Shown here: piece after piece, positions 1 through 64,000 of the stretch
How positions within the stretch are numbered: the stretch's first letter is position 1
Layout of the letters: the number at the start of each line of letters is the position of its first letter
From: Qipengyuania citrea
GTDB lineage: Bacteria; Pseudomonadota; Alphaproteobacteria; Sphingomonadales; Sphingomonadaceae
Direction: 5' to 3'
DNA: 64,000 nt
NCBI RefSeq assembly: GCF_024171405.1
Contig: NZ_JALJZT010000002.1
Location: 992,001 to 1,056,000, forward strand
The notes under the pieces: model-generated
Databases searched by the model: none
Seen by the model: the letters and a program-made list of their open reading frames with translations, nothing else
Told to the model about the DNA's origin: nothing
Program-made: the position numbers and the translations under genes

Positions 1-85
1 GCACTCCTCGATAAATCTGGCATTCATCCTGCGCTGCCGTCCCTTGACGGAGGATGAAGACACGCGTCCTAGCCCTCGCCGGGTG

Positions 86-123
86 CAAAGAAAATGCCCG
101 AGGCGCTGGTTACGCCCCGGGCA
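86..123 (-). terminator. Intrinsic terminator after the Bax-inhibitor gene
   Basis: Read on the minus strand, TGCCCG pairs with CGGGCA and GGCG with CGCC around a 7-nt loop, with one A/C mismatch. The stem is followed by TTTTCTTT. It lies about 33 bp past the stop codon of the Bax-inhibitor gene and is the expected end of that transcript. Confidence 0.8.
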
Positions 124-155
124 CGTTCAAACGATTCCTGTGTGCGACGAGTGGT

Positions 156-896
156 TTACTCGCGGCTGCCCATGAAGCGCAGCAGGAACAGGAACATGTT
201 GATGAAGTCGAGATAGAGGCTCAGCGCGCCCATGATCACGGCCTTGCCGGCGAATTCAGTACCGCGCAGGTACTGATATTCGCGCTTGAGCCGCTGCGTA
301 TCGTAGGCGGTAAGGCCTGCGAAGATCAGCACGCCGATAAAGCTGACGGCCAGCGCCAGCGTGCTCGACTGCAGGAACATGTTGATGACCATCGCGATCA
401 GCAGACCGATGACGCCCATCACCAGGAAGGTACCCATGCCCGACAGGTCCTTCTTCGTGGTGTAGCCGAACAGGCTGAGACCGGCGAAGGCACCCGCGGT
501 GGCGAAGAACGTCGCGGCGATGCTTTCACCCGTGTAGACGAGGAAGATCGTCGAGAGCGACAGCCCCATGACGGTGGCGAAAGCCCAGAACATCAGCTGC
601 AGCGTCGCCTGGCTGAACTTGTTCACGCCGAAGCTCATCGCGAAAACGAAGGCGAGCGGCGCGAGCGCGACGATCCACATCAGCGGGCCGCTGGCGAAAG
701 TCAGCGCCAAGCCGCTGCGGGCAGTCAGCAGCGCGACCAGGCCGGTCAGCAACACGCCCGAAGCCATGTAGTTGTAAATCTTGAGCATGTGGGCGCGCAG
801 GCCCGCATCAAAGGTTTCCTGCCTGGCAACGGCGTCGCCAGCGCGTGGCACCGAGCCGAAGCCCTGCCTCTGGTCGGTGTCGTTCCAATTGGCCAT
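156..896 (-). CDS. Bax inhibitor-1/YccA family membrane protein
   Basis: A 246-aa integral membrane protein with about seven hydrophobic segments (roughly residues 40-60, 70-90, 98-120, 125-145, 152-173, 178-198, 219-241) after a short polar N-terminus. The family signature AYDTQ followed by LKREY is present near 197-206, and a second conserved aspartate sits in LYLDFINMF near 230. In the family these acidic residues form a pH-sensing pair in calcium-leak channels; bacterial members are thought to act in ion homeostasis or membrane stress, and the exact role here is unknown. AAGGAG lies about 11 bases before the ATG. The gene appears monocistronic, with a clear terminator behind it. Confidence 0.9.
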   Translation of the reverse strand: MANWNDTDQRQGFGSVPRAGDAVARQETFDAGLRAHMLKIYNYMASGVLLTGLVALLTARSGLALTFASGPLMWIVALAPLAFVFAMSFGVNKFSQATLQLMFWAFATVMGLSLSTIFLVYTGESIAATFFATAGAFAGLSLFGYTTKKDLSGMGTFLVMGVIGLLIAMVINMFLQSSTLALAVSFIGVLIFAGLTAYDTQRLKREYQYLRGTEFAGKAVIMGALSLYLDFINMFLFLLRFMGSRE

Positions 897-1028
897 GTCT
901 ATGCAACTCCTTTTGGCGGCGCGGTCATACGCGCCGCTCGTGAGGGGAATATCGGCACTTTACCGCTCGATTTCAAGCGAAACCGGAATTTGTAAGGCTA
1001 ACGCGATTTAACCGATCGGAAGGGCGGC

Positions 1029-1532
1029 TCAGGCCTCGCCGACGGCATCCACCATCGCCGCCTCGAGCGCCTCGCTCGGGGTGCGCCCGCCCCACAGCAC
1101 GAACTGAAACGCCGGATAGAAACGATCGCATTCGTCGACAGCGATTTCGACCAGCGCCTGCGCCTGGCCCAGGCTGAGCATCCCGTCGTCGCCCAGTATG
1201 GTGGCATTGCGATAGAGCAGGACGCCGCCATTCGACCAGATCTCGAAATGGCCAAGCCACATCTGCTCGTTGATCATGCTGACGAGCTCATACGCAGGGG
1301 TCAGCTTGTCCTTGGCAATACGGATGTCGGGCAGACACAGGATCTGGAGCACCATGTCTTCCGGACGCCAGATGCCGCGCAACTGGTACTTGGTCCAGCT
1401 TCCCTGGATCTCGCCGCTCATTTCTGTCGCGGTCGATTCGCATGGCCAGCCACGCGCTTCGAACAGGGCTACCAGCAGGTCGAGCGGCGCAGCGTCCTCT
1501 TCGACCTCGTAGCGATCTTCTGATGGTCTCAT
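1029..1532 (-). CDS. YbjN domain-containing protein
   Basis: A 167-aa soluble protein if started at the ATG giving MRPSEDRYEVEED; an in-frame ATG 23 codons upstream exists but adds a low-quality, histidine-rich stretch. The body (LDLLVALFEARGW, then IQGSWTKYQLRG, then a C-terminal helical part) matches the YbjN fold, related to type III secretion chaperones. Alphaproteobacterial members are widespread and uncharacterised, and no enzymatic motif is visible. It sits 132 bp upstream of the Bax-inhibitor gene on the same strand, with no sign that the two are one operon. Confidence 0.75.
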   Translation of the reverse strand: MRPSEDRYEVEEDAAPLDLLVALFEARGWPCESTATEMSGEIQGSWTKYQLRGIWRPEDMVLQILCLPDIRIAKDKLTPAYELVSMINEQMWLGHFEIWSNGGVLLYRNATILGDDGMLSLGQAQALVEIAVDECDRFYPAFQFVLWGGRTPSEALEAAMVDAVGEA

Positions 1533-1682
1533 CGGAGCTGTTCCATGCGCGTCATGACTTGCTGGATGCAGAAACGCGGGGCCGCTTGGCAATGCATGCA
1601 CGCCTCGACGCTGGGGAGAACCGTTAAGGGTTGTGCAAAGCTTGTGAACAAAACCGCCGCGCGCGTTAACCTTTGCGCGGGT

Positions 1683-3299
1683 TTACAGCTTTTCGATCAC
1701 TTGGCCCTCAGCGCTGGTGAAGGTGAAACAGTCGACGCCCAATTCCTTGAGTTCCTTGACCATTTCGCGCGCTTTGGCGGCACTGTCATAGGGACCCGAA
1801 AGCAGGCGATTGGCCTCGACCCAGGGGGTGACGAACGGCCCCTTGCCGTCGAGCTTGCCCTCCGCCTTGCGCGAAATCCGGCGCCAGTCGAACTTGAGCG
1901 CCGAAACATCCTTGCCGGTCGCGACCTGCACCCAGTGCCGTGCCGGATGGGCGGGCGGCGGCGGCGGCTTGGGTTCCTCGCGCTCGCGCGGGATGGCGAT
2001 GCGCGTGATATCCACCGCGCCGCTGGCCGAAGGCGTCGGCGTGCCGGGCGCCAGCGTGAAACCATCGAAGGCATCGGCGACCGATGCGGGCTGCGGCTCG
2101 GGCTCCGGTTGGATGGGCGCGGGCGGTGGCGGTGGCGGTGGCGGTGGCGGCGGGACTGTCGTTCCCATCGGAACCGATGGCGGTGGGTCTGCGCGCGCTA
2201 TGACGACCGGGGCAGTGTTCGGCTGCGGCGCGGGTTCTGGTTCGGTAAGCGTTGTCGTCAGCGAAGGCGCAGGGCTCGGCGCGGGGATCGCTGACGCGGT
2301 CGGAGCAGACGGGGGCACATCATCTGGCGCTGGTGCTGCTACAATAGCCGATGCGCCGACGCTCGCCCCTGCGCTCGTCGCCCTGCTGCCCGTCAGATCG
2401 GGACGACGCCGGGTCTGGCGCGTGCGCGGATCGGCAGCGGCGGGCGAAGGCGTGGAGGCCTGCCGTACAGGCGGCGGTCCGGCACGCGCGATCTGCACCG
2501 CATCGCCCGCATAACCGGCAATGCCGGCATCGTCCGTGCCGATGCTGGCGGTGCGCGGGAAGACGCCCAGATTGCCCGCTGCCGCCTGCTGCGCCTTGGT
2601 CAGCCGCGGCATATATTCGAAATAGGCCGCCATGCGTCCGCCGATCCCTGCGGGGAGCATGGTGTTGGCGATGTCCTTCGCCTCGCGCGCGTCACCCAGG
2701 ATCGCCAGGCCGAAAGCGCGGGTGCGGAAGGCGGCGACATCGCGCTGTTGCAGCAAGGGAAGCAAGGCGCCTTCGAAGCCCTCCCGATCGCCCGAAATTG
2801 CCAGGCTCAGGGCCAGGCGGCGGGTCGCTTCGGGACCGGCCCCATTGGCCAGTGCGAGCCGGTACAATTGCTGCGCGCTGGCGGAATCGCCGACGAGGTC
2901 GAAGGCCAGCCCGCGATCCTCGGCCATCCGCGCATTGGCGACACCCGCCTGCTCGGCCTCGGCGAACAAGCGCAGGGCCTCAACCGGACGGCGCGAGCGG
3001 GTGTAGGCCTTGGCCAGCCCCACCTTGCTGCGCGAATTGCCCGGCGACAGCTCGTTCGCGCGGCCGAAAAAGCCGATTGCCGCGTCGATGTCACCCAGTT
3101 CCAGCGCCGCTTCACCCGCATCGAGCAGTGCCGTGACATCGAGCGAATTGCGCGCCAGCCGCGACAGCGCGTCACCCAGCCGGCGCTCGCCTTCGGCGGG
3201 CAATGGCTGCACGATCTCGCGCTGGGCCGAGACACGCTCGGCCTGCGCTGCCAGAGCCAGCAACGCCACGGCAGCAGCAAGTCGCCCGGTCGAAATCAT
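1683..3299 (-). CDS. TPR and SPOR domain protein, exported
   Basis: A 538-aa protein with an N-terminal signal peptide (residues 1-25, ending near VSAQ). Tetratricopeptide-like helices follow at about 40-190 (for example NELSPGNSRSKVGLAKAY). A long proline/alanine-rich linker at about 280-440 includes an uninterrupted polyproline run, and a C-terminal SPOR domain occupies about 455-538 (HWVQVATGKDVSALKFDW...). SPOR domains bind denuded glycan strands at the septum, so a periplasmic role in division or wall remodelling is likely. It lies 49 bp downstream of ftsZ on the same strand but beyond a GC-rich hairpin, so co-transcription is uncertain. The polyproline run is encoded by a hexanucleotide tandem repeat. 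Confidence 0.8.
   Translation of the reverse strand: MISTGRLAAAVALLALAAQAERVSAQREIVQPLPAEGERRLGDALSRLARNSLDVTALLDAGEAALELGDIDAAIGFFGRANELSPGNSRSKVGLAKAYTRSRRPVEALRLFAEAEQAGVANARMAEDRGLAFDLVGDSASAQQLYRLALANGAGPEATRRLALSLAISGDREGFEGALLPLLQQRDVAAFRTRAFGLAILGDAREAKDIANTMLPAGIGGRMAAYFEYMPRLTKAQQAAAGNLGVFPRTASIGTDDAGIAGYAGDAVQIARAGPPPVRQASTPSPAAADPRTRQTRRRPDLTGSRATSAGASVGASAIVAAPAPDDVPPSAPTASAIPAPSPAPSLTTTLTEPEPAPQPNTAPVVIARADPPPSVPMGTTVPPPPPPPPPPPAPIQPEPEPQPASVADAFDGFTLAPGTPTPSASGAVDITRIAIPREREEPKPPPPPAHPARHWVQVATGKDVSALKFDWRRISRKAEGKLDGKGPFVTPWVEANRLLSGPYDSAAKAREMVKELKELGVDCFTFTSAEGQVIEKL
2125..2148 (-). repeat. Hexanucleotide tandem repeat encoding polyproline
   Basis: Four perfect copies of GGTGGC (plus strand) are flanked by partial copies, inside the linker of the TPR/SPOR protein. 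On the coding strand they are read as proline codons. Units of six keep the frame, so copy-number change would alter only linker length. Confidence 0.85.
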
Positions 3300-3314
3300 G
3301 TCCTGTTCCTCGCC

Positions 3315-3334
3315 GCGCGGGCGTTAACCCGCGC
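3315..3334 (-). terminator. GC-rich hairpin between ftsZ and the SPOR gene
   Basis: A perfect 7-bp stem, GCGCGGG with CCCGCGC, encloses a 6-nt loop just after the ftsZ stop codon. There is no T tract, so it may be a weak or factor-assisted terminator, or an mRNA 3' end stabiliser for the dcw transcript. Confidence 0.45.
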
Positions 3335-3348
3335 TGACGCGGCCTTAC

Positions 3349-5148
3349 CTACTGGTTGTTCTGGCGTCCGAGGAAGCGCGGGATGTTGAGGCCGCCACTG
3401 CTGCCGCCATCATCATCTTCGTCTTCGTCATCCGCGCCTTCGGGATTGCTGGCCCCGCGCGATAGATTGGCCATCCGTTCGAACAGCGTGTTCCCGGGCA
3501 GCGAGCCGGAGCCCGCCCCGCCGCTGGAACCCGAACCGCTGCGCGCCGGCTGTTCGTCGCCAGCGCCTTCGCCCGGGAACAGCGGTTGCTTGCGCCCCGG
3601 CTTGGTCGCGAGCGGGCTGCCCGTGTCGCGCTGGTCGTCGCCGAGCTCGAATTCGTCCTGCGATCCGCCTTCGGTTTCGCGCATTTCGCCCGACAGGTCG
3701 AGCGGGGGGCGGTCTTCGTTCCAACCATCCTTCGCCGGCGTGCTGCCGAATTCGCGGTCATCGGCAGGCGCCGGGACGCCATCGTCATCGTCATCGTCGC
3801 CTTCGAAGCGTTCGGTATGTTCGTTGCGCAGGCCTGCGAGCGGATCGACGATGCCGTCGACATCGTTGTAGCCTTCCTCGTCATCCTCGTCGAACGATCC
3901 GGAAGTCGCCGGCGAGAGGCCGAAGCCCTGGCCGACATCCTCTTCCTCGGCTTCGTCGGTGAGATCGAACGCATCCGCATCGGCCGCAGTCGGCTCCGGT
4001 TCGGGAGCGGGCTGCGGCTGGTAGGACGGCTGTTCGGGCTCGGGATCGGCCGAAAGGCCTTCGTTGAGTTCGAACGGCTCTTCCTCGGCCACGTTGTCGC
4101 TCGGCAGGTCGAGCACCGGACGCCGCGGCGCGCTGCTTTCGCGCATCGAGAATGCCCGCGCGGGCGCTGCTGCAACCGAACCGTCGGGTTCGATCCCGGT
4201 AGCGACGACCGACACGCGGATCTTGCCGTCGAGGTCGGGATTGAAGGCCGAACCCCAGATGATGTTGGCGTCTTCGTCGACCAGCTCGCGGATATGGTTC
4301 GCGGCTTCGTCGACTTCGAGCAGCTTCATGTCTTCGCCGCCGATGATCGAGATGATGACACCCTTGGCGCCGGCCATCGACACGCCGTCGAGCAGCGGGT
4401 TGGCGATGGCGCGTTCGGCGGCTTCGAGTGCGCGGTTATCGCCTTCGCCCTCGCCGGTGCCCATCATCGCCTTGCCCATCTCGCTCATCACCGAGCGGAC
4501 GTCGGCGAAGTCGAGATTGATCAGGCCGGGCATGACCATCAGGTCGGTGATCGAACGCACGCCCTGCTGGAGGACCTCGTCCGCCAGCATGAAGGCTTCC
4601 TTGAAGGTCGTTTCCGCCTTCGCGACCAGGAACAGGTTCTGGTTGGGGATGACGATCAGCGTGTCGACGTGCTTCTGCAATTCGTCGATGCCCGCCTCGG
4701 CTGCGCGCATGCGGCGCGTGCCTTCGAACAGGAACGGCTTGGTCACCACGCCGACGGTCAGCACGCCGCGCTTGCGCGCCGCTTCGGCAATAACGGGTGC
4801 CGCACCGGTGCCGGTGCCGCCGCCCATGCCTGCCGCGATGAACACCATGTTCACCCCGTCGAGCGAATCCTCGATTTCCTCGACCGTTTCCTCGGCCGCG
4901 GCCTTGCCCACTTCGGGGCGCGCGCCTGCGCCAAGTCCGCCGGTAATGTCGGGGCCGAGCTGGATGCGTTTTTCGGAGGGCGACGTACTCAGCGCCTGGG
5001 CATCGGTATTGGCGACGATGAAGTCGACGCCCTCGATCTCTGCCTGCATCATGTTGGCGATGGCGTTGCCGCCCGCACCACCGACACCGACGACCATGAT
5101 CTTGGGACGAAGATCGTCGTCTGATGCCGGTCCGATATTGATACTCAT
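3349..5148 (-). CDS. ftsZ: Cell division protein FtsZ
   Basis: The tubulin-like GTPase that polymerises into the Z ring. The 599-aa product begins [12 protein letters not shown]; the ATG at 5148 has AGGGG seven bases upstream, so I prefer it to the adjacent TTG. The nucleotide-binding GVGGAGGNA lies near residue 25 and the tubulin signature [10 protein letters not shown] near 105. The globular domain ends at about 325. It is followed by an unusually long, acidic, low-complexity linker of roughly 250 residues and the conserved C-terminal peptide NIPRFLGRQ, which binds FtsA and other partners. It is the last gene of the dcw cluster, separated from ftsA by 135 bp that carry a perfect DnaA box and two GANTC sites, so it probably has its own cell-cycle-controlled promoter. 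Confidence 0.98.
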
Positions 5149-5190
5149 CAAGAGTCCCCTGGGTATTCGAAAAGTCGCTTACTGGCTTTA

Positions 5191-5209
5191 TGTCACAACT
5201 TTGGCACAA
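5191..5209. promoter_or_regulatory. Direct repeat in the ftsZ leader
   Basis: TGTCACAA and TGGCACAA (plus strand) occur 11 bp apart, about one helical turn, 43-60 bp upstream of the ftsZ ATG. This spacing suits a dimeric regulator or the edge of a promoter. The factor is unknown. Confidence 0.35.
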
Positions 5210-5239
5210 AGCGAATCGCACGTCGAAGTCATGATTGCC

Positions 5240-5248
5240 TTATCCACA
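5240..5248. promoter_or_regulatory. DnaA box upstream of ftsZ
   Basis: TTATCCACA, an exact match to the high-affinity DnaA box, lies in the ftsA-ftsZ gap about 92 bp upstream of the ftsZ start. In Caulobacter DnaA activates ftsZ transcription, so a similar link between replication initiation and division is plausible here. GANTC sites at 5152-5156 and 5213-5217 flank the leader and are candidate CcrM methylation sites. Confidence 0.6.
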
Positions 5249-5283
5249 AGGCCTAAAGGCGTGTTTGCGCGGCGGTTCAACCC

Positions 5284-6570
5284 TCAGAAATACTCGCGCA
5301 CCGCGAGTAAGACACGGTTGATCAGACCCATGCCGCGATAACGCTTGGTGGGCTGGTATCGCGGACCCACCGAACGGATGTCGACCGGGTCGTCGGACGC
5401 ATACAGGCACAGGCCCGCAAGCGTGGCGAAACCAGGCGTGGCATGCGCCTCGGGCAGGCCCTGCAATACGGGCGGTTTGCCAATGCGGACCGGGCGGCCG
5501 AGCGCGCCCTGCATGAATTCGGCGATCCCGTGCAGTTCCGCCCCGCCGCCGGTGAGCACGACTTGCCCGCCCTGCGCACCGGAGAAGCCCATCGCCTTGA
5601 GCGCCTTGCCCACTTCGGCGGTAGTGATGCCCAGCCGATCGGTGACGATCGAAACGAGTTCGGCACGGGCAATGCGATTGTGTTCGTCCGCGCCGCGGGC
5701 CAGCCGTCCGCCGGGTTCTTCGCCGGGGCCGTTGACGGCGATCATCTCGCGGTGGTCGGTCGGCGTCGCGATGGCCGAGCCCGACACGCATTTGAGCCGT
5801 TCGGCCTGGCTCCGGCGAATGCCGAGCGAAGAGGCGATCGCGTCGGTAATGTCGTTCGACCCGATGGGGATCGATTTCAGCCCCAGCAGCATGCCCGCCG
5901 CATGGACCGAGACATTGGTCACCTGCGCGCCGATTTCGACCAGCGCGACACCCAGGTCGCGCTCTTCCGCAGTGAGGCAGGCATAGGCCGCCGCCAGCGG
6001 GCTGGCGACCACACCTTCGACATCAAGATGCGCGGTCTGCACCGCCTCGATCAGATTGCGGACGGGTGGACCTTCGGCCAGCGTGACATGGACATCGACC
6101 CCCAGCGCCTCGGCATGGAGGCCCTTGGGATTGGCGACGCCATGCGCCCCGTCGAGCGTGTAATGCGCCGGCTGCGCATGCAGCACCATGCGTCCGTCGG
6201 GGTGCAGGTGGTCGCGCGCGGCATAGAGCAGGTGCTCGATGTCGTCTTCCTCGATCCGGCGCCCGCCGATGGCGATCTCGACACTGGAAATCTTGCTCGA
6301 CAGCCCCGCCCCCGCGCAGCCGATCCACACGCTCTGGATCGAGGTGTTGGCATTCGCTTCGGCCTTCTCGATCGCGGTGCGGATAGCATGGCTGGCCGCG
6401 CGCATATCGGTGACATAGCCGCGCTTGATCCCGTCGCTCGCGCGGTGGCTCGAGCCGAGCACGACCATCTCGCCGCCTTCGGCCTGGCCCATGATCATGG
6501 CCGAGACGCGGAACGACCCGATGTTCACGGCGCCGAAGACACGGGTGATGCGTGGCTGCTCGGAGGCCAT
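5284..6570 (-). CDS. ftsA: Cell division protein FtsA
   Basis: An actin-like ATPase that anchors FtsZ to the membrane. The product is 428 aa from the ATG giving MASEQPRITRVFG. Actin-fold phosphate loops are visible (NIGSFRVSAMI near the start; LTGGGAEL in the C-terminal third, about residue 337). The extreme C-terminus GLINRVLLAVREYF is an amphipathic membrane-targeting helix, as expected. The start overlaps the ftsQ stop by one base (TAATG), implying translational coupling. Confidence 0.96.
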   Translation of the reverse strand: MASEQPRITRVFGAVNIGSFRVSAMIMGQAEGGEMVVLGSSHRASDGIKRGYVTDMRAASHAIRTAIEKAEANANTSIQSVWIGCAGAGLSSKISSVEIAIGGRRIEEDDIEHLLYAARDHLHPDGRMVLHAQPAHYTLDGAHGVANPKGLHAEALGVDVHVTLAEGPPVRNLIEAVQTAHLDVEGVVASPLAAAYACLTAEERDLGVALVEIGAQVTNVSVHAAGMLLGLKSIPIGSNDITDAIASSLGIRRSQAERLKCVSGSAIATPTDHREMIAVNGPGEEPGGRLARGADEHNRIARAELVSIVTDRLGITTAEVGKALKAMGFSGAQGGQVVLTGGGAELHGIAEFMQGALGRPVRIGKPPVLQGLPEAHATPGFATLAGLCLYASDDPVDIRSVGPRYQPTKRYRGMGLINRVLLAVREYF

Positions 6571-7478
6571 TATTCGGCCTTCCCGTTGAGCGCCATCTGC
6601 TTGGGACACGGCCCGTCCGCACAGCGCAGATAGGCACGGTCGGGCACCCGCATGTCGATCGCGATGGGCTTGCCCCCGATGAGCCGGTGCATCCCGTCGA
6701 GCTGGGCGAATTTCACCAAGGCGGGCGCGCCCAGATCGCCTTCGGGCAGCGCGAGCAACTGGCCGGTCTTGAAGGTCAGGTTCCACCGCCGGTTGCCGAC
6801 CCATTCGGCAGACGCAATCTGCGGCTTGAGCGCAGGTGCCGCATCGAGCAGCCGCCCGAGTTCCTCGACCTGGCGCGCGGCGCCGGGCCCTTCGATCAGC
6901 AATTTGCCTTCTGCATTCTTGGAGCTGATCGGTTCGAGTTCGTTGCCCCGCGGGTCGATCAGCACCAGCCGGTCGGGCTTGCGCAGCACCGCATGCGGCA
7001 CGCGCTCGACGATATCGATCTTGAGCGTATCGGGTAGCTGGCGCGATACCCGCGCATCGGCCACCCACGGCAGGTCGAGCAGGCGCGCGCGCACCGCATC
7101 GAGCTCCACCAGCGGCATTGGGCGGTCCTGCTCCGCCAGCACCCGCTCGTAAACCTGCTGTTCGTTCATCCGCTCGACGCCCGAGACGCGCACCCGGCTG
7201 ACCTCGAACCCCGAGCGAGAGGCCGACTTGGCCAGTTCCGCCTTCGCCATTTCGGGCACACCGGCGTAGCTCGCGATCGTCCAGGCGATACCCAGCCCCG
7301 CCGCGATGATCACGAACAGGAAGAACCTGTGCCACTGCTCCTCGGTGAAGGGCAGCGCGGCCATGGCGCGGTCGAACAGTCCGCTCGTATGCTTGCGCGC
7401 GGCATGCGCCTTCTGGCTGCGATTGCGTGCCGCCGCAGACCGGCGCACGCCCGTGGGTGAGCGTCTGACCTTAGCCAT
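6570..7478 (-). CDS. ftsQ: Cell division protein FtsQ
   Basis: A bitopic divisome scaffold linking early and late division proteins with FtsL. The 302-aa protein has a basic cytoplasmic tail of about 48 residues and a transmembrane helix at about 49-66 (FLFVIIAAGLGIAWTI). A POTRA domain follows (FEVSRVRVSGVERMNEQQVY...) with the FtsQ-type beta domain after it (DTLKIDIVERVPHAVLRK). The start lies inside the end of ddl (8-bp overlap) and the stop overlaps the ftsA start. Confidence 0.95.
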   Translation of the reverse strand: MAKVRRSPTGVRRSAAARNRSQKAHAARKHTSGLFDRAMAALPFTEEQWHRFFLFVIIAAGLGIAWTIASYAGVPEMAKAELAKSASRSGFEVSRVRVSGVERMNEQQVYERVLAEQDRPMPLVELDAVRARLLDLPWVADARVSRQLPDTLKIDIVERVPHAVLRKPDRLVLIDPRGNELEPISSKNAEGKLLIEGPGAARQVEELGRLLDAAPALKPQIASAEWVGNRRWNLTFKTGQLLALPEGDLGAPALVKFAQLDGMHRLIGGKPIAIDMRVPDRAYLRCADGPCPKQMALNGKAE

Positions 7479-8445
7479 CCTTGCCCCCGGAGCGGGCGGC
7501 GTGATCGCGCAGCGCCGCAGCCACGATCAGCTCGCACAGCGTCGCATATTCGATCCCGGCGTAACGGGCCTGTTCGGGCACGAGGCTGAGCGGGGTCATC
7601 CCCGGCTGGGTGTTGGTTTCGAGCACGAACAGCCCGTCCTCGCCTTGTTCCTCGTCCCAGCGGAAATCGGTCCGGCTGGTCCCGCGGCACCCGAGCACCC
7701 GATGCGCGGTCAGCGTATGTTCGAGGCACAGTTCGGCGATCCGCGCCGGGATCTCCGCCGGGCAGATGTGATCGGTCATGCCGTCGGTATATTTGGCGTC
7801 AAAATCGTAGAACCCGCTCTTGGGCTTCAGTTCGGTAACCGCCAGCGCGCGCGGGCCGTCGGCGAAATCGACCACTGCCGCGGTCAGCTCGCGGCCCTTG
7901 ATATAGGGTTCGGCAAGCAGTTCGGCGAAATCCTGCCACGGCCCCTTGGCATCGGCTGCGATGGGATTGCCGTAATTGCCTTCGTCGGTGACGATGGCCA
8001 CGCCGACCGAGCTGCCTTCATTGACCGGTTTGAGAACGTAGGGGCGCGGCATCGGGTCGCGCTGGTGCAGGTCCGCGCTCTTGACGATCCGCCCGCCGGG
8101 CATCGGGATGCCGCGCGGCACCAGCGCCTGCTTGGTCAGCTGCTTGTCGATCGCGACGACCGAGGTGGCGAGGCCCGAATGCGTATAGGGCACGCCCATC
8201 AGGTCGAGCATGCCCTGCACGGTGCCATCCTCGCCGGGCACGCCATGCAGCGCGTTGAACACGACATCGGGCGCGGCCTCGGCGATCCGCGCGGCGACGT
8301 GGCGGTCCATGTCGATCCGCGTTACGCGGTGACCGCGCTCTTCCAGCGCCGTGGCAATGCCTTCGCCCGACATCAGCGAAACCGGGCGCTCATTGGCCCA
8401 GCCGCCCATCAGGACGACGATATGGAGTTTGGGGAGATCGGTCAT
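7471..8445 (-). CDS. ddl: D-alanine--D-alanine ligase
   Basis: An ATP-grasp enzyme that makes the D-Ala-D-Ala dipeptide used by MurF. The 324-aa product has the N-terminal VVLMGGWANERPVSLMSG motif of the family (usual form GG.S.E..VS), followed by ALHGVPGEDGTVQGML. The ATP-grasp core contains YVLKPVNEGSSVGV, and the C-terminus includes FVLETNTQPGMTPLS with its metal-binding asparagine and acidic residue. AAGGA lies 7 bases before the ATG. It starts 9 bp after the murB stop. Confidence 0.97.
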   Translation of the reverse strand: MTDLPKLHIVVLMGGWANERPVSLMSGEGIATALEERGHRVTRIDMDRHVAARIAEAAPDVVFNALHGVPGEDGTVQGMLDLMGVPYTHSGLATSVVAIDKQLTKQALVPRGIPMPGGRIVKSADLHQRDPMPRPYVLKPVNEGSSVGVAIVTDEGNYGNPIAADAKGPWQDFAELLAEPYIKGRELTAAVVDFADGPRALAVTELKPKSGFYDFDAKYTDGMTDHICPAEIPARIAELCLEHTLTAHRVLGCRGTSRTDFRWDEEQGEDGLFVLETNTQPGMTPLSLVPEQARYAGIEYATLCELIVAAALRDHAARSGGKDG

Positions 8446-8454
8446 TGTCGGTCC

Positions 8455-9432
8455 TTAGGGTCGCCCCACACGCTGGATTTCCCATTCGAGTTCGACACCC
8501 GAATGTTCGTAAACGCGGCGTTTCACTTCTTCGCCCAGCCCTTCGATATCGGCGCTGGTGGCATTTTCGACATTGAGCAGGAAATTGGTGTGCTTCTCGC
8601 TCACCTGCGCGCCGCCCTTGCGCAGGCCGCGGCAACCCGCTGCATCGACCAGTTCCCACGCCTTCCTGCCCGGCGGGTTCTTGAAGGTCGATCCGCCGGT
8701 CTTGGTGCGCAAGGGCTGCGAGTTTTCACGCGCTTCGCCGATCGCATCCATCTTCGCACCGATTGCGGCGGGATCGCCCGGTTCGCCCTGAAACCGCGCC
8801 GAAATCACCACCGCGCCATCGGGCAGTGCCGAATGGCGATAGGTATATTGCAGGTCCGCGACGGGCAGCGTGAGGCACTGGCCACCGGGCATCACCACAG
8901 TGCAATCGATAAGTACGTCACTGACTTCGCGGTCATAGGCGCCGCCGTTCATGCGCACGAAACCGCCGACCGTGCCGGGGATACCGCGCATGAACTCGAG
9001 CCCCGCCACGCCGGCATCGCGCGCCGCGCTGGCAACAAGGATGCCATGCGCACCCGCGCCGCAATCGACCACGCAGGTCGCTTCGTCGATCGCGACATCG
9101 GCAAAGGACTTGCCCAGCTTGACCACGACGCCGGGCACGCCGCCATCGCGAACGATCAAATTGGAGCCAAGCCCCAATGCCATGACCGGCAGATTGCCCT
9201 CGAGCCGCTGGAGGAATTCCTTGAGGTCTTCTGCGTCGGCGGGCTCGAACAGCCAGTCGGCCTTGCCCCCGGCCTTGAACCAGACGAGCTTGGCGAGCGG
9301 CGCATCGGGGATCAGCTTGCCGCGCAGGCCCTGCGTGTCGATCGGCGCAGCCACACCGCCCTCGACTTCGCAATCAGGGGCCATGCAGCTGTCGCGGTTC
9401 CACACATCGCCCGGCTGGTCACCCGCGCTCAT
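8455..9432 (-). CDS. murB: UDP-N-acetylenolpyruvoylglucosamine reductase
   Basis: An FAD enzyme that reduces UDP-GlcNAc-enolpyruvate to UDP-MurNAc. The 325-aa product starts at the ATG sharing ATGA with the murC stop; a longer frame upstream is only murC out of frame. The family motifs are present: [18 protein letters not shown], the GIPGTVGG loop, YRHSAL, and the catalytic [12 protein letters not shown]. The N-terminal 30 residues ([19 protein letters not shown]...) are not conserved in the family. Confidence 0.96.
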
Positions 9433-10853
9433 GCAGTGCTCGCTTTCGCAATGCCATTGGCGAGGCCCGCTGCCCATTGGGTGATATCGCCCGCGCCGAG
9501 GCATACGACCAGATCGCCCGGTTGCAGATCGGCGGCCAGCTTTTCGGCCAGGTCTTCCTCATCTGCGACCGTCTGCGCGGCGCGGTGGCCGCGCGCCTTG
9601 AGCCCGGCGACCAGCGCCTCGGCATCGACCCCCTCGATGGGATCCTCGCCCGCGGCATAGACCGGCGTCACATAGACCTCGTCCGCCTCGTTGAAGCAGC
9701 TCTGGAAGTCTTCCATCAGATCGCGCAGCCGGGTGTAGCGATGCGGCTGGACAACCGCGACGACGCGGCCCTTGCCCGCGCTTTCGCGCGCGGCGGACAG
9801 CACCGCCCTGATTTCGACCGGGTGGTGACCGTAATCGTCGATGATCGTCGCCACACCGTCGCCGCTGGGCACTTCGCCCACTCGCGTAAAGCGCCGCCGG
9901 ACCCCGCCGAACGCGGAAAAGCCGTTGCAGATAACATCGTCGGGGCAGCCCATCTCGATCGCCACCGCAATCGCCGCCAGCGCGTTCTGGACATTGTGGC
10001 GTCCCGGCATCGGCAGGCGCACGCCCTCGATCCGGCGATCCTCCTGTCCGCGGCGACGCACGATGACGTCGAACACATTGCCGCCTGCATCGGGGCGAAT
10101 GTTCACGCCGCAGATGTCCGCCTGCAGGTTGAAGCCATAGGTCACGACATTGCGATCGCGCACCTTGCCGATCACCGCCTGCACTTCGGGGTGGTCGATG
10201 CACAGGATCGCCGCGCCGTAGAAGGGCACGTTGTGGATGAACTCGACGAAGGCGTCCTTCACCCCGTCGAAATCGCCGTAATGGTCGAGATGCTCGGGAT
10301 CGATATTGGTGACCACCGCAATGGTCCCGTCGAGCCGCAGGAAGCTGCCGTCGCTCTCGTCGGCCTCGACCACCATCCATTCGCTGTCGCCCAGCCGTGC
10401 GTTCGAACCATATTGTTCGATGATCCCGCCATTGATCACGGTGGGGTCGATATTGCCCGCATCGAGCAGAGCGGCGATCATGCTGGTGGTCGTCGTCTTG
10501 CCATGCGTACCGGCCACGGCAACGGTGGATTTCAGCCGCATCAGTTCGGCCAGCATTTCCGCCCGGCGGACCACGGGGATGCGGTTTTCCAGCGCGTAGG
10601 CGACTTCGGGATTGGTCCGCTTCACCGCGGTCGAGGTAACGACGACCGCCGCGCTTTCGACATTTTCGGGAGCGTGGCCGATCGCAACTTCGATCCCGCG
10701 CTGGCGCAGGCGTTCGACGGTCGCGCTGTCCTTCACGTCGGAACCCTGGACCGCATATCCGAGATTGTTCATCACTTCGGCAATACCGGACATGCCGATG
10801 CCGCCGATGCCAACGAAATGTACGGTGCCGATATCGGTAGGGACGCCCCTCAT
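9429..10853 (-). CDS. murC: UDP-N-acetylmuramate--L-alanine ligase
   Basis: The first Mur ligase, adding L-Ala to UDP-MurNAc with ATP. The 474-aa product starts at [23 protein letters not shown], with the UDP-binding Rossmann motif at once. It carries the ATP loop [12 protein letters not shown] near residue 116, a conserved [11 protein letters not shown] stretch and the ligase C-terminal [14 protein letters not shown]. It overlaps murG upstream and murB downstream by ATGA. Confidence 0.97.
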
Positions 10854-12046
10854 TCCGCAGCCTCCCGCACCGCGCCCTGGCCGGCGGGCACACCCTGCGA
10901 CGACCCGCGCGCATTGTTGCCGCCGACGCGGATGACATCCATCAGCTCCGCCCCGCCGAAGCTCTCGACGAGATCGGCCAGGTCCTCGACCGCCTTGGGC
11001 CGTCCGCAATTCCACGCGGCATGTGCAGCCTTGGCGAGACCCTGCGGATTTTCCGCCAGCACCTTGATCTGCTTGGCCAGTTCCTTGCCGGTGAAACGCT
11101 CCTGCCGGATCATCCGCGCGCCGCCCGATTTCGCCAGTTCACGCGCATTGGCGGCCTGGTGGTCATCGGTCGCAATCGGCAACGGGATCAGGATTGCCGG
11201 GCGACCGACCGCAGTCAGCTCGGCAATGGTGGATGCGCCCGCGCGCCCGATGAACAGGTGCGCATCGGCAAGGCGGGCGGCCATGTCTTCGAAATAGGTC
11301 GCCAATTCGGCGGGAATGCCATGCGTGCGATAGCGTTCGCGGACCGCGTCGAGATCCTCGGGGCGACACTGCTGCGTCACCTGCAACTGCTGGCGCAGCG
11401 CGGGCGGGAGCATGGAAAGGCCGTCGGGCACCACTTCGGACAGCACCCGCGCGCCCTGGCTGCCGCCGGTGACGAGCACCCGCAGCAGACCGTCTTCGGT
11501 AAAGGGAGGGAACGGTTCGTCGCGCAGGCTGAGCACGCCCGCGCGCACCGGATTGCCGACAAGGTGGACCTTCCCGGCGTGTCTCGCGTCGAGCCGCTCG
11601 ACTTCGGGATAGGCGGTGGCGATGGCGTCCACCCGTCCGGCGAACAGGCGATTGACCCGGCCGAGCACGGCGTTCTGCTCGTGTACGACGGTGGGCACGC
11701 CGGCGCTGGTGGCAGCGAGGATCGCGGGCAGCGAAGGGTAGCCGCCAAAGCCGACCACCGCGCTGGGCTGGAAGCTGTCGAACAGCCGCAGCGCCATGCG
11801 CCGCCCTTCCCATACCGCCTTGAGGCCCTTGAACCAGCTGAGCGGGTTCTTGCCGAACCGGCCCGCAGGGATGACATGCGCGGGCAGGAAATCGGGCTTG
11901 CCGGGGATTTCGGCACCGCGCTTGTCGGTGATCAGCGCGACATGATGACCGCGCCTGTGGAGCTCGGCCGCGAGCGCGAAGGCGGGCAGCAAATGCCCGC
12001 CGGTGCCCCCGGCAGCGAGGACGAAATGGCGGCTGGCGCCGGTCAT
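10850..12046 (-). CDS. murG: Lipid II synthase MurG
   Basis: A membrane-associated glycosyltransferase that adds GlcNAc to lipid I. The 398-aa product starts [21 protein letters not shown], with the glycine-rich [10 protein letters not shown] motif binding the acceptor diphosphate. Further family motifs are [40 protein letters not shown] and the donor-binding [11 protein letters not shown]. The C-terminal 35 residues after ADLVESFGG extend a little beyond the usual end. It has ATGA overlaps with ftsW and murC. Confidence 0.97.
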
Positions 12047-13308
12047 GGGTGAATCTCCCGGCGTGCGGAACCCGTAGTGTCTTTCATCGGGGCCGTCTGC
12101 CCGAAGCCGAGCCTGTCGCCAAGTCCAATGGTCCGGCTTTTCAGGAACGGGTTGCGGCGGGTGATCGCCAGCATCAGCCCGACATTGAGGCAGATGGCGA
12201 TGGTCGAAGAGCCGCCATAGCTGACCAGCGGCAGCGTCATCCCCTTGGACGGGAACAGCTGCAGATTGACGAGGATGTTGATGAACGCCTGCCCGCCGAG
12301 CAGGGCGATCAGCCCCGCACCGGCCAGCAATGCGAACAGGTCCTCCTCGTCGATCAGACGCATCAGCACACGCACCACGATGGCGAGATAGAGCAGCACG
12401 ATCAGGCCGCAGACGATCAGGCCGAATTCCTCGCCGATGACGCTGAAGATATAATCGGTATGCGCCTCGGGCAGGCTCATCTTGCGAATGCCGAGGCCAT
12501 AGCCTGCGCCCGTCCACCCTCCGGCGAGCAGCGTGCGGCTGGCGAGGTCGACCTGGTCGAACGCGGTCCCGCCGCCGAGGAAGGCGTCGATCCGGTGGCG
12601 CGCATTGTCATAGAGGAAATAGGTCGCGGTCAGGCCGATGATGCAGCCGCCGACCACGCCGCCCAGCCGCTTCACATCGACCCCCGAGAGCACCACCATG
12701 ACGAACCACACGCCGCCGAACAGGATCGTGCTGCCCAGATTGGGCTGCATCATCATCAGCACCGCAATGAGCGCGAGATAGGCGGTCGCGATGCCCAGAA
12801 CCGGCAGGTTGGGATCCCGCATGCGCCACGAGAGGATCCACGCCATGGCGATGGCGAAACCGGGCTTGAGGAATTCCGACGGCTGGAACTGCATGCCGAG
12901 ATTGATCCAGCGCCGCGCGCCGTTGATCTCCACCCCGATCAGCGGGACGAGGAACAACAGTCCCGTCATCACCGCCGCGAGCACGATGGCAAGCCGCCGC
13001 GCATTCTCGCGCGTGAGCATCGATATGCCGAGCAGCGTCCCGATGGCGAGCACCTGCCAGGCGAGGTGGCGGTAGAAGAAATACAGCGGGTCGAGCGTCT
13101 CGCTCGCGGTCGACAGGCGATCCGCGCTGGCGGGCGAGGCGGCGGCGACCGCGATGGTGCCGAAGCTCATCAGCAGCAGCACGAGCAGCAGCAGCACGCG
13201 GTCGATCTCGCGCCACCAGATCTTGATTTCGGACCAGCGCGACAGCTTGCCCTTGGGCATGTGCGCAGGCTGGCGCTTGCCGGGGACATAGGGCTGCATC
13301 GTGTTCAT
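12043..13308 (-). CDS. ftsW: SEDS peptidoglycan glycosyltransferase FtsW
   Basis: A multi-pass SEDS glycosyltransferase that polymerises lipid II at the septum with the FtsI transpeptidase. The 421-aa product has about ten hydrophobic segments from residue 35 and the family motifs INGARRWI, FQPSEFLKP, MMQPNLGS and VSYGGSS. Its cytoplasmic N-terminus contains several lysine and arginine residues. The start [10 protein letters not shown] overlaps the murD stop (ATGA); a second ATG three codons in is possible. Confidence 0.97.
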   Translation of the reverse strand: MNTMQPYVPGKRQPAHMPKGKLSRWSEIKIWWREIDRVLLLLVLLLMSFGTIAVAAASPASADRLSTASETLDPLYFFYRHLAWQVLAIGTLLGISMLTRENARRLAIVLAAVMTGLLFLVPLIGVEINGARRWINLGMQFQPSEFLKPGFAIAMAWILSWRMRDPNLPVLGIATAYLALIAVLMMMQPNLGSTILFGGVWFVMVVLSGVDVKRLGGVVGGCIIGLTATYFLYDNARHRIDAFLGGGTAFDQVDLASRTLLAGGWTGAGYGLGIRKMSLPEAHTDYIFSVIGEEFGLIVCGLIVLLYLAIVVRVLMRLIDEEDLFALLAGAGLIALLGGQAFINILVNLQLFPSKGMTLPLVSYGGSSTIAICLNVGLMLAITRRNPFLKSRTIGLGDRLGFGQTAPMKDTTGSARREIHP

Positions 13309-14612
13309 GCCAGCCGCTCCACCAGCGCGCGAAAATGATCGCCGCGCTTCTCGAAGTCGGCATATTGGTCGAAGCTGGCACAGGCGGGCGAGAGGAGGAC
13401 CGTGTCGCCCGGCGCAGCGCTTTTCGCAGCGTTGGCGACCGCACGGTCGAGCGTCTGGCATTGTTCGACCGGCACGCGGCCGTCGAGCAGCGCCGCAAAG
13501 TCCGGCCCGGCCTTGCCGATGGTGTAGGCGGCTTTCACATGGCCCAGCTCGGCCTCGCATTCGCCCAGCCCGGGCTCCTTGGCGAGCCCGCCGACGATCC
13601 AGTGGATATTCTCGAACGCCGCCAGCGCGGGGGCGGAGGCAGCGGTGTTGGTGCCCTTGCTGTCGTTGACATAGGCGACGCCGGAAACTTCGGCGACACG
13701 CTCCATGCGGTGCGCAAGGCCGGGGTAGCTCTTGAGTCCGGAGCGGACCTGCTCGGGCGCAATCCCCAGGATGTCGCAGACTTCGATGGCGGCTGCCGCG
13801 TTCTCGCGATTGTGCGGTCCTTGCAGCGATGGCCAGTCGGCTTGCTCGCCCGGCGCGATGCCCCTGTTCTGGAGTACATCTTCGAGAATGCTCGCAATCG
13901 AGCCTTCGGCGAACTGCCCCAGCACCCGCGCATCGGTGAACCGGGCGATCGAATTCTGGCCCCGCGCCTGCATTCCCAGCAGACGCGATTTGCTGGCGGC
14001 ATATTTGCCGAAATCCCCATCGTACCGGTCGAGATGGTCGGGGGTGATATTCAGCAGCACCGCCACATCGCAATCGAGCGAATAGGTCAGGTCGATCTGG
14101 TAGCTCGACAGTTCGAGCACATAGACCCCAACGCCTTTGTCATTGGGGGCTAGCGGTTCCTGCTCGAGGATCGGCAGCCCGATATTGCCGCCCATGGTGG
14201 TCGGCACGCCCGCCTCTTTGAGGATGTGGTGGACCAGCGCCGTCGTAGTCGATTTGCCATTGGTGCCGGTGATCCCGACGACCTTGTGCGGCGGCAGGTC
14301 GGCCCGCGCTTGCGCGAAAAGTTCGATATCGCCGATGACCGGCACGCCGAAACTGTCGGCATGCGGCTTGATCGGATGCGTGTTGAGCGGCACACCGGGG
14401 CTGACGACTACGCCCGCATAGCCGGTAAGGTCCGCCGCCAGCGGGTCGCCGATGGCGCAGCGCCCGGCATAGGGTTCGCGCGCTTCACCACGGTCGTCCC
14501 ACACCAGCACATCGGCGCCGCTCGCCAGCAGCGCCTCGACCGTCGCCCGGCCGGACCGCGCGAGGCCAAGCACCGCGTATTTTTTGTCCTTCCAGGCAGG
14601 TGAGGTGATCAT
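13305..14612 (-). CDS. murD: UDP-N-acetylmuramoylalanine--D-glutamate ligase
   Basis: The second Mur ligase, adding D-Glu. The 435-aa product starts [21 protein letters not shown]. The ATP loop [16 protein letters not shown] lies near residue 118, followed by [10 protein letters not shown] and [12 protein letters not shown], all typical of MurD. The C-terminal domain has [12 protein letters not shown] and the closing [18 protein letters not shown]. The start overlaps the mraY stop (ATGA). Confidence 0.97.
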
Positions 14613-15679
14613 CGTAGCTTGAGCGTCGCGAGCCCCAAGAGTGCCAGCACGATGGCCACGATCCAGAACCGGATCACGACCTTGCTCTCCGACCAGCCAA
14701 GCTGTTCGAAATGGTGGTGGATCGGTGCCATGCGGAAGACCCGCCGTCCGGTGCGCTTGAACCAGACCACCTGGATAATGACGCTCAGCGCCTCGAACAC
14801 GAACAGCCCGCCAACGATGGCGAGGACGATCTCGTGATGCGTCGCCACGGCGATCGCGCCCAGCGCGCCGCCGAGCGCGAGGCTGCCGGTATCGCCCATG
14901 AAGACCGCCGCGGGCGGGGCGTTGAACCACAGGAAGGCGAGACCCGCGCCCATGATCGCCGCGCAGAAGATCGCCAGTTCGCCCGCACCCTCGACATGGG
15001 GAATGCCGAGATAGGTCGAGAAGTCGACGCGGCCGACGAGATAGGCGATCAGCGCGAAGGTCCCCGCGGCGATGATGACCGGCATGGTGGCCAGCCCGTC
15101 GAGCCCGTCGGTGAGGTTCACCGCATTGCCCGCGCCGACGATGACGATCGCGGCGAAGGCGTAGTAGAAGACACCCAGCTCGACCCCGAAGTCATTGACG
15201 AAAGGGACATAGACGAAGGTGTTGATCTGGCTGACGATAATATAGCTGGCGATACCCGCGACCGTGAATTCCATCAGCAGGCGGATGCGCGCCGAAACGC
15301 CCTTGTGGCTGGCCTTGGTGACCTTGTCGTAATCGTCGAGGAAGCCGATCAGGCCGAAGCCCAGCGTCACGGCGAGACAGGCCCAGATGAACGGATTGCG
15401 CAAATCCATCCAGATCAGCACCGACAGCGTCAGGCTGATCAGGATCATCAGCCCGCCCATGGTCGGCGTGCCGCGCTTGGCGAGGTGGGTCTGCGGCCCG
15501 TCCTCGCGGATCGGCTGGCCCTTGCCCTGGCGGATGCGCAGCATGGCGATGAAACGCGGGCCAATGACGAGGCCGATGACCAGCGCGGTCATCAGTGTCG
15601 CTCCGGCACGGAACGTCTGGTAGCGCACGAGGTTGAAAAAGCCTTCGAAATTCAACCATTCGGCGAGGATGTATAGCAA
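14609..15679 (-). CDS. mraY: Phospho-MurNAc-pentapeptide transferase MraY
   Basis: A polytopic enzyme that makes lipid I by moving phospho-MurNAc-pentapeptide onto undecaprenyl phosphate. The product is 356 aa with ten predicted helices. Visible motifs are [10 protein letters not shown], the aspartate pair in [17 protein letters not shown], the phosphate-binding [12 protein letters not shown], and MAPIHHHFE. The start is a TTG giving MLYILAEWL, which matches where the family begins; GAGAGG lies five bases before it. An 18-bp gap separates it from murF, one of the few non-overlapping joins of the cluster. Confidence 0.97.
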
Positions 15680-15697
15680 ATCGGCCTCTCGTCGCGC

Positions 15698-17164
15698 CTA
15701 GCCGGCGCGGGTGAAATGATCCACGAGCCGGCCAAGACCGACCGAGTTGGAGCCCTTGACCAGCACAGCATCGCCCGCGACGACGCCGAAGTCCTCGAGC
15801 AACCCGATCGCCTCGTCGGCGGTATGGCAATGCGCCCAGGCGATGGGCTTGCCAAGGACGGAGCTTTCCGGTTTCCCCAGTTCGCGCGCCAGGGCGAGCA
15901 TCTCGTCGCCGACCAGCAACGCATAGTCGACATCGGCGGCGAGGATGGGTTCGGACAGCGCGGCATGGAACTGCGGACCGAAATCGCCCAGCTCCTTCAT
16001 CGCGCCCAGAACGGCGATGCGGCGGCCCGAGGGCGTCTGCCCGAGCTGCGCGAGGGTGGCGCGCATGCTGGCGGGATTGGCATTGTAGCTTTCGTCGATC
16101 AGCAGCGCCTTGCCGCCGGGAACGTCGATCCCGTGGCGCGCACCGCGTCCCTTGAGCCCGCCCATTTCGGCCAGCGCGAGACCGGCAGCGGCCATATCGC
16201 CGCCCGCCGCCCGCACCGCTGCCATCACTGCGAGCGAGTTGACCACCCAGTGATCGCCGGGCTCGGCGACGGTGTAGCACAGCCGCCCTTCGGGAAATTC
16301 GCAAGTCACGAGGCTGCCGCCGTTGGCGCTGGGGATTGCATCGAGCAAGCGGACATCGGCGAACCGTGCGCGGCCGAAGCTGACGACATTCGCCCCCGCC
16401 CGCAGCGCGGCCAGCTTGAGCGGTTCGTAATGTTCGCTGTCGGCGGGGATCACCGCGGTCCCGCCCGGTTCGAGACCAGCGAAAATCTCGGCCTTGGCGG
16501 CAGCGATCGCCGCCATGCTGCCGAGGTTCTCGATATGCGCCGGGGCGATGGTCGTGATGACCGCGACATGCGGGCGGACCTGCGTGGTCAATTCGGCGAT
16601 CTCGCCGGCATGGTTCATGCCCATTTCGAACACGCCGAACCGGCTGCGCGCGGGCATCCGCGCCAGGCTGAGCGGCACACCGACATGGTTGTTGTAACTG
16701 CGCGTGGAGCGATGCGCCGCGCCGCGGCTGGCACGTTCGAGACTGGCGAAGATCGCTTCCTTGACCCCCGTCTTGCCGACCGATCCGGTCACCCCGATAA
16801 TGGTTGCCTCGACCCGGCTGCGCGCCGCACGCGCCAGCGCCTGCAGCGCCTTGGTGGTGTCGTCGACGAGGATATGCGGCCAGTCGACGGGCCGGTCGAC
16901 GATCGCCCCCGCTGCGCCATTGGCGAAGGCGGTGCCGAGGAAGCGGTGGCCGTCCATCGCCTCGCCCTTGAGCGCGACGAACAGGTCGCCATTGACCACA
17001 TCGCGGCTGTCCATCTCGACGCCCGCGACCTGGAAATCATGGCTGGCAGTGCCGCCCACGGCCTCGGCAATGCTGCGCGCGTCCCACAGCGTCAGCGGCA
17101 GGCGGTCGCGCGGGTCGGCGGGCCATTCGACATAGGCCGGATGGCGCAGGATTGCCGCGCTCAT
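15698..17164 (-). CDS. murF: UDP-MurNAc-tripeptide--D-Ala-D-Ala ligase
   Basis: The last cytoplasmic Mur ligase, attaching the D-Ala-D-Ala made by Ddl. The 488-aa product has the N-terminal UDP-binding part with VEMDSRDVVNGDLFVAL, the ATP loop GVTGSVGKTGVKE, EMGMNHAGEIAELT, and the C-terminal DESYNANPASMRA and VLGAMKELG motifs. It begins ATGA over the murE stop. Confidence 0.97.
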   Translation of the reverse strand: MSAAILRHPAYVEWPADPRDRLPLTLWDARSIAEAVGGTASHDFQVAGVEMDSRDVVNGDLFVALKGEAMDGHRFLGTAFANGAAGAIVDRPVDWPHILVDDTTKALQALARAARSRVEATIIGVTGSVGKTGVKEAIFASLERASRGAAHRSTRSYNNHVGVPLSLARMPARSRFGVFEMGMNHAGEIAELTTQVRPHVAVITTIAPAHIENLGSMAAIAAAKAEIFAGLEPGGTAVIPADSEHYEPLKLAALRAGANVVSFGRARFADVRLLDAIPSANGGSLVTCEFPEGRLCYTVAEPGDHWVVNSLAVMAAVRAAGGDMAAAGLALAEMGGLKGRGARHGIDVPGGKALLIDESYNANPASMRATLAQLGQTPSGRRIAVLGAMKELGDFGPQFHAALSEPILAADVDYALLVGDEMLALARELGKPESSVLGKPIAWAHCHTADEAIGLLEDFGVVAGDAVLVKGSNSVGLGRLVDHFTRAG

Positions 17165-18633
17165 GCATCACCTCTGGCGATCTGCGCGGCGCATTCGCGC
17201 GCGACCTCTACGTCGTCGAAGGGTAACACCCGCATGTTCTCTCCCGATCCGATGATCTGACCCGTTTCATGTCCCTTGCCGGCGATCAGGACGATGTCCT
17301 GCGCACCCGCTTCGGCAATGGCTGCGAGAATGGCTTCGCGACGCCCGCCTATCTCGCGCGCCTGCGGCGCACCTGCAAGCACCTGGCGGCGGATTTCCGC
17401 AGGATCTTCGCCGCGCGGATTGTCGTCGGTAACCATGACGAGGTCGCTCGCCTTGGCCGCTGCCTCGCCCATCGGCGCGCGCTTGCCATGATCGCGGTCG
17501 CCGCCCGCGCCGAAAACGGTGATGAGCCGCCCGCTGACATGCGGGCGCAGCGCCGCGATGGCGGCTTCAAGCGCGTCGGGTGTATGCGCGTAATCGACAT
17601 AGACGGGCGCGCCCGAGGGCGCGATCACCGCACGTTCCAGCCGCCCGCGGACCGGCTGGAGCCGCGCGACCGCATCCCAGACCAGCCCGGCGTCGCTGCC
17701 GGTGGCAAGCGCCAGCCCGGCGGCGGTCAGCGCGTTGGAGACCTGGTAGGCACCGATCAGCGGCAGGTTGATCGTCCGGCTCTGCCCCGCATGCTCGACC
17801 GTCAGCGACTGGCCCAGCTGGGTCGGTTCGCGGCGGGTAAGGCGAATGGCATCGCCCTGCTCGCCGACGGTCATCACCGCAAGACCGCGCCGTGTCGCAT
17901 GGTCGACCACGCGCGCATTCCAGCCGCAATCGCCCGCGCCCATCCAGATCACTGCCGTCGCGCCATCCGAAACGACTTCGTCGAACAGCCGCATCTTGGC
18001 GGCGAAATAGTCTTCCATGTCGGCATGGTAGTCGAGGTGGTCGCGGCTGAAATTGGTGAAGCCTGCGGCCTCGACGGGCACGCCTTCGTTGCGAAATTGC
18101 GAGAGGCCGTGGCTCGACGCTTCATAGGCGACATGCGTCACGCCTTCGCGGGCCAGCCCGGCGAGGTTCGAGAGGAAGGTGACGATGTCGGGTGTGGTCA
18201 GCCCGGTGGAAACGCTTTCGTCGGGCGTGGTGACGCCCAGCGTGCCGATGCTCGCCGCGCGCTCGCCCGCCATGCGCCAGATCTGGCGCGTCATCTCGAC
18301 GGTGGAGGTTTTCCCATTGGTGCCCGTGACCGCAACGATATGGTCAGGCACGGGGGTGAAGAACCGTGCTGCCAGCGCAGCGAAGGCCCGGCGCGGCGTA
18401 TCGTCGGCGATGTGGATCGCGCCTTCCACCGTCGCTTCGGGCCGCGCGACCACCGCCACCGCACCGCTTTCGATCGCGGCGGGGATGAAATCCTCGCCAT
18501 TGACCTGCGCGCCCTGGAAAGCGCCGAACACGGTGCCCGGTGCAACCTTGCGATTGTCGATGGCGAAGCCGGTCACCATAACGTCGGCATCGCAAGCGAC
18601 CCCTGCCGCGGTGCAGAGCTTGGCGAGCTTCAC
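17161..18633 (-). CDS. murE: UDP-MurNAc-tripeptide synthetase MurE, meso-DAP type
   Basis: Adds the third residue of the stem peptide. The 490-aa product starts at a GTG (VKLAKLCTAAG) that forms GTGA with the ftsI stop. The ATP loop is VTGTNGKTSTVE, followed by YEASSHGLSQFR and FSRDHLDYH. The motif DDNPRGEDP contains the DNPR arginine that selects meso-diaminopimelate over lysine, so this cell has DAP-type peptidoglycan. VIAGKGHETGQ is near the end. Confidence 0.97.
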   Translation of the reverse strand: MKLAKLCTAAGVACDADVMVTGFAIDNRKVAPGTVFGAFQGAQVNGEDFIPAAIESGAVAVVARPEATVEGAIHIADDTPRRAFAALAARFFTPVPDHIVAVTGTNGKTSTVEMTRQIWRMAGERAASIGTLGVTTPDESVSTGLTTPDIVTFLSNLAGLAREGVTHVAYEASSHGLSQFRNEGVPVEAAGFTNFSRDHLDYHADMEDYFAAKMRLFDEVVSDGATAVIWMGAGDCGWNARVVDHATRRGLAVMTVGEQGDAIRLTRREPTQLGQSLTVEHAGQSRTINLPLIGAYQVSNALTAAGLALATGSDAGLVWDAVARLQPVRGRLERAVIAPSGAPVYVDYAHTPDALEAAIAALRPHVSGRLITVFGAGGDRDHGKRAPMGEAAAKASDLVMVTDDNPRGEDPAEIRRQVLAGAPQAREIGGRREAILAAIAEAGAQDIVLIAGKGHETGQIIGSGENMRVLPFDDVEVARECAAQIARGDA

Positions 18634-20402
18634 TTGTTCGCCTCCGGGATCAGCGGCTTGATATCCGAAATGTCTACATCGCGCGTATCGTCGGGGCGCA
18701 CGCCGATCAAAGGCCCGATGCGCGGTACCAGCCGCCCGACGATAGGCGCCGCGTTCCATGCGGCAGTGCGCTGGTAGGAGCTGGCCAGCGTCCCGCGCGG
18801 CTCGTCGAGCATGGCGATCACGACATAGCGCGGGCGGTCCATCGGGAAGGCAGCGGCGAAGGTCGAAACCAGCGCGGTCTTGCGATAACCGGCGCTCCCG
18901 CCGGGCTTTTCGGCCGAGCCGGTCTTGCCGCCGACGCGGTAGCCCGGGGCATCGGCATTCTTGCCGGTGCCATAAACGGCGATCGCGCGCAGTAGCTGGC
19001 GCATCCGGCTCGAGGTCGAGGCCTTGAAGACGCGGCGGCCCTTGGGTGCTTCGCCCGGGCCGAGCTTCTTCAGCGTCGCGGGGCGCCAGATGCCGCCATT
19101 GACCATCGCCGCATAGGCACTGGCAAGATGCAGCGGCGTGACCGCGATACCGTGGCCATAGCCGACAGTCATCGAGCGCAGCCGCGGCCATTTCTCGCCC
19201 GGCCAGATCGGGAAGCCCTTGGCGGGCAGTTCGATATAGGGCCGCTCGTTCATGCCGAGGTCCATCATCGTGCGGCGCATGCGGTCGGGGCCGAGTTCGT
19301 CGACCAGTCGCGCGGTGACCGTGTTGGACGAATGGATCAGCGCCTCGACCGCGTTGAGATCGGCGCCCAGATCGTGGCTGTCCTTGATGCTGAACCGTCC
19401 AACCCTGACCGGGCTGGCGTCCCAGCGCTTGCCCAGATTGCGGACGACGCCGGCATCGATCGCAGCGGCGACCGACAGCGGCTTGAAGGTCGAGCCCAGT
19501 TCATAAACCTGATTGGTCACGCGGTTGAACATCAGCTTTTCGCCGCGCGCATCGATCTTGTTGGGATCGAATTCGGGGAGCGATGCCAGCGCCAGCACTT
19601 CGCCGGTGTCGACATCGAGCACGATGCCCGCGCCGCCCTGCGCCTGGACCAACTTCATCCCGCGGCGCAGTTCGTCCTCGAGCGCGCCCTGCACGCGGGA
19701 ATCGATCGACAGCGCAATCGGCGTACCGCGGGTCGAAGGGTTGGACAGGTGATCGTTGAGCACCTGCTCCATGCCGACCCGGCCATTACCGTCGGCAGCG
19801 ACATAGCCGAGCACATGCGCGGCCATCGAACCCTGCGGATAGTGGCGGTCGTTTTCCATCGGCATTTCAAGCGCGAGCTCGCCGATTTCCTGCACCCGGT
19901 TGGCTTCCTCGGGCAGCACGCGGCGGCGGATATAGCCCTGCTTGCCCGCGGCGAATTGCGCAGCAACTGCCTGTTCGTCGAGATCGGGGAAGATCGCTTT
20001 CAGCTTGCCGATGACCGTCGCGGGATCGCGCACCAGCGGCGCTCCGTCTTCGCCCAATGCTTCCGGGTTGAACCACAGCGCATAGGCGGGAAAGGCGCGC
20101 GCCAGCGGCACGCCATTGCGATCGGTAATCTCGCCGCGCGGCGGCAGGAGGGCTTCCTCGAGCGAGGTGCCGCGCAGGCCATCGTCGGACATGCCGAGAT
20201 AGCCGATCCGCACAAGCGCGAGCAGCGCGACAAAGGCAAAGCTAAGCGCGATCCACAAGACCCGCCAGCGGGCGAGCGTGAGCGATTGCTGGCGAATGGT
20301 GACGAGCTGGACGCGACCCGAAGCGACCGCCATGCTCACCGCCCCCTGCCCGCTCCTGCTGCCCGCGGCGATGGCGGGGCCGAAGCCGGAAAAGGCGTTC
20401 AC
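18630..20402 (-). CDS. ftsI: Septal transpeptidase FtsI (PBP3)
   Basis: A class B penicillin-binding protein that crosslinks septal peptidoglycan with FtsW. The 590-aa product has a cytoplasmic N-terminus, a transmembrane helix at about 48-67, a pedestal domain and a transpeptidase domain. The three catalytic motifs are intact: STFK (serine 304), SSN (358-360) and KTG (493-495). It overlaps ftsL (ATGA) and murE (GTGA). Confidence 0.97.
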   Translation of the reverse strand: MNAFSGFGPAIAAGSRSGQGAVSMAVASGRVQLVTIRQQSLTLARWRVLWIALSFAFVALLALVRIGYLGMSDDGLRGTSLEEALLPPRGEITDRNGVPLARAFPAYALWFNPEALGEDGAPLVRDPATVIGKLKAIFPDLDEQAVAAQFAAGKQGYIRRRVLPEEANRVQEIGELALEMPMENDRHYPQGSMAAHVLGYVAADGNGRVGMEQVLNDHLSNPSTRGTPIALSIDSRVQGALEDELRRGMKLVQAQGGAGIVLDVDTGEVLALASLPEFDPNKIDARGEKLMFNRVTNQVYELGSTFKPLSVAAAIDAGVVRNLGKRWDASPVRVGRFSIKDSHDLGADLNAVEALIHSSNTVTARLVDELGPDRMRRTMMDLGMNERPYIELPAKGFPIWPGEKWPRLRSMTVGYGHGIAVTPLHLASAYAAMVNGGIWRPATLKKLGPGEAPKGRRVFKASTSSRMRQLLRAIAVYGTGKNADAPGYRVGGKTGSAEKPGGSAGYRKTALVSTFAAAFPMDRPRYVVIAMLDEPRGTLASSYQRTAAWNAAPIVGRLVPRIGPLIGVRPDDTRDVDISDIKPLIPEANK

Positions 20403-20905
20403 TGGCTCACCTCGGCGACCGCGGCCATGCCGACCGCGGGACTGGCCAGCCGTTCGGCAAGACCGCCGGCAGCAGCAAGCTCGCGGCGTTCGGGACGCGA
20501 GGCGCTGTCCGCGCCCTCGTCATCCATCCACTCGGCAAACAGGCTCTCGCTTTCGGGCGCGGGCCGGTTGAGCGCGACGCGGACCGGCGCGGGGGCATCG
20601 ATCCCGCGCGGCGTCCCGAGCACGGCAAGTTGGCGCTCGCTTTCGAGATATTGGTCGGCGCGCGGGGCGGCATAACCGAATTCGACCGCATTCCAGTCGG
20701 ACAGCTGCTGCTGGCTGGCGCGGGTCTCGAATTCGGTGTCGAGCATGAGCTTGGCCTGCTGCGCGGCAATGATCTGGCGCTCGGCGAGGCGCACGTCGCT
20801 TTTCACCGCATTGACCTTGAAGGTCAGCGCGAGCAGCAGCGCGAAGCAGATGCCCAGCACCAGTGCCCAGCCGATCTGACGGATGCGCGAGCCCCCGACC
20901 ATCAC
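20399..20905 (-). CDS. ftsL: Cell division protein FtsL-like
   Basis: Identified by position (between rsmH and ftsI) and topology rather than strong sequence identity: a short cytoplasmic tail, one transmembrane helix (about 10-30) and a heptad-like stretch with [20 protein letters not shown] at about 39-58. FtsL acts with FtsB and FtsQ to activate FtsWI. The junction reads GTGATGG, so either the GTG (at 20905) or the overlapping ATG (at 20902) could start it, both touching the rsmH stop. At 167-168 aa it is longer than typical FtsL because of a roughly 85-residue alanine/proline-rich C-terminal tail, probably periplasmic and disordered. Confidence 0.8.
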
Positions 20906-21840
20906 GCGGCTTCCCGCGCCGGTGTGGCGGTACGCGTGGCATGGCGCAGCACGGACGAGCGCGAGCGCGGATTGCGCGCGATTTCGGCTTCGCCCGGCTT
21001 GATTGCCTTGCTGACATTGGAAAAGACCGGATCATCCTGCGCCGCCAAGGGGACATGACGCGAGGCACTCGGGGTTGAGGACGCCTCGCGCAGGAAGCGC
21101 TTGACGATCCGGTCTTCGAGGCTGTGGAAGCTGACCACCGCGAGGCGGCCCCCTTCGCGCAGCAAATGCTCGGCCGCCGACAGGCCATGAGCCAGTTCGT
21201 CGAGTTCGCCGTTCACATGAATCCTGACCGCCTGGAAGGTCCGCGTGGCGGGGTCCTTCTTGTCATGCGGCTTGTAGCCGAGCGCCTTGCGCACGACCCG
21301 CGCCAGCGCGCCGGTCGTCTCCAGCGGACGCGCGGCAACGATGGCGCGCGCGACGCGGCGCGACTGGCGCTCCTCGCCATAGAGATAGAGCACGTCGGCA
21401 ATCGCTTTTTCGTCCGCCGAATTGAGGAAATCAGCCGCGCTTTCGCCGTCCTGGCTCATGCGCATGTCGAGCGGTCCATCGGCCGAAAAGGCAAAGCCGC
21501 GCTCCGCCTGGTCGAGCTGCATCGAGGAGACGCCGATATCCATCACCACCCCATCGACCCGCGCGACGCCTGCCGACGTCATGACGTCAAGCATTTCGGA
21601 GAAGCGATGCGGGTGGAGAACGAGGCGCGGCGGGCTCTCGCCCGTTTCGTCCCAGTTGCGACCCGAAGCGATGGCATCGGGATCGCGGTCGAAGGCATGC
21701 ACGATGGCGCCGCGCTCGAGCAGCGCGCGCGTATAGCCGCCCGCCCCGAAGGTCGCGTCGACGATCACGTCGCCCGGCTGCGGATCGAGCGCGTCGATCA
21801 CCTCGTCGAGGAGCACGGGAATATGCGGCGCGGCGCTCAT
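20902..21840 (-). CDS. rsmH: 16S rRNA (cytosine-1402-N4) methyltransferase RsmH
   Basis: A SAM-dependent methyltransferase modifying C1402 in the ribosomal P site. The 312-aa product starts at [18 protein letters not shown], the ATG overlapping the mraZ stop (ATGA). Motifs are [47 protein letters not shown] and [15 protein letters not shown]. It is the usual second gene of dcw clusters and is also a target of MraZ regulation in other bacteria. Confidence 0.97.
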
Positions 21841-22331
21841 TTGCCCTTCGCCTTCGCATCGGCGAGGAAGCTTTCGCAGGCCGCCTTCGCGCCCGCCCAA
21901 TCGTCGCCCATCTGAGCGAGTTCACCCGGGTTCCACAGCGTGAAGAACCGGCCACCGCCCTGGAAGTAGAGCCCGTCCTCGATCTTGCCGAGCATCCGCA
22001 GATGGTCGGGCATGACAAAGCGGCCGCTGTCGTCGAACGGCATTTCCTGGAAGCCGAAAAGCTGGCTGGAGCGCGTATCGCGGTCGAATTCCTTGCCCAG
22101 GCGGACGGCGAGTTCCTCCTCGCGGTCGAGCTGGGCTTCGAGTTCGGGTTTGCGCGAGAGGCCGAAGCCGACGAGGCAGTTCCAGCCGGGGTGCTTCATC
22201 AGGCACAGCACGCGGCCATCGCTGCTGTCCTTCACCGCCTTGCGAAACAGGGGCGGAAGCACAAAGCGGCCCTTATCGCCTGCTGGCGAATAGGCCTGAC
22301 CGCTGTACCCTCCGAACGACACTGTCTCCAA
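21837..22331 (-). CDS. mraZ: Transcriptional regulator MraZ
   Basis: An AbrB-fold DNA-binding protein, usually a ring-shaped oligomer, that represses its own dcw operon. The product is about 164 aa with both DxxGR-type repeats, [10 protein letters not shown] near residue 19 and [10 protein letters not shown] near 100. No ATG is suitably placed: a TTG at 22331 or a GTG at 22322 is the likely start. GGAG overlaps the TTG and sits three bases before the GTG, so the choice is open. Two arrays of GGG triplets upstream are its likely operators. Confidence 0.93.
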
Positions 22332-22466
22332 ACCCCAATACCGGTTTAATTTGCCTCCTCACCGGGCAAAACCTTCCTCCCTCGCCCAAGCATGGGGGCG
22401 AGCCGCTTGGCCCACGGGCCGAGCGCGCAGAGACAGTCCTTGTCCGATGTGATTGCGGTTTATCGC

Positions 22467-22510
22467 GGGTCAGCCGGGGATGGAAGGGAAAATTGCGGGA
22501 TTTCACGGGA
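22467..22510 (+). promoter_or_regulatory. Candidate MraZ operator array, distal orientation
   Basis: On the plus strand GGG triplets begin at 22467, 22477, 22486, 22497 and 22507, a spacing of 9-11 bp, most followed by A. The words GGGAAAATTGCGGGATT and GGGATTTCACGGG occur here. MraZ of other bacteria binds TGGG-type direct repeats at 10-bp spacing upstream of mraZ. This array is antisense to mraZ and about 140 bp from its start. Confidence 0.6.
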
Positions 22511-22571
22511 TAAGCCCGTAGGATATTGTTTTACCGTCATATTTTTCCCGCGTCCGGCCTCGAATTCGTTA

Positions 22572-22595
22572 CCAGTTCCTTAACGAAGGGACTGG
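22572..22595. other. Inverted repeat between the two GGG arrays
   Basis: CCAGTTCCTT and AAGGGACTGG form a 10-bp stem (one G-T pair) around the loop AACG. No T tract follows on either strand, so it is not a standard terminator. It sits midway between the two candidate MraZ arrays and could be a binding site for another regulator. Confidence 0.4.
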
Positions 22596-22627
22596 AAACG
22601 CGTGGCTTTGTGCGGAGTCGAGCGAAG

Positions 22628-22667
22628 AATCCCGCAATTTCCCCGGGCCTCACCCGTGAAATCCCCG
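22628..22667 (-). promoter_or_regulatory. Candidate MraZ operator array, mraZ-sense orientation
   Basis: On the minus strand, four GGG triplets occur at about 10, 11-12 and 10 bp spacing. They repeat the words GGGATTTCACGGG and GGGGAAATTGCGGGATT seen in the opposite-strand array 120-160 bp away. It starts just past the stop of the upstream lipoprotein gene. Confidence 0.6.
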
Positions 22668-22668
22668 G

Positions 22669-23427
22669 TCAGTCGGTATCGGCTGGTTGGTCGAGGCTCA
22701 CTGGCCCGAGCACGGCCCACAAGGCGTCCTTGCGCTCCTGCGGAACGGGGCTGCTGCCGTCCCAGTCGAGCACCGCCGCATCGGCGAACAGGACCGCCAC
22801 CCCGCTGCCGCGCGCGCAGCGGGCGAGCAGTCCGTCGGCAAGAACCGCGCAGGAACTGCTTTCCTGGCGCACAAAACGGCCGCGCAGCGCCACCGGGACG
22901 GCTTGCCCCTGCACTTCGGCCATCCGCTCCCCGCCGGGCTGGCTGTCGTCGAACAGCAGTTCGACCCCCCAATGCGAGAAGATCGGCGACAAGAGCACGA
23001 CATCCTGTGGCCGGCGCCGGTCGCCGATCGGGTAGCGCGAGTGGCGCGTCAGCATCGGATCGGCGAGGATCACCGCCTGTCCGCCCTGCGTCACCCATTG
23101 ATCGAAAGAGACATTCTCCGATGGTGACAGCGCGCGTGGCTGCGCCAGGATCACGCGGTCGAGCCCGGCCAGCGCCTCGGGTTCAAGCGTATCGAGCGGG
23201 ACCAGTTCGAAGCGCGTCTCGAGTTCCTCGCGCACCCAGTCCTTCTGGTCCCCGCCTTCCAGCATCGCGCCGAACTCGCCCTCGCCCCAATAGAGCGGCA
23301 GGCTTGAGAACAGCCCCACGCGCGGCTTGGAAACCGCATCATGTCGCGCCTCCCCCGAAGAGCAGGCCGCGGCGAGCAGCGCCATGAGCAGGGAAAGCGT
23401 GCTAGTTAGCAGCGGGAGGCGGCGCAT
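22669..23427 (-). CDS. GldG-like lipoprotein
   Basis: A 252-aa protein with a lipoprotein signal (MRRLPLLTS..., lipobox LAAAC with cysteine at about 22). The mature part contains VGLFSSLPLYWGEGEF, LDTLEPEALAGLDRVILAQPR and WVTQGGQAVILADPM, resembling the periplasmic glutamine-amidotransferase-like fold of GldG and DUF4350 proteins that accompany ABC exporters. No transporter genes lie beside it. The start ATG at 23427 lies inside the end of the upstream one-TM gene (26-bp overlap). An ABC role is inference; the true function is unknown. Confidence 0.7.
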   Translation of the reverse strand: MRRLPLLTSTLSLLMALLAAACSSGEARHDAVSKPRVGLFSSLPLYWGEGEFGAMLEGGDQKDWVREELETRFELVPLDTLEPEALAGLDRVILAQPRALSPSENVSFDQWVTQGGQAVILADPMLTRHSRYPIGDRRRPQDVVLLSPIFSHWGVELLFDDSQPGGERMAEVQGQAVPVALRGRFVRQESSSCAVLADGLLARCARGSGVAVLFADAAVLDWDGSSPVPQERKDALWAVLGPVSLDQPADTD

Positions 23428-23773
23428 CGGTCGTGGTCTGCGGCCCGGAGGTCGGCGCGGCATTGGGCGTCGCGCTGGGTTCGGCCGGGAGATCGGGAAC
23501 CACGCCCGCCTCGACCAGCGGGTCGTTCTGCGGCGCGGCCTGCGTCGGTTCGGTGGTCGGCGCGGCAGCGGGCACGGTCGTCGCATCGGTTTCCGCGGCG
23601 CGGTTCTGGATGATGCTCGCCAGCCCGACGAGCAGGATCATCATGACGATGCCGGTGATCCCGATCTGCAGGCGCTGCACGGTGCGCTCGCGCCGGGCAT
23701 CGCTACCCGGCACTTCGGGCAGCTCGCCCACCGGCGGCTTGCGGCTCATGTCGAAAAATTGGTGCACGCGCAT
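23402..23773 (-). CDS. Single-pass membrane protein of unknown function
   Basis: About 123 aa from MRVHQFFDMSRKPP; a second ATG eight codons in (23749) is equally plausible, as neither has a strong ribosome site. A basic cytoplasmic segment precedes one transmembrane helix (IGITGIVMMILLVGLASII, about residues 38-56). The rest is a low-complexity tail rich in proline, alanine and threonine (PAAAPTTEPTQAAPQ). I do not recognise the family. The overlap with the GldG-like lipoprotein gene suggests the two are made together, perhaps as an envelope pair. Confidence 0.7.
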   Translation of the reverse strand: MRVHQFFDMSRKPPVGELPEVPGSDARRERTVQRLQIGITGIVMMILLVGLASIIQNRAAETDATTVPAAAPTTEPTQAAPQNDPLVEAGVVPDLPAEPSATPNAAPTSGPQTTTDAPPPAAN

Positions 23774-23798
23774 AAGCGTAGGGACCCGTGGCGGGCAG

Positions 23799-24815
23799 TC
23801 AATCGCCGCTTTGCAACCAATCGAACACCGGCAGGCCCTTCGCGGCCAGCCATTCGGCGCTGTAGAGCGTCGAGAGATAGCGGAAGCCGGTGTCGCACAG
23901 GATGGTGGCGACACGCGGGTTCTCGCGCCCTTCGGCCACCAATTGCTTGCCCAGCGCAATCGCGCCGGCCACGTTGATGCCCGAGGACAGGCCGAGGCAC
24001 AGACCTTCTTCGCGAAGCAGGCGGGCGACCCAGGTCAGGCCTTCCTCGTCCGAAATGCGGAACTGCGTATCGATCGGCGCACCTTCGAGATTGCCGGTGA
24101 TACGCCCCTGCCCGATGCCTTCGGCAACCGAAGACCCTTCGGCCTTCAGCTCGCCATTGGCGAAGTAGTTATACAGCGCCGCGCCATGCGGGTCGGTCAG
24201 CGCGATGGTGACGGTTTCGTCCAGTTCCTTCAGCCCCATGCCGACGCCGGCGATAGTGCCGCCCGTGCCCGCCGCGCAGGTAAAGCCGTCGATCCGGCCC
24301 TCGAGCTGGTCCCACAGTTCCTTCGCCGTGGTTTCGATATGTGCCTTGCGGTTGGCGGTATTGTCGAACTGGCCCGCCCAGACCGCGCCGTCGAGCTCTT
24401 CCGCCATGCGGCGCGAGACGTGCTGGAAATGGTTGCAATCGGCATATTTGGTCGGCGGAACCGTGACCAGTTCCGCACCCAGGGCGCGGAGCGTGTCCAT
24501 CTTTTCCTTCGACTGGTTGTCGGGCATCACGATAATCGTGCGATAGCCCAGCGCATTGGCCACCAGCGCGATGCCGATCCCGGTATTGCCGGCGGTCCCT
24601 TCGACCACCGTGCCACCGGGTTTCAGTTCGCCGCGTTCTTCCGCATCACGGATGATGTAGAGCGCCGCGCGATCCTTCACGCTGGCGCCGGGATTGGCGA
24701 ATTCGCATTTACCAAAGATGTCGCAGCCGGCTTCCTCGCTCGGTCCTTGGAGGCGGACCAGCGGAGTGTTGCCGATGAGGTCGAGCGTATGCTCGCGTAC
24801 GGGAATTGCAGTCAT
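23799..24815 (-). CDS. cysK: Cysteine synthase (O-acetylserine sulfhydrylase)
   Basis: A PLP enzyme that makes cysteine from O-acetylserine and sulfide. The 338-aa product starts MTAIPVREHTLDLIGNTPLVRL. The PLP lysine is K47 in NPGASVKDRAA, and the phosphate loop includes EGTAGNTGIGIAL (usually TSGNTGIALA). The central CAAGTGGTIAGVGMGLKE is the glycine-rich cofactor loop. The inserted TVPPTKYADCNHF stretch resembles the longer bacterial and eukaryotic-type branch. Close relatives include cystathionine beta-synthase-like enzymes, so the substrate is probable rather than proven. Confidence 0.9.
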   Translation of the reverse strand: MTAIPVREHTLDLIGNTPLVRLQGPSEEAGCDIFGKCEFANPGASVKDRAALYIIRDAEERGELKPGGTVVEGTAGNTGIGIALVANALGYRTIIVMPDNQSKEKMDTLRALGAELVTVPPTKYADCNHFQHVSRRMAEELDGAVWAGQFDNTANRKAHIETTAKELWDQLEGRIDGFTCAAGTGGTIAGVGMGLKELDETVTIALTDPHGAALYNYFANGELKAEGSSVAEGIGQGRITGNLEGAPIDTQFRISDEEGLTWVARLLREEGLCLGLSSGINVAGAIALGKQLVAEGRENPRVATILCDTGFRYLSTLYSAEWLAAKGLPVFDWLQSGD

Positions 24816-24857
24816 GGGTCGGGAATTAGGCGCGCCGGCCCGAACCTGCAAACAACA

Positions 24858-25175
24858 TCAGTCTTCAGGCGCGATAGTAACCTTCAACCCGTCGAGTTCC
24901 GCAGTGAAGGGGATCTGGCACGACAGGCGCGAAGTCGGCTGGCGGTGATCGGTGGATTCGAGCAGGTCGTCCTCGTCCTCGCTCAGTTCGGGCAGCTTGT
25001 CGGCAAACGCCGGATCGACATGCACATGACAGGTCGCGCAGGAACAGCAGCCGCCGCACAGCGCCAGCAGCTCGTCGAAGCCATTGTCGCGGATCGCTTC
25101 CATCACGGTCAGGCCGTCGGCGACGTCGATCTCGCTGGTTTCGCCTTCGCGGGTGGTCACGGTCAGTTTCGGCAT
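24858..25175 (-). CDS. [2Fe-2S] ferredoxin, adrenodoxin type
   Basis: A 105-aa soluble electron carrier starting [12 protein letters not shown]. Cluster ligands are C40, C46, C49 and C86 in the pattern C-x5-C-x2-C then C, within [17 protein letters not shown]43 and C44 are extra cysteines. The length and the [13 protein letters not shown] tail match ferredoxins that serve P450s and other monooxygenases in sphingomonads. No P450 is nearby. It lies 42 bp upstream of cysK on the same strand. Confidence 0.9.
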
Positions 25176-25265
25176 TGCGTGTTTCCTCGGTTGCAAAGGG
25201 CTACTGGTCGACCCTATGCGTCGCGCTGCTATTCAATCGCGACGGGGAAGGCAAGCGCACTCGCC

Positions 25266-25883
25266 ATGGGGCTGACCAACGCACAATTGCGCACGCACCT
25301 CGATACGGTCGCTGCATCCGACCCCGTTGTGGCCGGGGCGCTGGAGCGCTGCGGCTATCCCGAAGAACGCATTCGCCCCACCGGCTACCGCACGCTGCTG
25401 CGGACGATCGTCGGCCAGCAGGTCAGCGTCGCATCCGCGAATGCAGTGTGGACCAAGCTCGAAGCCGAACTGGGCGAAGCCATGCCCGCGCACGAAGTGC
25501 TGGCGCGCGATTTCGACACGCTGCGCGCCTGCGGCCTGTCGCGCCAGAAACAGGGCTATGCCCGCAGCCTGTGCGAACTGGTGGCCAGCGGCGAACTCGA
25601 CCTCGCGAGCCTTCCCCAAGACGATGAGGAAGCGATTGCCGAGCTGACCCGGATCAAGGGGATCGGGCGCTGGTCGGCGGAAATCTATCTGCTGTTTGCC
25701 GAAGGGCGGCCCGATATCTGGCCCGCGGGCGATCTGGCGGTCCAGGAAGCGGTTGGCCGTATGCTCGAACTGGCGGCGCGGCCGAGCGAGAAGGAAACCC
25801 GTACCATCGGCGAAGACTGGCGGCCCCATCGCGGCGCAATGGCCATCTTCACCTGGCACGCATACACCAATGCCGCGCTGTAG
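25266..25883 (+). CDS. DNA-3-methyladenine glycosylase II family (HhH-GPD)
   Basis: A base excision repair glycosylase of the AlkA superfamily, 205 aa, starting MGLTNAQLRTHLD. The helix-hairpin-helix LTRIKGIGRWSAEIYLLF (about 130-147) is followed by the GPD-type loop WPAGDLAVQEAV carrying the catalytic aspartate near 158. TIVGQQVSVASANAVW is the family's N-terminal signature. It lacks the N-terminal AlkA_N domain, as in short alphaproteobacterial members. Confidence 0.88.
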   Translation: MGLTNAQLRTHLDTVAASDPVVAGALERCGYPEERIRPTGYRTLLRTIVGQQVSVASANAVWTKLEAELGEAMPAHEVLARDFDTLRACGLSRQKQGYARSLCELVASGELDLASLPQDDEEAIAELTRIKGIGRWSAEIYLLFAEGRPDIWPAGDLAVQEAVGRMLELAARPSEKETRTIGEDWRPHRGAMAIFTWHAYTNAAL

Positions 25884-25906
25884 CGCGCACGAGGGAGAGA
25901 GAGACA

Positions 25907-26713
25907 GTGAGCGAGCGCAAGGCGATTTTCATCACCGGCGGCGGGTCGGGTATCGGGCGTGCGGTCGCGCTGTATTTCGGTCAGCGCGGCTGGTTCGTCG
26001 GCCTGGGCGATATCGACAAGGCGGGCATGCGCGAAACCGAGGACATGATCGGCAACGGCTTCGTCTATGGCCACGTCCTCGACGTGCGCGAGCGCGCGGC
26101 ATGGGACGAAGCGCTCGAGGCGTTCTCGGTGGCGGCGGGCGGCCGGATCGACGTGGTCTTCAACAATGCGGGCATCCCGCTTGGCGGCTCGCTGCTCGAA
26201 AATAGCGCCGAGGAAATCGAGCGCTGCCTCGATATCAATCTCAAGGGCGTGCTGTTCGGCGCGCAGGCGGCGCATCCGCATCTGGCGAAGACTGCGCCAG
26301 GATCGTGCCTGCTCAACACCGCCAGCGCGGCGGGCATCTATGGCACACCGGGCGCGAGCGTCTATTCGGCGACCAAGTTCGGGGTGCGCGCGGTGACCGA
26401 GAGCCTCGATGGCGAATGGGCCGAAGACGGCATCAATGTCCGCTCGCTGATGCCCAGCTTCATCGACACGCCGCTGCTCGATCACAATCCCAACGCCCGG
26501 TCCAATGAAGGCATCCGCCAGCGCGTGACCGATTCCGGCCTCGAGATCACGCCGGTAGACGACGTGGCGGCGGCGGCTTGGGCCGCGGTGCATGGCGAAA
26601 GGCTGCACACCACCGTCGGCAAGACCGCCAAACGCATGGCCTTTGCCGCGCGTTGGTTGCCGGGTCGGGTGCGCAAGGGAACCCGCGCTGGCGGGCGCCC
26701 GATGGGCCGGTAA
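25907..26713 (+). CDS. SDR family oxidoreductase
   Basis: A short-chain dehydrogenase/reductase, 268 aa, from a GTG start (SERKAIFITGGG) with GAGGGAGAGA upstream. The cofactor motif TGGGSGIG lies at 10-17 and NNAG at 86-89. The catalytic residues are S140, Y153 and K157 (YSATK). An aspartate after the second strand (LGDIDKAG) suggests NAD preference, which is inference. The substrate cannot be told. The gene runs convergently into phhB with 3 bp between. Confidence 0.9.
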   Translation: MSERKAIFITGGGSGIGRAVALYFGQRGWFVGLGDIDKAGMRETEDMIGNGFVYGHVLDVRERAAWDEALEAFSVAAGGRIDVVFNNAGIPLGGSLLENSAEEIERCLDINLKGVLFGAQAAHPHLAKTAPGSCLLNTASAAGIYGTPGASVYSATKFGVRAVTESLDGEWAEDGINVRSLMPSFIDTPLLDHNPNARSNEGIRQRVTDSGLEITPVDDVAAAAWAAVHGERLHTTVGKTAKRMAFAARWLPGRVRKGTRAGGRPMGR

Positions 26714-26716
26714 GTC

Positions 26717-27010
26717 CTAGCCGAGCAGCGCGTCGATCTTGCGCGCCATTTTGACGTCGCGCAGCGACAGCCCGCTGGCGTCATGCGTGGTCAGGGTGAT
26801 CTCCACGCGGTTGTAGACATTCGACCATTCGGGATGGTGGTCGCGCGTCTCGGCGATCATCGCGACGCGGGTCATAAAGGCGAAGGCTTCGGAAAAGTCG
26901 GCAAATTCGAAGTTCCGCACGATTGCCTTGCCATCACGGGCGAGGCTCCAGCCGGTCAGCCCGCGCAGCCAGCTGCCACGCTCTTCCTCGGTCAGCTGTT
27001 CAACGGTCAT
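26717..27010 (-). CDS. phhB: Pterin-4a-carbinolamine dehydratase
   Basis: A small enzyme, 97 aa, that dehydrates 4a-hydroxytetrahydropterin to regenerate the cofactor of aromatic amino acid hydroxylases. The active-site signature [11 protein letters not shown] is at 57-67 with H58 and H59, and the third histidine is H76 in TTHD. No hydroxylase gene is in the window, so moonlighting or a distant partner is possible. Confidence 0.93.
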
Positions 27011-27066
27011 GGCTGCGATTCTCCTCTACTTGTCGGTGGCGCGCCTTTTGCCTATCGCCACCGCCC

Positions 27067-27648
27067 ATGCAACCTCGCCTCGTCGCAAAGGATATTGCCT
27101 GCCGCCGCGGCGAAAGGCTGCTGTTTCGCGGGTTTTCGCTGACCTGCGATGAAGGCGCTGCCGTGCATGTGACGGGCGCGAACGGGATCGGCAAATCGAG
27201 CCTGATCCGCATTCTCGCCGGATTGCTGCATCCGTTGACCGGCTCGGTGGACCACGCCGGGGCGATGGGACTGGTCGACGAACGGCTCGCGCTCGATGCC
27301 AATTTGCCGCTGGGCAAGGCGCTGGCATTCTGGGAAGCGCTCGACGGATGCACCCAGCCGGGCCGCGCGCTCGAACTCCTCCAGCTCGACCCGCTGATGG
27401 AGGTACCGGTGCGCTACCTCTCGACCGGGCAGAAGAAGCGCGGCGCGCTCGCGCGATTGCTCAACCGCAACTGCCCGATCTGGCTGCTCGACGAACCGCT
27501 CAACGGTCTCGACAGCCAGGCACAGGCGGCTTTCGAGGCACTGATCGCGCAGCATTGCGCGGGCGGCGGGATCGCCGTGGTCGCCTCGCACCAGCCGATC
27601 GCCCTGCCCGCGCCGCAAGTCATCCAGCTTGCCGGGTATGCCGCATGA
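27067..27648 (+). CDS. ccmA: Heme exporter ATP-binding protein CcmA
   Basis: The ATPase of the CcmAB(CD) complex used in cytochrome c maturation (System I). The 193-aa product starts MQPRLVAKDIACRRG. Walker A is TGANGIGKSS, the ABC signature is YLSTGQKKRGALA, and Walker B is IWLLDEPLNGLD. CcmA is small among ABC ATPases, and the length is normal. It is coupled to ccmB by ATGA. Confidence 0.93.
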   Translation: MQPRLVAKDIACRRGERLLFRGFSLTCDEGAAVHVTGANGIGKSSLIRILAGLLHPLTGSVDHAGAMGLVDERLALDANLPLGKALAFWEALDGCTQPGRALELLQLDPLMEVPVRYLSTGQKKRGALARLLNRNCPIWLLDEPLNGLDSQAQAAFEALIAQHCAGGGIAVVASHQPIALPAPQVIQLAGYAA

Positions 27649-28298
27649 TCGGCACGCTGCTCAGGCGCGATCTCGGGCTGCTGCTACCCGGCGGGCGCGG
27701 CGGCGGCGGGGTGCTGCCGCTGCTGTTCTTCCTCGCAGTGGCGATGCTCTATCCGTTCGCGGTCGGGCCCGACGCGCAATTGCTCGCGCACACCGGCGGC
27801 GGCGTGATTTGGGTGGCGGCGCTGCTTGCCGCGATCCTGCCGCTGGACAAGCTGGTTTCTGCCGATCTCGACGCGGGCATGTTCGACCAGCTGCACTTGC
27901 GCGGGGTGAGCGAAGAAGCGGCGATGGCGGTGCGGCTGCTCGCGCACTGGCTGGCCTTTGCGCCGCTGCTGCTGCTCGCCACGCTTCCTGCGGCGGCTTT
28001 GCTGGGCCTGTCTGGAGAGACGGTGCGCACCGTCCTGCTGGGCCTGCTGGCGGGCACCCCCGGCCTCGCCGCGGTCGGCCTTGCGGTGGCCGCGCTCACC
28101 GCGAGCCTGCGTGGCGGTGCGGCGCTCGCGGGCCTGATGGTCATTCCGCTGGCAGTGCCGATCCTGATCTTCGGTGCAGGCGCACTGTCACGCCCCGATC
28201 CGGGCGCGTTGCTGCTTACCGGCGCAATCAGCCTGGGGCTGTGCGCGGTGACACCCTTTGCCGCCGGGGCGGCGATACGCGCCGCGCGCGAAGGCTAG
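27645..28298 (+). CDS. ccmB: Heme exporter membrane protein CcmB
   Basis: A 217-aa membrane protein with six hydrophobic segments, starting MIGTLLRRDLGLLLPGG, the normal CcmB opening. LPLDKLVSADLDAGMFDQL corresponds to the conserved family region. It works with CcmA to release heme-CcmE. CcmC and CcmD do not follow: the next gene is map on the opposite strand, so the rest of the ccm set must lie elsewhere. Its stop codon TAG shares CTAG with the stop of map. Confidence 0.92.
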   Translation: MIGTLLRRDLGLLLPGGRGGGGVLPLLFFLAVAMLYPFAVGPDAQLLAHTGGGVIWVAALLAAILPLDKLVSADLDAGMFDQLHLRGVSEEAAMAVRLLAHWLAFAPLLLLATLPAAALLGLSGETVRTVLLGLLAGTPGLAAVGLAVAALTASLRGGAALAGLMVIPLAVPILIFGAGALSRPDPGALLLTGAISLGLCAVTPFAAGAAIRAAREG

Positions 28299-29122
28299 TA
28301 AGGCGGCTTGTGCAGCCCCTTGGGGCTTTCGGTGAAGATCTCGACGCCGTCATCGGTAATGCCGATCGAATGTTCGAACTGCGCCGAGAGCGACTTGTCA
28401 CGCGTCACCGCGGTCCAGCCGTCGCCCAGCACCTTGGCATGCGCGCGCCCGGCATTGATCATCGGTTCGATGGTGAAGAACATGCCCGGCTTCATTTCCG
28501 GCCCCGTCCCGGCGCGCGCCGCATGGATCACCTCCGGCGCATCGTGGAACAGCCGGCCCAGACCGTGGCCGCAAAATTCCTGCACCACGCCATAGCGGAA
28601 CTGGCGCGCATGCGCTTCGATCGCCGCGCCGATATCGCCCAGCCGCGCGCCCGGCTTGCTCGCCGCATCGATCCCCAGCATCAGGCATTCATAGGTCACC
28701 TCGACCAGCCGCTTGGCCTTGATCGAAGGTTCGCCGGCGAAGAACATGCGGCTGGTATCGCCATGCCAGCCGTCGAGCAGCGGGGTCACGTCGATATTGA
28801 CGATGTCGCCGTCCTTCAGCGCCTTGTCGGACGGAATGCCGTGGCAAATCACATGGTTGATCGAGGTGCAGCAGCTGTGTTCATAGCCGCGGTAGCCCAT
28901 CGTCGCGGGCACCGATCCGGCATCGAGCATCATGGTGCGGACATAATCGTCGATCGCGCCGGTGGTTACGCCCGGCTGCACGAAAGTGGTCAGCTCGTCG
29001 AGAATTTCGGCAGCCAGCCGCCCCGCCTTGCGCATGCCCTCGAAACCTTCGGGGCCATGCAGCTTGATCGTGCCGTCGCGATAGACGGTCTCGACCGCCT
29101 CGATTACCTGATATTCAGTCAT
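28295..29122 (-). CDS. map: Type I methionine aminopeptidase
   Basis: Removes the N-terminal methionine from nascent proteins; a two-metal enzyme. The 275-aa product starts MTEYQVIEAVETVYRDG. Metal ligands are seen in order: D in VNIDVTPLLDG, D in WHGDTSR, H in GHGLGRLFHD, E in FFTIEPMI and E in QFEHSIGI. INHVICHGIP contains the conserved catalytic histidine. The N-terminus is slightly longer than in E. coli. The gene is convergent with ccmB, with 4 bp shared. Confidence 0.96.
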   Translation of the reverse strand: MTEYQVIEAVETVYRDGTIKLHGPEGFEGMRKAGRLAAEILDELTTFVQPGVTTGAIDDYVRTMMLDAGSVPATMGYRGYEHSCCTSINHVICHGIPSDKALKDGDIVNIDVTPLLDGWHGDTSRMFFAGEPSIKAKRLVEVTYECLMLGIDAASKPGARLGDIGAAIEAHARQFRYGVVQEFCGHGLGRLFHDAPEVIHAARAGTGPEMKPGMFFTIEPMINAGRAHAKVLGDGWTAVTRDKSLSAQFEHSIGITDDGVEIFTESPKGLHKPPY

Positions 29123-29162
29123 GCGGCCCACATAGGCGCTTTGCGCGGCAATTGCGAGATGC

Positions 29163-29969
29163 CTAGCGGCTCACGCTGAAAGCCCTGGCATGCGCGGGCT
29201 TCACTGCATCGACGACCGAGGCGGTGACGGGGAAATCAAGCTCGTAATCGCCCTCGGCATAGGCGCCCGCGACATAGGGGCCGAAATACACCGTGATCCG
29301 GTCGAAGGTCTTGCCGTTGGACGACCCGACCAGCACGCTGGCCTCGTCGAGCCCGGGGCATTTGTCGAACATGTCGTCGCTGCCCTCCTCGATCTCCATG
29401 CCGCGCCGTTCTTCGCGCGCGGTGTTGAGCGTGTCGCACAATCGGTTGCCCAGCGCCTGTTCGAGCGCGACGGGCGAGTTGAACAGGTCGATCCCCTTCA
29501 TCGCCGCGCCCGCTTCGCGGTCCCAGACCAGCGATTGCATGCCGTACATGCCATGCGCCCCGCCCGAATAGGTCGCCAGATGCCCTGACAGGCTCAGGTA
29601 ACCGGGCAGATCCGCCACCACTTGCCATTCCTCGCTGGCGCTGTGCTGGCGCGGCGTCCACTCGCTCCCCTGCGACGAGTTCCAGTCCTCGTCGGCTTCC
29701 TGCTCGAGTTCGGCGCGCATCGCGTCGGCCTTCTGCCCGAGAAACGCCGCCAGCGCCGGTTCGGCGGCGACTTGGGCGGGCCAGGAATAGGCGAACTGGT
29801 ACCGCTCGGTTTCCTGCTCGACCGCATAAGCTTCTGCCGCCGGCGCAGCGGTGGCCGCGGCACTTGCGGTCGCACGCTCGCTGACTCCCGCCTTGTCGGC
29901 ATACTCGGCGCTGTCGGAACAGGCCGCACTCGACAGCGCGAGGGAAATCAGGAACAGGGGCGCACGCAT
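29163..29969 (-). CDS. DUF3298-type lipoprotein
   Basis: A 268-aa lipoprotein starting MRAPLFLISLALSSAACSD; the lipobox cysteine is at about 17, and AAAGGAAA lies 7 bases before this ATG, so I reject longer starts. After an alanine-rich linker comes a DUF4163/DUF3298-like part as in RsiV-type proteins: YQFAYSWPAQV, LSGHLATYSGGAHGMYGM, then DRITVYFGPYVAGAYAEGD. Such domains can bind lysozyme in RsiV of Bacillus, but function in Proteobacteria is unknown. Divergent from the aminopeptidase gene, 46 bp apart. Confidence 0.8.
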   Translation of the reverse strand: MRAPLFLISLALSSAACSDSAEYADKAGVSERATASAAATAAPAAEAYAVEQETERYQFAYSWPAQVAAEPALAAFLGQKADAMRAELEQEADEDWNSSQGSEWTPRQHSASEEWQVVADLPGYLSLSGHLATYSGGAHGMYGMQSLVWDREAGAAMKGIDLFNSPVALEQALGNRLCDTLNTAREERRGMEIEEGSDDMFDKCPGLDEASVLVGSSNGKTFDRITVYFGPYVAGAYAEGDYELDFPVTASVVDAVKPAHARAFSVSR

Positions 29970-30015
29970 CGCGGTTTCCTTTGCGAAAGACGAATTCATT
30001 AGAGGCACCTCCGAT

Positions 30016-31404
30016 ATGGCCGACAAACAGCCACTGATCCAGCCCGACCGCGGGCAGGATGCGATTTCCATTCACCTCGTCAACCGCGACGGCCTGGGCG
30101 ACTGGCTCAAGCAGCTTTCGACCAGCCAGCGGGCCGCGCTCGAGGCGCAGAAATTCGACGGCGGCGGCTACCAGACCGCGATCGTGCCCGACGGTGATAG
30201 CTGGTTCGCTGTGGGCGGCGTGGCCGATCCCGAAAACCTCTCGAGCTGGTGCATGGCGAAGCTGGCAGAGAGCCTGCCTGCGGGCACCTATCGCCGCGCG
30301 AAGGGCGCACCCGGTCCCGCGGTACACGGCTGGCAGACCGCGCAATATGTCTTCGACCGCTACAAGCGGCCCGAACGCCCGGTCGGCCCGCGGGTGCTGC
30401 TGACACAGGATGTCGGCGCGATCGACGGCGCAATCGCCGAGGCGCAGGCCGTGTGCCTCGTCCGCGATCTCGTCAATACGCCTGCCGAGGATATGGGCCC
30501 CGCCGCGCTGGAAGAGCAGTGCGAGACGCTCGCCAAGCAGCATTCGGCCACGCTCAAGGTGACCATGGGCGATACGCTGGAGCAGGAATATCCGATGATC
30601 CACGCGGTCGGCCGCGCCGCCGCGCGCCATCATGCCCCGCGGCTGCTGCATCTGACCTGGGGCAAGGAAGGCGACCCGGTCCTTGCCATCGTCGGCAAGG
30701 GCGTCTGCTTCGACAGCGGCGGGCTCGATGTGAAAAGCTCGACCGGCATGCTGTTGATGAAGAAGGACATGGGCGGCGCGGCGCATGCGATTGCGCTGGC
30801 CGGCCTGGTCATGGGCAGCGGGCTGCCGGTACGGCTGCACCTGCTGGTCCCTGCGGTCGAGAACGCGATCAGCAGCAACAGCTTCCGCCCCGGCGACGTG
30901 CTGCGCTCGCGCAAGGGTCTGAGCGTCGAAATCGGCAATACCGATGCCGAGGGCCGGCTGGTGCTTGGCGATGCGCTTCAGCGCGCCAGCGAGGAAGGGC
31001 CCGCGCTGATCCTCGACTTCGCCACGCTGACCGGTGCCGCCCGCGTCGCGCTCGGCCCCGATTACCCCGCGCTGATGGCCCGCGAGGACGCGACCGCCGC
31101 GGCGCTGATCGACGCCGGCCGCGCGCATGACGACGAGCCGTGGCGCCTGCCGCTGCCCGATGCCTATCGCGAATGGCTCAATTCGGACATCGCCGATACC
31201 AACAACGCGCATGGCAATGCCTTTGCCGGGGCGAGTGTCGCGGGCCTGTTCCTCGACAAGTTCGTCGGCGACGGCATCGACTGGGCGCATTTCGATACCT
31301 TCGCCTGGCGCCCGCAGGCCAAGCCGGGCCGTCCCAAGGGCGGCGATGCCTATGGCCTGCGCGCTGCATGGCACATGCTGAAGGGCCGTTTCGGTGGAGC
31401 CTGA
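30016..31404 (+). CDS. M17 leucyl aminopeptidase family protein
   Basis: A cytosolic two-zinc aminopeptidase, 462 aa, from MADKQPLIQPDRGQD. The metal and catalytic motifs of the C-terminal domain are intact: VGKGVCFDSGGLDVKSSTGM, then KKDMGGAA, and the signature NTDAEGRLVLGDAL. The N-terminal macro-like domain is short, as in PepB-like alphaproteobacterial members. The end (AWRPQAKPGRPKGGDAYGLRAAW) is typical. Substrate preference cannot be predicted. Confidence 0.93.
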   Translation: MADKQPLIQPDRGQDAISIHLVNRDGLGDWLKQLSTSQRAALEAQKFDGGGYQTAIVPDGDSWFAVGGVADPENLSSWCMAKLAESLPAGTYRRAKGAPGPAVHGWQTAQYVFDRYKRPERPVGPRVLLTQDVGAIDGAIAEAQAVCLVRDLVNTPAEDMGPAALEEQCETLAKQHSATLKVTMGDTLEQEYPMIHAVGRAAARHHAPRLLHLTWGKEGDPVLAIVGKGVCFDSGGLDVKSSTGMLLMKKDMGGAAHAIALAGLVMGSGLPVRLHLLVPAVENAISSNSFRPGDVLRSRKGLSVEIGNTDAEGRLVLGDALQRASEEGPALILDFATLTGAARVALGPDYPALMAREDATAAALIDAGRAHDDEPWRLPLPDAYREWLNSDIADTNNAHGNAFAGASVAGLFLDKFVGDGIDWAHFDTFAWRPQAKPGRPKGGDAYGLRAAWHMLKGRFGGA

Positions 31405-31479
31405 GGCCCCGCCGTCTTGCGGGAAAGCGCGCGCGGGGTTAAGCGCCCGCAACGTTCACAACCGGATTTTGCACACAGC

Positions 31480-31823
31480 GTGACTGCCCCTGCCCGTTAC
31501 TCCCTCCCCGAAGGTATCGTCGGACTGAAGGGCCCGGTCGACAAGCCCGCCCCCGGAACGCTGCCGCTGCGCGGCGATCTGGCGCATGTCGCATTGGCGG
31601 ATCGGTATCTCGCCGCGCACTATGTGATCCCGCATGTGCGGACCATCGGCAGCGCGCCTGCCACGCTCAAGCTGACCATGCGCGACGATGCCGACGACGG
31701 CGCGACCCTCGCTGCCGGTGAGGAGATCGAACTGCTCGACTGCGCGGGCGATTGGGCATGGATCGCCTGCGGTCCCGAGGGGCCGAGCGGCTATGTCCGG
31801 CTTGGCATGCTCGCGCCCGGCCA

Positions 31824-31827
<4 letters not shown>
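31480..31827 (+). CDS. SH3 domain-containing protein
   Basis: About 115 aa if started at the GTG giving VTAPARYSLPEG; no strong ribosome site is visible and an upstream start (31417) is possible but adds a poor-quality stretch. The last 75 residues (LKLTMRDDADDGATLAAGEEIELLDCAGDWAWIAC...GYVRLGML) look like a bacterial SH3 domain. There is no signal peptide. The stop overlaps the argC start (GTGA), so it is translated with argC, an odd pairing with no known functional link. Confidence 0.75.
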
Positions 31828-33271
<1,444 letters not shown>

Positions 33272-33277
33272 ATAATC

Positions 33278-33292
33278 GCGGGATCAACCCGC
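33278..33292 (+). other. Intercistronic hairpin between glnB and glnA
   Basis: GCGGG and CCCGC form a 5-bp stem with loop ATCAA just after the glnB stop. It may tune relative glnB and glnA mRNA levels. Confidence 0.3.
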
Positions 33293-33326
33293 TCCAGCAG
33301 TTCCAGTTCAAACGGAGGCAATACCA

Positions 33327-34736
33327 ATGGCAAGTGCAAGCGACGTCCTGAAACAGATCAAGGACGAAGGCATCGAGTGGGTCGACCTGCGGTTCACCGA
33401 CCCCAAGGGCAAGTGGCAGCATTTGACCATGGTCGCGGGCGTGCTCGGCGAAGACGAACTGGAAGACGGGCTGATGTTCGACGGCTCGTCGATCGCCGGC
33501 TGGAAGGTCATCAATGAAAGCGACATGATCCTCAAGCCCGACCTCGAGCGGGTCTATGTCGATCCCTTCAGCGCCGAACCGATGCTGATCGTCTTCTGCG
33601 ACATCGTCGAGCCCTCGACCGGCGAATGGTATGCGCGCGACCCGCGCTCCACCGCCAAGCGCGCCGAAGCCTATCTCAAATCGACCGGCGTCGGCGACAC
33701 GATCTATGTCGGCCCCGAAGCCGAATTCTTCATGTTCGATGATGTCCGTTTCGAAGACGGCTATGCCGGATCGGGCTTCACCCTCGACGATGTCGAACTG
33801 CCGACCAACAGCGGCCGCGAATATGAAAGCGGCAACCTCGCCCACCGGCCGCGCGCCAAGGGCGGCTATTTCCCCGTCGCCCCGGTCGACAGCGCCGTCG
33901 ACATCCGCGGCGAAATGGTTTCGACCATGATCGAAATGGGCCTGCCCTGCGACAAGCACCATCACGAAGTGGCCGCCGCGCAGCACGAGCTCGGCCTGAC
34001 CTTCGGCACGCTGGTCGAAACCGCCGACAACATGCAGATCTACAAATATGTCGTGCACCAGGTCGCGCATATCTACGGCAAGACCGCGACCTTCATGCCC
34101 AAGCCGATCAAGGACGACAACGGCTCGGGCATGCACACGCATATGTCGATCTGGGAGGAAGGCAAGCCGACCTTCGCCGGCAACCAGTATGGCGGGCTGA
34201 GCGAGAATTGCCTCTATTACATCGGCGGGGTCATCAAGCACGCCAAGGCACTCAACGCCTTCACCAACCCGACCACCAACAGCTACAAGCGTCTGGTGCC
34301 GGGCTTCGAGGCGCCCGTGCTGCTCGCCTATTCGGCACGTAACCGCTCGGCCTCGTGCCGCATTCCCTATGGTGCGGGCGACAAGGCCAAGCGCGTCGAG
34401 TTCCGCTTCCCCGATGCGATGGCCAACCCCTATCTCGCCTATGCCGCGCTGCTGATGGCCGGTCTCGACGGGATCACCAACAAGATCCATCCGGGCGAAG
34501 CGATGGACAAGAACCTCTACGATCTGCCGCCCGCCGAACTGGCCGACGTGCCGACCGTCTGCGGCAGCCTGCGCGAAGCGCTCGAGGCGCTGATGGCCGA
34601 CCACGAGTTCCTGCTCAAGGGCGACGTCTTCACCAAGGACCAGATCGAAGCCTATTGCGAGTTGAAATGGGAAGAAGTCCTGCGTGTCGAAACCACGCCC
34701 TGCGCGGCCGAATTCGACATGTACTATAGCTCGTGA
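33327..34736 (+). CDS. glnA: Glutamine synthetase type I
   Basis: A dodecameric enzyme that makes glutamine from glutamate, ammonia and ATP. The 469-aa product has an ATG with ACGGAGG eight bases upstream. Family motifs seen: [21 protein letters not shown], the ATP-binding [16 protein letters not shown] and NRSASCRIP. The adenylylation site is around Y398 in [10 protein letters not shown], so activity is probably controlled by GlnE as well as by expression. A strong terminator follows. Confidence 0.98.
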
Positions 34737-34772
34737 TCCGATTCCGCCGGTAACGGCAGAATGATTTTGACT

Positions 34773-34806
34773 GGGCGGCTGGAGCGATCCGGCCGCCCTT
34801 GTCTTT
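34773..34806 (+). terminator. Terminator after glnA
   Basis: GGGCGGCTGG pairs with CCGGCCGCCC (one G-T pair) around AGCGAT, followed by TTGTCTTT. It ends the glnBA operon. The remaining ~160 bp to the autotransporter gene is comparatively AT-rich around 34807-34860 and probably contains its promoter, but no clear boxes are visible. Confidence 0.85.
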
Positions 34807-34967
34807 GAACTAAATCAAAAAGTGCGTCCCTTAAGCAACAATAAACCATAAAACATGACGGGAGGGGAGCGCAAAGCCCTTCCCTTTTCGTCCCCCCCGG
34901 TTCTAGAACATTCGCATTGCGCGGCTTGGGCGCGCCTTAACGAATATTTCCTGGAGGGACACTCGGA

Positions 34968-37900
34968 ATGAAATCCACGTTCAATCGCACCGGAAGCCGC
35001 CTTTTGGCTGGCGCCGCAACCATCGCCTTGTCGACAGTCGCGCTGAGCACGCCGGCTCACGCCATCGTCCCCAACGACAATTATACGCCCGACGATATCG
35101 TCGATAACGACGAAGACTTCAGCGGCGTTGGCATGTTCTTCCGCAACGACGGCTTCGTCTGCTCGGGTACGCTGATCAATCCGCGGACGGTGCTGTTCGC
35201 CGCGCACTGCGTTAACGATGTGGCCGAAACAGATTTTCGCGACGATGCGCTCCGGGCGGCGTGGTCATTCAACGTCAATGCGCTGCCGGGCTTCCAGAAC
35301 TGGATCGGCAACGCCTTCACAAGCAATCCCGATCTCGCAGTCTTCGACGTCAACCGTATCTATTACGATCCGAGGTCGGTCGCGCGTCCCGACGGCCAAG
35401 GCTTCCTAGAAGGTGATATCGCCCTCGCCAGCCTCGACACGCCAGCAGCCGACCTGCCGACCTGGTCGCTGCTGTTCTCGCCCTTGCCGACGCCCGAGGA
35501 AATCGACGACACCGATGGCACTGGCTATCACGTCAACATCACCGGCTACGGCCGCACCGGCTCGGGAACCGCGGGCGACAATCTCGGCATCGACTGGCGC
35601 CGCAAATCGGCCGAAAACATGCTCGGCTCGCTGACCTCGTTCGACGACCGCAACACTTTCCTGTTCGGCGCGGCCTTCGGCGATCTGCCGCAGGTCCTCT
35701 ACCGGCTCGACTTCGACGATCCCAACAAGACCAATCCGTTCGACTTCAACCTCTACAAGGATGAACCGCGCGAACGCGAAGGCACGACCGCAGGCGGCGA
35801 CTCGGGTGGCCCGCTGATCCTCGATGCCGCGAACAACACGCTGAGCGACGAAGACCTCGTCATCGCGGTGCTGTCGGGTGGTTCGCGCTTCTTCGGCCCG
35901 CAGGTCTTCTCCAGCTACGGCACCGAAAGCTTCTACCAGCCGCTTTACCTGTTCTGGGATTATATCGTCGCCACCAACCCCTATCGCTATGTCTCGGCGG
36001 TCGAAGGGGACGGCAATTGGGAAAATGCCGATCACTGGGTCACCACGCTTGATCCCGTCTACCGCATTATCGACGAGAACGGCGATGTGGTGAACGGCCT
36101 GCCGACCACGCCGGGCAACGGCGTCACCGGCGATGCGCCGCAATTCGGCGAAGTCTGCTTCGATCCCGAAGGCGACAACCCGGGCGACGGCTGCGAAGAC
36201 TTGTCCACCGGCGATCCCACCCCGCCCGCGCGCACCGCCGACGGTACGGTCAATTCGGGAATCGGTGAAGCCGATGGCGACATGCTGGATGCGCTGGGCG
36301 GCGGGGAAACCCAGGCCTCGCCCGAAGCTGCGGGTGGCCGCGGCGCGCTGGCGCGCAACGGGCTGATCAATGCCAATGAAGCACAGAACGGCGCTCCCGA
36401 ATTCGCCGAGGAAAACCCGCATGCCAGCGATGGCGGCAGCCCCGAATTCTCGGACGATGCGCTGCCCGATCCCACGCTCGACAACGGCCTGCCCGGGGCG
36501 ACCGATTTCGTCCCCGACAACATCGATCCGGTCGTAAGCGCGGATGCTGCGGTCAATGTCGACCCGCGCTATTTCGATGTGACGCTGGCCAACGCGGGCA
36601 CCACCACGCTGAGCAGCGACGTCACCATCGACCGGCTCACCGTACGGAGCACTGCGGGGCTCAACATTACCGCAGACGCCAGCCTGACCTCGCTGATCGA
36701 CGTCACCCAGTTCGGCGGCACGATCACCGTTGATGGCGGCCTTACCTCGGTTGGCGACTACACCCTCTTCGGCGGCGCGCTGCAGGGCGGCGGGACGATT
36801 ACCGCGCCCTTCGTGACGGCCTTCATGGGCGCAATCTCTCCTGGGAGGATTGGGACCATCGATACGCTGACTATCGATGGATCGCTGATCATGACTACGG
36901 CGTCGACGCTGATGATCGACATCGGACCGAATGGCACTTCCGACCTCGTCGCAGTCACAGGAGAGGCGGCGTTTGGCGCCCCGGCTGACCCTGACGCGGA
37001 GGAAGACGAAGAACCGACCGGTCCCATCGTGGCTGTTGGTGCAGGGATACTCGGCCAAGTTAACGGCCTTGGCCAAGTCTATACGATCGTGACTGCTGAG
37101 GGGGGCGTGATCGGGGAATTCGTACCCGACGATATTTCGCCGATCCTTCGCCAGTCGTTCACCTACACCGACAACGCCGTGCTGATGGAAATCCTCGCGG
37201 CCAGCTATCGTACGGCGGTAACAGCGAATCCGGTGCAGCGCAGCTATGCCCGGCTCTTCGACCAGAACCGTGGCAACGCCGCGCTGGCCGAGCTCTACCA
37301 GCTCGATTTCGCAGATGCGGCGACGATCCAGTCGACCTTCGACGGGCTGGCTCCGGTGGCCGAAACCGCGGTCCAGCAATTGGCGACGCAGTCCTTCCAC
37401 AACCTCCAGTCGTTCAATGCTTCGCGCCTGCGCGAATCGGATCTCGCCAGTTCGGGCGGGACGATCGCCACGCTCGGCAGCCCGATCCAGACCGCCCAGA
37501 TGTCGGTCTCGCGCGGAAGCCAGCCGATCACGGCGGGTGCGCTCGGGCTCGACCAGAGTGACGAGCCGACGCGGGTACAGGAAGGCGCCATCCGCGAGGA
37601 TATGGCGATCTACATCGCCGGCGGCCTGCTCCGGGGCAGCGGGGCATCGATGCCCGGCTACACCCAGAGCGATACCGACGTCGATGGCTACTTCTTCGGC
37701 GGCGGGATCGAGTACTTCCCCAGCGAACGGTCGATGATCGGCCTGTCGGGCTTCTACTCGGACCTCGAGGCGGATGTGGCGCTCAACCAGCAGGCCGATG
37801 CGAAAGCGCTGGCGGTGTCGCTCTATGGCAGCGCCAAGACCGTCGACGGCTTCGTCGTCGATGGCCAGGTCAGCCTGATCGATCTCGATATCGATACCGA

Positions 37901-38420
37901 GCGGACCGTGTCGTTCCTCGGTGGTTCGCAGACGCTGACCAGCGAAAGCAGCAACCGCGGCTTTGCCGCCGCACTGGGCCTGGCCTACGATTTCGAAGGC
38001 CCGCTGGGCACGATCTCGCCGGGCATCGAACTTCGCTACGTCGATCATTCCTTCGATCCGGTGAGCGAAACGGGCGGTTCGCTGGCCCTGACGATCAACC
38101 GCGAGGACGTGGAAAGCCTGCAGGGCCGTATCGGGCTCGATTACCAGAGCGCGGGTGGCCCGATCCAGATCGATGCCAATATCGACTTCGTGCATGAGTA
38201 TGAGGACGGACCCTCGGTCTTTACGGCGCAGTTCGCCAGCGGGACCGGACCGGCCGTTCCATTCCTTCTTGCCGACCAGGCCAAGGACTGGGGCGAAGCA
38301 GGCTTCTCGCTGCAATATGTCAGCGGGGGCGCACAGTTCGGCGTCGGCTTCGACACCACGATCGGACGCGACAACGCCGATGCGCAAACCTACCGCGCGA
38401 TGGCGAGCTTCAAGTTCTAA
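34968..38420 (+). CDS. Autotransporter with trypsin-like (S1) serine protease passenger
   Basis: A type Va secreted protease of 1150 aa. Signal peptide 1-32 ends STPAHA. An S1 domain at about 45-340 has the triad H80 (FAAHC), D150 (EGDIALA) and S279 (GGDSGGPL). An acidic, low-complexity segment follows at about 390-530 (PEGDNPGDGCED), then a beta-helix-like region with autotransporter-associated repeats at about 540-730 (LTVRSTAGLNITADASL) and a beta-barrel at about 860-1150 ending in phenylalanine (MASFKF). The substrate is unknown. CTGGAGGG lies before the ATG. It is flanked by terminators, so it is a stand-alone transcription unit. Confidence 0.92.
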   Translation: MKSTFNRTGSRLLAGAATIALSTVALSTPAHAIVPNDNYTPDDIVDNDEDFSGVGMFFRNDGFVCSGTLINPRTVLFAAHCVNDVAETDFRDDALRAAWSFNVNALPGFQNWIGNAFTSNPDLAVFDVNRIYYDPRSVARPDGQGFLEGDIALASLDTPAADLPTWSLLFSPLPTPEEIDDTDGTGYHVNITGYGRTGSGTAGDNLGIDWRRKSAENMLGSLTSFDDRNTFLFGAAFGDLPQVLYRLDFDDPNKTNPFDFNLYKDEPREREGTTAGGDSGGPLILDAANNTLSDEDLVIAVLSGGSRFFGPQVFSSYGTESFYQPLYLFWDYIVATNPYRYVSAVEGDGNWENADHWVTTLDPVYRIIDENGDVVNGLPTTPGNGVTGDAPQFGEVCFDPEGDNPGDGCEDLSTGDPTPPARTADGTVNSGIGEADGDMLDALGGGETQASPEAAGGRGALARNGLINANEAQNGAPEFAEENPHASDGGSPEFSDDALPDPTLDNGLPGATDFVPDNIDPVVSADAAVNVDPRYFDVTLANAGTTTLSSDVTIDRLTVRSTAGLNITADASLTSLIDVTQFGGTITVDGGLTSVGDYTLFGGALQGGGTITAPFVTAFMGAISPGRIGTIDTLTIDGSLIMTTASTLMIDIGPNGTSDLVAVTGEAAFGAPADPDAEEDEEPTGPIVAVGAGILGQVNGLGQVYTIVTAEGGVIGEFVPDDISPILRQSFTYTDNAVLMEILAASYRTAVTANPVQRSYARLFDQNRGNAALAELYQLDFADAATIQSTFDGLAPVAETAVQQLATQSFHNLQSFNASRLRESDLASSGGTIATLGSPIQTAQMSVSRGSQPITAGALGLDQSDEPTRVQEGAIREDMAIYIAGGLLRGSGASMPGYTQSDTDVDGYFFGGGIEYFPSERSMIGLSGFYSDLEADVALNQQADAKALAVSLYGSAKTVDGFVVDGQVSLIDLDIDTERTVSFLGGSQTLTSESSNRGFAAALGLAYDFEGPLGTISPGIELRYVDHSFDPVSETGGSLALTINREDVESLQGRIGLDYQSAGGPIQIDANIDFVHEYEDGPSVFTAQFASGTGPAVPFLLADQAKDWGEAGFSLQYVSGGAQFGVGFDTTIGRDNADAQTYRAMASFKF

Positions 38421-38450
38421 GCGAAGCCGGACTTTCAGTTCCGACAAGAT

Positions 38451-38484
38451 GGGCCGTCCGGGAAACCGGGCGGCCCTTCTCTTT
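38451..38484 (+). terminator. Terminator after the autotransporter gene
   Basis: GGGCCGTCCGG pairs with CCGGGCGGCCC (one G-T pair) around a GAAA tetraloop, followed by TTCTCTTT. Confidence 0.88.
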
Positions 38485-38499
38485 GGATGAAAGCGTTTT

Positions 38500-38532
38500 C
38501 CTACTCCGTCCGCTTGTGCCTACTCGGTCGGC
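38500..38532. repeat. Short direct repeat upstream of the lysozyme region
   Basis: CCTACTCCGTCCGC and CCTACTCGGTCGGC occur 19 bp apart, 12 of 14 bases identical, just upstream of the ribosome site of the small frame at 38556. They could be a regulator site or the trace of a local duplication. Confidence 0.4.
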
Positions 38533-38555
38533 CTCATTCATCATGGAGGCCGTAG

Positions 38556-38690
38556 ATGAACCGCAAACCGCTATTCGATGCCATCCGCAAGCTTCTGGGC
38601 CGCGGATTCCGGCCAGCCGAGGTAGAAGCGCTGGACAAGGCGATCGATACCGTCGCCGGACGCGCTCAAAGGGAGGGGCACGCAGCATGG
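38556..38690 (+). pseudogene. Probable N-terminal part of the lysozyme, out of frame
   Basis: From an ATG with GGAGG 8 bases upstream, this frame encodes MNRKPLFDAIRKLLGRGF then PAEVEALDKAIDTVAG, a convincing helical segment. After about residue 38 the frame becomes non-protein-like, while the adjoining lysozyme runs in the -1 frame from 38687. As I recall, sphingomonad GH24 lysozymes often carry such an N-terminal helical extension in one chain, so a single-base indel near the G-rich stretch 38668-38678 (true or sequencing error) would explain this. Alternatively it is a separately translated short peptide. The end given is approximate; the open frame itself runs on to 39176 antiphase to lysozyme. 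Confidence 0.5.
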
Positions 38691-39139
38691 GCCCCCAGGG
38701 GCTCGCGCTTATCCGGCAATTCGAAGGCTGCGCGCGCCTGCGCCCCGACGGAATGGTCGAAGCCTATCCCGATCCGGGCACGGGCGGCGAGCCATGGACC
38801 ATCGGCTGGGGCGCGACCGGGCCCGGCATCGGTCCGGGCAGCGTATGGACACAGCAGCAATGCGATGCGCGGCTCGAGAGCGACGTCGCACGGCATGCAC
38901 GGGATGTCGCATTTGTGCTGGGCGATGCACCGACCACGCAGGCCCAATTCGATGCCATGGTCAGCTTCCATTACAACACCGGCGCGATTGCGCGATCGAC
39001 GTTGCTGCGCTGCCATTTGGCGGGCGATTACAGGGCGGCGGAGGAGGAATTTGCGCGGTGGAACCGGGCCGGCGGACGGGTACTCAAGGGCCTCGTCCGT
39101 CGCCGTGCAGCCGAAGCGCGCCTCTATCGCTCACGCTGA
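38687..39139 (+). CDS. GH24 phage-type lysozyme
   Basis: A muramidase domain, 150 aa, from MGPQGLALIRQFEG with GGGAGGGG 8 bases before the ATG. The catalytic glutamate is E13 (RQFEGCA), and the YPDPGTGGEPWTIGWG motif supplies the usual aspartate and threonine. VSFHYNTGAIARSTLL and the end FARWNRAGGRVLKGLVRRRAAEARLY are typical. No signal peptide or SAR helix is visible. No phage genes are nearby, so it may be a domesticated lysozyme used in wall turnover. See the adjacent out-of-frame segment. Confidence 0.88.
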   Translation: MGPQGLALIRQFEGCARLRPDGMVEAYPDPGTGGEPWTIGWGATGPGIGPGSVWTQQQCDARLESDVARHARDVAFVLGDAPTTQAQFDAMVSFHYNTGAIARSTLLRCHLAGDYRAAEEEFARWNRAGGRVLKGLVRRRAAEARLYRSR

Positions 39140-39227
39140 AATCCGCGGAATTCTGCCATCCACGCCGAACGATTAGCCGGAACCCGAATGCTCCCGCCGC
39201 CGTTAGGCGAGCAAAGGAGTATCCCAA

Positions 39228-40091
39228 ATGCGTATCTTGGTCGCAGGAGCGGCCGCCATCGCACTCGCGACGAGCGGCGCTTACGCCGCGCCCGGCAAGG
39301 GGCAGGGAAACGACAAGCCGAATAACGACCGCGGGGCCGCCCAGTTGGAACGGGTCCAGCCAGACCTCGGGCGAGCGAACAGCGTCCGCCAGCGCGCAAA
39401 GCCCGATACCGAGCGACGCGAAAACCGCACACCCGGCAAGCCCATCGCACGCGATCGCGGCAATGGCGCGCGCGCCTTCCTCGATCGCGACCGCAACCGC
39501 ACACTGATCGCCGGATGCCCACCAGGGCTTACGCGCAAGAACACCGATTGTGTTGCACCGGATCAGGCCGGCACCTCCCCGGTCCGCAACCGGCGGTGGA
39601 ACGGCTACGCCTACGATCCGGGCCTGTTCGGGTTGAGCCATTACGATGCGGGTCGCTATCACTACGAAAGCGGTTACCTGCTGCGCCGCACGAGCGAAGG
39701 CCGGGTGACCGGCTATCTCCCCGTGCTTGGCGGGGCGCTGGCGATCGGCAATGTCTGGCCAGCGAGTTACGAGAGTTATGCGGTCCCCGACTATTTCGTC
39801 GACTATTACGACCTCGGCCCGATGACGTCCTATCGCTATGCCGAGAACGTCCTCTACCGGGTCGATCCGGAGGATTCCGCGATCACCTCGGTGGCGGGGC
39901 TGCTGACCGGCGACACATTCGCCGTCGGGCAGCCGCTACCGGCAGGCTACGATGTCTACAACGTGCCCTATTCCTACCGCGCGCGTTACGCCGATACGGC
40001 GGATGCCTGGTACCGCTATTCGGACGGGCATGTGTACCGGATCGATCCCGCAACACAGCTGGTCGCGGCTGTGATCGACCTGCTGGTCTGA
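39228..40091 (+). CDS. Secreted protein of unknown function
   Basis: A 287-aa protein with a signal peptide (MRILVAGAAAIALATSGAYA, cleavage near 20). A basic, asparagine/arginine-rich segment covers 21-110, with GCPPGLTRKNTDCV (two cysteines) near 97-108, followed by a tyrosine-rich C-terminal domain with repeated YRYAENVLYRVDP and YRYSDGHVYRIDP units that look like an internal duplication. The N-terminal part resembles RcnB-like periplasmic proteins, but I cannot assign it. AAAGGAG lies upstream of the ATG. Confidence 0.8.
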   Translation: MRILVAGAAAIALATSGAYAAPGKGQGNDKPNNDRGAAQLERVQPDLGRANSVRQRAKPDTERRENRTPGKPIARDRGNGARAFLDRDRNRTLIAGCPPGLTRKNTDCVAPDQAGTSPVRNRRWNGYAYDPGLFGLSHYDAGRYHYESGYLLRRTSEGRVTGYLPVLGGALAIGNVWPASYESYAVPDYFVDYYDLGPMTSYRYAENVLYRVDPEDSAITSVAGLLTGDTFAVGQPLPAGYDVYNVPYSYRARYADTADAWYRYSDGHVYRIDPATQLVAAVIDLLV

Positions 40092-40101
40092 AAGTGCACC
40101 C

Positions 40102-40668
40102 ATGACACCCTTGGTGAGAACAGGTTTTGCAGCGCTGGCGCTGGCGGCGCTGTCGCTCGTGGGCGGTTGCAGCGAGGCCGAGGACAAGACATCCGCGCCG
40201 GTCACGCAAAATGACGCGACGCTGACGCTGGCCGCGGCATTGGGCGCGAACAAGGCGCTCGGCACCTTGCAGAGCGCGATCGAGCAATCGGAGCTTTCGG
40301 GCGTCCTCGACGGGCGGGCGAGCTACACGGTGCTTGCCCCCAAGGATCGGGCGTTCGCCGCGCTGGGCGAGGACGGCGCGGCGCTGCTGGAAGACGAGCA
40401 GCGCCCAGTACTGATTGCGATATTGCGCGACCACATGCTGCCCGGTCACCTGACACTCGAAGCGATCGGCGCAGCGATCGACCGGCGCGGCGGCCCGGTC
40501 ACCATGACGACGCTCGGCCAGACCGAGGTCCAGTTCGCCAGATCGGGCGAAACGCTGACGGTTACCATGGACGGCGGCGCTAGCGCGCGTGTTTCCGGCA
40601 CCGCCATTGCCGCCAATAACGGGGTGCTGATCCCGATCGACACCGTGTTGCTCCCGCCCCGCGGCTGA
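40102..40668 (+). CDS. Fasciclin (FAS1) domain lipoprotein
   Basis: A 188-aa lipoprotein (lipobox LVGGC, cysteine at 23) with one FAS1 domain: TLQSAIEQSELSGVLDG, YTVLAPKDRAFAALG, ILRDHMLPGHLT, then the closing GTAIAANNGVLIPIDTVLLP. FAS1 domains mediate adhesion or protein contacts at the cell surface; the bacterial role is usually unknown. It starts 10 bp after the preceding secreted protein, so the two are probably co-transcribed. Confidence 0.88.
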   Translation: MTPLVRTGFAALALAALSLVGGCSEAEDKTSAPVTQNDATLTLAAALGANKALGTLQSAIEQSELSGVLDGRASYTVLAPKDRAFAALGEDGAALLEDEQRPVLIAILRDHMLPGHLTLEAIGAAIDRRGGPVTMTTLGQTEVQFARSGETLTVTMDGGASARVSGTAIAANNGVLIPIDTVLLPPRG

Positions 40669-40675
40669 GCGGCGC

Positions 40676-43600
40676 CTAATAGTCGCGGCTGATTTCCGCG
40701 ACCACGCTTTCCCGGCCCACCGTCGAAACCGCCGCCAGCAGCGATAGCCAGCTGGTCACGCGGAACTCCAGCTCGGTCGCGCTATACCCGCGTCCGTCGG
40801 TGATGATCTCCGCATAGAAGCGGCGTCCGAAGTTCTTGCCCAGCGCCACGCCGGTGCCGCGGCCCAGCGCCGGGTCGGCACTGACGATCCGCAGGCGATC
40901 GAGGCCGATGGCGCTGCGCAGCTGGTTGATCGGATCGAGCCCGCCGCCGCCGCGCAGGCTGGCAACCGCCGCCCCCAATTGCAGTGCATCGGTGGCCGAC
41001 AGGCTGGTGACCGATCCGCCGAACAGTAGCCGCGCCAGCAATTCCTCTTCGGGCAAGGAGGGGTTCGAGCTGAAGGCGATTTCGGGCTGGGTCGCGCTGC
41101 CCTGCACCGTGGCTTCGACGGTCAATCCGTCGCGTTCGGTCTCCGCCACGATATCGAGCCGCGGATCGACCGGCACATTGGCATCGAATTCGATCTCGCC
41201 GCGGGTCAGCTCGAATTGCGTTCCGGCAAAGGTGTAGTCGCCGCGCACCACTTCGGCGCTGCCGCCAATGCGGGGGTCGTCGGTGGTCCCGCGCAGGATC
41301 ACATCGGCCGACCATTCGCTGTCGAGACCCATGCCATCGACATTGATCCGGCTCGCCGCCGTGGCATCGATCAGATAGCGCCACGGCCGAGATGGGGCGA
41401 CCTGCGGGGCGCGGTTGGCGGGGGCGTTGATCTCGCGCGTGGCAATCTGCGGCAGGCGCAGATCGTCGGACGCGGTGCCCAGCCGCCAGCTCGCCTCATT
41501 GACGCGTACGCGGCCCGCAATCGTCCCGCCGAGCCCGTTGGAAACAATCCGCAGCGGTCCGGTGATGGTGGCGCTGAGCCCGCCGGTATCGAGCAGGCGG
41601 GCATTGCGCGCCGAGGCACGCAGATCGATGATCGGTCCGCGGATTTCGAGCACCCGGCCTTCCACCGCTTCGCCCAGCGTGCGCAAATCGACGATCCCGC
41701 TGCCGCTCACGCTCCCACCGTTCACCGCAGTGCCGGCAAAGCGCGCGATCTGCAGGCGCGATCCGCGGAACCGCCCGCGCAGCGTGATGTCGCGAATATC
41801 GGTGCCCGACAGCGAGCTGCGTAATTGCAGCGTGTCGCCCGAGATCGAGCCGCGCACGGTGGGGTCCTGCAAGGTCCCGCTGGCATCGGCAGCGATCGCG
41901 ATCGGGCCGGTGATATCGAAGGTGTCGAGCGCCGCCAGCCGCCACAGGCTTTCTGCCGCGCCGCGATAACGCAATTGGGCCAGCAGGCTACCGGCACGCA
42001 GCCGGTCGATCAGCATCCCCTGCGCGGGCAATCCGGTAATCTGCGCCTGTACACGGCCGCGCTGGATATCCTCATTCTGCAGCAGTGCGCGGGCCTCGAG
42101 CTCGCTTTCGGTCAACCGCGCAACCAGCGCCACATTGACCGGACGCGAAGTCAGCACGAGTCCCGAACGGGTGAGCCCGTCGATCTTCACCTTGGCGTCG
42201 CTGACTGGCAGACGGTTGGCGCCGATGCGATAGTCCACCGTACCCGAGATCATCCCGCCCAGTCCGGTATCGGGCCGCACGATATCGATCAGCGACAGCG
42301 GCATGCGTGCAAGCTTGAAGTCGAAATCGAGATCGCCGCCGCCAAAGCTGCCCGAAGCGATCATCCCGCCATCGCCATAGGACAATTGCGTTGGCGCAAG
42401 ACGCCAACCGCCATTGTCGAGGCTGGTAAGCACCGCGCCGCGCGGCATGGAAATGCGGCGTCCGGCAAACTCGCCCTGTGCGGCCAGCGCGATCTGGTCG
42501 GGGCGGATGCCCGCGTTTACATCGAGGACGAACCGGCCGCTGCGCCGCCCCGAAAGCGATGCATCGACGCTGCCTACGCCGTTCTCGATCTCGCCCTGCG
42601 CCGCCAGCCGTCCGATAAACAGCGTGCCATAGGAGAGCCCGACCGCAGTGCCCGTGCCGGAAAAGCTCGTATGGCCTTTGCGGATCAGTCCCGAGGCGTC
42701 GATATCCGCGCGTGCGATCCGCAGCGGCGTCTCACCGCCAAAGCGCGCATTGCGGGCCTTGAGCGCGATATCCAGTCCCTGTCCGCCGCCACGCGGTGCC
42801 AGCGCGACAGTGCCGTCGAGCCCGCCCCCGGCGAAGGCGAGCGTTCCGTCGGAGCCGCCATCGACCAGCGTCAGCCCGCCGGTGACATTCGTTTCGGATA
42901 CGCGCATGCTCTCGATCGCGATCCGGGTCGGCCCACCCTCGGGCGCCAGCAGCGCCAGCTGTCCGGCGAAAGGCCCGAGGAGCGACTCGCCCTCGGTATC
43001 GATCGCAAAGCCTTCCTCGCTTGGCGCGATTGTCAGGCGAACATTCTCGAGCCCGGTCGCGGGGCTGGCGAAGACCAGCGCGGCGCTGGGCCCAGCGTCG
43101 GTCACGCTGGCTTCGACGGTGAAGGGGCCGTAATCGACATGCGTGCCGCTGCCCGCCACCTGGGTGGTACCATCGCGGACGCTGCCGTCGAGCGCGAGGC
43201 TCAGCTTGCTGGCATCGACGCGCAAACGGTTGAAGTCGAGCGGCGCATTGCCGCCGACCGCGACACCGCCGCGAACGCGGATCGGTGTCCCGGCGAGATT
43301 GGCCAGCGTGGCATTGGTTACCGGCGCGATCCGCGCGTCGAGATCGGCCGCCAGCCGCCAGGGTGCCCCCGACGCCAGCACGAAGTCGATCACGGCGGTC
43401 CCGCCCAGCGTACCGACATTGTCGAGCGCTAGCCGCTCCGCGCGGACCGGACCGCGCAGCTCGTAACGGCCGCTCGCCAGATCGCCGCGCAGCGCGAGAT
43501 TCGCCGACGTGCCGGGGAAGGCTACGCTCAGATCGTCGGACAGCAGCGTCGAACCGCTGAGCACCAGAGTGCCGCGGCCCACGCCGTCGACCAGCCGCGG

Positions 43601-44872
43601 ATCGACCCAGGCATTGCCGCTGGTGACCTTTGCGACCGCGACATCGAGCGGCAGCGTCCAGCGCGTCCCGTCATACCCCGCAGTGCCCTGTTGCCGCAGC
43701 CCTGCCAGCACGGTGCCTTCGAGGTCCAGTTCGCCGATGCGCAAATCATGGACCACCGCCAGATCGTCGAACGCGCCGTCGAGCGTGGCCGAAAGGCGCG
43801 TGTTGCGGAGCGCCATACCTTCACCCAGCACATTCGGATCGCGCACGCGGGCGACAAGCTCCAGCTGCTCGGCGCGGTTGGCTGCGAGGTCGACCAGTCC
43901 ATTTGCATCGAGGCTCAGCCCGCGCCCGATCAGGGTCGTCCGGCCATCGAAAGCGCGGTCGTCGATCGCCAGATCGGCCTTCAGCGCGACATCATCGCCC
44001 AGCGCGCGCGCGGGGATACCCGAGAGGAAATCGGACGGATCGAACTTGCCCAGCAGGCCGAAGCGGCCCGCCTGGTTGGTGACACGCATGGCCGCCACGC
44101 GCTCGTTCTCGCTACGCACCAGCAGCCCGCCAGTCCATTGCGACCAGGTTCCATCGCCGCGCAGCCGCGCGGTGTAGGCGCGGTCGAGCCTGGCCAACGC
44201 TGCCAGCGGGCCATCGGCGGCCGCAGCAAGATCGAAGGAGAGATCGAAATCGTCGCCATCGGGTTCGGCGTCGAGCAGCAGCGCCAGCCGGTCCCGCTCG
44301 CCCAGCGCGCCGTCCACATCGAGCAGCAGGCGCCGGTCGGTGACCGTCGCATTCCCGCTCAGATCGACCCGCTGCGCCTGATCCCCGGCAATGCCGGGTG
44401 CGAGCGTGAGCCGGTCGATCGTGAAGTCTTCTACCGCGATGTCGAAACCGGGCAGGATCGGTCCTTCTTCCTCGCTCGGCAGGAATTCGGGGATCCGCGC
44501 CAGCGTCGCGCGGCGCGCGGCGAAGGTGTCGATCTCCAGCCGGTTCGACAGCCAGGCGCCGGGGTTCCAGTCGACCTCCGCGCGCGGGATCGTCAGGAAC
44601 ACGCCCTGCGGATCGGACAGCCGCACATCGTGCAGCACCGCTGCGCCGTAAAGATTGCCCTCGATCCGCCCGATCTGGACGTTCAGGCCGTTGGGGAAAG
44701 TCCGCTCGGCGATCCGGTTGGCAAGGAAACGTTCGCCCAGCGGGGTGTTGAGCATGGCCAGCGCGCCGACGATGACCAGCACCAATGCGCCGACAATGCC
44801 CAGCAGCCATTTGCGACCACGCGGCCGGCGGCGGGCGGCGGGCTCGGTTTCGCTCAACGCGTCCTCGCTCAT
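40676..44872 (-). CDS. tamB: Translocation and assembly module protein TamB
   Basis: A very large inner-membrane-anchored protein (1398 aa) that spans the periplasm as a beta-taco groove and works with TamA in outer-membrane protein assembly or phospholipid transport. A signal-anchor helix lies at about 24-45 (LLGIVGALVLVIVGALAML). The middle is made of AsmA/DUF490-like beta repeats, and the conserved TamB C-terminal domain begins near residue 1060 (SGTIAGRVRVNEASWRLG..., FELTRGEIEFDANVPVDPRLDI, LFGGSVTSLSATDALQL). The start overlaps the tamA stop (TGATG), so the two are translationally coupled. Confidence 0.95.
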   Translation of the reverse strand: MSEDALSETEPAARRRPRGRKWLLGIVGALVLVIVGALAMLNTPLGERFLANRIAERTFPNGLNVQIGRIEGNLYGAAVLHDVRLSDPQGVFLTIPRAEVDWNPGAWLSNRLEIDTFAARRATLARIPEFLPSEEEGPILPGFDIAVEDFTIDRLTLAPGIAGDQAQRVDLSGNATVTDRRLLLDVDGALGERDRLALLLDAEPDGDDFDLSFDLAAAADGPLAALARLDRAYTARLRGDGTWSQWTGGLLVRSENERVAAMRVTNQAGRFGLLGKFDPSDFLSGIPARALGDDVALKADLAIDDRAFDGRTTLIGRGLSLDANGLVDLAANRAEQLELVARVRDPNVLGEGMALRNTRLSATLDGAFDDLAVVHDLRIGELDLEGTVLAGLRQQGTAGYDGTRWTLPLDVAVAKVTSGNAWVDPRLVDGVGRGTLVLSGSTLLSDDLSVAFPGTSANLALRGDLASGRYELRGPVRAERLALDNVGTLGGTAVIDFVLASGAPWRLAADLDARIAPVTNATLANLAGTPIRVRGGVAVGGNAPLDFNRLRVDASKLSLALDGSVRDGTTQVAGSGTHVDYGPFTVEASVTDAGPSAALVFASPATGLENVRLTIAPSEEGFAIDTEGESLLGPFAGQLALLAPEGGPTRIAIESMRVSETNVTGGLTLVDGGSDGTLAFAGGGLDGTVALAPRGGGQGLDIALKARNARFGGETPLRIARADIDASGLIRKGHTSFSGTGTAVGLSYGTLFIGRLAAQGEIENGVGSVDASLSGRRSGRFVLDVNAGIRPDQIALAAQGEFAGRRISMPRGAVLTSLDNGGWRLAPTQLSYGDGGMIASGSFGGGDLDFDFKLARMPLSLIDIVRPDTGLGGMISGTVDYRIGANRLPVSDAKVKIDGLTRSGLVLTSRPVNVALVARLTESELEARALLQNEDIQRGRVQAQITGLPAQGMLIDRLRAGSLLAQLRYRGAAESLWRLAALDTFDITGPIAIAADASGTLQDPTVRGSISGDTLQLRSSLSGTDIRDITLRGRFRGSRLQIARFAGTAVNGGSVSGSGIVDLRTLGEAVEGRVLEIRGPIIDLRASARNARLLDTGGLSATITGPLRIVSNGLGGTIAGRVRVNEASWRLGTASDDLRLPQIATREINAPANRAPQVAPSRPWRYLIDATAASRINVDGMGLDSEWSADVILRGTTDDPRIGGSAEVVRGDYTFAGTQFELTRGEIEFDANVPVDPRLDIVAETERDGLTVEATVQGSATQPEIAFSSNPSLPEEELLARLLFGGSVTSLSATDALQLGAAVASLRGGGGLDPINQLRSAIGLDRLRIVSADPALGRGTGVALGKNFGRRFYAEIITDGRGYSATELEFRVTSWLSLLAAVSTVGRESVVAEISRDY

Positions 44873-47025
44873 CAGAAGGCCTGTCCGAGCGAGATATAGA
44901 CCCCGACCGCGGAGTCTTCGGGTTCGGGATTGAGCGGTATGCCCACGTCGAAGCGGATCGGGCCGAAGCCGGTCGCGTACCGCAAGCCTATGCCCGCGCC
45001 CATCTTGATCTCGGCGAAATCGGGCGTGGTCGAGGTGGACACGCTGCCCAGATCGAAGAACGGCACGACCGACACCGCGCCATCGAAGAAGCCGGTCCCG
45101 ATCCGCGCCTCGAGCGAGGCTTCGACCAGGCTGCGCCCGCCGGTCGGCTCCATGAATTCGTTCTTGGGTCCGATCGCCTGATAGCCATAGCCGCGCACCG
45201 AGCCCCCGCCGCCCGCATAGAGCCGCCGCGACGGCGCGATGCCGACGAGGTCGGCGCCCTGGATGCTGGCGAAGGCCCCGCGCGCCGCGATCACCGTGCG
45301 CGCGCCGACCGACTGGTAGAACGCGCCGTCAACGCGGTTACGCAGGTAATAATACTGCTCGCCCTCGGTGCGCGAGGTTTCGGGGGCGAGGAACCCGGTC
45401 ACCCGGAACCCGCGCGTCGGGTCGAGCAGCGAGTCGCTGGTATCGATCGTCGCTCGGCCGAACAGCGAGGCGACGAAATAGGTCTGGCGGGGCCGCGCCA
45501 CGCCATCGACGATGCGGTTACGTTCGTCGGTCGCAAGCACTTCGGCGCCGATGCCCCAGGCGAGCGGTTTCTGGAACAATAGCGTCGAGGTGCGTTCATA
45601 GGTCCCGGTCAGCGCCACCGTGCGCGCATCATAGGCGGTGGTATCGATGCTCGACGCATAGGCATCGACGGTGAGCACCTTGTCGCGGCCGCCGAAATTG
45701 TTCTTGCGGAAGGTCACCCCGGCCAGCTGTTCGCGCGTGCCGAGGATGCCGCGCAGCCGCAGCGCGCCTTCGGGCGGGAAGAAGTTGCGGTGTTCCCAGC
45801 TTGCCTGGATACGTACGCCCTCTTCGGAGCCATAGCCGATCGCGCCCGCGATCGTCCGCAGTTTGGCGCGTTCGAGCGTGACGTCCATTGCCACCACGCC
45901 GGGTTCGTCACCCTGCGGCGGCGACACTTCGCGCGCTTCGACGCCGACGGTCGATACCAGCCCCGTGGCGGTCACCGCGCGGCGCAGGTCGAAAGCGAGG
46001 CTGCGCTGGTAAACATCGCCTGCATCGAACCGCGCGATGCTGGCAAGATGGCGGCTGGAGAGAAACGCCTCGTCGCTGCTGACGACCTCGCCGAAGACAT
46101 ATTTGCCGTTCGGGCGAACCGGCATGGTCAGGTCACCCTCGACCCGCTCGTGATCGATCAGCAGTTCGGGATTGTCGATCTCGGCAAAGGCGTAACCGGT
46201 CTCGCCCAGAGCGCGATCGAGATCGAACCGTTCGGCGAGGATATCGTCCGATTGGAGATAATCACCCGGGCGGATTTCGAAGGCGTCGCGCAGATCGCCG
46301 GCATCGGGCGCCGCGGCCAGATCGCCCAGCGCAATCGCGCCATAGGTGTAGCGCGGCCCCGGAATGACATCGAACCGCACGCGCGGGCGCTGGTCGGCCG
46401 CCTCCTCGCCCGCATTGCGCGTGGCGATGGTGCGGACGATCTCGCCGTCGTAATAGCCATAGACGCGCAGCAGCGTGCGCAGCAGTTCCTCGTCCTTGCG
46501 CGCGCGTGCGGCAAGCTGGGCGACATTCTCGTCACCATCATCGAGTTCCTCGATCGTCGACAGCGCCTCGAACCGGTCGATGAAATCCCCGCGCTCGCTG
46601 AACGGCGGTTCCTTCTGCGGGAAGCCCAGCACCAGCGTATCGGACAGTTCTTCCAGATCCGCTTCGTCGAAAGCGATCTGCGGCACATCGGCCAGCAGGT
46701 CGGCAAAGACGATATCGGTTTCGGGTTCGAGCGGCTCGAGCGGTTCGAAGACGATATCTTCGGGCCATGCCACCGACATGCCCGGAATTTCGGAGACCGC
46801 GGTCTCGGCCCGGAGGTCGCTCGCGCTGTCGTCCACGGCCATTTCGGTAGGCGCGTCAGTGCCTTGCTGCGCCCAGGCCTCGGGATCGCTGACCGCGCTG
46901 TCGGGGATCAGGTCTTCGAGCGAAGGCGGAGCATCGGCATCCTGCGCCGCGAGCGGCTGGACGCCCGCGATTGCAATCGCGGCAAGACAGGTAGCCAGCG
47001 CGTGACGCGCCAGGTCAGTCGGCAA
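44872..47025 (-). CDS. tamA: Outer-membrane assembly protein TamA
   Basis: An Omp85-family protein: periplasmic POTRA domains followed by a 16-strand barrel (ending [21 protein letters not shown]-terminal F). No ATG is available outside the bpt coding region; a TTG giving [21 protein letters not shown], followed by a cleavage site after PLAAQ, is the best start (717 aa, overlapping bpt by 11 bp). Between the signal peptide and the first POTRA lies an acidic region of about 110 residues (including EPLEPLEPE), longer than usual. The [13 protein letters not shown] loop carries the VRGY/RGF motif of Omp85 barrels. Confidence 0.92.
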
Positions 47026-47869
47026 TCCGGTACTCGGCCGCGAGCCCGTCCTTGGCCGGCAGCGCTTCGTCGCGGCGGCTGGTGCGCGGGGCGGTAGCAG
47101 CGGCGATGAGGCGCTTCTGCTCGTCATCGGACATGCGCTCCCATCCGCCGCGGGTAAGTCGTTCGAGCGGACGATAGCGGACTTTGTATTGCATCCGCTC
47201 AGCCCCATCGACCCAATAGCCGAGATAGACATAGGGCAGGCCGCTGGCGGCAGCACGGCGAATATGGTCGAGGATAATGTAGTTCCCAAGCCCGGCGCGA
47301 TCCCCATGCTCAGAGTTGTAGAAGCTGTAGATCATCGACAGCCCATCACCCTGATAATCTGTTAGGCACGCCCCCACGAGGCGGCCCGGTTCGGTGCCGA
47401 TGCCCGGCTCCCGATATTCAATGACATAGCTGGTGACACTGGTGTGTTCCACCATGTCGGCAAAGTCACTTTCCTCCATCTGCGTCATCCCGCCACCGGG
47501 GTGGCGGGCTGCAAGGTAACTCTGCAACAGCTCGAATTGTTCCGCAGTTGCCCAGGGACGGCATTCGGTGGCGATCAGATCGTCATTGGCCTTGAGCGTG
47601 CGCTTCTGCGACGAGGACGGCTTGAACTCGTCTGCTACCACCCGCACCGAGACGCAGGCCTGGCAATCGAGGCAGGACGGGCGGTAGGCGACAGTCTGGC
47701 TGCGACGGAAGCCGATCCGGCCAAGCGCTTCGTTCAGTTCGTCGGCATTGTCGCCGCGCAGTTCGGTAAAGACCTTACGCTCGCTCTTGCCCGGCAGATA
47801 CGGACACGGCGCAGGGCTGGTCACGAAGAAGCGGGGGAAGCGAATCGGTGCGGTCACTTTGGGTTGCAT
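47015..47869 (-). CDS. bpt: Aspartate/glutamate leucyltransferase (arginyltransferase family)
   Basis: N-end rule enzyme that transfers leucine (Bpt) from tRNA to proteins with acidic N-termini, marking them for ClpS/ClpAP. The 284-aa product starts at [15 protein letters not shown]; other in-frame starts exist (ATG at 47908, GTG at 47857). N-terminal cysteines APCPYLPG and [13 protein letters not shown] match the family, and the C-terminal [25 protein letters not shown] is diagnostic. Databases often call alphaproteobacterial members arginyltransferase. Confidence 0.92.
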
Positions 47870-47880
47870 CCTCTCAGAGG

Positions 47881-47945
47881 TTAACAATTCCTTACCTGTC
47901 GCAGACATTAATGACAGAGCGGGTCTCTGGTTAAAACCCTCTTAA
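47881..47945. promoter_or_regulatory. Candidate CtrA-binding sites upstream of bpt
   Basis: TTAA-N7-TTAA at 47931-47945, continuing as TTAACCAT, is an exact match to the CtrA consensus. A second site TTAA-N7-TTAC lies at 47881-47895. Both precede the bpt ATG by 15-75 bp. Confidence 0.5.
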
Positions 47946-47974
47946 CCATGAAAAGCGCAAACCGCCCGTCGAAC

Positions 47975-48020
47975 GGTCTCTTCGAGACTGGGATATCGGG
48001 CCGCGCCGAGCGCTGGCCCG
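47975..48020 (-). other. Hairpins after threonine ammonia-lyase
   Basis: CGGGCC/GGCCCG with inner GCGC/GCGC (47997-48020) and GTCTC/GAGAC (47976-47988) follow the ilvA stop on the minus strand. No T tract is present, so termination here is uncertain. Confidence 0.35.
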
Positions 48021-48029
48021 CGACCGGGA

Positions 48030-49283
48030 TCAGGCCAGTTCGGCCAGTTCCACGGTGTAGCCTTTTTCGCGCAGGTTGCGCACCAGCCGGTCGATCTGCT
48101 CGCCATCGCGTGCTTCGCATTCGATCTCGGCAGTCAGCCCCTTGGCCGGCAGCGTGGTGAAGATGCGCTGGTGATAGATTTCGATGATGTTGACGTTATG
48201 CGCGTTGAATTCGCGCATCACCTTGAACAGCGCGCCGGGGCGATCCTGCAAGACGACCTGCAACCGCGCCAGGCGGCCCGACCGCGCGAGATCGCGCAGC
48301 AGCACATTGGCGAGCAGGCGGGTGTCGATATTGCCGCCGCACAGCACCAGGCCGATGGTCTTGCCGGCGAATTTCTCCGGGTTGGACAGGACCGCCGCAA
48401 GCCCTGCCGCGCCCGCCCCTTCGACCACCGTCTTCTCGATCTGCAGCAGCAGCGACACCGAATGTTCGAGCGTGGATTCCTTGACCAGCAACACCTCATC
48501 CACCAGTTCGGCGATGATCTGGCGGGTGAATGCACCCGGCGCCTTGACCGCGATCCCTTCGGCCAGCGTATCGCCCCCGCAGGGGCGATCATCGCCGGTG
48601 ACGGCGGAATACATCGAGGGGTAAAGCTCGGCCTGCACCCCGACCATCTCGATCTCGGGCTTGAGCGCCTTGGCCACGGTTGCCATCCCGCTCATCAGCC
48701 CGCCGCCGCCGATCGGCACGACGAGGCAATCGAAATCGTCCTTCTCGGCCAGCATTTCGAGCGCCACCGTACCCTGCCCCGCAGCGACCAGCGGATCGTC
48801 GAAGGGATGGACGAAGGTTAGCCCGCGTTCCTGCTCGAGTTCGAGCGCATGGGCATAGGCTTCGTCGAAAGTCTCGCCGAACAGCACCACATTGCCGCCA
48901 ACGCTCTGCGTCTGCATCACTTTCACGCTGGGCGTGGTTTCGGGCATCACGATGGTCACCGGCACGCCCAGACGGCGGCCATGATAGCTCAGCCCCTGCG
49001 AGTGATTGCCGGCCGAGGCGGCGATGACGCCGCGTGCACGCTGCTCCTCGTCGAGATGCAGTAGCGCATTGAGCGCGCCGCGTTCCTTGTAGGCGGCGGT
49101 GAACTGGTGGTTCTCGAACTTGAGCCAGATGTCGGCTCCGGTAATTTCCGACAAGGTCTGCGAGCGCAGCATCGGCGTGCGCACCACCGCGCCTTCGATC
49201 CGTGCCGCGGCAGCGCGGACATCGTCGAGGGTGAGGAGGTCGGTGGCCTTGGTCGCGGCCCGCACGGGAGATGCCTTTGTCAT
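48030..49283 (-). CDS. ilvA: Threonine ammonia-lyase with ACT domain
   Basis: A PLP enzyme deaminating threonine to 2-oxobutanoate (isoleucine pathway or threonine catabolism). The 417-aa product carries the PLP lysine K66 in TAAYKERGAL, SAGNHSQGL as the phosphate-side loop and VPIGGGGLMSG as the glycine loop. A single ACT domain lies at about 335-417 (RLQVVLQDRPGALFKVMREF). The architecture with one ACT domain is shared by biosynthetic and catabolic types, so the physiological role is not settled. Confidence 0.93.
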   Translation of the reverse strand: MTKASPVRAATKATDLLTLDDVRAAAARIEGAVVRTPMLRSQTLSEITGADIWLKFENHQFTAAYKERGALNALLHLDEEQRARGVIAASAGNHSQGLSYHGRRLGVPVTIVMPETTPSVKVMQTQSVGGNVVLFGETFDEAYAHALELEQERGLTFVHPFDDPLVAAGQGTVALEMLAEKDDFDCLVVPIGGGGLMSGMATVAKALKPEIEMVGVQAELYPSMYSAVTGDDRPCGGDTLAEGIAVKAPGAFTRQIIAELVDEVLLVKESTLEHSVSLLLQIEKTVVEGAGAAGLAAVLSNPEKFAGKTIGLVLCGGNIDTRLLANVLLRDLARSGRLARLQVVLQDRPGALFKVMREFNAHNVNIIEIYHQRIFTTLPAKGLTAEIECEARDGEQIDRLVRNLREKGYTVELAELA

Positions 49284-49392
49284 CCTTCGCCCCTACGGCG
49301 CGCGGCCACAGGGCGCAATCGCCGAAAGGGTTTGCCTCAACCAAGCTTTGCCTTATCGCGAACCATCGAATTCGAGACGGGACCGCAGTGAA

Positions 49393-51042
49393 ATGACACG
49401 CAAATTCCTCGCCGCCATGATCGCCCTGACGCTCGCCGCACCGGCGCAGGCCGATGTGCTGATCGACAATGTCGAAGGTATCACCATCGGCGAAGACGGC
49501 ACGATCCAGCGCTTCACCGCAATGGTCATCGACGACGACGGCAAGGTCGCGCAGATCCTTTCCGCCAAGGACAAGAAGCCGCAGACCGATTACCGCGAAG
49601 ATGGCGAAGGCGCGGTGATGATCCCGGGGCTGGTCGATGCGCATGCGCATGTCATGGGGATCGGGATCGGCGCGCTGACGCTCGACCTGTCGGACACCAC
49701 TTCGCTCGAAGAGGCGCTCGACAAGATCCGCCGCTTCGCCGCCGAAAACGAGGCCCGGCCGTGGATCCTCGGGCGCGGCTGGAACCAGGAAAAATGGGGC
49801 CTTGGCCGGTTCCCGACCGCCGCCGAACTCGACCGCGCGGTATCCGACCGTCCGGTCTATCTCCAGCGGGTCGACGGCCATGCCGGCTGGGCCAATAGCC
49901 TCGCAATGCAGGCAGCAGGCATCGACGCGAACACCAAGAGCCCGGCGGGCGGGCGCGTCGAACGGCTTCCCGGTTCGCAAGCCCCCGCAGGCGTGTTCGT
50001 CGATGCCGCCGAAGCGCTGATGATACGCGCGATCCCCGCACCGCGCCCCAACGAGCGCGATCTCGCCTTTGCCGAGGCGCAGAAGGTGCTGCACAGTTTC
50101 GGGATCACCGCCGTGGCCGACATGGGCACGTCGATCGAGGATTGGCAGGCGTTCCGCCGCGCAGGGGACACAGGCGCGCTGACGCTGCGCATCATGGCCT
50201 ATGCCGCAGGGCCCGACCAAATGGAGCTGATCGCGGGCGCACGTCCTTCGCCGTGGCTGTACGACGACAAGCTGCGGCTGAACGGGGTCAAGATCTACCT
50301 CGATGGCGCATTGGGCAGCCGCGGGGCGTGGCTCAAGCGGCCCTATGCCGACGATCCGGGCAATACGGGCCTGCCGCTGACCGGTCCGGCCAAGCTGCGC
50401 AATATCCTCGTGCGCGCCGCACAGGGCAATTTCCAGCCCGCGATCCACGCGATCGGCACCGCCGCCAATGAAGACGCGCTCAACGCGATTGCCGAACTCG
50501 CCGAAAGCTTCCCCGGCGATCGCCGCTGGCGGATCGAGCATGCGCAAATCGTCGATCCCGTCGACCTGCCCAAGTTCGGGCAGCACGGCATCATCGCCTC
50601 GATGCAGCCCGTCCACCAGACCAGCGACCGCGTGATGGCCGAAGCCCGGCTGGGCGCCGACCGCCTCGACGGCGCCTATGCCTGGAACACCATCCTCGGG
50701 CTTGGCGGACGGCTGGCTTTCGGGTCGGACGCCCCGGTGGAATCGCCCGATCCCTTTGCCGGCCTGGCCGCCGCGGTTACGCGGATGGATGCCGCTGGCG
50801 AGCCCTTCGGCGGCTGGCGCGCGCAGGACCGGGTCAATCGCGAACAGGCGCTGGCGGGGTTCACCAGCGAAGCCGCCTATTCCGGTTTCGCCGAAGGCCG
50901 CTTCGGGCGGCTACTGCCCGGCGAACGCGCCGATTTCGTGCTGATCGACCGCGATCCGATGCTCGCTTCACCCGGCGAATTGCGCGCCACCAAGGTGCTC
51001 GAGACCTGGGTCGGCGGGCGTAAGGTTTACGACGCCGACTGA
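49393..51042 (+). CDS. Exported amidohydrolase family protein
   Basis: A 549-aa metal-dependent hydrolase with a signal peptide (MTRKFLAAMIALTLAAPAQA). The metal motif VDAHAHV follows IPGL, HAIGTAANEDAL and RIEHAQIVDP supply later histidines, and AFGSDAPVESPDPF carries the catalytic aspartate. It belongs to the YtcJ-like branch; the substrate is unknown. It has 109 bp of divergent space with ilvA, and its 3' end overlaps the end of tatC by 16 bp. Confidence 0.9.
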   Translation: MTRKFLAAMIALTLAAPAQADVLIDNVEGITIGEDGTIQRFTAMVIDDDGKVAQILSAKDKKPQTDYREDGEGAVMIPGLVDAHAHVMGIGIGALTLDLSDTTSLEEALDKIRRFAAENEARPWILGRGWNQEKWGLGRFPTAAELDRAVSDRPVYLQRVDGHAGWANSLAMQAAGIDANTKSPAGGRVERLPGSQAPAGVFVDAAEALMIRAIPAPRPNERDLAFAEAQKVLHSFGITAVADMGTSIEDWQAFRRAGDTGALTLRIMAYAAGPDQMELIAGARPSPWLYDDKLRLNGVKIYLDGALGSRGAWLKRPYADDPGNTGLPLTGPAKLRNILVRAAQGNFQPAIHAIGTAANEDALNAIAELAESFPGDRRWRIEHAQIVDPVDLPKFGQHGIIASMQPVHQTSDRVMAEARLGADRLDGAYAWNTILGLGGRLAFGSDAPVESPDPFAGLAAAVTRMDAAGEPFGGWRAQDRVNREQALAGFTSEAAYSGFAEGRFGRLLPGERADFVLIDRDPMLASPGELRATKVLETWVGGRKVYDAD

Positions 51043-51821
51043 GTTTCCTCGGCCTGCTCGTCTTCCGCCTTGCGGCGCTTTTCGGTCAGCCGCATCAGCA
51101 GCAGCGAGCCTTCGAACAGCAGCAGCAGCGGGATGGCCAGCAGCAGCTGCGATCCCGGGTCGGGCGGCGTGATGATCGCCGCCACGGCCACGATCAGCAC
51201 GATCACGTAGCGCCGCGCGGATACCAGTTGCGCGCGCGTGACGATCCCTGCGCGGTGCAGCAGCAACAGCAGCACGGGGAGCAGGAAGCTCATCCCGAAG
51301 GCGAGGATGAACTGCATCACCAGCCCGAGATATTCGTTCGCGGTCGGCAGCGCCTGGATCTCGAGCCCGCCGGCCGTCCCCTCGAAACCGAGGAACCACT
51401 CGAAAGCGGTCGGCATGACGACGTAATAGGCGAGCGAGGCGCCCATCAGGAACAGCACCGGCGTGGCCAGCAGGAAAGGCAGGAAGGCCTTCTTTTCCTT
51501 CGCATAAAGCCCCGGCGCGACGAACGCCCACAGCTGGTTGGCGATGACCGGGAAGCTCAGGCAGAAGCCGGCAAACAGCGCGACCTTCAGCTCGACGAAG
51601 AACACTTCGTAGAGCTTGGTGAAGATCAGCTGCCCCTCGCCCGCGGGAAAGGCGTTCTTGAGCGGCTGGATCAGGAAGCCGAGGATCGGATCGGCGAAAT
51701 AGAGGCACCCGCCGAAGGCCAGCGCCAGCGCCAGCACGCAGCGGACCAGCCGCGCGCGCAGTTCGATCAGGTGGTCGAGCAGCGGGGCCTGGCTTTCGTC
51801 GATATCCTTGATCACCGCCAT
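51027..51821 (-). CDS. tatC: Sec-independent translocase TatC
   Basis: The polytopic receptor of the twin-arginine export pathway. The 264-aa product starts MAVIKDIDESQAPLLDHL, with six hydrophobic segments. Conserved features are LDHLIELRARL at the N-terminus, FSFP-like LSFPVIANQLWAFVAPGL and the PTANEYLGLV segment. It starts one base after the tatB stop. The 3' end overlaps the convergent amidohydrolase gene. Confidence 0.95.
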   Translation of the reverse strand: MAVIKDIDESQAPLLDHLIELRARLVRCVLALALAFGGCLYFADPILGFLIQPLKNAFPAGEGQLIFTKLYEVFFVELKVALFAGFCLSFPVIANQLWAFVAPGLYAKEKKAFLPFLLATPVLFLMGASLAYYVVMPTAFEWFLGFEGTAGGLEIQALPTANEYLGLVMQFILAFGMSFLLPVLLLLLHRAGIVTRAQLVSARRYVIVLIVAVAAIITPPDPGSQLLLAIPLLLLFEGSLLLMRLTEKRRKAEDEQAEETQSAS

Positions 51822-51822
51822 C

Positions 51823-52275
51823 TCAGCCGTCCTTGCCCGGCGGGGGCGGATCGAGTGGCGGCGAGCCCGGCGGCGGGGACGACGGTTCGTCCGCATGTTC
51901 GGGTGCCTTCACCGGGGCGGCGCGCTTGATCGCGGCTTCGGCGGCGGCGTCGGCATCGGGCACGTCATCGGCTGCGGCAAGCGGTTCCATTTTGCCCTCG
52001 AGCAAATTCTCGGGCGCCCCCCCTTCGGGGGCCGAGCCATCGGGATATTCGGCCATGATCTGCTTGTTACGCGCGGCCCACTTCTCTTCCATTTCCTCGA
52101 TCTCGGCCTGGCGGACGACCTCGTCCAGCCCGGCGCGGAAATGGCTCGACATGCGGCGCAGCTTGCCGATCCAGCGACCGGCATGTTTCAGCGCCTTAGG
52201 CATGTCACTGGGACCGATCACGAGGATCGCCACAATGACGATCACCAGCAATTCGCTGGCGCCGATATCGAACAT
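51823..52275 (-). CDS. tatB: Sec-independent translocase TatB
   Basis: 150 aa: a short N-terminal transmembrane helix (SELLVIVIVAILVIGPSDMP), an amphipathic helix (KALKHAGRWIGKLRR) and an acidic, proline-rich tail. The glutamate in the helix (E8) and the GP hinge are as expected. TatB with TatC binds the twin-arginine signal. Confidence 0.93.
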   Translation of the reverse strand: MFDIGASELLVIVIVAILVIGPSDMPKALKHAGRWIGKLRRMSSHFRAGLDEVVRQAEIEEMEEKWAARNKQIMAEYPDGSAPEGGAPENLLEGKMEPLAAADDVPDADAAAEAAIKRAAPVKAPEHADEPSSPPPGSPPLDPPPPGKDG

Positions 52276-52299
52276 GGCCTGCCTCCGCCTGCTAGCGGA

Positions 52300-52527
52300 T
52301 CACTTGGTGTCGGAGGTCTGCTTGACCTGGTCGGGGGTCAGCCCCTCGTCGGCCGGCTTGGCGTCATGCCCAAGCTGCTTCGCGGGCGCTTCTTCCTCGT
52401 TCATGCCTTGCTTGAAGCTTTTGATGCCCTTGCCGAAATCACCCATCATTTCGGAAATGCGACCCCGGCCGAACAGGACGAGGACGACGACGGCGATGAT
52501 GGCGAGCTGCCAGACACTGAGACCCAT
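52300..52527 (-). CDS. tatA: Sec-independent translocase TatA
   Basis: 75 aa: an N-terminal helix ([19 protein letters not shown]) and an amphipathic helix ([20 protein letters not shown]) with the FG hinge. TatA oligomerises to form the passage for folded proteins. First of the tatABC trio, 61 bp downstream of scpB. Confidence 0.94.
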
Positions 52528-52588
52528 GGGACCTTCTCTTTCAGATTGCTTGGCACCGAATATAGGCGTTGCGGCGGGTTAGCGCCAG

Positions 52589-53206
52589 TCAGGCTTCGTC
52601 GGCAGGCTCATCAACCTCTTCGGCGGCGCTCTGCCCCTCTTCGGTGCCCTCCTCGCCGATCAGTTCTTCATAGGCATCGTCGACGGGGTCGAGCAGTCCC
52701 GTAGCGCGCAATTCCGCGATTCCGGGCAGGTCGCGGCGGCTCGAAAGGCCGAAATGGTCGAGGAAATCGGGGGTCGTCGCGTAGATCGTCGGCCGTCCCG
52801 GAACCTCGCGCCTGCCGGCGATCTTCACCCATCCCGCTTCCATCAGCACGTCGAGCGTCCCGCCGCTGGTCTGCACACCGCGGATCGATTCGATCTCCGC
52901 GCGGCTGACCGGCTCGTGATAGGCGATGATCGCGAGCACTTCGGTGGCGGCGCGGCTGAGGCGGCGCACCTGTTCCTTCTCGCGCCGCAGCAGATGCGCC
53001 AGATCGGGTGCGGTTTCGAAATGCCAGCGCTTCGCGCGTTCGACCAGATGCACGCCGCGCTTCTCGTAATCCGCCGCCACGCTGCGCAGCGCCTCGCGCA
53101 CATCGCCCACTGCAGCGCCGCCGAGAAATCCCGCCAGCGCCTCGGCCGTCATCGGTTCCTCCGCCGCGAACAGCGCGGCTTCGACGGCGCGGGCGAGCTC
53201 GTCCAT
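52589..53206 (-). CDS. scpB: Segregation and condensation protein B
   Basis: A partner of SMC and ScpA in chromosome organisation. The 205-aa product is two winged-helix domains: MDELARAVEAALFAAEEPMTA..., then VLAIIAYHEPVSRAEIESIRGV and WVKIAGRREVPGRPTIYATT. The tail is acidic (EEGTEEGQSAAEE). The start overlaps the scpA stop (TGATG). Confidence 0.95.
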   Translation of the reverse strand: MDELARAVEAALFAAEEPMTAEALAGFLGGAAVGDVREALRSVAADYEKRGVHLVERAKRWHFETAPDLAHLLRREKEQVRRLSRAATEVLAIIAYHEPVSRAEIESIRGVQTSGGTLDVLMEAGWVKIAGRREVPGRPTIYATTPDFLDHFGLSSRRDLPGIAELRATGLLDPVDDAYEELIGEEGTEEGQSAAEEVDEPADEA

Positions 53207-54015
53207 CAGGCGGGCACCCGCCGCAGGTGGAGCGGTCCGAAGGTATCCTCCTGTTGCAATTCGGCCCGGCCCAGCCGCGCCAGTTCGAGCGCGGCGACAA
53301 AGCTCGAGGCCAGCGCCGAACGTTTGAGCCGCGGCTCGGCATGCGGCGGAAGGAAATCGCGCAATTCCATCCAGTCGAGCGTCACCCCGAGCATGTTGGA
53401 AACCCGGTCGAGCGCCGATTCGAGCGTCATCACGGGGCGTTCGCGCACCATGTGGATGGCGGGCGCCGTGCGCGCCTTCACGCGTCCATAGGCCTCGATC
53501 AGCGCGAACTGGTCGCAGTGCCACAAGGTCTTGCGCGCAATTTCCAGCCCCTCGGGCGTGCCGCGCAGGAAAACGTCGCGCCCGATCCGGTCGCCGCCCA
53601 TCAGCCGCGCCGCCGCATCGCGCATCGCGCCGAGCCGCTGGAGCCGCAATTGCAGCTTGAGCGCCAGTTCCTCGGGGCTGGGATCTTCCTGCTCTTCCTT
53701 GGGCAGAAGCATGGCCGATTTGAGATAGGCCAGCCACGCGGCCATCACGAGATAGTCGGCGGCCAGTTCGAGCTTCAGCGCCTCTGCCTGGTCGATATAG
53801 CCGAGATACTGATCGACCAGCGAGAGGATCGAAATCGAGCGCAGGTCGACCTTCTGCCGCCGTGCGAGGTCGAGCAGCAGGTCGAGCGGCCCTTCCCACC
53901 CGTCAAGTTCGAGATAGAGCGTGTTCTCGTCGACCGGCGCCTCGGCGGCAATCCCGTCCCACTCTTCCTGAGCGTCGTCGGCCGGATCGGCGAAGAGCAG
54001 TCCGTCGCTGGTCAC
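53206..54015 (-). CDS. scpA: Segregation and condensation protein A
   Basis: The kleisin subunit bridging SMC heads. The 269-aa product comes from a GTG (VTSDGLLFADPADD) that forms GTGA with the nagZ stop. The core motif LDGWEGPLDLLLDLARRQKVDL and the following QYLGYIDQAEALKLELAADYLVMAA are diagnostic; a C-terminal winged helix binds the SMC cap. Confidence 0.94.
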   Translation of the reverse strand: MTSDGLLFADPADDAQEEWDGIAAEAPVDENTLYLELDGWEGPLDLLLDLARRQKVDLRSISILSLVDQYLGYIDQAEALKLELAADYLVMAAWLAYLKSAMLLPKEEQEDPSPEELALKLQLRLQRLGAMRDAAARLMGGDRIGRDVFLRGTPEGLEIARKTLWHCDQFALIEAYGRVKARTAPAIHMVRERPVMTLESALDRVSNMLGVTLDWMELRDFLPPHAEPRLKRSALASSFVAALELARLGRAELQQEDTFGPLHLRRVPA

Positions 54016-55034
54016 GCCGCCGGCTCCTCCGCCAGCGCGAGCAGCGCATCGCGCTTGGCCAGCAATTCGGCCGTCTCGGGGCCGTCCTGCGGTGCCCGCA
54101 TTGCCGCATGGACACGGTCGAGCCGCGCGGCGGATTTTTCCGCCAGCGTTCCGCCAAGCGCGGCGATGGCTTGCTGGTCGGCCATCTTCGCCCAGCAGTT
54201 GAGCACGATATCGCAGCCCGCTGCGAGGGCGCGCTCGGCGCGTTCGGGGATCGTCCCGTCGAGCGCTTCCATATCGATATCGTCGGACAACAGCAGGCCA
54301 TCGAAGCCGATCCTGCCGCGGATCACATCGTTTATGACCTTCTGCGACAGCGTGGCGGGCGCTTCGGCATCCCACGCTTCGAACACGATATGCGCGCTCA
54401 TCCCCAGAGGATGCGCTGCCAGCGTGCGGAAGGGTTCGATATCGGCTTCGAGCTCGGCGTCGCTCGCAGTGACGACGGGCAATTCCTTATGCGTGTCGCA
54501 GGTGGCGCGGCCATGCCCCGGCATGTGCTTGAGGCAGCCGACCACGCCTGCGCGGCCCATCCCGTCGAGCACGGCGCGGCCCAGCGCCGCCACCTGCAAG
54601 GGATCGCTGCCGAGGGCGCGGTCGCCGATCACATCGTCGGTCTCGGGGCGGCGCACATCCAGCGGGGCATGATAATCGACCGTGATCCCCATCTCGGCCA
54701 GCTCGCGCCCCATCGCTTCCGCATTGGCACGCGCGGCCTCGATCGCCGAAGCGGGCGCGATATCCCACAGCCGCGCGAACGCCTCGCCCGCCGGATAGCG
54801 CTGCCATTCGGGCGGTTTCATCCGCGCGACACGCCCGCCTTCCTGGTCGATCGAGACGATCAGCTGCTCGCGCCCGTGGATCGCACGCAGATCGTCGGTC
54901 AGCCTGCGCAGCTGCGTACGATCGGCGCAATTGCGCGCAAACAGGATGTAACCCGCAGGGTCCGCCTCGGTGAAGAAGGCGCGCTCGTCGGCCGTCAGTG
55001 CGAGACCGGAGATGCCGAATATGGCGGGTGTCAT
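54012..55034 (-). CDS. nagZ: Beta-N-acetylhexosaminidase NagZ (GH3)
   Basis: Cytoplasmic muropeptide recycling enzyme releasing GlcNAc from anhydro-muropeptides. The 340-aa product has SIDQEGGRVARM as the GH3 signature, CLKHMPGHGRATCDTH as the catalytic histidine loop, and the nucleophile aspartate in LLSDDIDMEAL. It follows a SPOR gene and precedes scpAB in a block seen in other sphingomonads. Confidence 0.95.
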   Translation of the reverse strand: MTPAIFGISGLALTADERAFFTEADPAGYILFARNCADRTQLRRLTDDLRAIHGREQLIVSIDQEGGRVARMKPPEWQRYPAGEAFARLWDIAPASAIEAARANAEAMGRELAEMGITVDYHAPLDVRRPETDDVIGDRALGSDPLQVAALGRAVLDGMGRAGVVGCLKHMPGHGRATCDTHKELPVVTASDAELEADIEPFRTLAAHPLGMSAHIVFEAWDAEAPATLSQKVINDVIRGRIGFDGLLLSDDIDMEALDGTIPERAERALAAGCDIVLNCWAKMADQQAIAALGGTLAEKSAARLDRVHAAMRAPQDGPETAELLAKRDALLALAEEPAA

Positions 55035-55113
55035 CGCCCGAAAGTGGAACCTTGGCCCGAGTCCCGCAAGCTAAGCCCCTGCGGGAGGTGTGGAAATCAG
55101 TTTGGAGACGCGC

Positions 55114-55809
55114 CTATTTGACGAAACAGGCGAGCCCGTCGGCCTTGAGCGCGGCGCACAACCGGCTTGCGCTGGCGCGGTCGCCCGTGATCGCCTGCAG
55201 GCGATAGACCGTGCCGATATCGACCTGTGCCTCGACCACGCGGTGGCTGACGCCGTTGAGCGCTTCGGTCTGCCGCATCAGGTTCGACCACGCGGCTTCG
55301 GCATCGGCGCGGCGCGGATAGGCGCTGACCTGCACCGAAGTGCCCGCCACCGGGGTCGCGCGGGTGCCTTCATTGACCGTCGAGGCGATGGTCGGGCCGG
55401 AAGATGTGCCCGCGTCGACCGGCTGTTTGGTGGTGGTCTCGGCCAGCTTGCCTTCGCGCGTCTGCCCCTCGCCCACGGCAAAACTGGTGTCGCCGGTGCC
55501 GGCAAAGGTCTTGCCGCCCGGGTCCTCCGGCTTGGTCTTGTAGGGTTCTTCGGGGGCCGCGATCACGCTGCCATCGGGTTCGGGTTCGTCCGAGGCCTGG
55601 TTGGTGAGGAACCAGATGCCGCCGACAACCGCGCCGAGCAGCACCAGCGCGAGCACGCCGAGCAGGATCAGGCGCGAGGTATCGAAACCCGCGGCGTGGT
55701 CATCGTCCTCGGCCGCTTCGAGCCAGGGCAGGCTGTCGTCTTCGGCAAGGTCGAGCTGGTCCTCGGCCCCGCGATCCCCGCCCATGTCATACGGTGTCGA
55801 TCCCACCAT
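55114..55809 (-). CDS. SPOR domain membrane protein
   Basis: 231 aa from the ATG giving MVGSTPYDMGGDRG, chosen because AGGAG lies 8 bases before it; a GTG two codons earlier overlaps the argS stop but sits too close to that site. An acidic cytoplasmic tail of about 45 residues, a transmembrane helix (LILLGVLALVLLGAVVGGIWF) and a flexible linker precede the SPOR domain (TSVQVSAYPRRADAEAAW ... LCAALKADGLACFVK). Likely recruited to septal peptidoglycan, near nagZ in the same operon. Confidence 0.88.
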   Translation of the reverse strand: MVGSTPYDMGGDRGAEDQLDLAEDDSLPWLEAAEDDDHAAGFDTSRLILLGVLALVLLGAVVGGIWFLTNQASDEPEPDGSVIAAPEEPYKTKPEDPGGKTFAGTGDTSFAVGEGQTREGKLAETTTKQPVDAGTSSGPTIASTVNEGTRATPVAGTSVQVSAYPRRADAEAAWSNLMRQTEALNGVSHRVVEAQVDIGTVYRLQAITGDRASASRLCAALKADGLACFVK

Positions 55810-55811
55810 GC

Positions 55812-57551
55812 TCACATCTCCTCGACCGCTTCGACCCCCAGGATGGCGAGGCCGTTGCGGATTACCTGCCCGACTTGCGCCGCCAGGAACAGGCGCGCGG
55901 CGGTCAGTTCGGCGTCGCCTTCCTGGATGATCCGTTTTGCCGGATCGTCGTTACCCGTATTCCAGAAGCTGTGGAAGGCAGCGGCCAGGTCGCCGAGGAA
56001 AAACGCGATGCGGTGCGGCTCGCGCGCCTTGGCCGCGGCTTCGACCACACGCGGGAATTGCGCCGCTTCGCGCACCAGCGCCAGTTCGTCGTCACCCAGC
56101 CGGTCGAGATGCTCGTCGCTCGGCGTCACCCCCGCCTTGCGTAGCGTCGAATGGATCCGCGCATTGGCATATTGGAGGTAGAAGACCGGATTGTCCTTCG
56201 ACGCCTCGACCACCTTAGCAAAGTCGAACTCCATCTGCGCGTCGGGTTTGCGCGTAAGCATGGTGAAGCGCACGACATCCTTGCCCACTTCCTCGACCAC
56301 TTCGGCCAGCGTGACGAAGGTGCCCGAGCGCTTGGACATCTTCACCGGTTCGCCATCGCGCAGCAATTTGACCATCTGGACCAGCTTGACGTCGAACGGC
56401 ACATCGCGCCCCGCGCCCTTGGTCAGCGCCGCGACGGCCGCGCGGATCCGCTTGACCGTACCAGCATGGTCGGCGCCCCAGATGTCGATCAGCGCATCGG
56501 CCTTTTCGGCCTTCTGGAAATGATAGGCGAGATCGGCACCGAAATAGGTCCACGCGCCATTCGATTTCTTGATCGGGCGGTCCTGGTCGTCGCCAAACTC
56601 GGTCGAGCGGAACAACGGCAGTTCGACCGGCTCCCAGTCCTCGGGCGGCGCCTTGCCTTTGGGCGCTTCGAGCACGCCGTCATAGACGAGACCCTTCTCG
56701 CGCAGCCACGCCTCGGCGGCTTCGGGCTTCTTCGCGGCCTGCAATTCGGCTTCCGATGAAAACAGGTCGTGATGGATGCCGAGCAAGGCGAGATCGGCAC
56801 GGATCATCTCCATCATCGCAGCGACCGAACGCTCGCGGAACAGGGCGAGCCATTCGTTTTCGGCAGCATCCTTGTAGGCAGGGCCGAATTCCTGCGCGAG
56901 CCGCTCGCCTACCGGCTTGAGATAATCGCCGGGATACAGCCCTTCGGGAATGGCACCGATATCGTCGCCCAGCGCCTCGCGGTAGCGCAGATGCGCCGAG
57001 CGGGCGAGGACATCGACCTGCCCCCCGGCATCGTTGACGTAATATTCGCGCACGACCCGGTAGCCCGCCCATTCGAGCAGGCCGCACAGCGCGTCGCCGA
57101 CGACCGCGCCGCGGCAATGGCCCATGTGCATCGGGCCGGTCGGATTGGCGGAGACATATTCGACATTGACCGTCCGCCCGTCGCCCAGCGCCGAGCGGCC
57201 ATAGTCGTCGCCCTGAGCGGCGATCGCCAGCAGTTCGCGGCGCCACGCATCGGGCGACAGGCGCAGATTGATAAAGCCGGGACCGGCGATTTCGGCGGCG
57301 TCGATGTCGGGTTCACGCTGCAGATGCTCGACGATCTTCTCGGCGAGTGCGCGCGGATTGGTCTTGGCCTGCTTGGCCAGCACCATCGCGGCATTGGTCG
57401 CCAGATCGCCGTGCGAGGGATCGCGCGGCGGTTCCACGGTCACATTGGCGCGCGGCGTATCGGCGGGCAGTACGCCCTCCATTTCGAGAGCGTTGAGAAC
57501 GGCATCGATCCGGGCCGCAAAAGCCGCGTGAAGTGTCTGCATGTCAGCCAT
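55812..57551 (-). CDS. argS: Arginyl-tRNA synthetase
   Basis: A class I synthetase, 579 aa. The HIGH motif is the MHMGH in [14 protein letters not shown], the KMSKS motif is KMSKRSG, and a DALR anticodon-binding domain ends the protein ([13 protein letters not shown]...). The N-terminal additional domain is present. The start is either this ATG or one three codons later; no strong ribosome site distinguishes them. First gene of the argS-SPOR-nagZ-scpAB-tatABC block. Confidence 0.97.
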
Positions 57552-57598
57552 GCCGCGCGCCTAGCCTATCGGCGCAAAATGGCAAGACACGAGCGCTG

Positions 57599-58249
57599 CT
57601 AGCGCGTGGCGTTGTAGCGCAGCTGCGCTTCGGTCAGCTGGAAACCGACCAGCAGTTCGAAGGTCGCGCGCTGCACCGCGGCACGCACCGCCGGATCGGC
57701 CAGCGGATCGAGCGCGGCATCGGGATCGCCAGGTTCGCGCTTGCGCGTGATCTGCTCGCGGATTTCGGCGGGCAGCGTAGCATCGGCGCGATTGACATAG
57801 GCGCCGGCGGTACCGCGTGCCTGCGCGCGTTCCTGCCCGTCGGCGAATTGCAGCGTTACATTGCCGACGCGCTTGGTGACGACCGACGAACCGCCGCGCA
57901 GCACGGTGGAGAAATAGGGCAGCGTGACCGTGCGGCTGCCGCGCGTATCGCTGCGGCGCGCAACGACGTCGAAGCTCGCTTCCGTATAGACCCGGTCGCC
58001 CGCTTCTTCATTGCAGGTGGAGCGCAGATTGGTGATTGCCGCGGTCACGTCGAGATCGGCCATGGTCGCCCCCGCAGTGCGGAAAGTAGTGATATCGCCC
58101 GTGTAATCGGGGATGCCGACCGCCGGGCAAGTGCTGCGAACCGCGGAAATGCCGACGCCCTGGTCGACAATCAGGTCGCCTTCCCTGGCGCAACCGGCCA
58201 ACGCCAGGCCAAGGGCAAGCGCGGGAAGAAGACGGTTACGGATGTTCAT
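57599..58249 (-). CDS. Putative lipoprotein of unknown function
   Basis: 216 aa with a lipoprotein signal (MNIRNRLLPALALGLALAGC, cysteine at 20). The mature part has VGISAVRSTCPAVGIPDYTGDI, DLDVTAAITNLRSTCNEE and repeated beta-type stretches (RTVTLPYFSTVLRGGSSV), with two conserved-looking cysteines. I know similar uncharacterised lipoproteins in sphingomonads but no function. Divergent from ispH, 96 bp apart. Confidence 0.8.
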   Translation of the reverse strand: MNIRNRLLPALALGLALAGCAREGDLIVDQGVGISAVRSTCPAVGIPDYTGDITTFRTAGATMADLDVTAAITNLRSTCNEEAGDRVYTEASFDVVARRSDTRGSRTVTLPYFSTVLRGGSSVVTKRVGNVTLQFADGQERAQARGTAGAYVNRADATLPAEIREQITRKREPGDPDAALDPLADPAVRAAVQRATFELLVGFQLTEAQLRYNATR

Positions 58250-58345
58250 GCGGCTAAATTCCCTTTTGCGGTCATTCGAAATCGTAGCCCGGCGGGCTGC
58301 GGGATGCCCTAGCTTGGCCTGCACGAAAGCGCTAGAGGGCGGGAC

Positions 58346-59329
58346 ATGAACGCCCCCTTTCAATCCTCGCCCGGTTCGCCCGGCAGCGACCCGCGCCAGC
58401 CGCTCAAGCTCCTCATCGCTGCGCCGCGCGGCTTTTGCGCAGGCGTCGACCGCGCGATCGAAATCGTCGAGCGCGCGCTGCAGAAATACGGCGCACCGGT
58501 CTATGTCCGGCACGAAATCGTGCACAATCGCTATGTGGTAGATAGCCTCAAGGCCAAGGGCGCGATCTTCATCGAGGAACTGGACGAAGTGCCTGACGAT
58601 GCGCCGGTGGTCTTCAGCGCACACGGTGTGCCCAAGACCATCCCGGCAGAGGCCGAGCGGCGCAAGATGCTGTATGTCGATGCGACCTGCCCGCTGGTGA
58701 GCAAGGTCCACCGCCAGGCCGAACGCCAGATCGAAAAGGGCCAGCACATCCTGTTCATCGGCCATGCGGGCCATCCCGAGGTGATCGGGACGATGGGCCA
58801 GGTGCCGGAAGGCCGGATCACGCTGGTCGAAACGATCGACGATGTGGCGACACTCGACTTCGCGCCGACCGATGATCTGTCCTATCTTTCGCAGACGACG
58901 CTATCGGTGGACGACACGCGCGACATCATCAATGCGCTCGAAGCCCGCTTCCCGCAGATCATCGCGCCCAAGGCGGAAGACATCTGCTACGCCACCAGCA
59001 ATCGCCAGGCCGCGGTCAAACAGATCGCCGCGAACTGCGACCTGGTGCTGGTGATCGGCGCGCCAAACTCTTCCAACTCGCTACGGCTCGTCGAGGTTGC
59101 CGAACGGCTCGGGACCAATGCCCGGCTGATCCAGCGCGCCGACGAGATCGATCCGGCATGGCTTGAGGGGGTTGGCACCATCGGACTCACGGCAGGCGCC
59201 TCGGCACCCGAAAAGCTGGTCCGCGAAGTGGTTGACCGGCTGTGCGACTGGCGGCTGGTCGACGAGGAGGTGATAACCGCCACCGAAGAGAACATGGTCT
59301 TCAAGCTGCCGCGCCAGCTGACCGACTAA
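58346..59329 (+). CDS. ispH: 4-hydroxy-3-methylbut-2-enyl diphosphate reductase
   Basis: Last enzyme of the MEP isoprenoid pathway, a [4Fe-4S] protein. The 327-aa product has cluster cysteines C31 ([11 protein letters not shown]), C115 (DATCPLVSK) and C214 ([11 protein letters not shown]). The glutamate and threonine of the active site lie in the usual loops. Followed 1 base later by thrB. Confidence 0.96.
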
Positions 59330-59330
59330 C

Positions 59331-60287
59331 GTGGCCGTCTATACCCATCTCGGGGCCGAGGAACTTGCGCGACTCATCGCGCATTACGATGTCGGCGAAC
59401 TCGTCTCGTCCAAGGGCATTGCCGAAGGGGTGTCGAACTCCAACTGGCTGGTCGAAACTACGCGCGGGCGCTTCATCCTGACGATGTACGAACGGCGGAT
59501 CGAGACCGCCGACCTGCCCTTCTTTCTCGGCCTGCTCGACCATCTTTCCGCGGCGCGATGCGCGGTGCCGCGCACGATCCATGACCGCGACGGCGCCGCA
59601 TGGCGCATGGTCGGCGACAAAGCAGTCGCGCTGATCGAATTCCTGCCGGGTGTCTCGCCGAGCAACCCGACACCGGCGCAGGCACGCGCTGTCGGGGTCG
59701 CGCTGGCGCAGGCACACCTCGCCGCGCATGATTTCCCCATGGCACGCGAAAACACGCTCGCCCCGTCCGATACGCTGGCGATCCTCACGCAGTGCGGAGC
59801 GGCGGCACTCGCGACGATCGACCCGCATCTGCCTGCGATGCTGGAAAGCGGCGAGGCGATCGTGCGCGAATGGCCGGAAGATCTGCCGCGATCGATTATC
59901 CATTCGGACCTTTTCCCGGATAACGTCCTGATGCTGGACGACCGGGTCACCGGGATGATCGACTTCTATTTCGCCTGCACCGGCGCGATGGCCTATGACC
60001 TGGCGGTGACGCACGCCGCCTGGTGTTTCGACGATGCGGGCGAGACTTGCGATCACGCGCTGGGTCGCGCGCTGATCGAGGGCTACGAGAGCGTGCGGGT
60101 GCTGAGCGAGCCGGAGCGCACCGCGCTGCCGCTGCTGGCGGAGGGCGCCTGCCTGCGCTTCATTGCCAGCCGCGCGCAGGACTGGCTCGATACGCCCGAA
60201 GAAGCGCTGGTCCGCCGCAAGGATCCGATGGATTTCACGCGGCGGCTGGAATTCTATCGCGCAAACGGCCAGAGGGCGTTCGCATGA
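59331..60287 (+). CDS. thrB: Homoserine kinase
   Basis: A phosphotransferase of the aminoglycoside/choline kinase fold (ThrB type II), 318 aa, from a GTG ([16 protein letters not shown]). The nucleotide-binding [11 protein letters not shown], the catalytic loop [26 protein letters not shown] and the metal aspartate in DFYF are intact. It phosphorylates homoserine for threonine synthesis. Overlaps rnhA (ATGA). Confidence 0.93.
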
Positions 60288-60727
60288 AGAAGGTCGAAAT
60301 GTTCACCGATGGCGCCTGCAAGGGCAATCCCGGCCCCGGAGGCTGGGGCGCGCTGCTGCGGATGGGCCAGCATGAGAAGGAACTGTCGGGCGGCGAACCC
60401 GATACGACCAACAACCGCATGGAAATGACGGCGGCGATCAAGGGGTTGAGCGTGTTGATCGAACCCTGCGAGGTCGATCTCCATACCGACAGCAAGTACC
60501 TGATCGACGGGATCACCAAGTGGGTCCACGGCTGGAAGAAGCGGGGCTGGATCAATGCCAGCAAGAAGCCCGTGCGTAATGCCGAGCTATGGCATGAGCT
60601 GATCGAACTGACCGCGCACCACCGGGTCCACTGGCACTGGGTTAAGGGCCATTCGGGTCACCCCGAAAACGACCGCGTCGACCAGCTTGCCAGCGATGCA
60701 GCGGAACAGTTCGCCCGCGCGGATTGA
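60284..60727 (+). CDS. rnhA: Ribonuclease HI
   Basis: Degrades RNA in RNA-DNA hybrids. The 147-aa product has the catalytic carboxylates D9 ([14 protein letters not shown]), E47 (NNRMEMTAA), D69 (LHTDSKYL) and D133 (NDRVDQLA). The basic protrusion ([10 protein letters not shown]) is present. Coupled to thrB by ATGA, and ends head to tail against the small DUF1508 gene. Confidence 0.97.
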
Positions 60728-60904
60728 TCAGCTGTTGTCGACGGTTTCCGCGCCGGGGCCGTTCTTCTTGATCGAATCGATGGCGTTCTGCGCACTTGCC
60801 TTCGAGGCATATCCTTCGGTCGAGAACATCACTTCCGAATTGTATTTGAAACGGGCGCGAAATTCGCCGGCCTTGTCCTTGTATATCTCGAAGTGGTGGC
60901 TCAT
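60728..60904 (-). CDS. DUF1508 (YegP-like) small protein
   Basis: A 58-aa protein, MSHHFEIYKDKAGEFRARF then KYNSEVMFSTEGYASKASAQ, with the single beta-alpha unit of the YegP/DUF1508 family (ending NAIDSIKKNGPGAETVDNS). ACGGAGA lies about 8 bases before the ATG. Function unknown; homologues are abundant small cytoplasmic proteins. It abuts rnhA convergently (stops adjacent, no overlap) and is preceded by a 23-bp tandem duplication. Confidence 0.88.
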   Translation of the reverse strand: MSHHFEIYKDKAGEFRARFKYNSEVMFSTEGYASKASAQNAIDSIKKNGPGAETVDNS

Positions 60905-60941
60905 CGATTTGTCTCCGTCATAAGCTTGGATTGGGGGCGCA

Positions 60942-60987
60942 CCCTAACAAATGATGCCGGCTTTCCCTAACAAATGATGCCGGCTTT
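60942..60987. repeat. Perfect 23-bp tandem duplication
   Basis: Positions 60942-60964 and 60965-60987 are identical and adjacent. Each unit contains CCCTAACAAATGATGCCGG followed by CTTT. It fills the gap between the end of the FAD oxidoreductase gene and the leader of the DUF1508 gene. Confidence 0.95.
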
Positions 60988-60988
60988 G

Positions 60989-62086
60989 CTAGCCAAAGCG
61001 GGCCGCTGAATAGAGTTCGGGATCGAGACCCGCAGTCATCGCATCGGGTTTTTCGTCCAGCAACAGCTGGCGCCCGAGCCGCGCGGCGGCGGGCGAAGTC
61101 TGGATCCCGAAGCCCCCCTGCCCCGCGAACCAGGCGAAACCATCGACCTTGGGATCGGGGCCGTAAACCGGCCGGCGGTCCGGCGTGAAGCTGCGCAGGC
61201 CGGCCCATTTGTGCTCGACCGCCTCGACCCGCCAGTCGACCACTTCCTCGAGCCGCGCGATCGCTTCGGCCACTGCCAGTTCTTCGGGCGCGGCATCGCA
61301 GGGCGCGCTCGGTTCCTCGTCATGCGGGCTCACCCACAGCCGTCCGGCTTCGGGTTTGAAATAGAACCGCCCGCGGATGTCGAGCACCAGCGGAAGGTTC
61401 TCGGGTACCGGGGGATCGACACGCACCTGCACCACCGTTCGGCGATAGGGGCTGATCGCGGCAGGCTGCGCGCCGGCCAGCCGGGCGACCTCGTCCACCC
61501 ATGCCCCGGCCGCATTGACCAGTACTGCGGCGTGATGGGTGTCGCCGCGCTTGGTCGTCAGCGCCCACTGCCCCTCGGCGCGGGTGGCCTTGGCAAGCCG
61601 CGCGCGGCATTCCAGGCGGGCACCGCCGCGCTGCGCTTGGGCAAGAAAATGCGCGTGGAGGCGGGCCACGTCGATATCGGCGCACATCGGCTCCCAGATC
61701 GCATCCGACCAGTCGTGCCGGATACCGCCGATCCGCCGCTGCAATTCCGCGCGGCCGAGATGCTGGATCGTCGCCCCGGTCGGAACGAAGCGCTGCATGA
61801 ACTGCGTCACCAGCTCCTCGTCGCCCTCGCGCCCGATATACAGCGCACCGCGCTGGTGGAGGAACCCGCCGTCGCGCAGATAGGCACCCGATGCGAGCGT
61901 CAGCGGCACGATCTCCGGACCGCCGTAGCATTCTTCCCAAAACGCGGCGGAACGCCCCGTGGCGTGATAGCCGGGCCGCTCCTCGGCCTCGAGCATCAGC
62001 ACGCTTGCCCCGCCATCGGTCAGCTCGGCGGCGAGACTGGCGCCGGCGATTCCGGCGCCGATGATGGCAAAGTCATAGCTGGTCAC
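60989..62086 (-). CDS. FAD-dependent oxidoreductase (DadA/glycine oxidase family)
   Basis: 365 aa from a GTG (VTSYDFAIIGAGIAGASLAAE). The FAD-binding GAGIAGAS is near residue 11, VNAAGAWVDEVARLAG in the middle and DRRPVYGPDPKVDGFAWFAGQGGFGIQ near the end, all typical of the D-amino acid/glycine oxidase-like family. Substrate unknown: D-amino acid, sarcosine or L-2-hydroxyacid are possible. The start overlaps the hydrolase stop (GTGA). Confidence 0.88.
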   Translation of the reverse strand: MTSYDFAIIGAGIAGASLAAELTDGGASVLMLEAEERPGYHATGRSAAFWEECYGGPEIVPLTLASGAYLRDGGFLHQRGALYIGREGDEELVTQFMQRFVPTGATIQHLGRAELQRRIGGIRHDWSDAIWEPMCADIDVARLHAHFLAQAQRGGARLECRARLAKATRAEGQWALTTKRGDTHHAAVLVNAAGAWVDEVARLAGAQPAAISPYRRTVVQVRVDPPVPENLPLVLDIRGRFYFKPEAGRLWVSPHDEEPSAPCDAAPEELAVAEAIARLEEVVDWRVEAVEHKWAGLRSFTPDRRPVYGPDPKVDGFAWFAGQGGFGIQTSPAAARLGRQLLLDEKPDAMTAGLDPELYSAARFG

Positions 62087-63048
62087 GGGTTCTCCTGCGG
62101 AGCCACGCGATCGAGGAATTCGGCCATGCCCGCAAGGGCCCGCTCGCGCACCGGATCGACTTCGCGCAGGATTTCGTGGCGTGCCTCGTCACCGAAGGCG
62201 ATCAATTCGCCCTTGGGCAGGCGCTGCACCGCGCGCACGGCGGATGCGTGGCTCACCAGCCGATCCGCCGCAGTGCTCACCACCAGCACGGGCACCTGGA
62301 CCTTTTCCATCGCTCCGCGTTCCTCGAGCCGCCGGCTCGAGGCATAGGCGCGTTCCACCCAGCCCCAGCTACCCGGCCCCATGACCAGTTCGGGGCGCTG
62401 CTCGCGCCACCACAGCTCGTCGGCATAGCGTGCGCCGTCATGGGTGAGCAGGTCGCTGCGATCGGCGGGCATTTCGCCCGGCTTCTCGCTCCATTTCCAG
62501 GCCGGACGCGTTGGCTTGCCGATCTTCGTCATCAGCCGCGCTGCCGCATGCAGTACGCCGAGCGGCAATGGCGGCCCGGCCATCCCGACCATCGGCGCGC
62601 TGAGAATTGCGGCATCGGGCGCGACCAGGCCATCGACCAGCGCGCGCAGGACCAGATGCCCGCCCATCGAATGGCCGGCCAGGATATGGGGCCCCGGTGT
62701 GGCCGCCTTCCATGCGGTCCAGAGATGCGCAAGATCCGCGGCCCAGTCGGAAAAATCATCCACATGGCCGGTCACCGCGTCATTGCCGAGCCGCCCCGAC
62801 CCCGCCTGTCCGCGCCAGTCGGCAGCGGTGACGCGCCAGCCTGCACGATGCCATTGCTCCAGCGTCTCGAGATACTTCTCGTAGAAGTCGCCGCGACCGG
62901 GAAGGAACAGGATCGAACCGCGCTGGCCGCCGTCTGCGCCGGGCCAATCGATCCGCCGAATCGCGTGGCCATCGGCCAGTGCGAAGGTGGATTCGCGCGC
63001 TGCCGGCGGGATCGCGCGGCGATCGATGGGTTCCTGCGGCGCTGGCAT
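62083..63048 (-). CDS. Alpha/beta hydrolase, lysophospholipase-like
   Basis: About 321 aa from MPAPQEPIDRRAIPPAA. GAGGAGG lies 14 bases before this ATG and only 2 before an in-frame GTG, so the start is not certain. The nucleophile elbow is GHSMGGHLV, the acid is in STAADRLVS and the histidine in DEARHEILRE, the full triad of monoacylglycerol lipase-like enzymes. Upstream partner of the FAD oxidoreductase. Confidence 0.88.
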   Translation of the reverse strand: MPAPQEPIDRRAIPPAARESTFALADGHAIRRIDWPGADGGQRGSILFLPGRGDFYEKYLETLEQWHRAGWRVTAADWRGQAGSGRLGNDAVTGHVDDFSDWAADLAHLWTAWKAATPGPHILAGHSMGGHLVLRALVDGLVAPDAAILSAPMVGMAGPPLPLGVLHAAARLMTKIGKPTRPAWKWSEKPGEMPADRSDLLTHDGARYADELWWREQRPELVMGPGSWGWVERAYASSRRLEERGAMEKVQVPVLVVSTAADRLVSHASAVRAVQRLPKGELIAFGDEARHEILREVDPVRERALAGMAEFLDRVAPQENP

Positions 63049-63135
63049 GTCGGCGATCACGACCTCCTCTATGGTTACTTTTTGGTAAGCACGTTCCTGT
63101 AGCACCCCATCCCGAAGGGTTGCCCGGGGAGCGTC

Positions 63136-63852
63136 ATGCAAAGCCAGATTTTCACCTACGTATTGCTTGCCGGATTGGCAATCGCACTCCTCTGGGTGAT
63201 CGTGACCGACCTCAAGAGCCGGACGATCAGCAACCGGCTGACCATGACGGTGGCCCTCGGGGCGCCGCTCTACTGGCTCTCGATCGGGCTGCCACTATGG
63301 CCCGGCGTCGCGTTCCAGATCGGACTGGCGCTGCTGGTCTTCGCCGTGTGCTGCGTGCTGTTCGCGATCCGCCAGATGGGCGGCGGCGATGTCAAACTGC
63401 TCACGGCGCTCGCGTTGTGGGTCCCGCCATCGCAATTCACGCTGCTGCTGGTCGCCATGGCGATGCTCGGCTGGGTGCTGACCATGGCCATCGGCGCATG
63501 GCGGGTGGCGCATTCGAAGACGATCAAGACCAAGCCCGCGCGCGATACCGTGGTGCTCATCATCGGCACCGCCATTGCGGCGCTGTTCGCCAGCGCAGTG
63601 CTGGGCGGGCCCAAGCTGCCGATGCCGCCGGGTCTCGCCGGGATGGGCACGACCAGTCCGGCCGCCGCGATCGCGCTGATGCTCGCCCCCTTCACGATAT
63701 TGCTCATCGTCACGCTCGGTTCGATCCGAATCATCCGCCGCCACGACCGCGATCTGTGGGTCCCCTACGGGCCAGCCATATCGCTCGCCGGCATCTGGAT
63801 CGTGGTCAGCGGGCAGTTGCTCGCAGGCCACGTCGCCGCGGCGGGCGGTTGA
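63136..63852 (+). CDS. cpaA: Prepilin peptidase CpaA (A24 family)
   Basis: An integral membrane aspartic protease that cleaves Flp pilin leaders for the Tad/Cpa pilus. The 238-aa product has catalytic aspartates D25 (VTDLKSRTISN) and D85 in the GxGD motif MGGGDVKLL. It is longer than the core family by a C-terminal membrane part (about 145-238). First gene of a Tad locus that continues off the right edge. Confidence 0.9.
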   Translation: MQSQIFTYVLLAGLAIALLWVIVTDLKSRTISNRLTMTVALGAPLYWLSIGLPLWPGVAFQIGLALLVFAVCCVLFAIRQMGGGDVKLLTALALWVPPSQFTLLLVAMAMLGWVLTMAIGAWRVAHSKTIKTKPARDTVVLIIGTAIAALFASAVLGGPKLPMPPGLAGMGTTSPAAAIALMLAPFTILLIVTLGSIRIIRRHDRDLWVPYGPAISLAGIWIVVSGQLLAGHVAAAGG

Positions 63853-63943
63853 AAACGCGATCTTAACCAATTCGCCCTTAGAGCGTGAAACCATACTTGC
63901 CCGCGATAGGATTTGCCGGGCTGAACTAGGGGGCTAGATAGCC

Positions 63944-64000
63944 ATGGATAGGAAGAAGCTGGTTCTGCTGATTGCCGCACTGGTCGTTGCGGTCGGAACG
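63944..64000 (+). CDS. cpaB: Flp pilus assembly protein CpaB, 5' end only
   Basis: The first 19 codons are in the window (MDRKKLVLLIAALVVAVGT), matching the basic start and membrane/signal segment of CpaB, the periplasmic Tad pilus protein. AGGGGG precedes it by 12-15 bases. Position after cpaA supports the call; the rest is beyond the edge. Confidence 0.75.
   Translation, partial: MDRKKLVLLIAALVVAVGT

Follow-up and report, generated by a model that had tools for sequence, protein, structure and literature searches.

How MraZ, so far described as a ring on one array of boxes, would act on a promoter that presents two arrays in opposite orientation is the question raised by the mraZ locus studied here. 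In the window (the whole 64,000-nucleotide stretch of DNA that was analysed), mraZ and the gene upstream of it are separated by 337 bp, and the order toward mraZ is distal array, proximal array, a leader of ~135 nt and mraZ itself. The features are as follows, in window coordinates.

22669-23586, minus strand: gene 5' of the distal array, matching PF09822 (ABC_transp_aux), co-directional with mraZ
22628-22667, minus strand (the mraZ coding strand): distal array, four GGG boxes
22540-22546, minus strand: A-tract AAAAATA, 8 nt from the IHF-like core
22519-22531, minus strand: IHF-like core, 43 to 31 bp upstream of the proximal anchor
22467-22509, plus strand: proximal array (the one nearer mraZ), five GGG boxes, which are CCC on the mraZ coding strand
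22332-22449, minus strand: leader between the proximal array and mraZ, with a conserved ATCGGACA element at 22442-22449
21837-22331, minus strand: mraZ, TTG start as listed, encoding a divergent MraZ whose predicted structure matches MraZ (Z about 14)
20902-21900, minus strand: rsmH (mraW), second gene of the dcw cluster
20399-20905, after rsmH: ORF in the ftsL position, without a Pfam match to FtsL
18630-20402, downstream of rsmH: ftsI (transpeptidase)

The initial annotation had described two opposed GGG arrays with ~10-bp spacing upstream of mraZ, and five plus-strand and four minus-strand boxes were read directly from the sequence. On the plus strand, the proximal array consists of GGG at 22467-22469, GGGG at 22476-22479 and GGG at 22486-22488, 22497-22499 and 22507-22509, with the run ends spaced 10, 9, 11 and 10 bp apart. 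The distal array, read as C runs on the plus strand, occupies 22631-22633, 22641-22644, 22653-22655 and 22663-22666, with run starts spaced 10, 12 and 10 bp apart, and the space between the two arrays is 114 bp, without further chained boxes. An inverted-repeat search confirmed that the same words occur in both arrays in a changed order, pairing 22497-22518 with 22644-22665 at 86% and 22486-22502 with 22628-22644 at 94%. When the region was subjected to 20,000 dinucleotide shuffles, a G chain of five arose in 4, a C chain of four in 153 and both chains of at least four boxes in only 1. Across the 3.2-Mb genome, GGGAWWTYDCGGG was found five times, three of them in the mraZ upstream region, and the reversed control pattern 0 times. 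A looser three-box pattern gave 11 genome matches (control 1), and clearly A/T-rich spacers, judged by eye, were present only at mraZ. A wider MraZ regulon in the window genome was considered and rejected: the other two GGGAWWTYDCGGG matches lie inside an open frame and between convergent frames (the frames being taken from mechanical ORF lists), and the remaining three-box matches have mostly G/C-rich spacers. A divergent gene under the control of the distal array was also rejected, because the neighbouring gene, with its Pfam match, is co-directional with mraZ and ends beside the distal array. In relatives a co-directional long frame ended nearby in 62/63 regions, a count that proves little since antisense frames are open in 63/63 at this G+C.

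The letters of the boxes point to MraZ. The distal word GGGAAATTGCGGG is one letter in 13 off GGGAAATTGTGGG, which is found in the single array before E. coli mraZ, and the E. coli K-12 operator region contains GTGGGAAATTGTGGGGCAAAGTGGGA. At mraZ1p, the dcw promoter of E. coli, tandem GGG boxes likewise stand ~10 bp apart and have the common word GGGAAATTG(T/C)GGG. The two loci differ in that the single E. coli array lies near the start codon with its GGG in the coding strand, whereas the window has its proximal array on the other strand, a second and opposed array more than 100 bp upstream and, before GGG, mainly C or G in place of T. The window MraZ scored below the Pfam and NCBIfam MraZ cut-offs, and a phmmer search with it against PDB sequences returned nothing useful. 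Its predicted structure (pLDDT 88) strongly matched only MraZ entries, with Z 14.4 to 1n0e and 1n0f (M. pneumoniae MraZ) and to 9r4j, and 14.1 to 9sz7; the next fold in the list scored Z 3.7. According to their titles, 9r4j is a cryo-EM structure of MraZ with its promoter and 9sz7 is MraZ with a four-box promoter. The locus therefore has tandem GGG boxes of ~10-bp period and an adjoining MraZ-fold gene heading the dcw cluster, as MraZ operators do, and departs from them in lacking the TGGG letters (a trait of E. coli and of the class, not of all MraZ sites) and in having more than a single array. Collectively, the match of the words to the E. coli operator and the MraZ fold of the adjoining product support the earlier assignment, and both arrays look like MraZ boxes as predicted from their sequence.

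To place the arrays in a lineage, we compared upstream regions in the family and in the class. An mraZ match was found in 144/149 family genomes and 130 upstream regions were read, the 14 mraZ-positive genomes left out being mostly the lowest-scoring, with two cut by contig ends. A CCC chain of at least three boxes was present in 105/130 regions and of at least four in 83/130, compared to 4.9% and 0.3% of shuffles. In two family genomes, both of a single genus, the search found no mraZ, and the 1.5 kb ahead of rsmH contained no chain of three. A further two, initially counted as mraZ-less, turned out on reading to carry a divergent MraZ frame, with a C chain of four before one and no C chain of three before the other. 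The protein search missed divergent MraZ frames at L177 and L180 (genomes G094 and G085), and calls of 'no mraZ' within this family need care. The class sample comprised 116 genomes with a match, of which 30 loci were read (L202 could not be framed); a CCC chain of at least three was present in 18/30 and a GGG chain of at least three in 1/30.

The 66 regions with the closest MraZ were taken as the clade set, and the proximal anchor and the distal profile were trained on them. The distal profile scored above 8 in 63/66 clade regions, with a median best score of 21.0 in the expected orientation versus 0.9 in reverse, and in the window two box pairs fit it (22629-22644 and 22651-22666). The best distal site lay at -215 to -95 in 60/66 regions; some site scoring above 12 was present in this interval in 62/66 and none in 4/66. 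In a further 52 named loci (Qipengyuania, Erythrobacter, Altererythrobacter, Tsuneonella, Pelagerythrobacter, Pontixanthobacter and others, with eight loci from genomes of the first set), the profile exceeded 12 in 52/52, and in 2/52 when reversed. Seven loci (L022, L025, L027, L029, L053, L057 and L060) also carry high-scoring extra distal sites at -342 to -415 from the proximal anchor; these are possibly inside the upstream gene, and two of the genomes concerned, those of L053 and L057, lack a near distal array.

In the rest of the family (64 regions, one skipped, 22/64 with a firm anchor), 6 regions scored above 12, and over 700 nt of the 30 class loci the profile found no match. Since the profile is tuned to the boxes of the clade, and when reversed found proximal arrays in only 6/64 rest-of-family regions, it was replaced, for the comparison with regions outside the clade, by chain counts that need no profile. 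These counts covered the 260 nt that precede a proximal chain of at least three, in 63 clade, 38 other family and 18/30 class regions. In the clade, GGG chains of at least two occurred in 61/63 regions versus 7/63 for CCC chains. The corresponding numbers were 14/38 versus 15/38 in the rest of the family and 2/18 versus 3/18 in the class sample. A GGG chain of at least three was present upstream in 7/38 other-family regions, so the limit of the clade is not sharp. Because CCC chains occur in the class without a GGG excess, the proximal array, which is CCC on the coding strand, is by its position and orientation the predicted ordinary alphaproteobacterial mraZ operator, and the distal opposed array is the apparent addition that marks an Erythrobacteraceae-like clade, with a blurred boundary. 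Outside the clade, L073, L074, L087 and L090 have GGG chains of three to six boxes upstream of the proximal array, which may mean that other parts of the family gained a second array as well.

The letters of the boxes also set the clade apart. T precedes GGG in 0-4% of clade boxes, in 40% of those in the rest of the family and in 86% of 90 class boxes; in the clade it is replaced mainly by C or G, and the GGG core and the following A are kept. A follows GGG in 85-91% of clade boxes, in 74% of the class sample and in 2/4 E. coli boxes. The initial annotation had proposed a lineage-specific box of the form GGGA rather than TGGG, and of this the loss of the T is indeed specific to the lineage and the A is not. 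That the base preceding GGG can vary between MraZ boxes is useful for mapping protein-DNA contacts. The alphaproteobacterial mraZ arrays of the class (CCCAT boxes with a 10-bp period) share the position and orientation of the proximal array; the clade differs from them both in the upstream GGG-pair excess and in the base before GGG. The recurrence of the words in close relatives had been set beforehand as a check on the claim, and they were found to be conserved in Erythrobacteraceae.

If the two arrays are joined by a DNA loop, changes in their spacing should come mostly in whole helical turns. The inter-array distance spans -102 to -281, about ten helical turns, and keeps one phase. When periods of 6 to 20 bp were scanned, the maximum fell at 10.55 bp (R 0.75, n=63), and taking a single genome from each of 39 genera gave R 0.73 (nominal p about 1e-9). 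Hold-out loci gave R 0.71 (n=40) at the same phase (0.83 vs 0.91 bp, V-test z 6.3) after removal of 12/52 as near-copies; anchors were weak in four of these 40, and with firm anchors only R was 0.69 (n=36). Among pooled near sites, 75/94 lay within 1.5 bp and 91/94 within 2.1 bp of the common phase, and secondary distal sites were phased less strongly (R 0.53, n=31). The GGG centre of the second distal box is 0.8-1.3 bp off whole turns from proximal boxes 1-3 and 2.8 bp off from box 4. The best-fit period is loose, with a pooled bootstrap range of 10.46-11.38 bp and a peak at 11.3 in the hold-out alone. The helical repeat for loops in cells is somewhat longer than that of B-DNA, and the range is compatible with both.

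In the same genomes, control spacings were not phased. R was 0.14 from the proximal array to the start codon, 0.20 from it to the upstream stop and 0.21 from the distal array to the stop; unchained GGG runs gave 0.04 (n=213) and the array to start codon distance in the hold-out 0.19. This suggests that indels are frequent enough to randomise phase. On an MraZ-RsmH tree we counted 22 independent relocations, of which 14 fell no more than 1 bp from a whole number of turns (about 5 expected). The effect was weaker for relocations of at least 15 bp (8/15, about 3.6 expected), and six of the 22 were single-turn steps, reachable by gain and loss of array end units. The looping that the initial annotation had suggested is now backed by helical phasing in both data sets.

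An anchored alignment of the clade revealed an AAA(A/T)CA(A/G)NNNNTTA element and an A-tract that hold a constant position immediately 5' of the proximal array. The element fits WATCARNNNNTTR, which we take to be the IHF consensus, and the 8-nt gap between A-tract and core is presumably that of lambda H'. A WATCARNNNNTTR core with at most one mismatch was present at the fixed position in 31/66 first-set and 33/39 hold-out regions, versus a mean of 0.1 at other positions. The R in WATCAR was picked after the first 66 regions had been viewed, and the hold-outs are the fair test; they were the 39/52 loci with an anchor score of at least 20 that were not near-copies of the first set, and the figure without near-copies was 30/36. 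The window genome encodes an IHF alpha above the cut-off and a beta-like protein at 117.4 bits against a cut-off of 119.95. The core of the window itself is degenerate (AAACAATATCCTA, two mismatches), and at least three mismatches were found in 13/60 regions with a near distal array. IHF therefore cannot be obligatory everywhere, and the element is common rather than universal. The IHF-like core might instead be part of a promoter. At L015 and L016 the element, lying next to the proximal array on its upstream side, doubles as an almost perfect palindrome, GGTAAAT-N5-ATTTACC, which could be the site of another regulator or part of a promoter. Words resembling DnaA boxes lie between the arrays at L011 (TGTGGATAA) and L019 (TTATCCACA), a possible link to replication control.

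We propose that MraZ on both arrays closes a helically phased, IHF-aided repression loop, and assign this reading a probability of roughly 0.6. Both arrays would serve as operators for MraZ, a repressor that forms rings and is the product of the adjoining gene, the distal one being a second operator gained in opposite orientation in the Erythrobacteraceae-like clade. MraZ rings on the two arrays would touch, or one ring would take both, forming a DNA loop of roughly 85-180 bp in which the boxes of both arrays would lie on nearly the same helix face. A bend made by IHF beside the proximal array would aid the loop, and the loop would tighten repression of mraZ, rsmH and the downstream division genes. 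We infer the occupancy of the sites by MraZ and IHF and the contact between rings, and, following E. coli, we take the regulation to be repression. The features found here, namely opposed arrays on nearly one face, tolerance of changes in distance and not in phase, and a bend element between the arrays, are those expected under selection for an MraZ-held loop. Against a loop stand the off-phase proximal box 4 and the 4/66 clade regions without a distal site above 12 at -215 to -95. By reasoning, an inverted rather than a direct arrangement is also not the one that wrapping round a single ring would require, which counts against it; as speculation, inversion would fit a pair of rings with twofold symmetry between them. 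The broader statement, that MraZ of Erythrobacteraceae is a loop-closing repressor whose rings on two opposed, phased arrays, together with an IHF bend, make a cooperative dcw switch, seems to us evenly balanced between true and false.

The strongest rival is a phased complex that stays unlooped, in which two MraZ operators lie on one helical face and the distal array is an auxiliary site raising local MraZ, or belongs to a wrapped IHF complex. It is consistent with the same binding-site and phasing evidence, and the three phased clusters over at least 70 bp found in some genomes, for example at L041 and L049, could suggest a lattice. However, the 114-bp inter-array space of the window holds no further chained boxes, and at ~114 bp bridging is the usual cause of a phase requirement in two-operator systems, so we consider such a complex unlikely, though a serious contender. 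The distal array may also be a relic or by-product of array duplication, its phase inherited and not selected. The words common to both arrays in changed order would fit that origin, as would the internal periodicity of the arrays, in which gain or loss of a unit shifts the distance by ~10 bp, and the single-turn moves among the relocations. Inherited phase is nevertheless improbable because the spacings used as controls in these genomes show no phasing (R 0.14-0.21), and the phasing persists at one genome per genus and in the hold-out.

The two remaining explanations concern what recognises the boxes. That a protein other than MraZ binds them is allowed by the sub-threshold scores of the window MraZ in Pfam and NCBIfam and by the assignment of the boxes from their letters; the match of the words to the E. 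coli operator, the MraZ fold of the adjoining protein and the missing chains before rsmH in the two mraZ-less genomes of one genus make this very improbable. Alternatively, promoter control might come from G-quadruplex folding of the G-rich strand, a structure proposed at the mraZ promoter of S. aureus (PMC11796246). Here, an 8-nt gap in each array breaks the pattern of four G3 runs with 1-7-nt loops, and the conserved A/T-rich spacers, the 10-bp register and the inter-array phasing are not expected of a quadruplex. It was rejected as the main reading, and we give it hardly any credence.

The proposed MraZ loop can be set beside known two-operator systems. In lac, gal and araBAD, two operators stand at whole-turn spacing and a bending protein is possible. 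These traits are common to the present locus; the differences are that the presumed bridge here is the ring-forming MraZ, that the arrays have several boxes and are inverted, and that the loop is predicted from sequence. A literature search with partial coverage (titles and the starts of abstracts) returned nothing on two MraZ arrays, MraZ looping or IHF at an mraZ promoter, and we know of no structure of a two-array MraZ complex. MraZ sites described elsewhere are of the one-array kind, and so are those of most of the other bacteria covered here. In Mollicutes the site consists of direct repeats bound by an octamer (PMC5282649; PMC8475190). At the Burkholderia cenocepacia dcw cluster, the site has four 7-nt repeats with 3-nt spacers on a fragment bound in EMSA; MraZ bound this proximal fragment only and left the one spanning -386 to -136 unbound (PMC7761207). 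This is a single operator region, compared to the two arrays read here from sequence. The opposed arrays had been called unusual in the initial annotation, and this agrees with the one array of E. coli, the one bound fragment of Burkholderia and the absence of an upstream orientation excess in the 38 other-family and 18 class regions.

A loop-closing role on two arrays would be new for MraZ and, if true, would provide a purpose for the ring form of a regulator of division that is found so widely. Two arrays that stay on the same helical face as their distance drifts by about ten turns amount to a natural experiment pointing to DNA looping. The loop reading predicts that insertions of 5 bp would be harmful and insertions of 10 bp harmless.

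The initial annotation had also placed a hairpin between the arrays. In the window this is an imperfect inverted repeat near 22572-22595, and a perfect stem of at least 7 between the arrays was found in 15% of 60 relatives versus 8% of shuffles; the hairpin is not conserved and was for that reason ruled out as a functional part. In autoregulatory MraZ operators the array overlaps the transcription start and lies downstream of the -10; here, scans of the region found neither a sigma-70-like promoter nor a terminator. A known RNA was likewise rejected as an explanation of the intergenic region: Rfam gave no match in the window at E up to 5, and in the leader of 12 relatives none near threshold, with one match far below it (L021, 1337-1448).

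The leader between the proximal array and mraZ is conserved and structured-looking in the window and in L001-L066. A consensus fold on the plain alignment gave one weak stem only. The closing stem is of the CGGACA/TGTCCG type, with compensatory changes such as CGAAC/GTTCG in L011, and the copy in the window has a mismatch. Pairing of the stem was stronger within species (mean -9.6 kcal/mol) than between species (mean -8.2 kcal/mol, sd 0.31, 100 swaps, n=65). A long mraZ leader with an sRNA has been described in Rhodobacteraceae and is called exclusive to that family (PMC5089854); the leader described here might be a second one.
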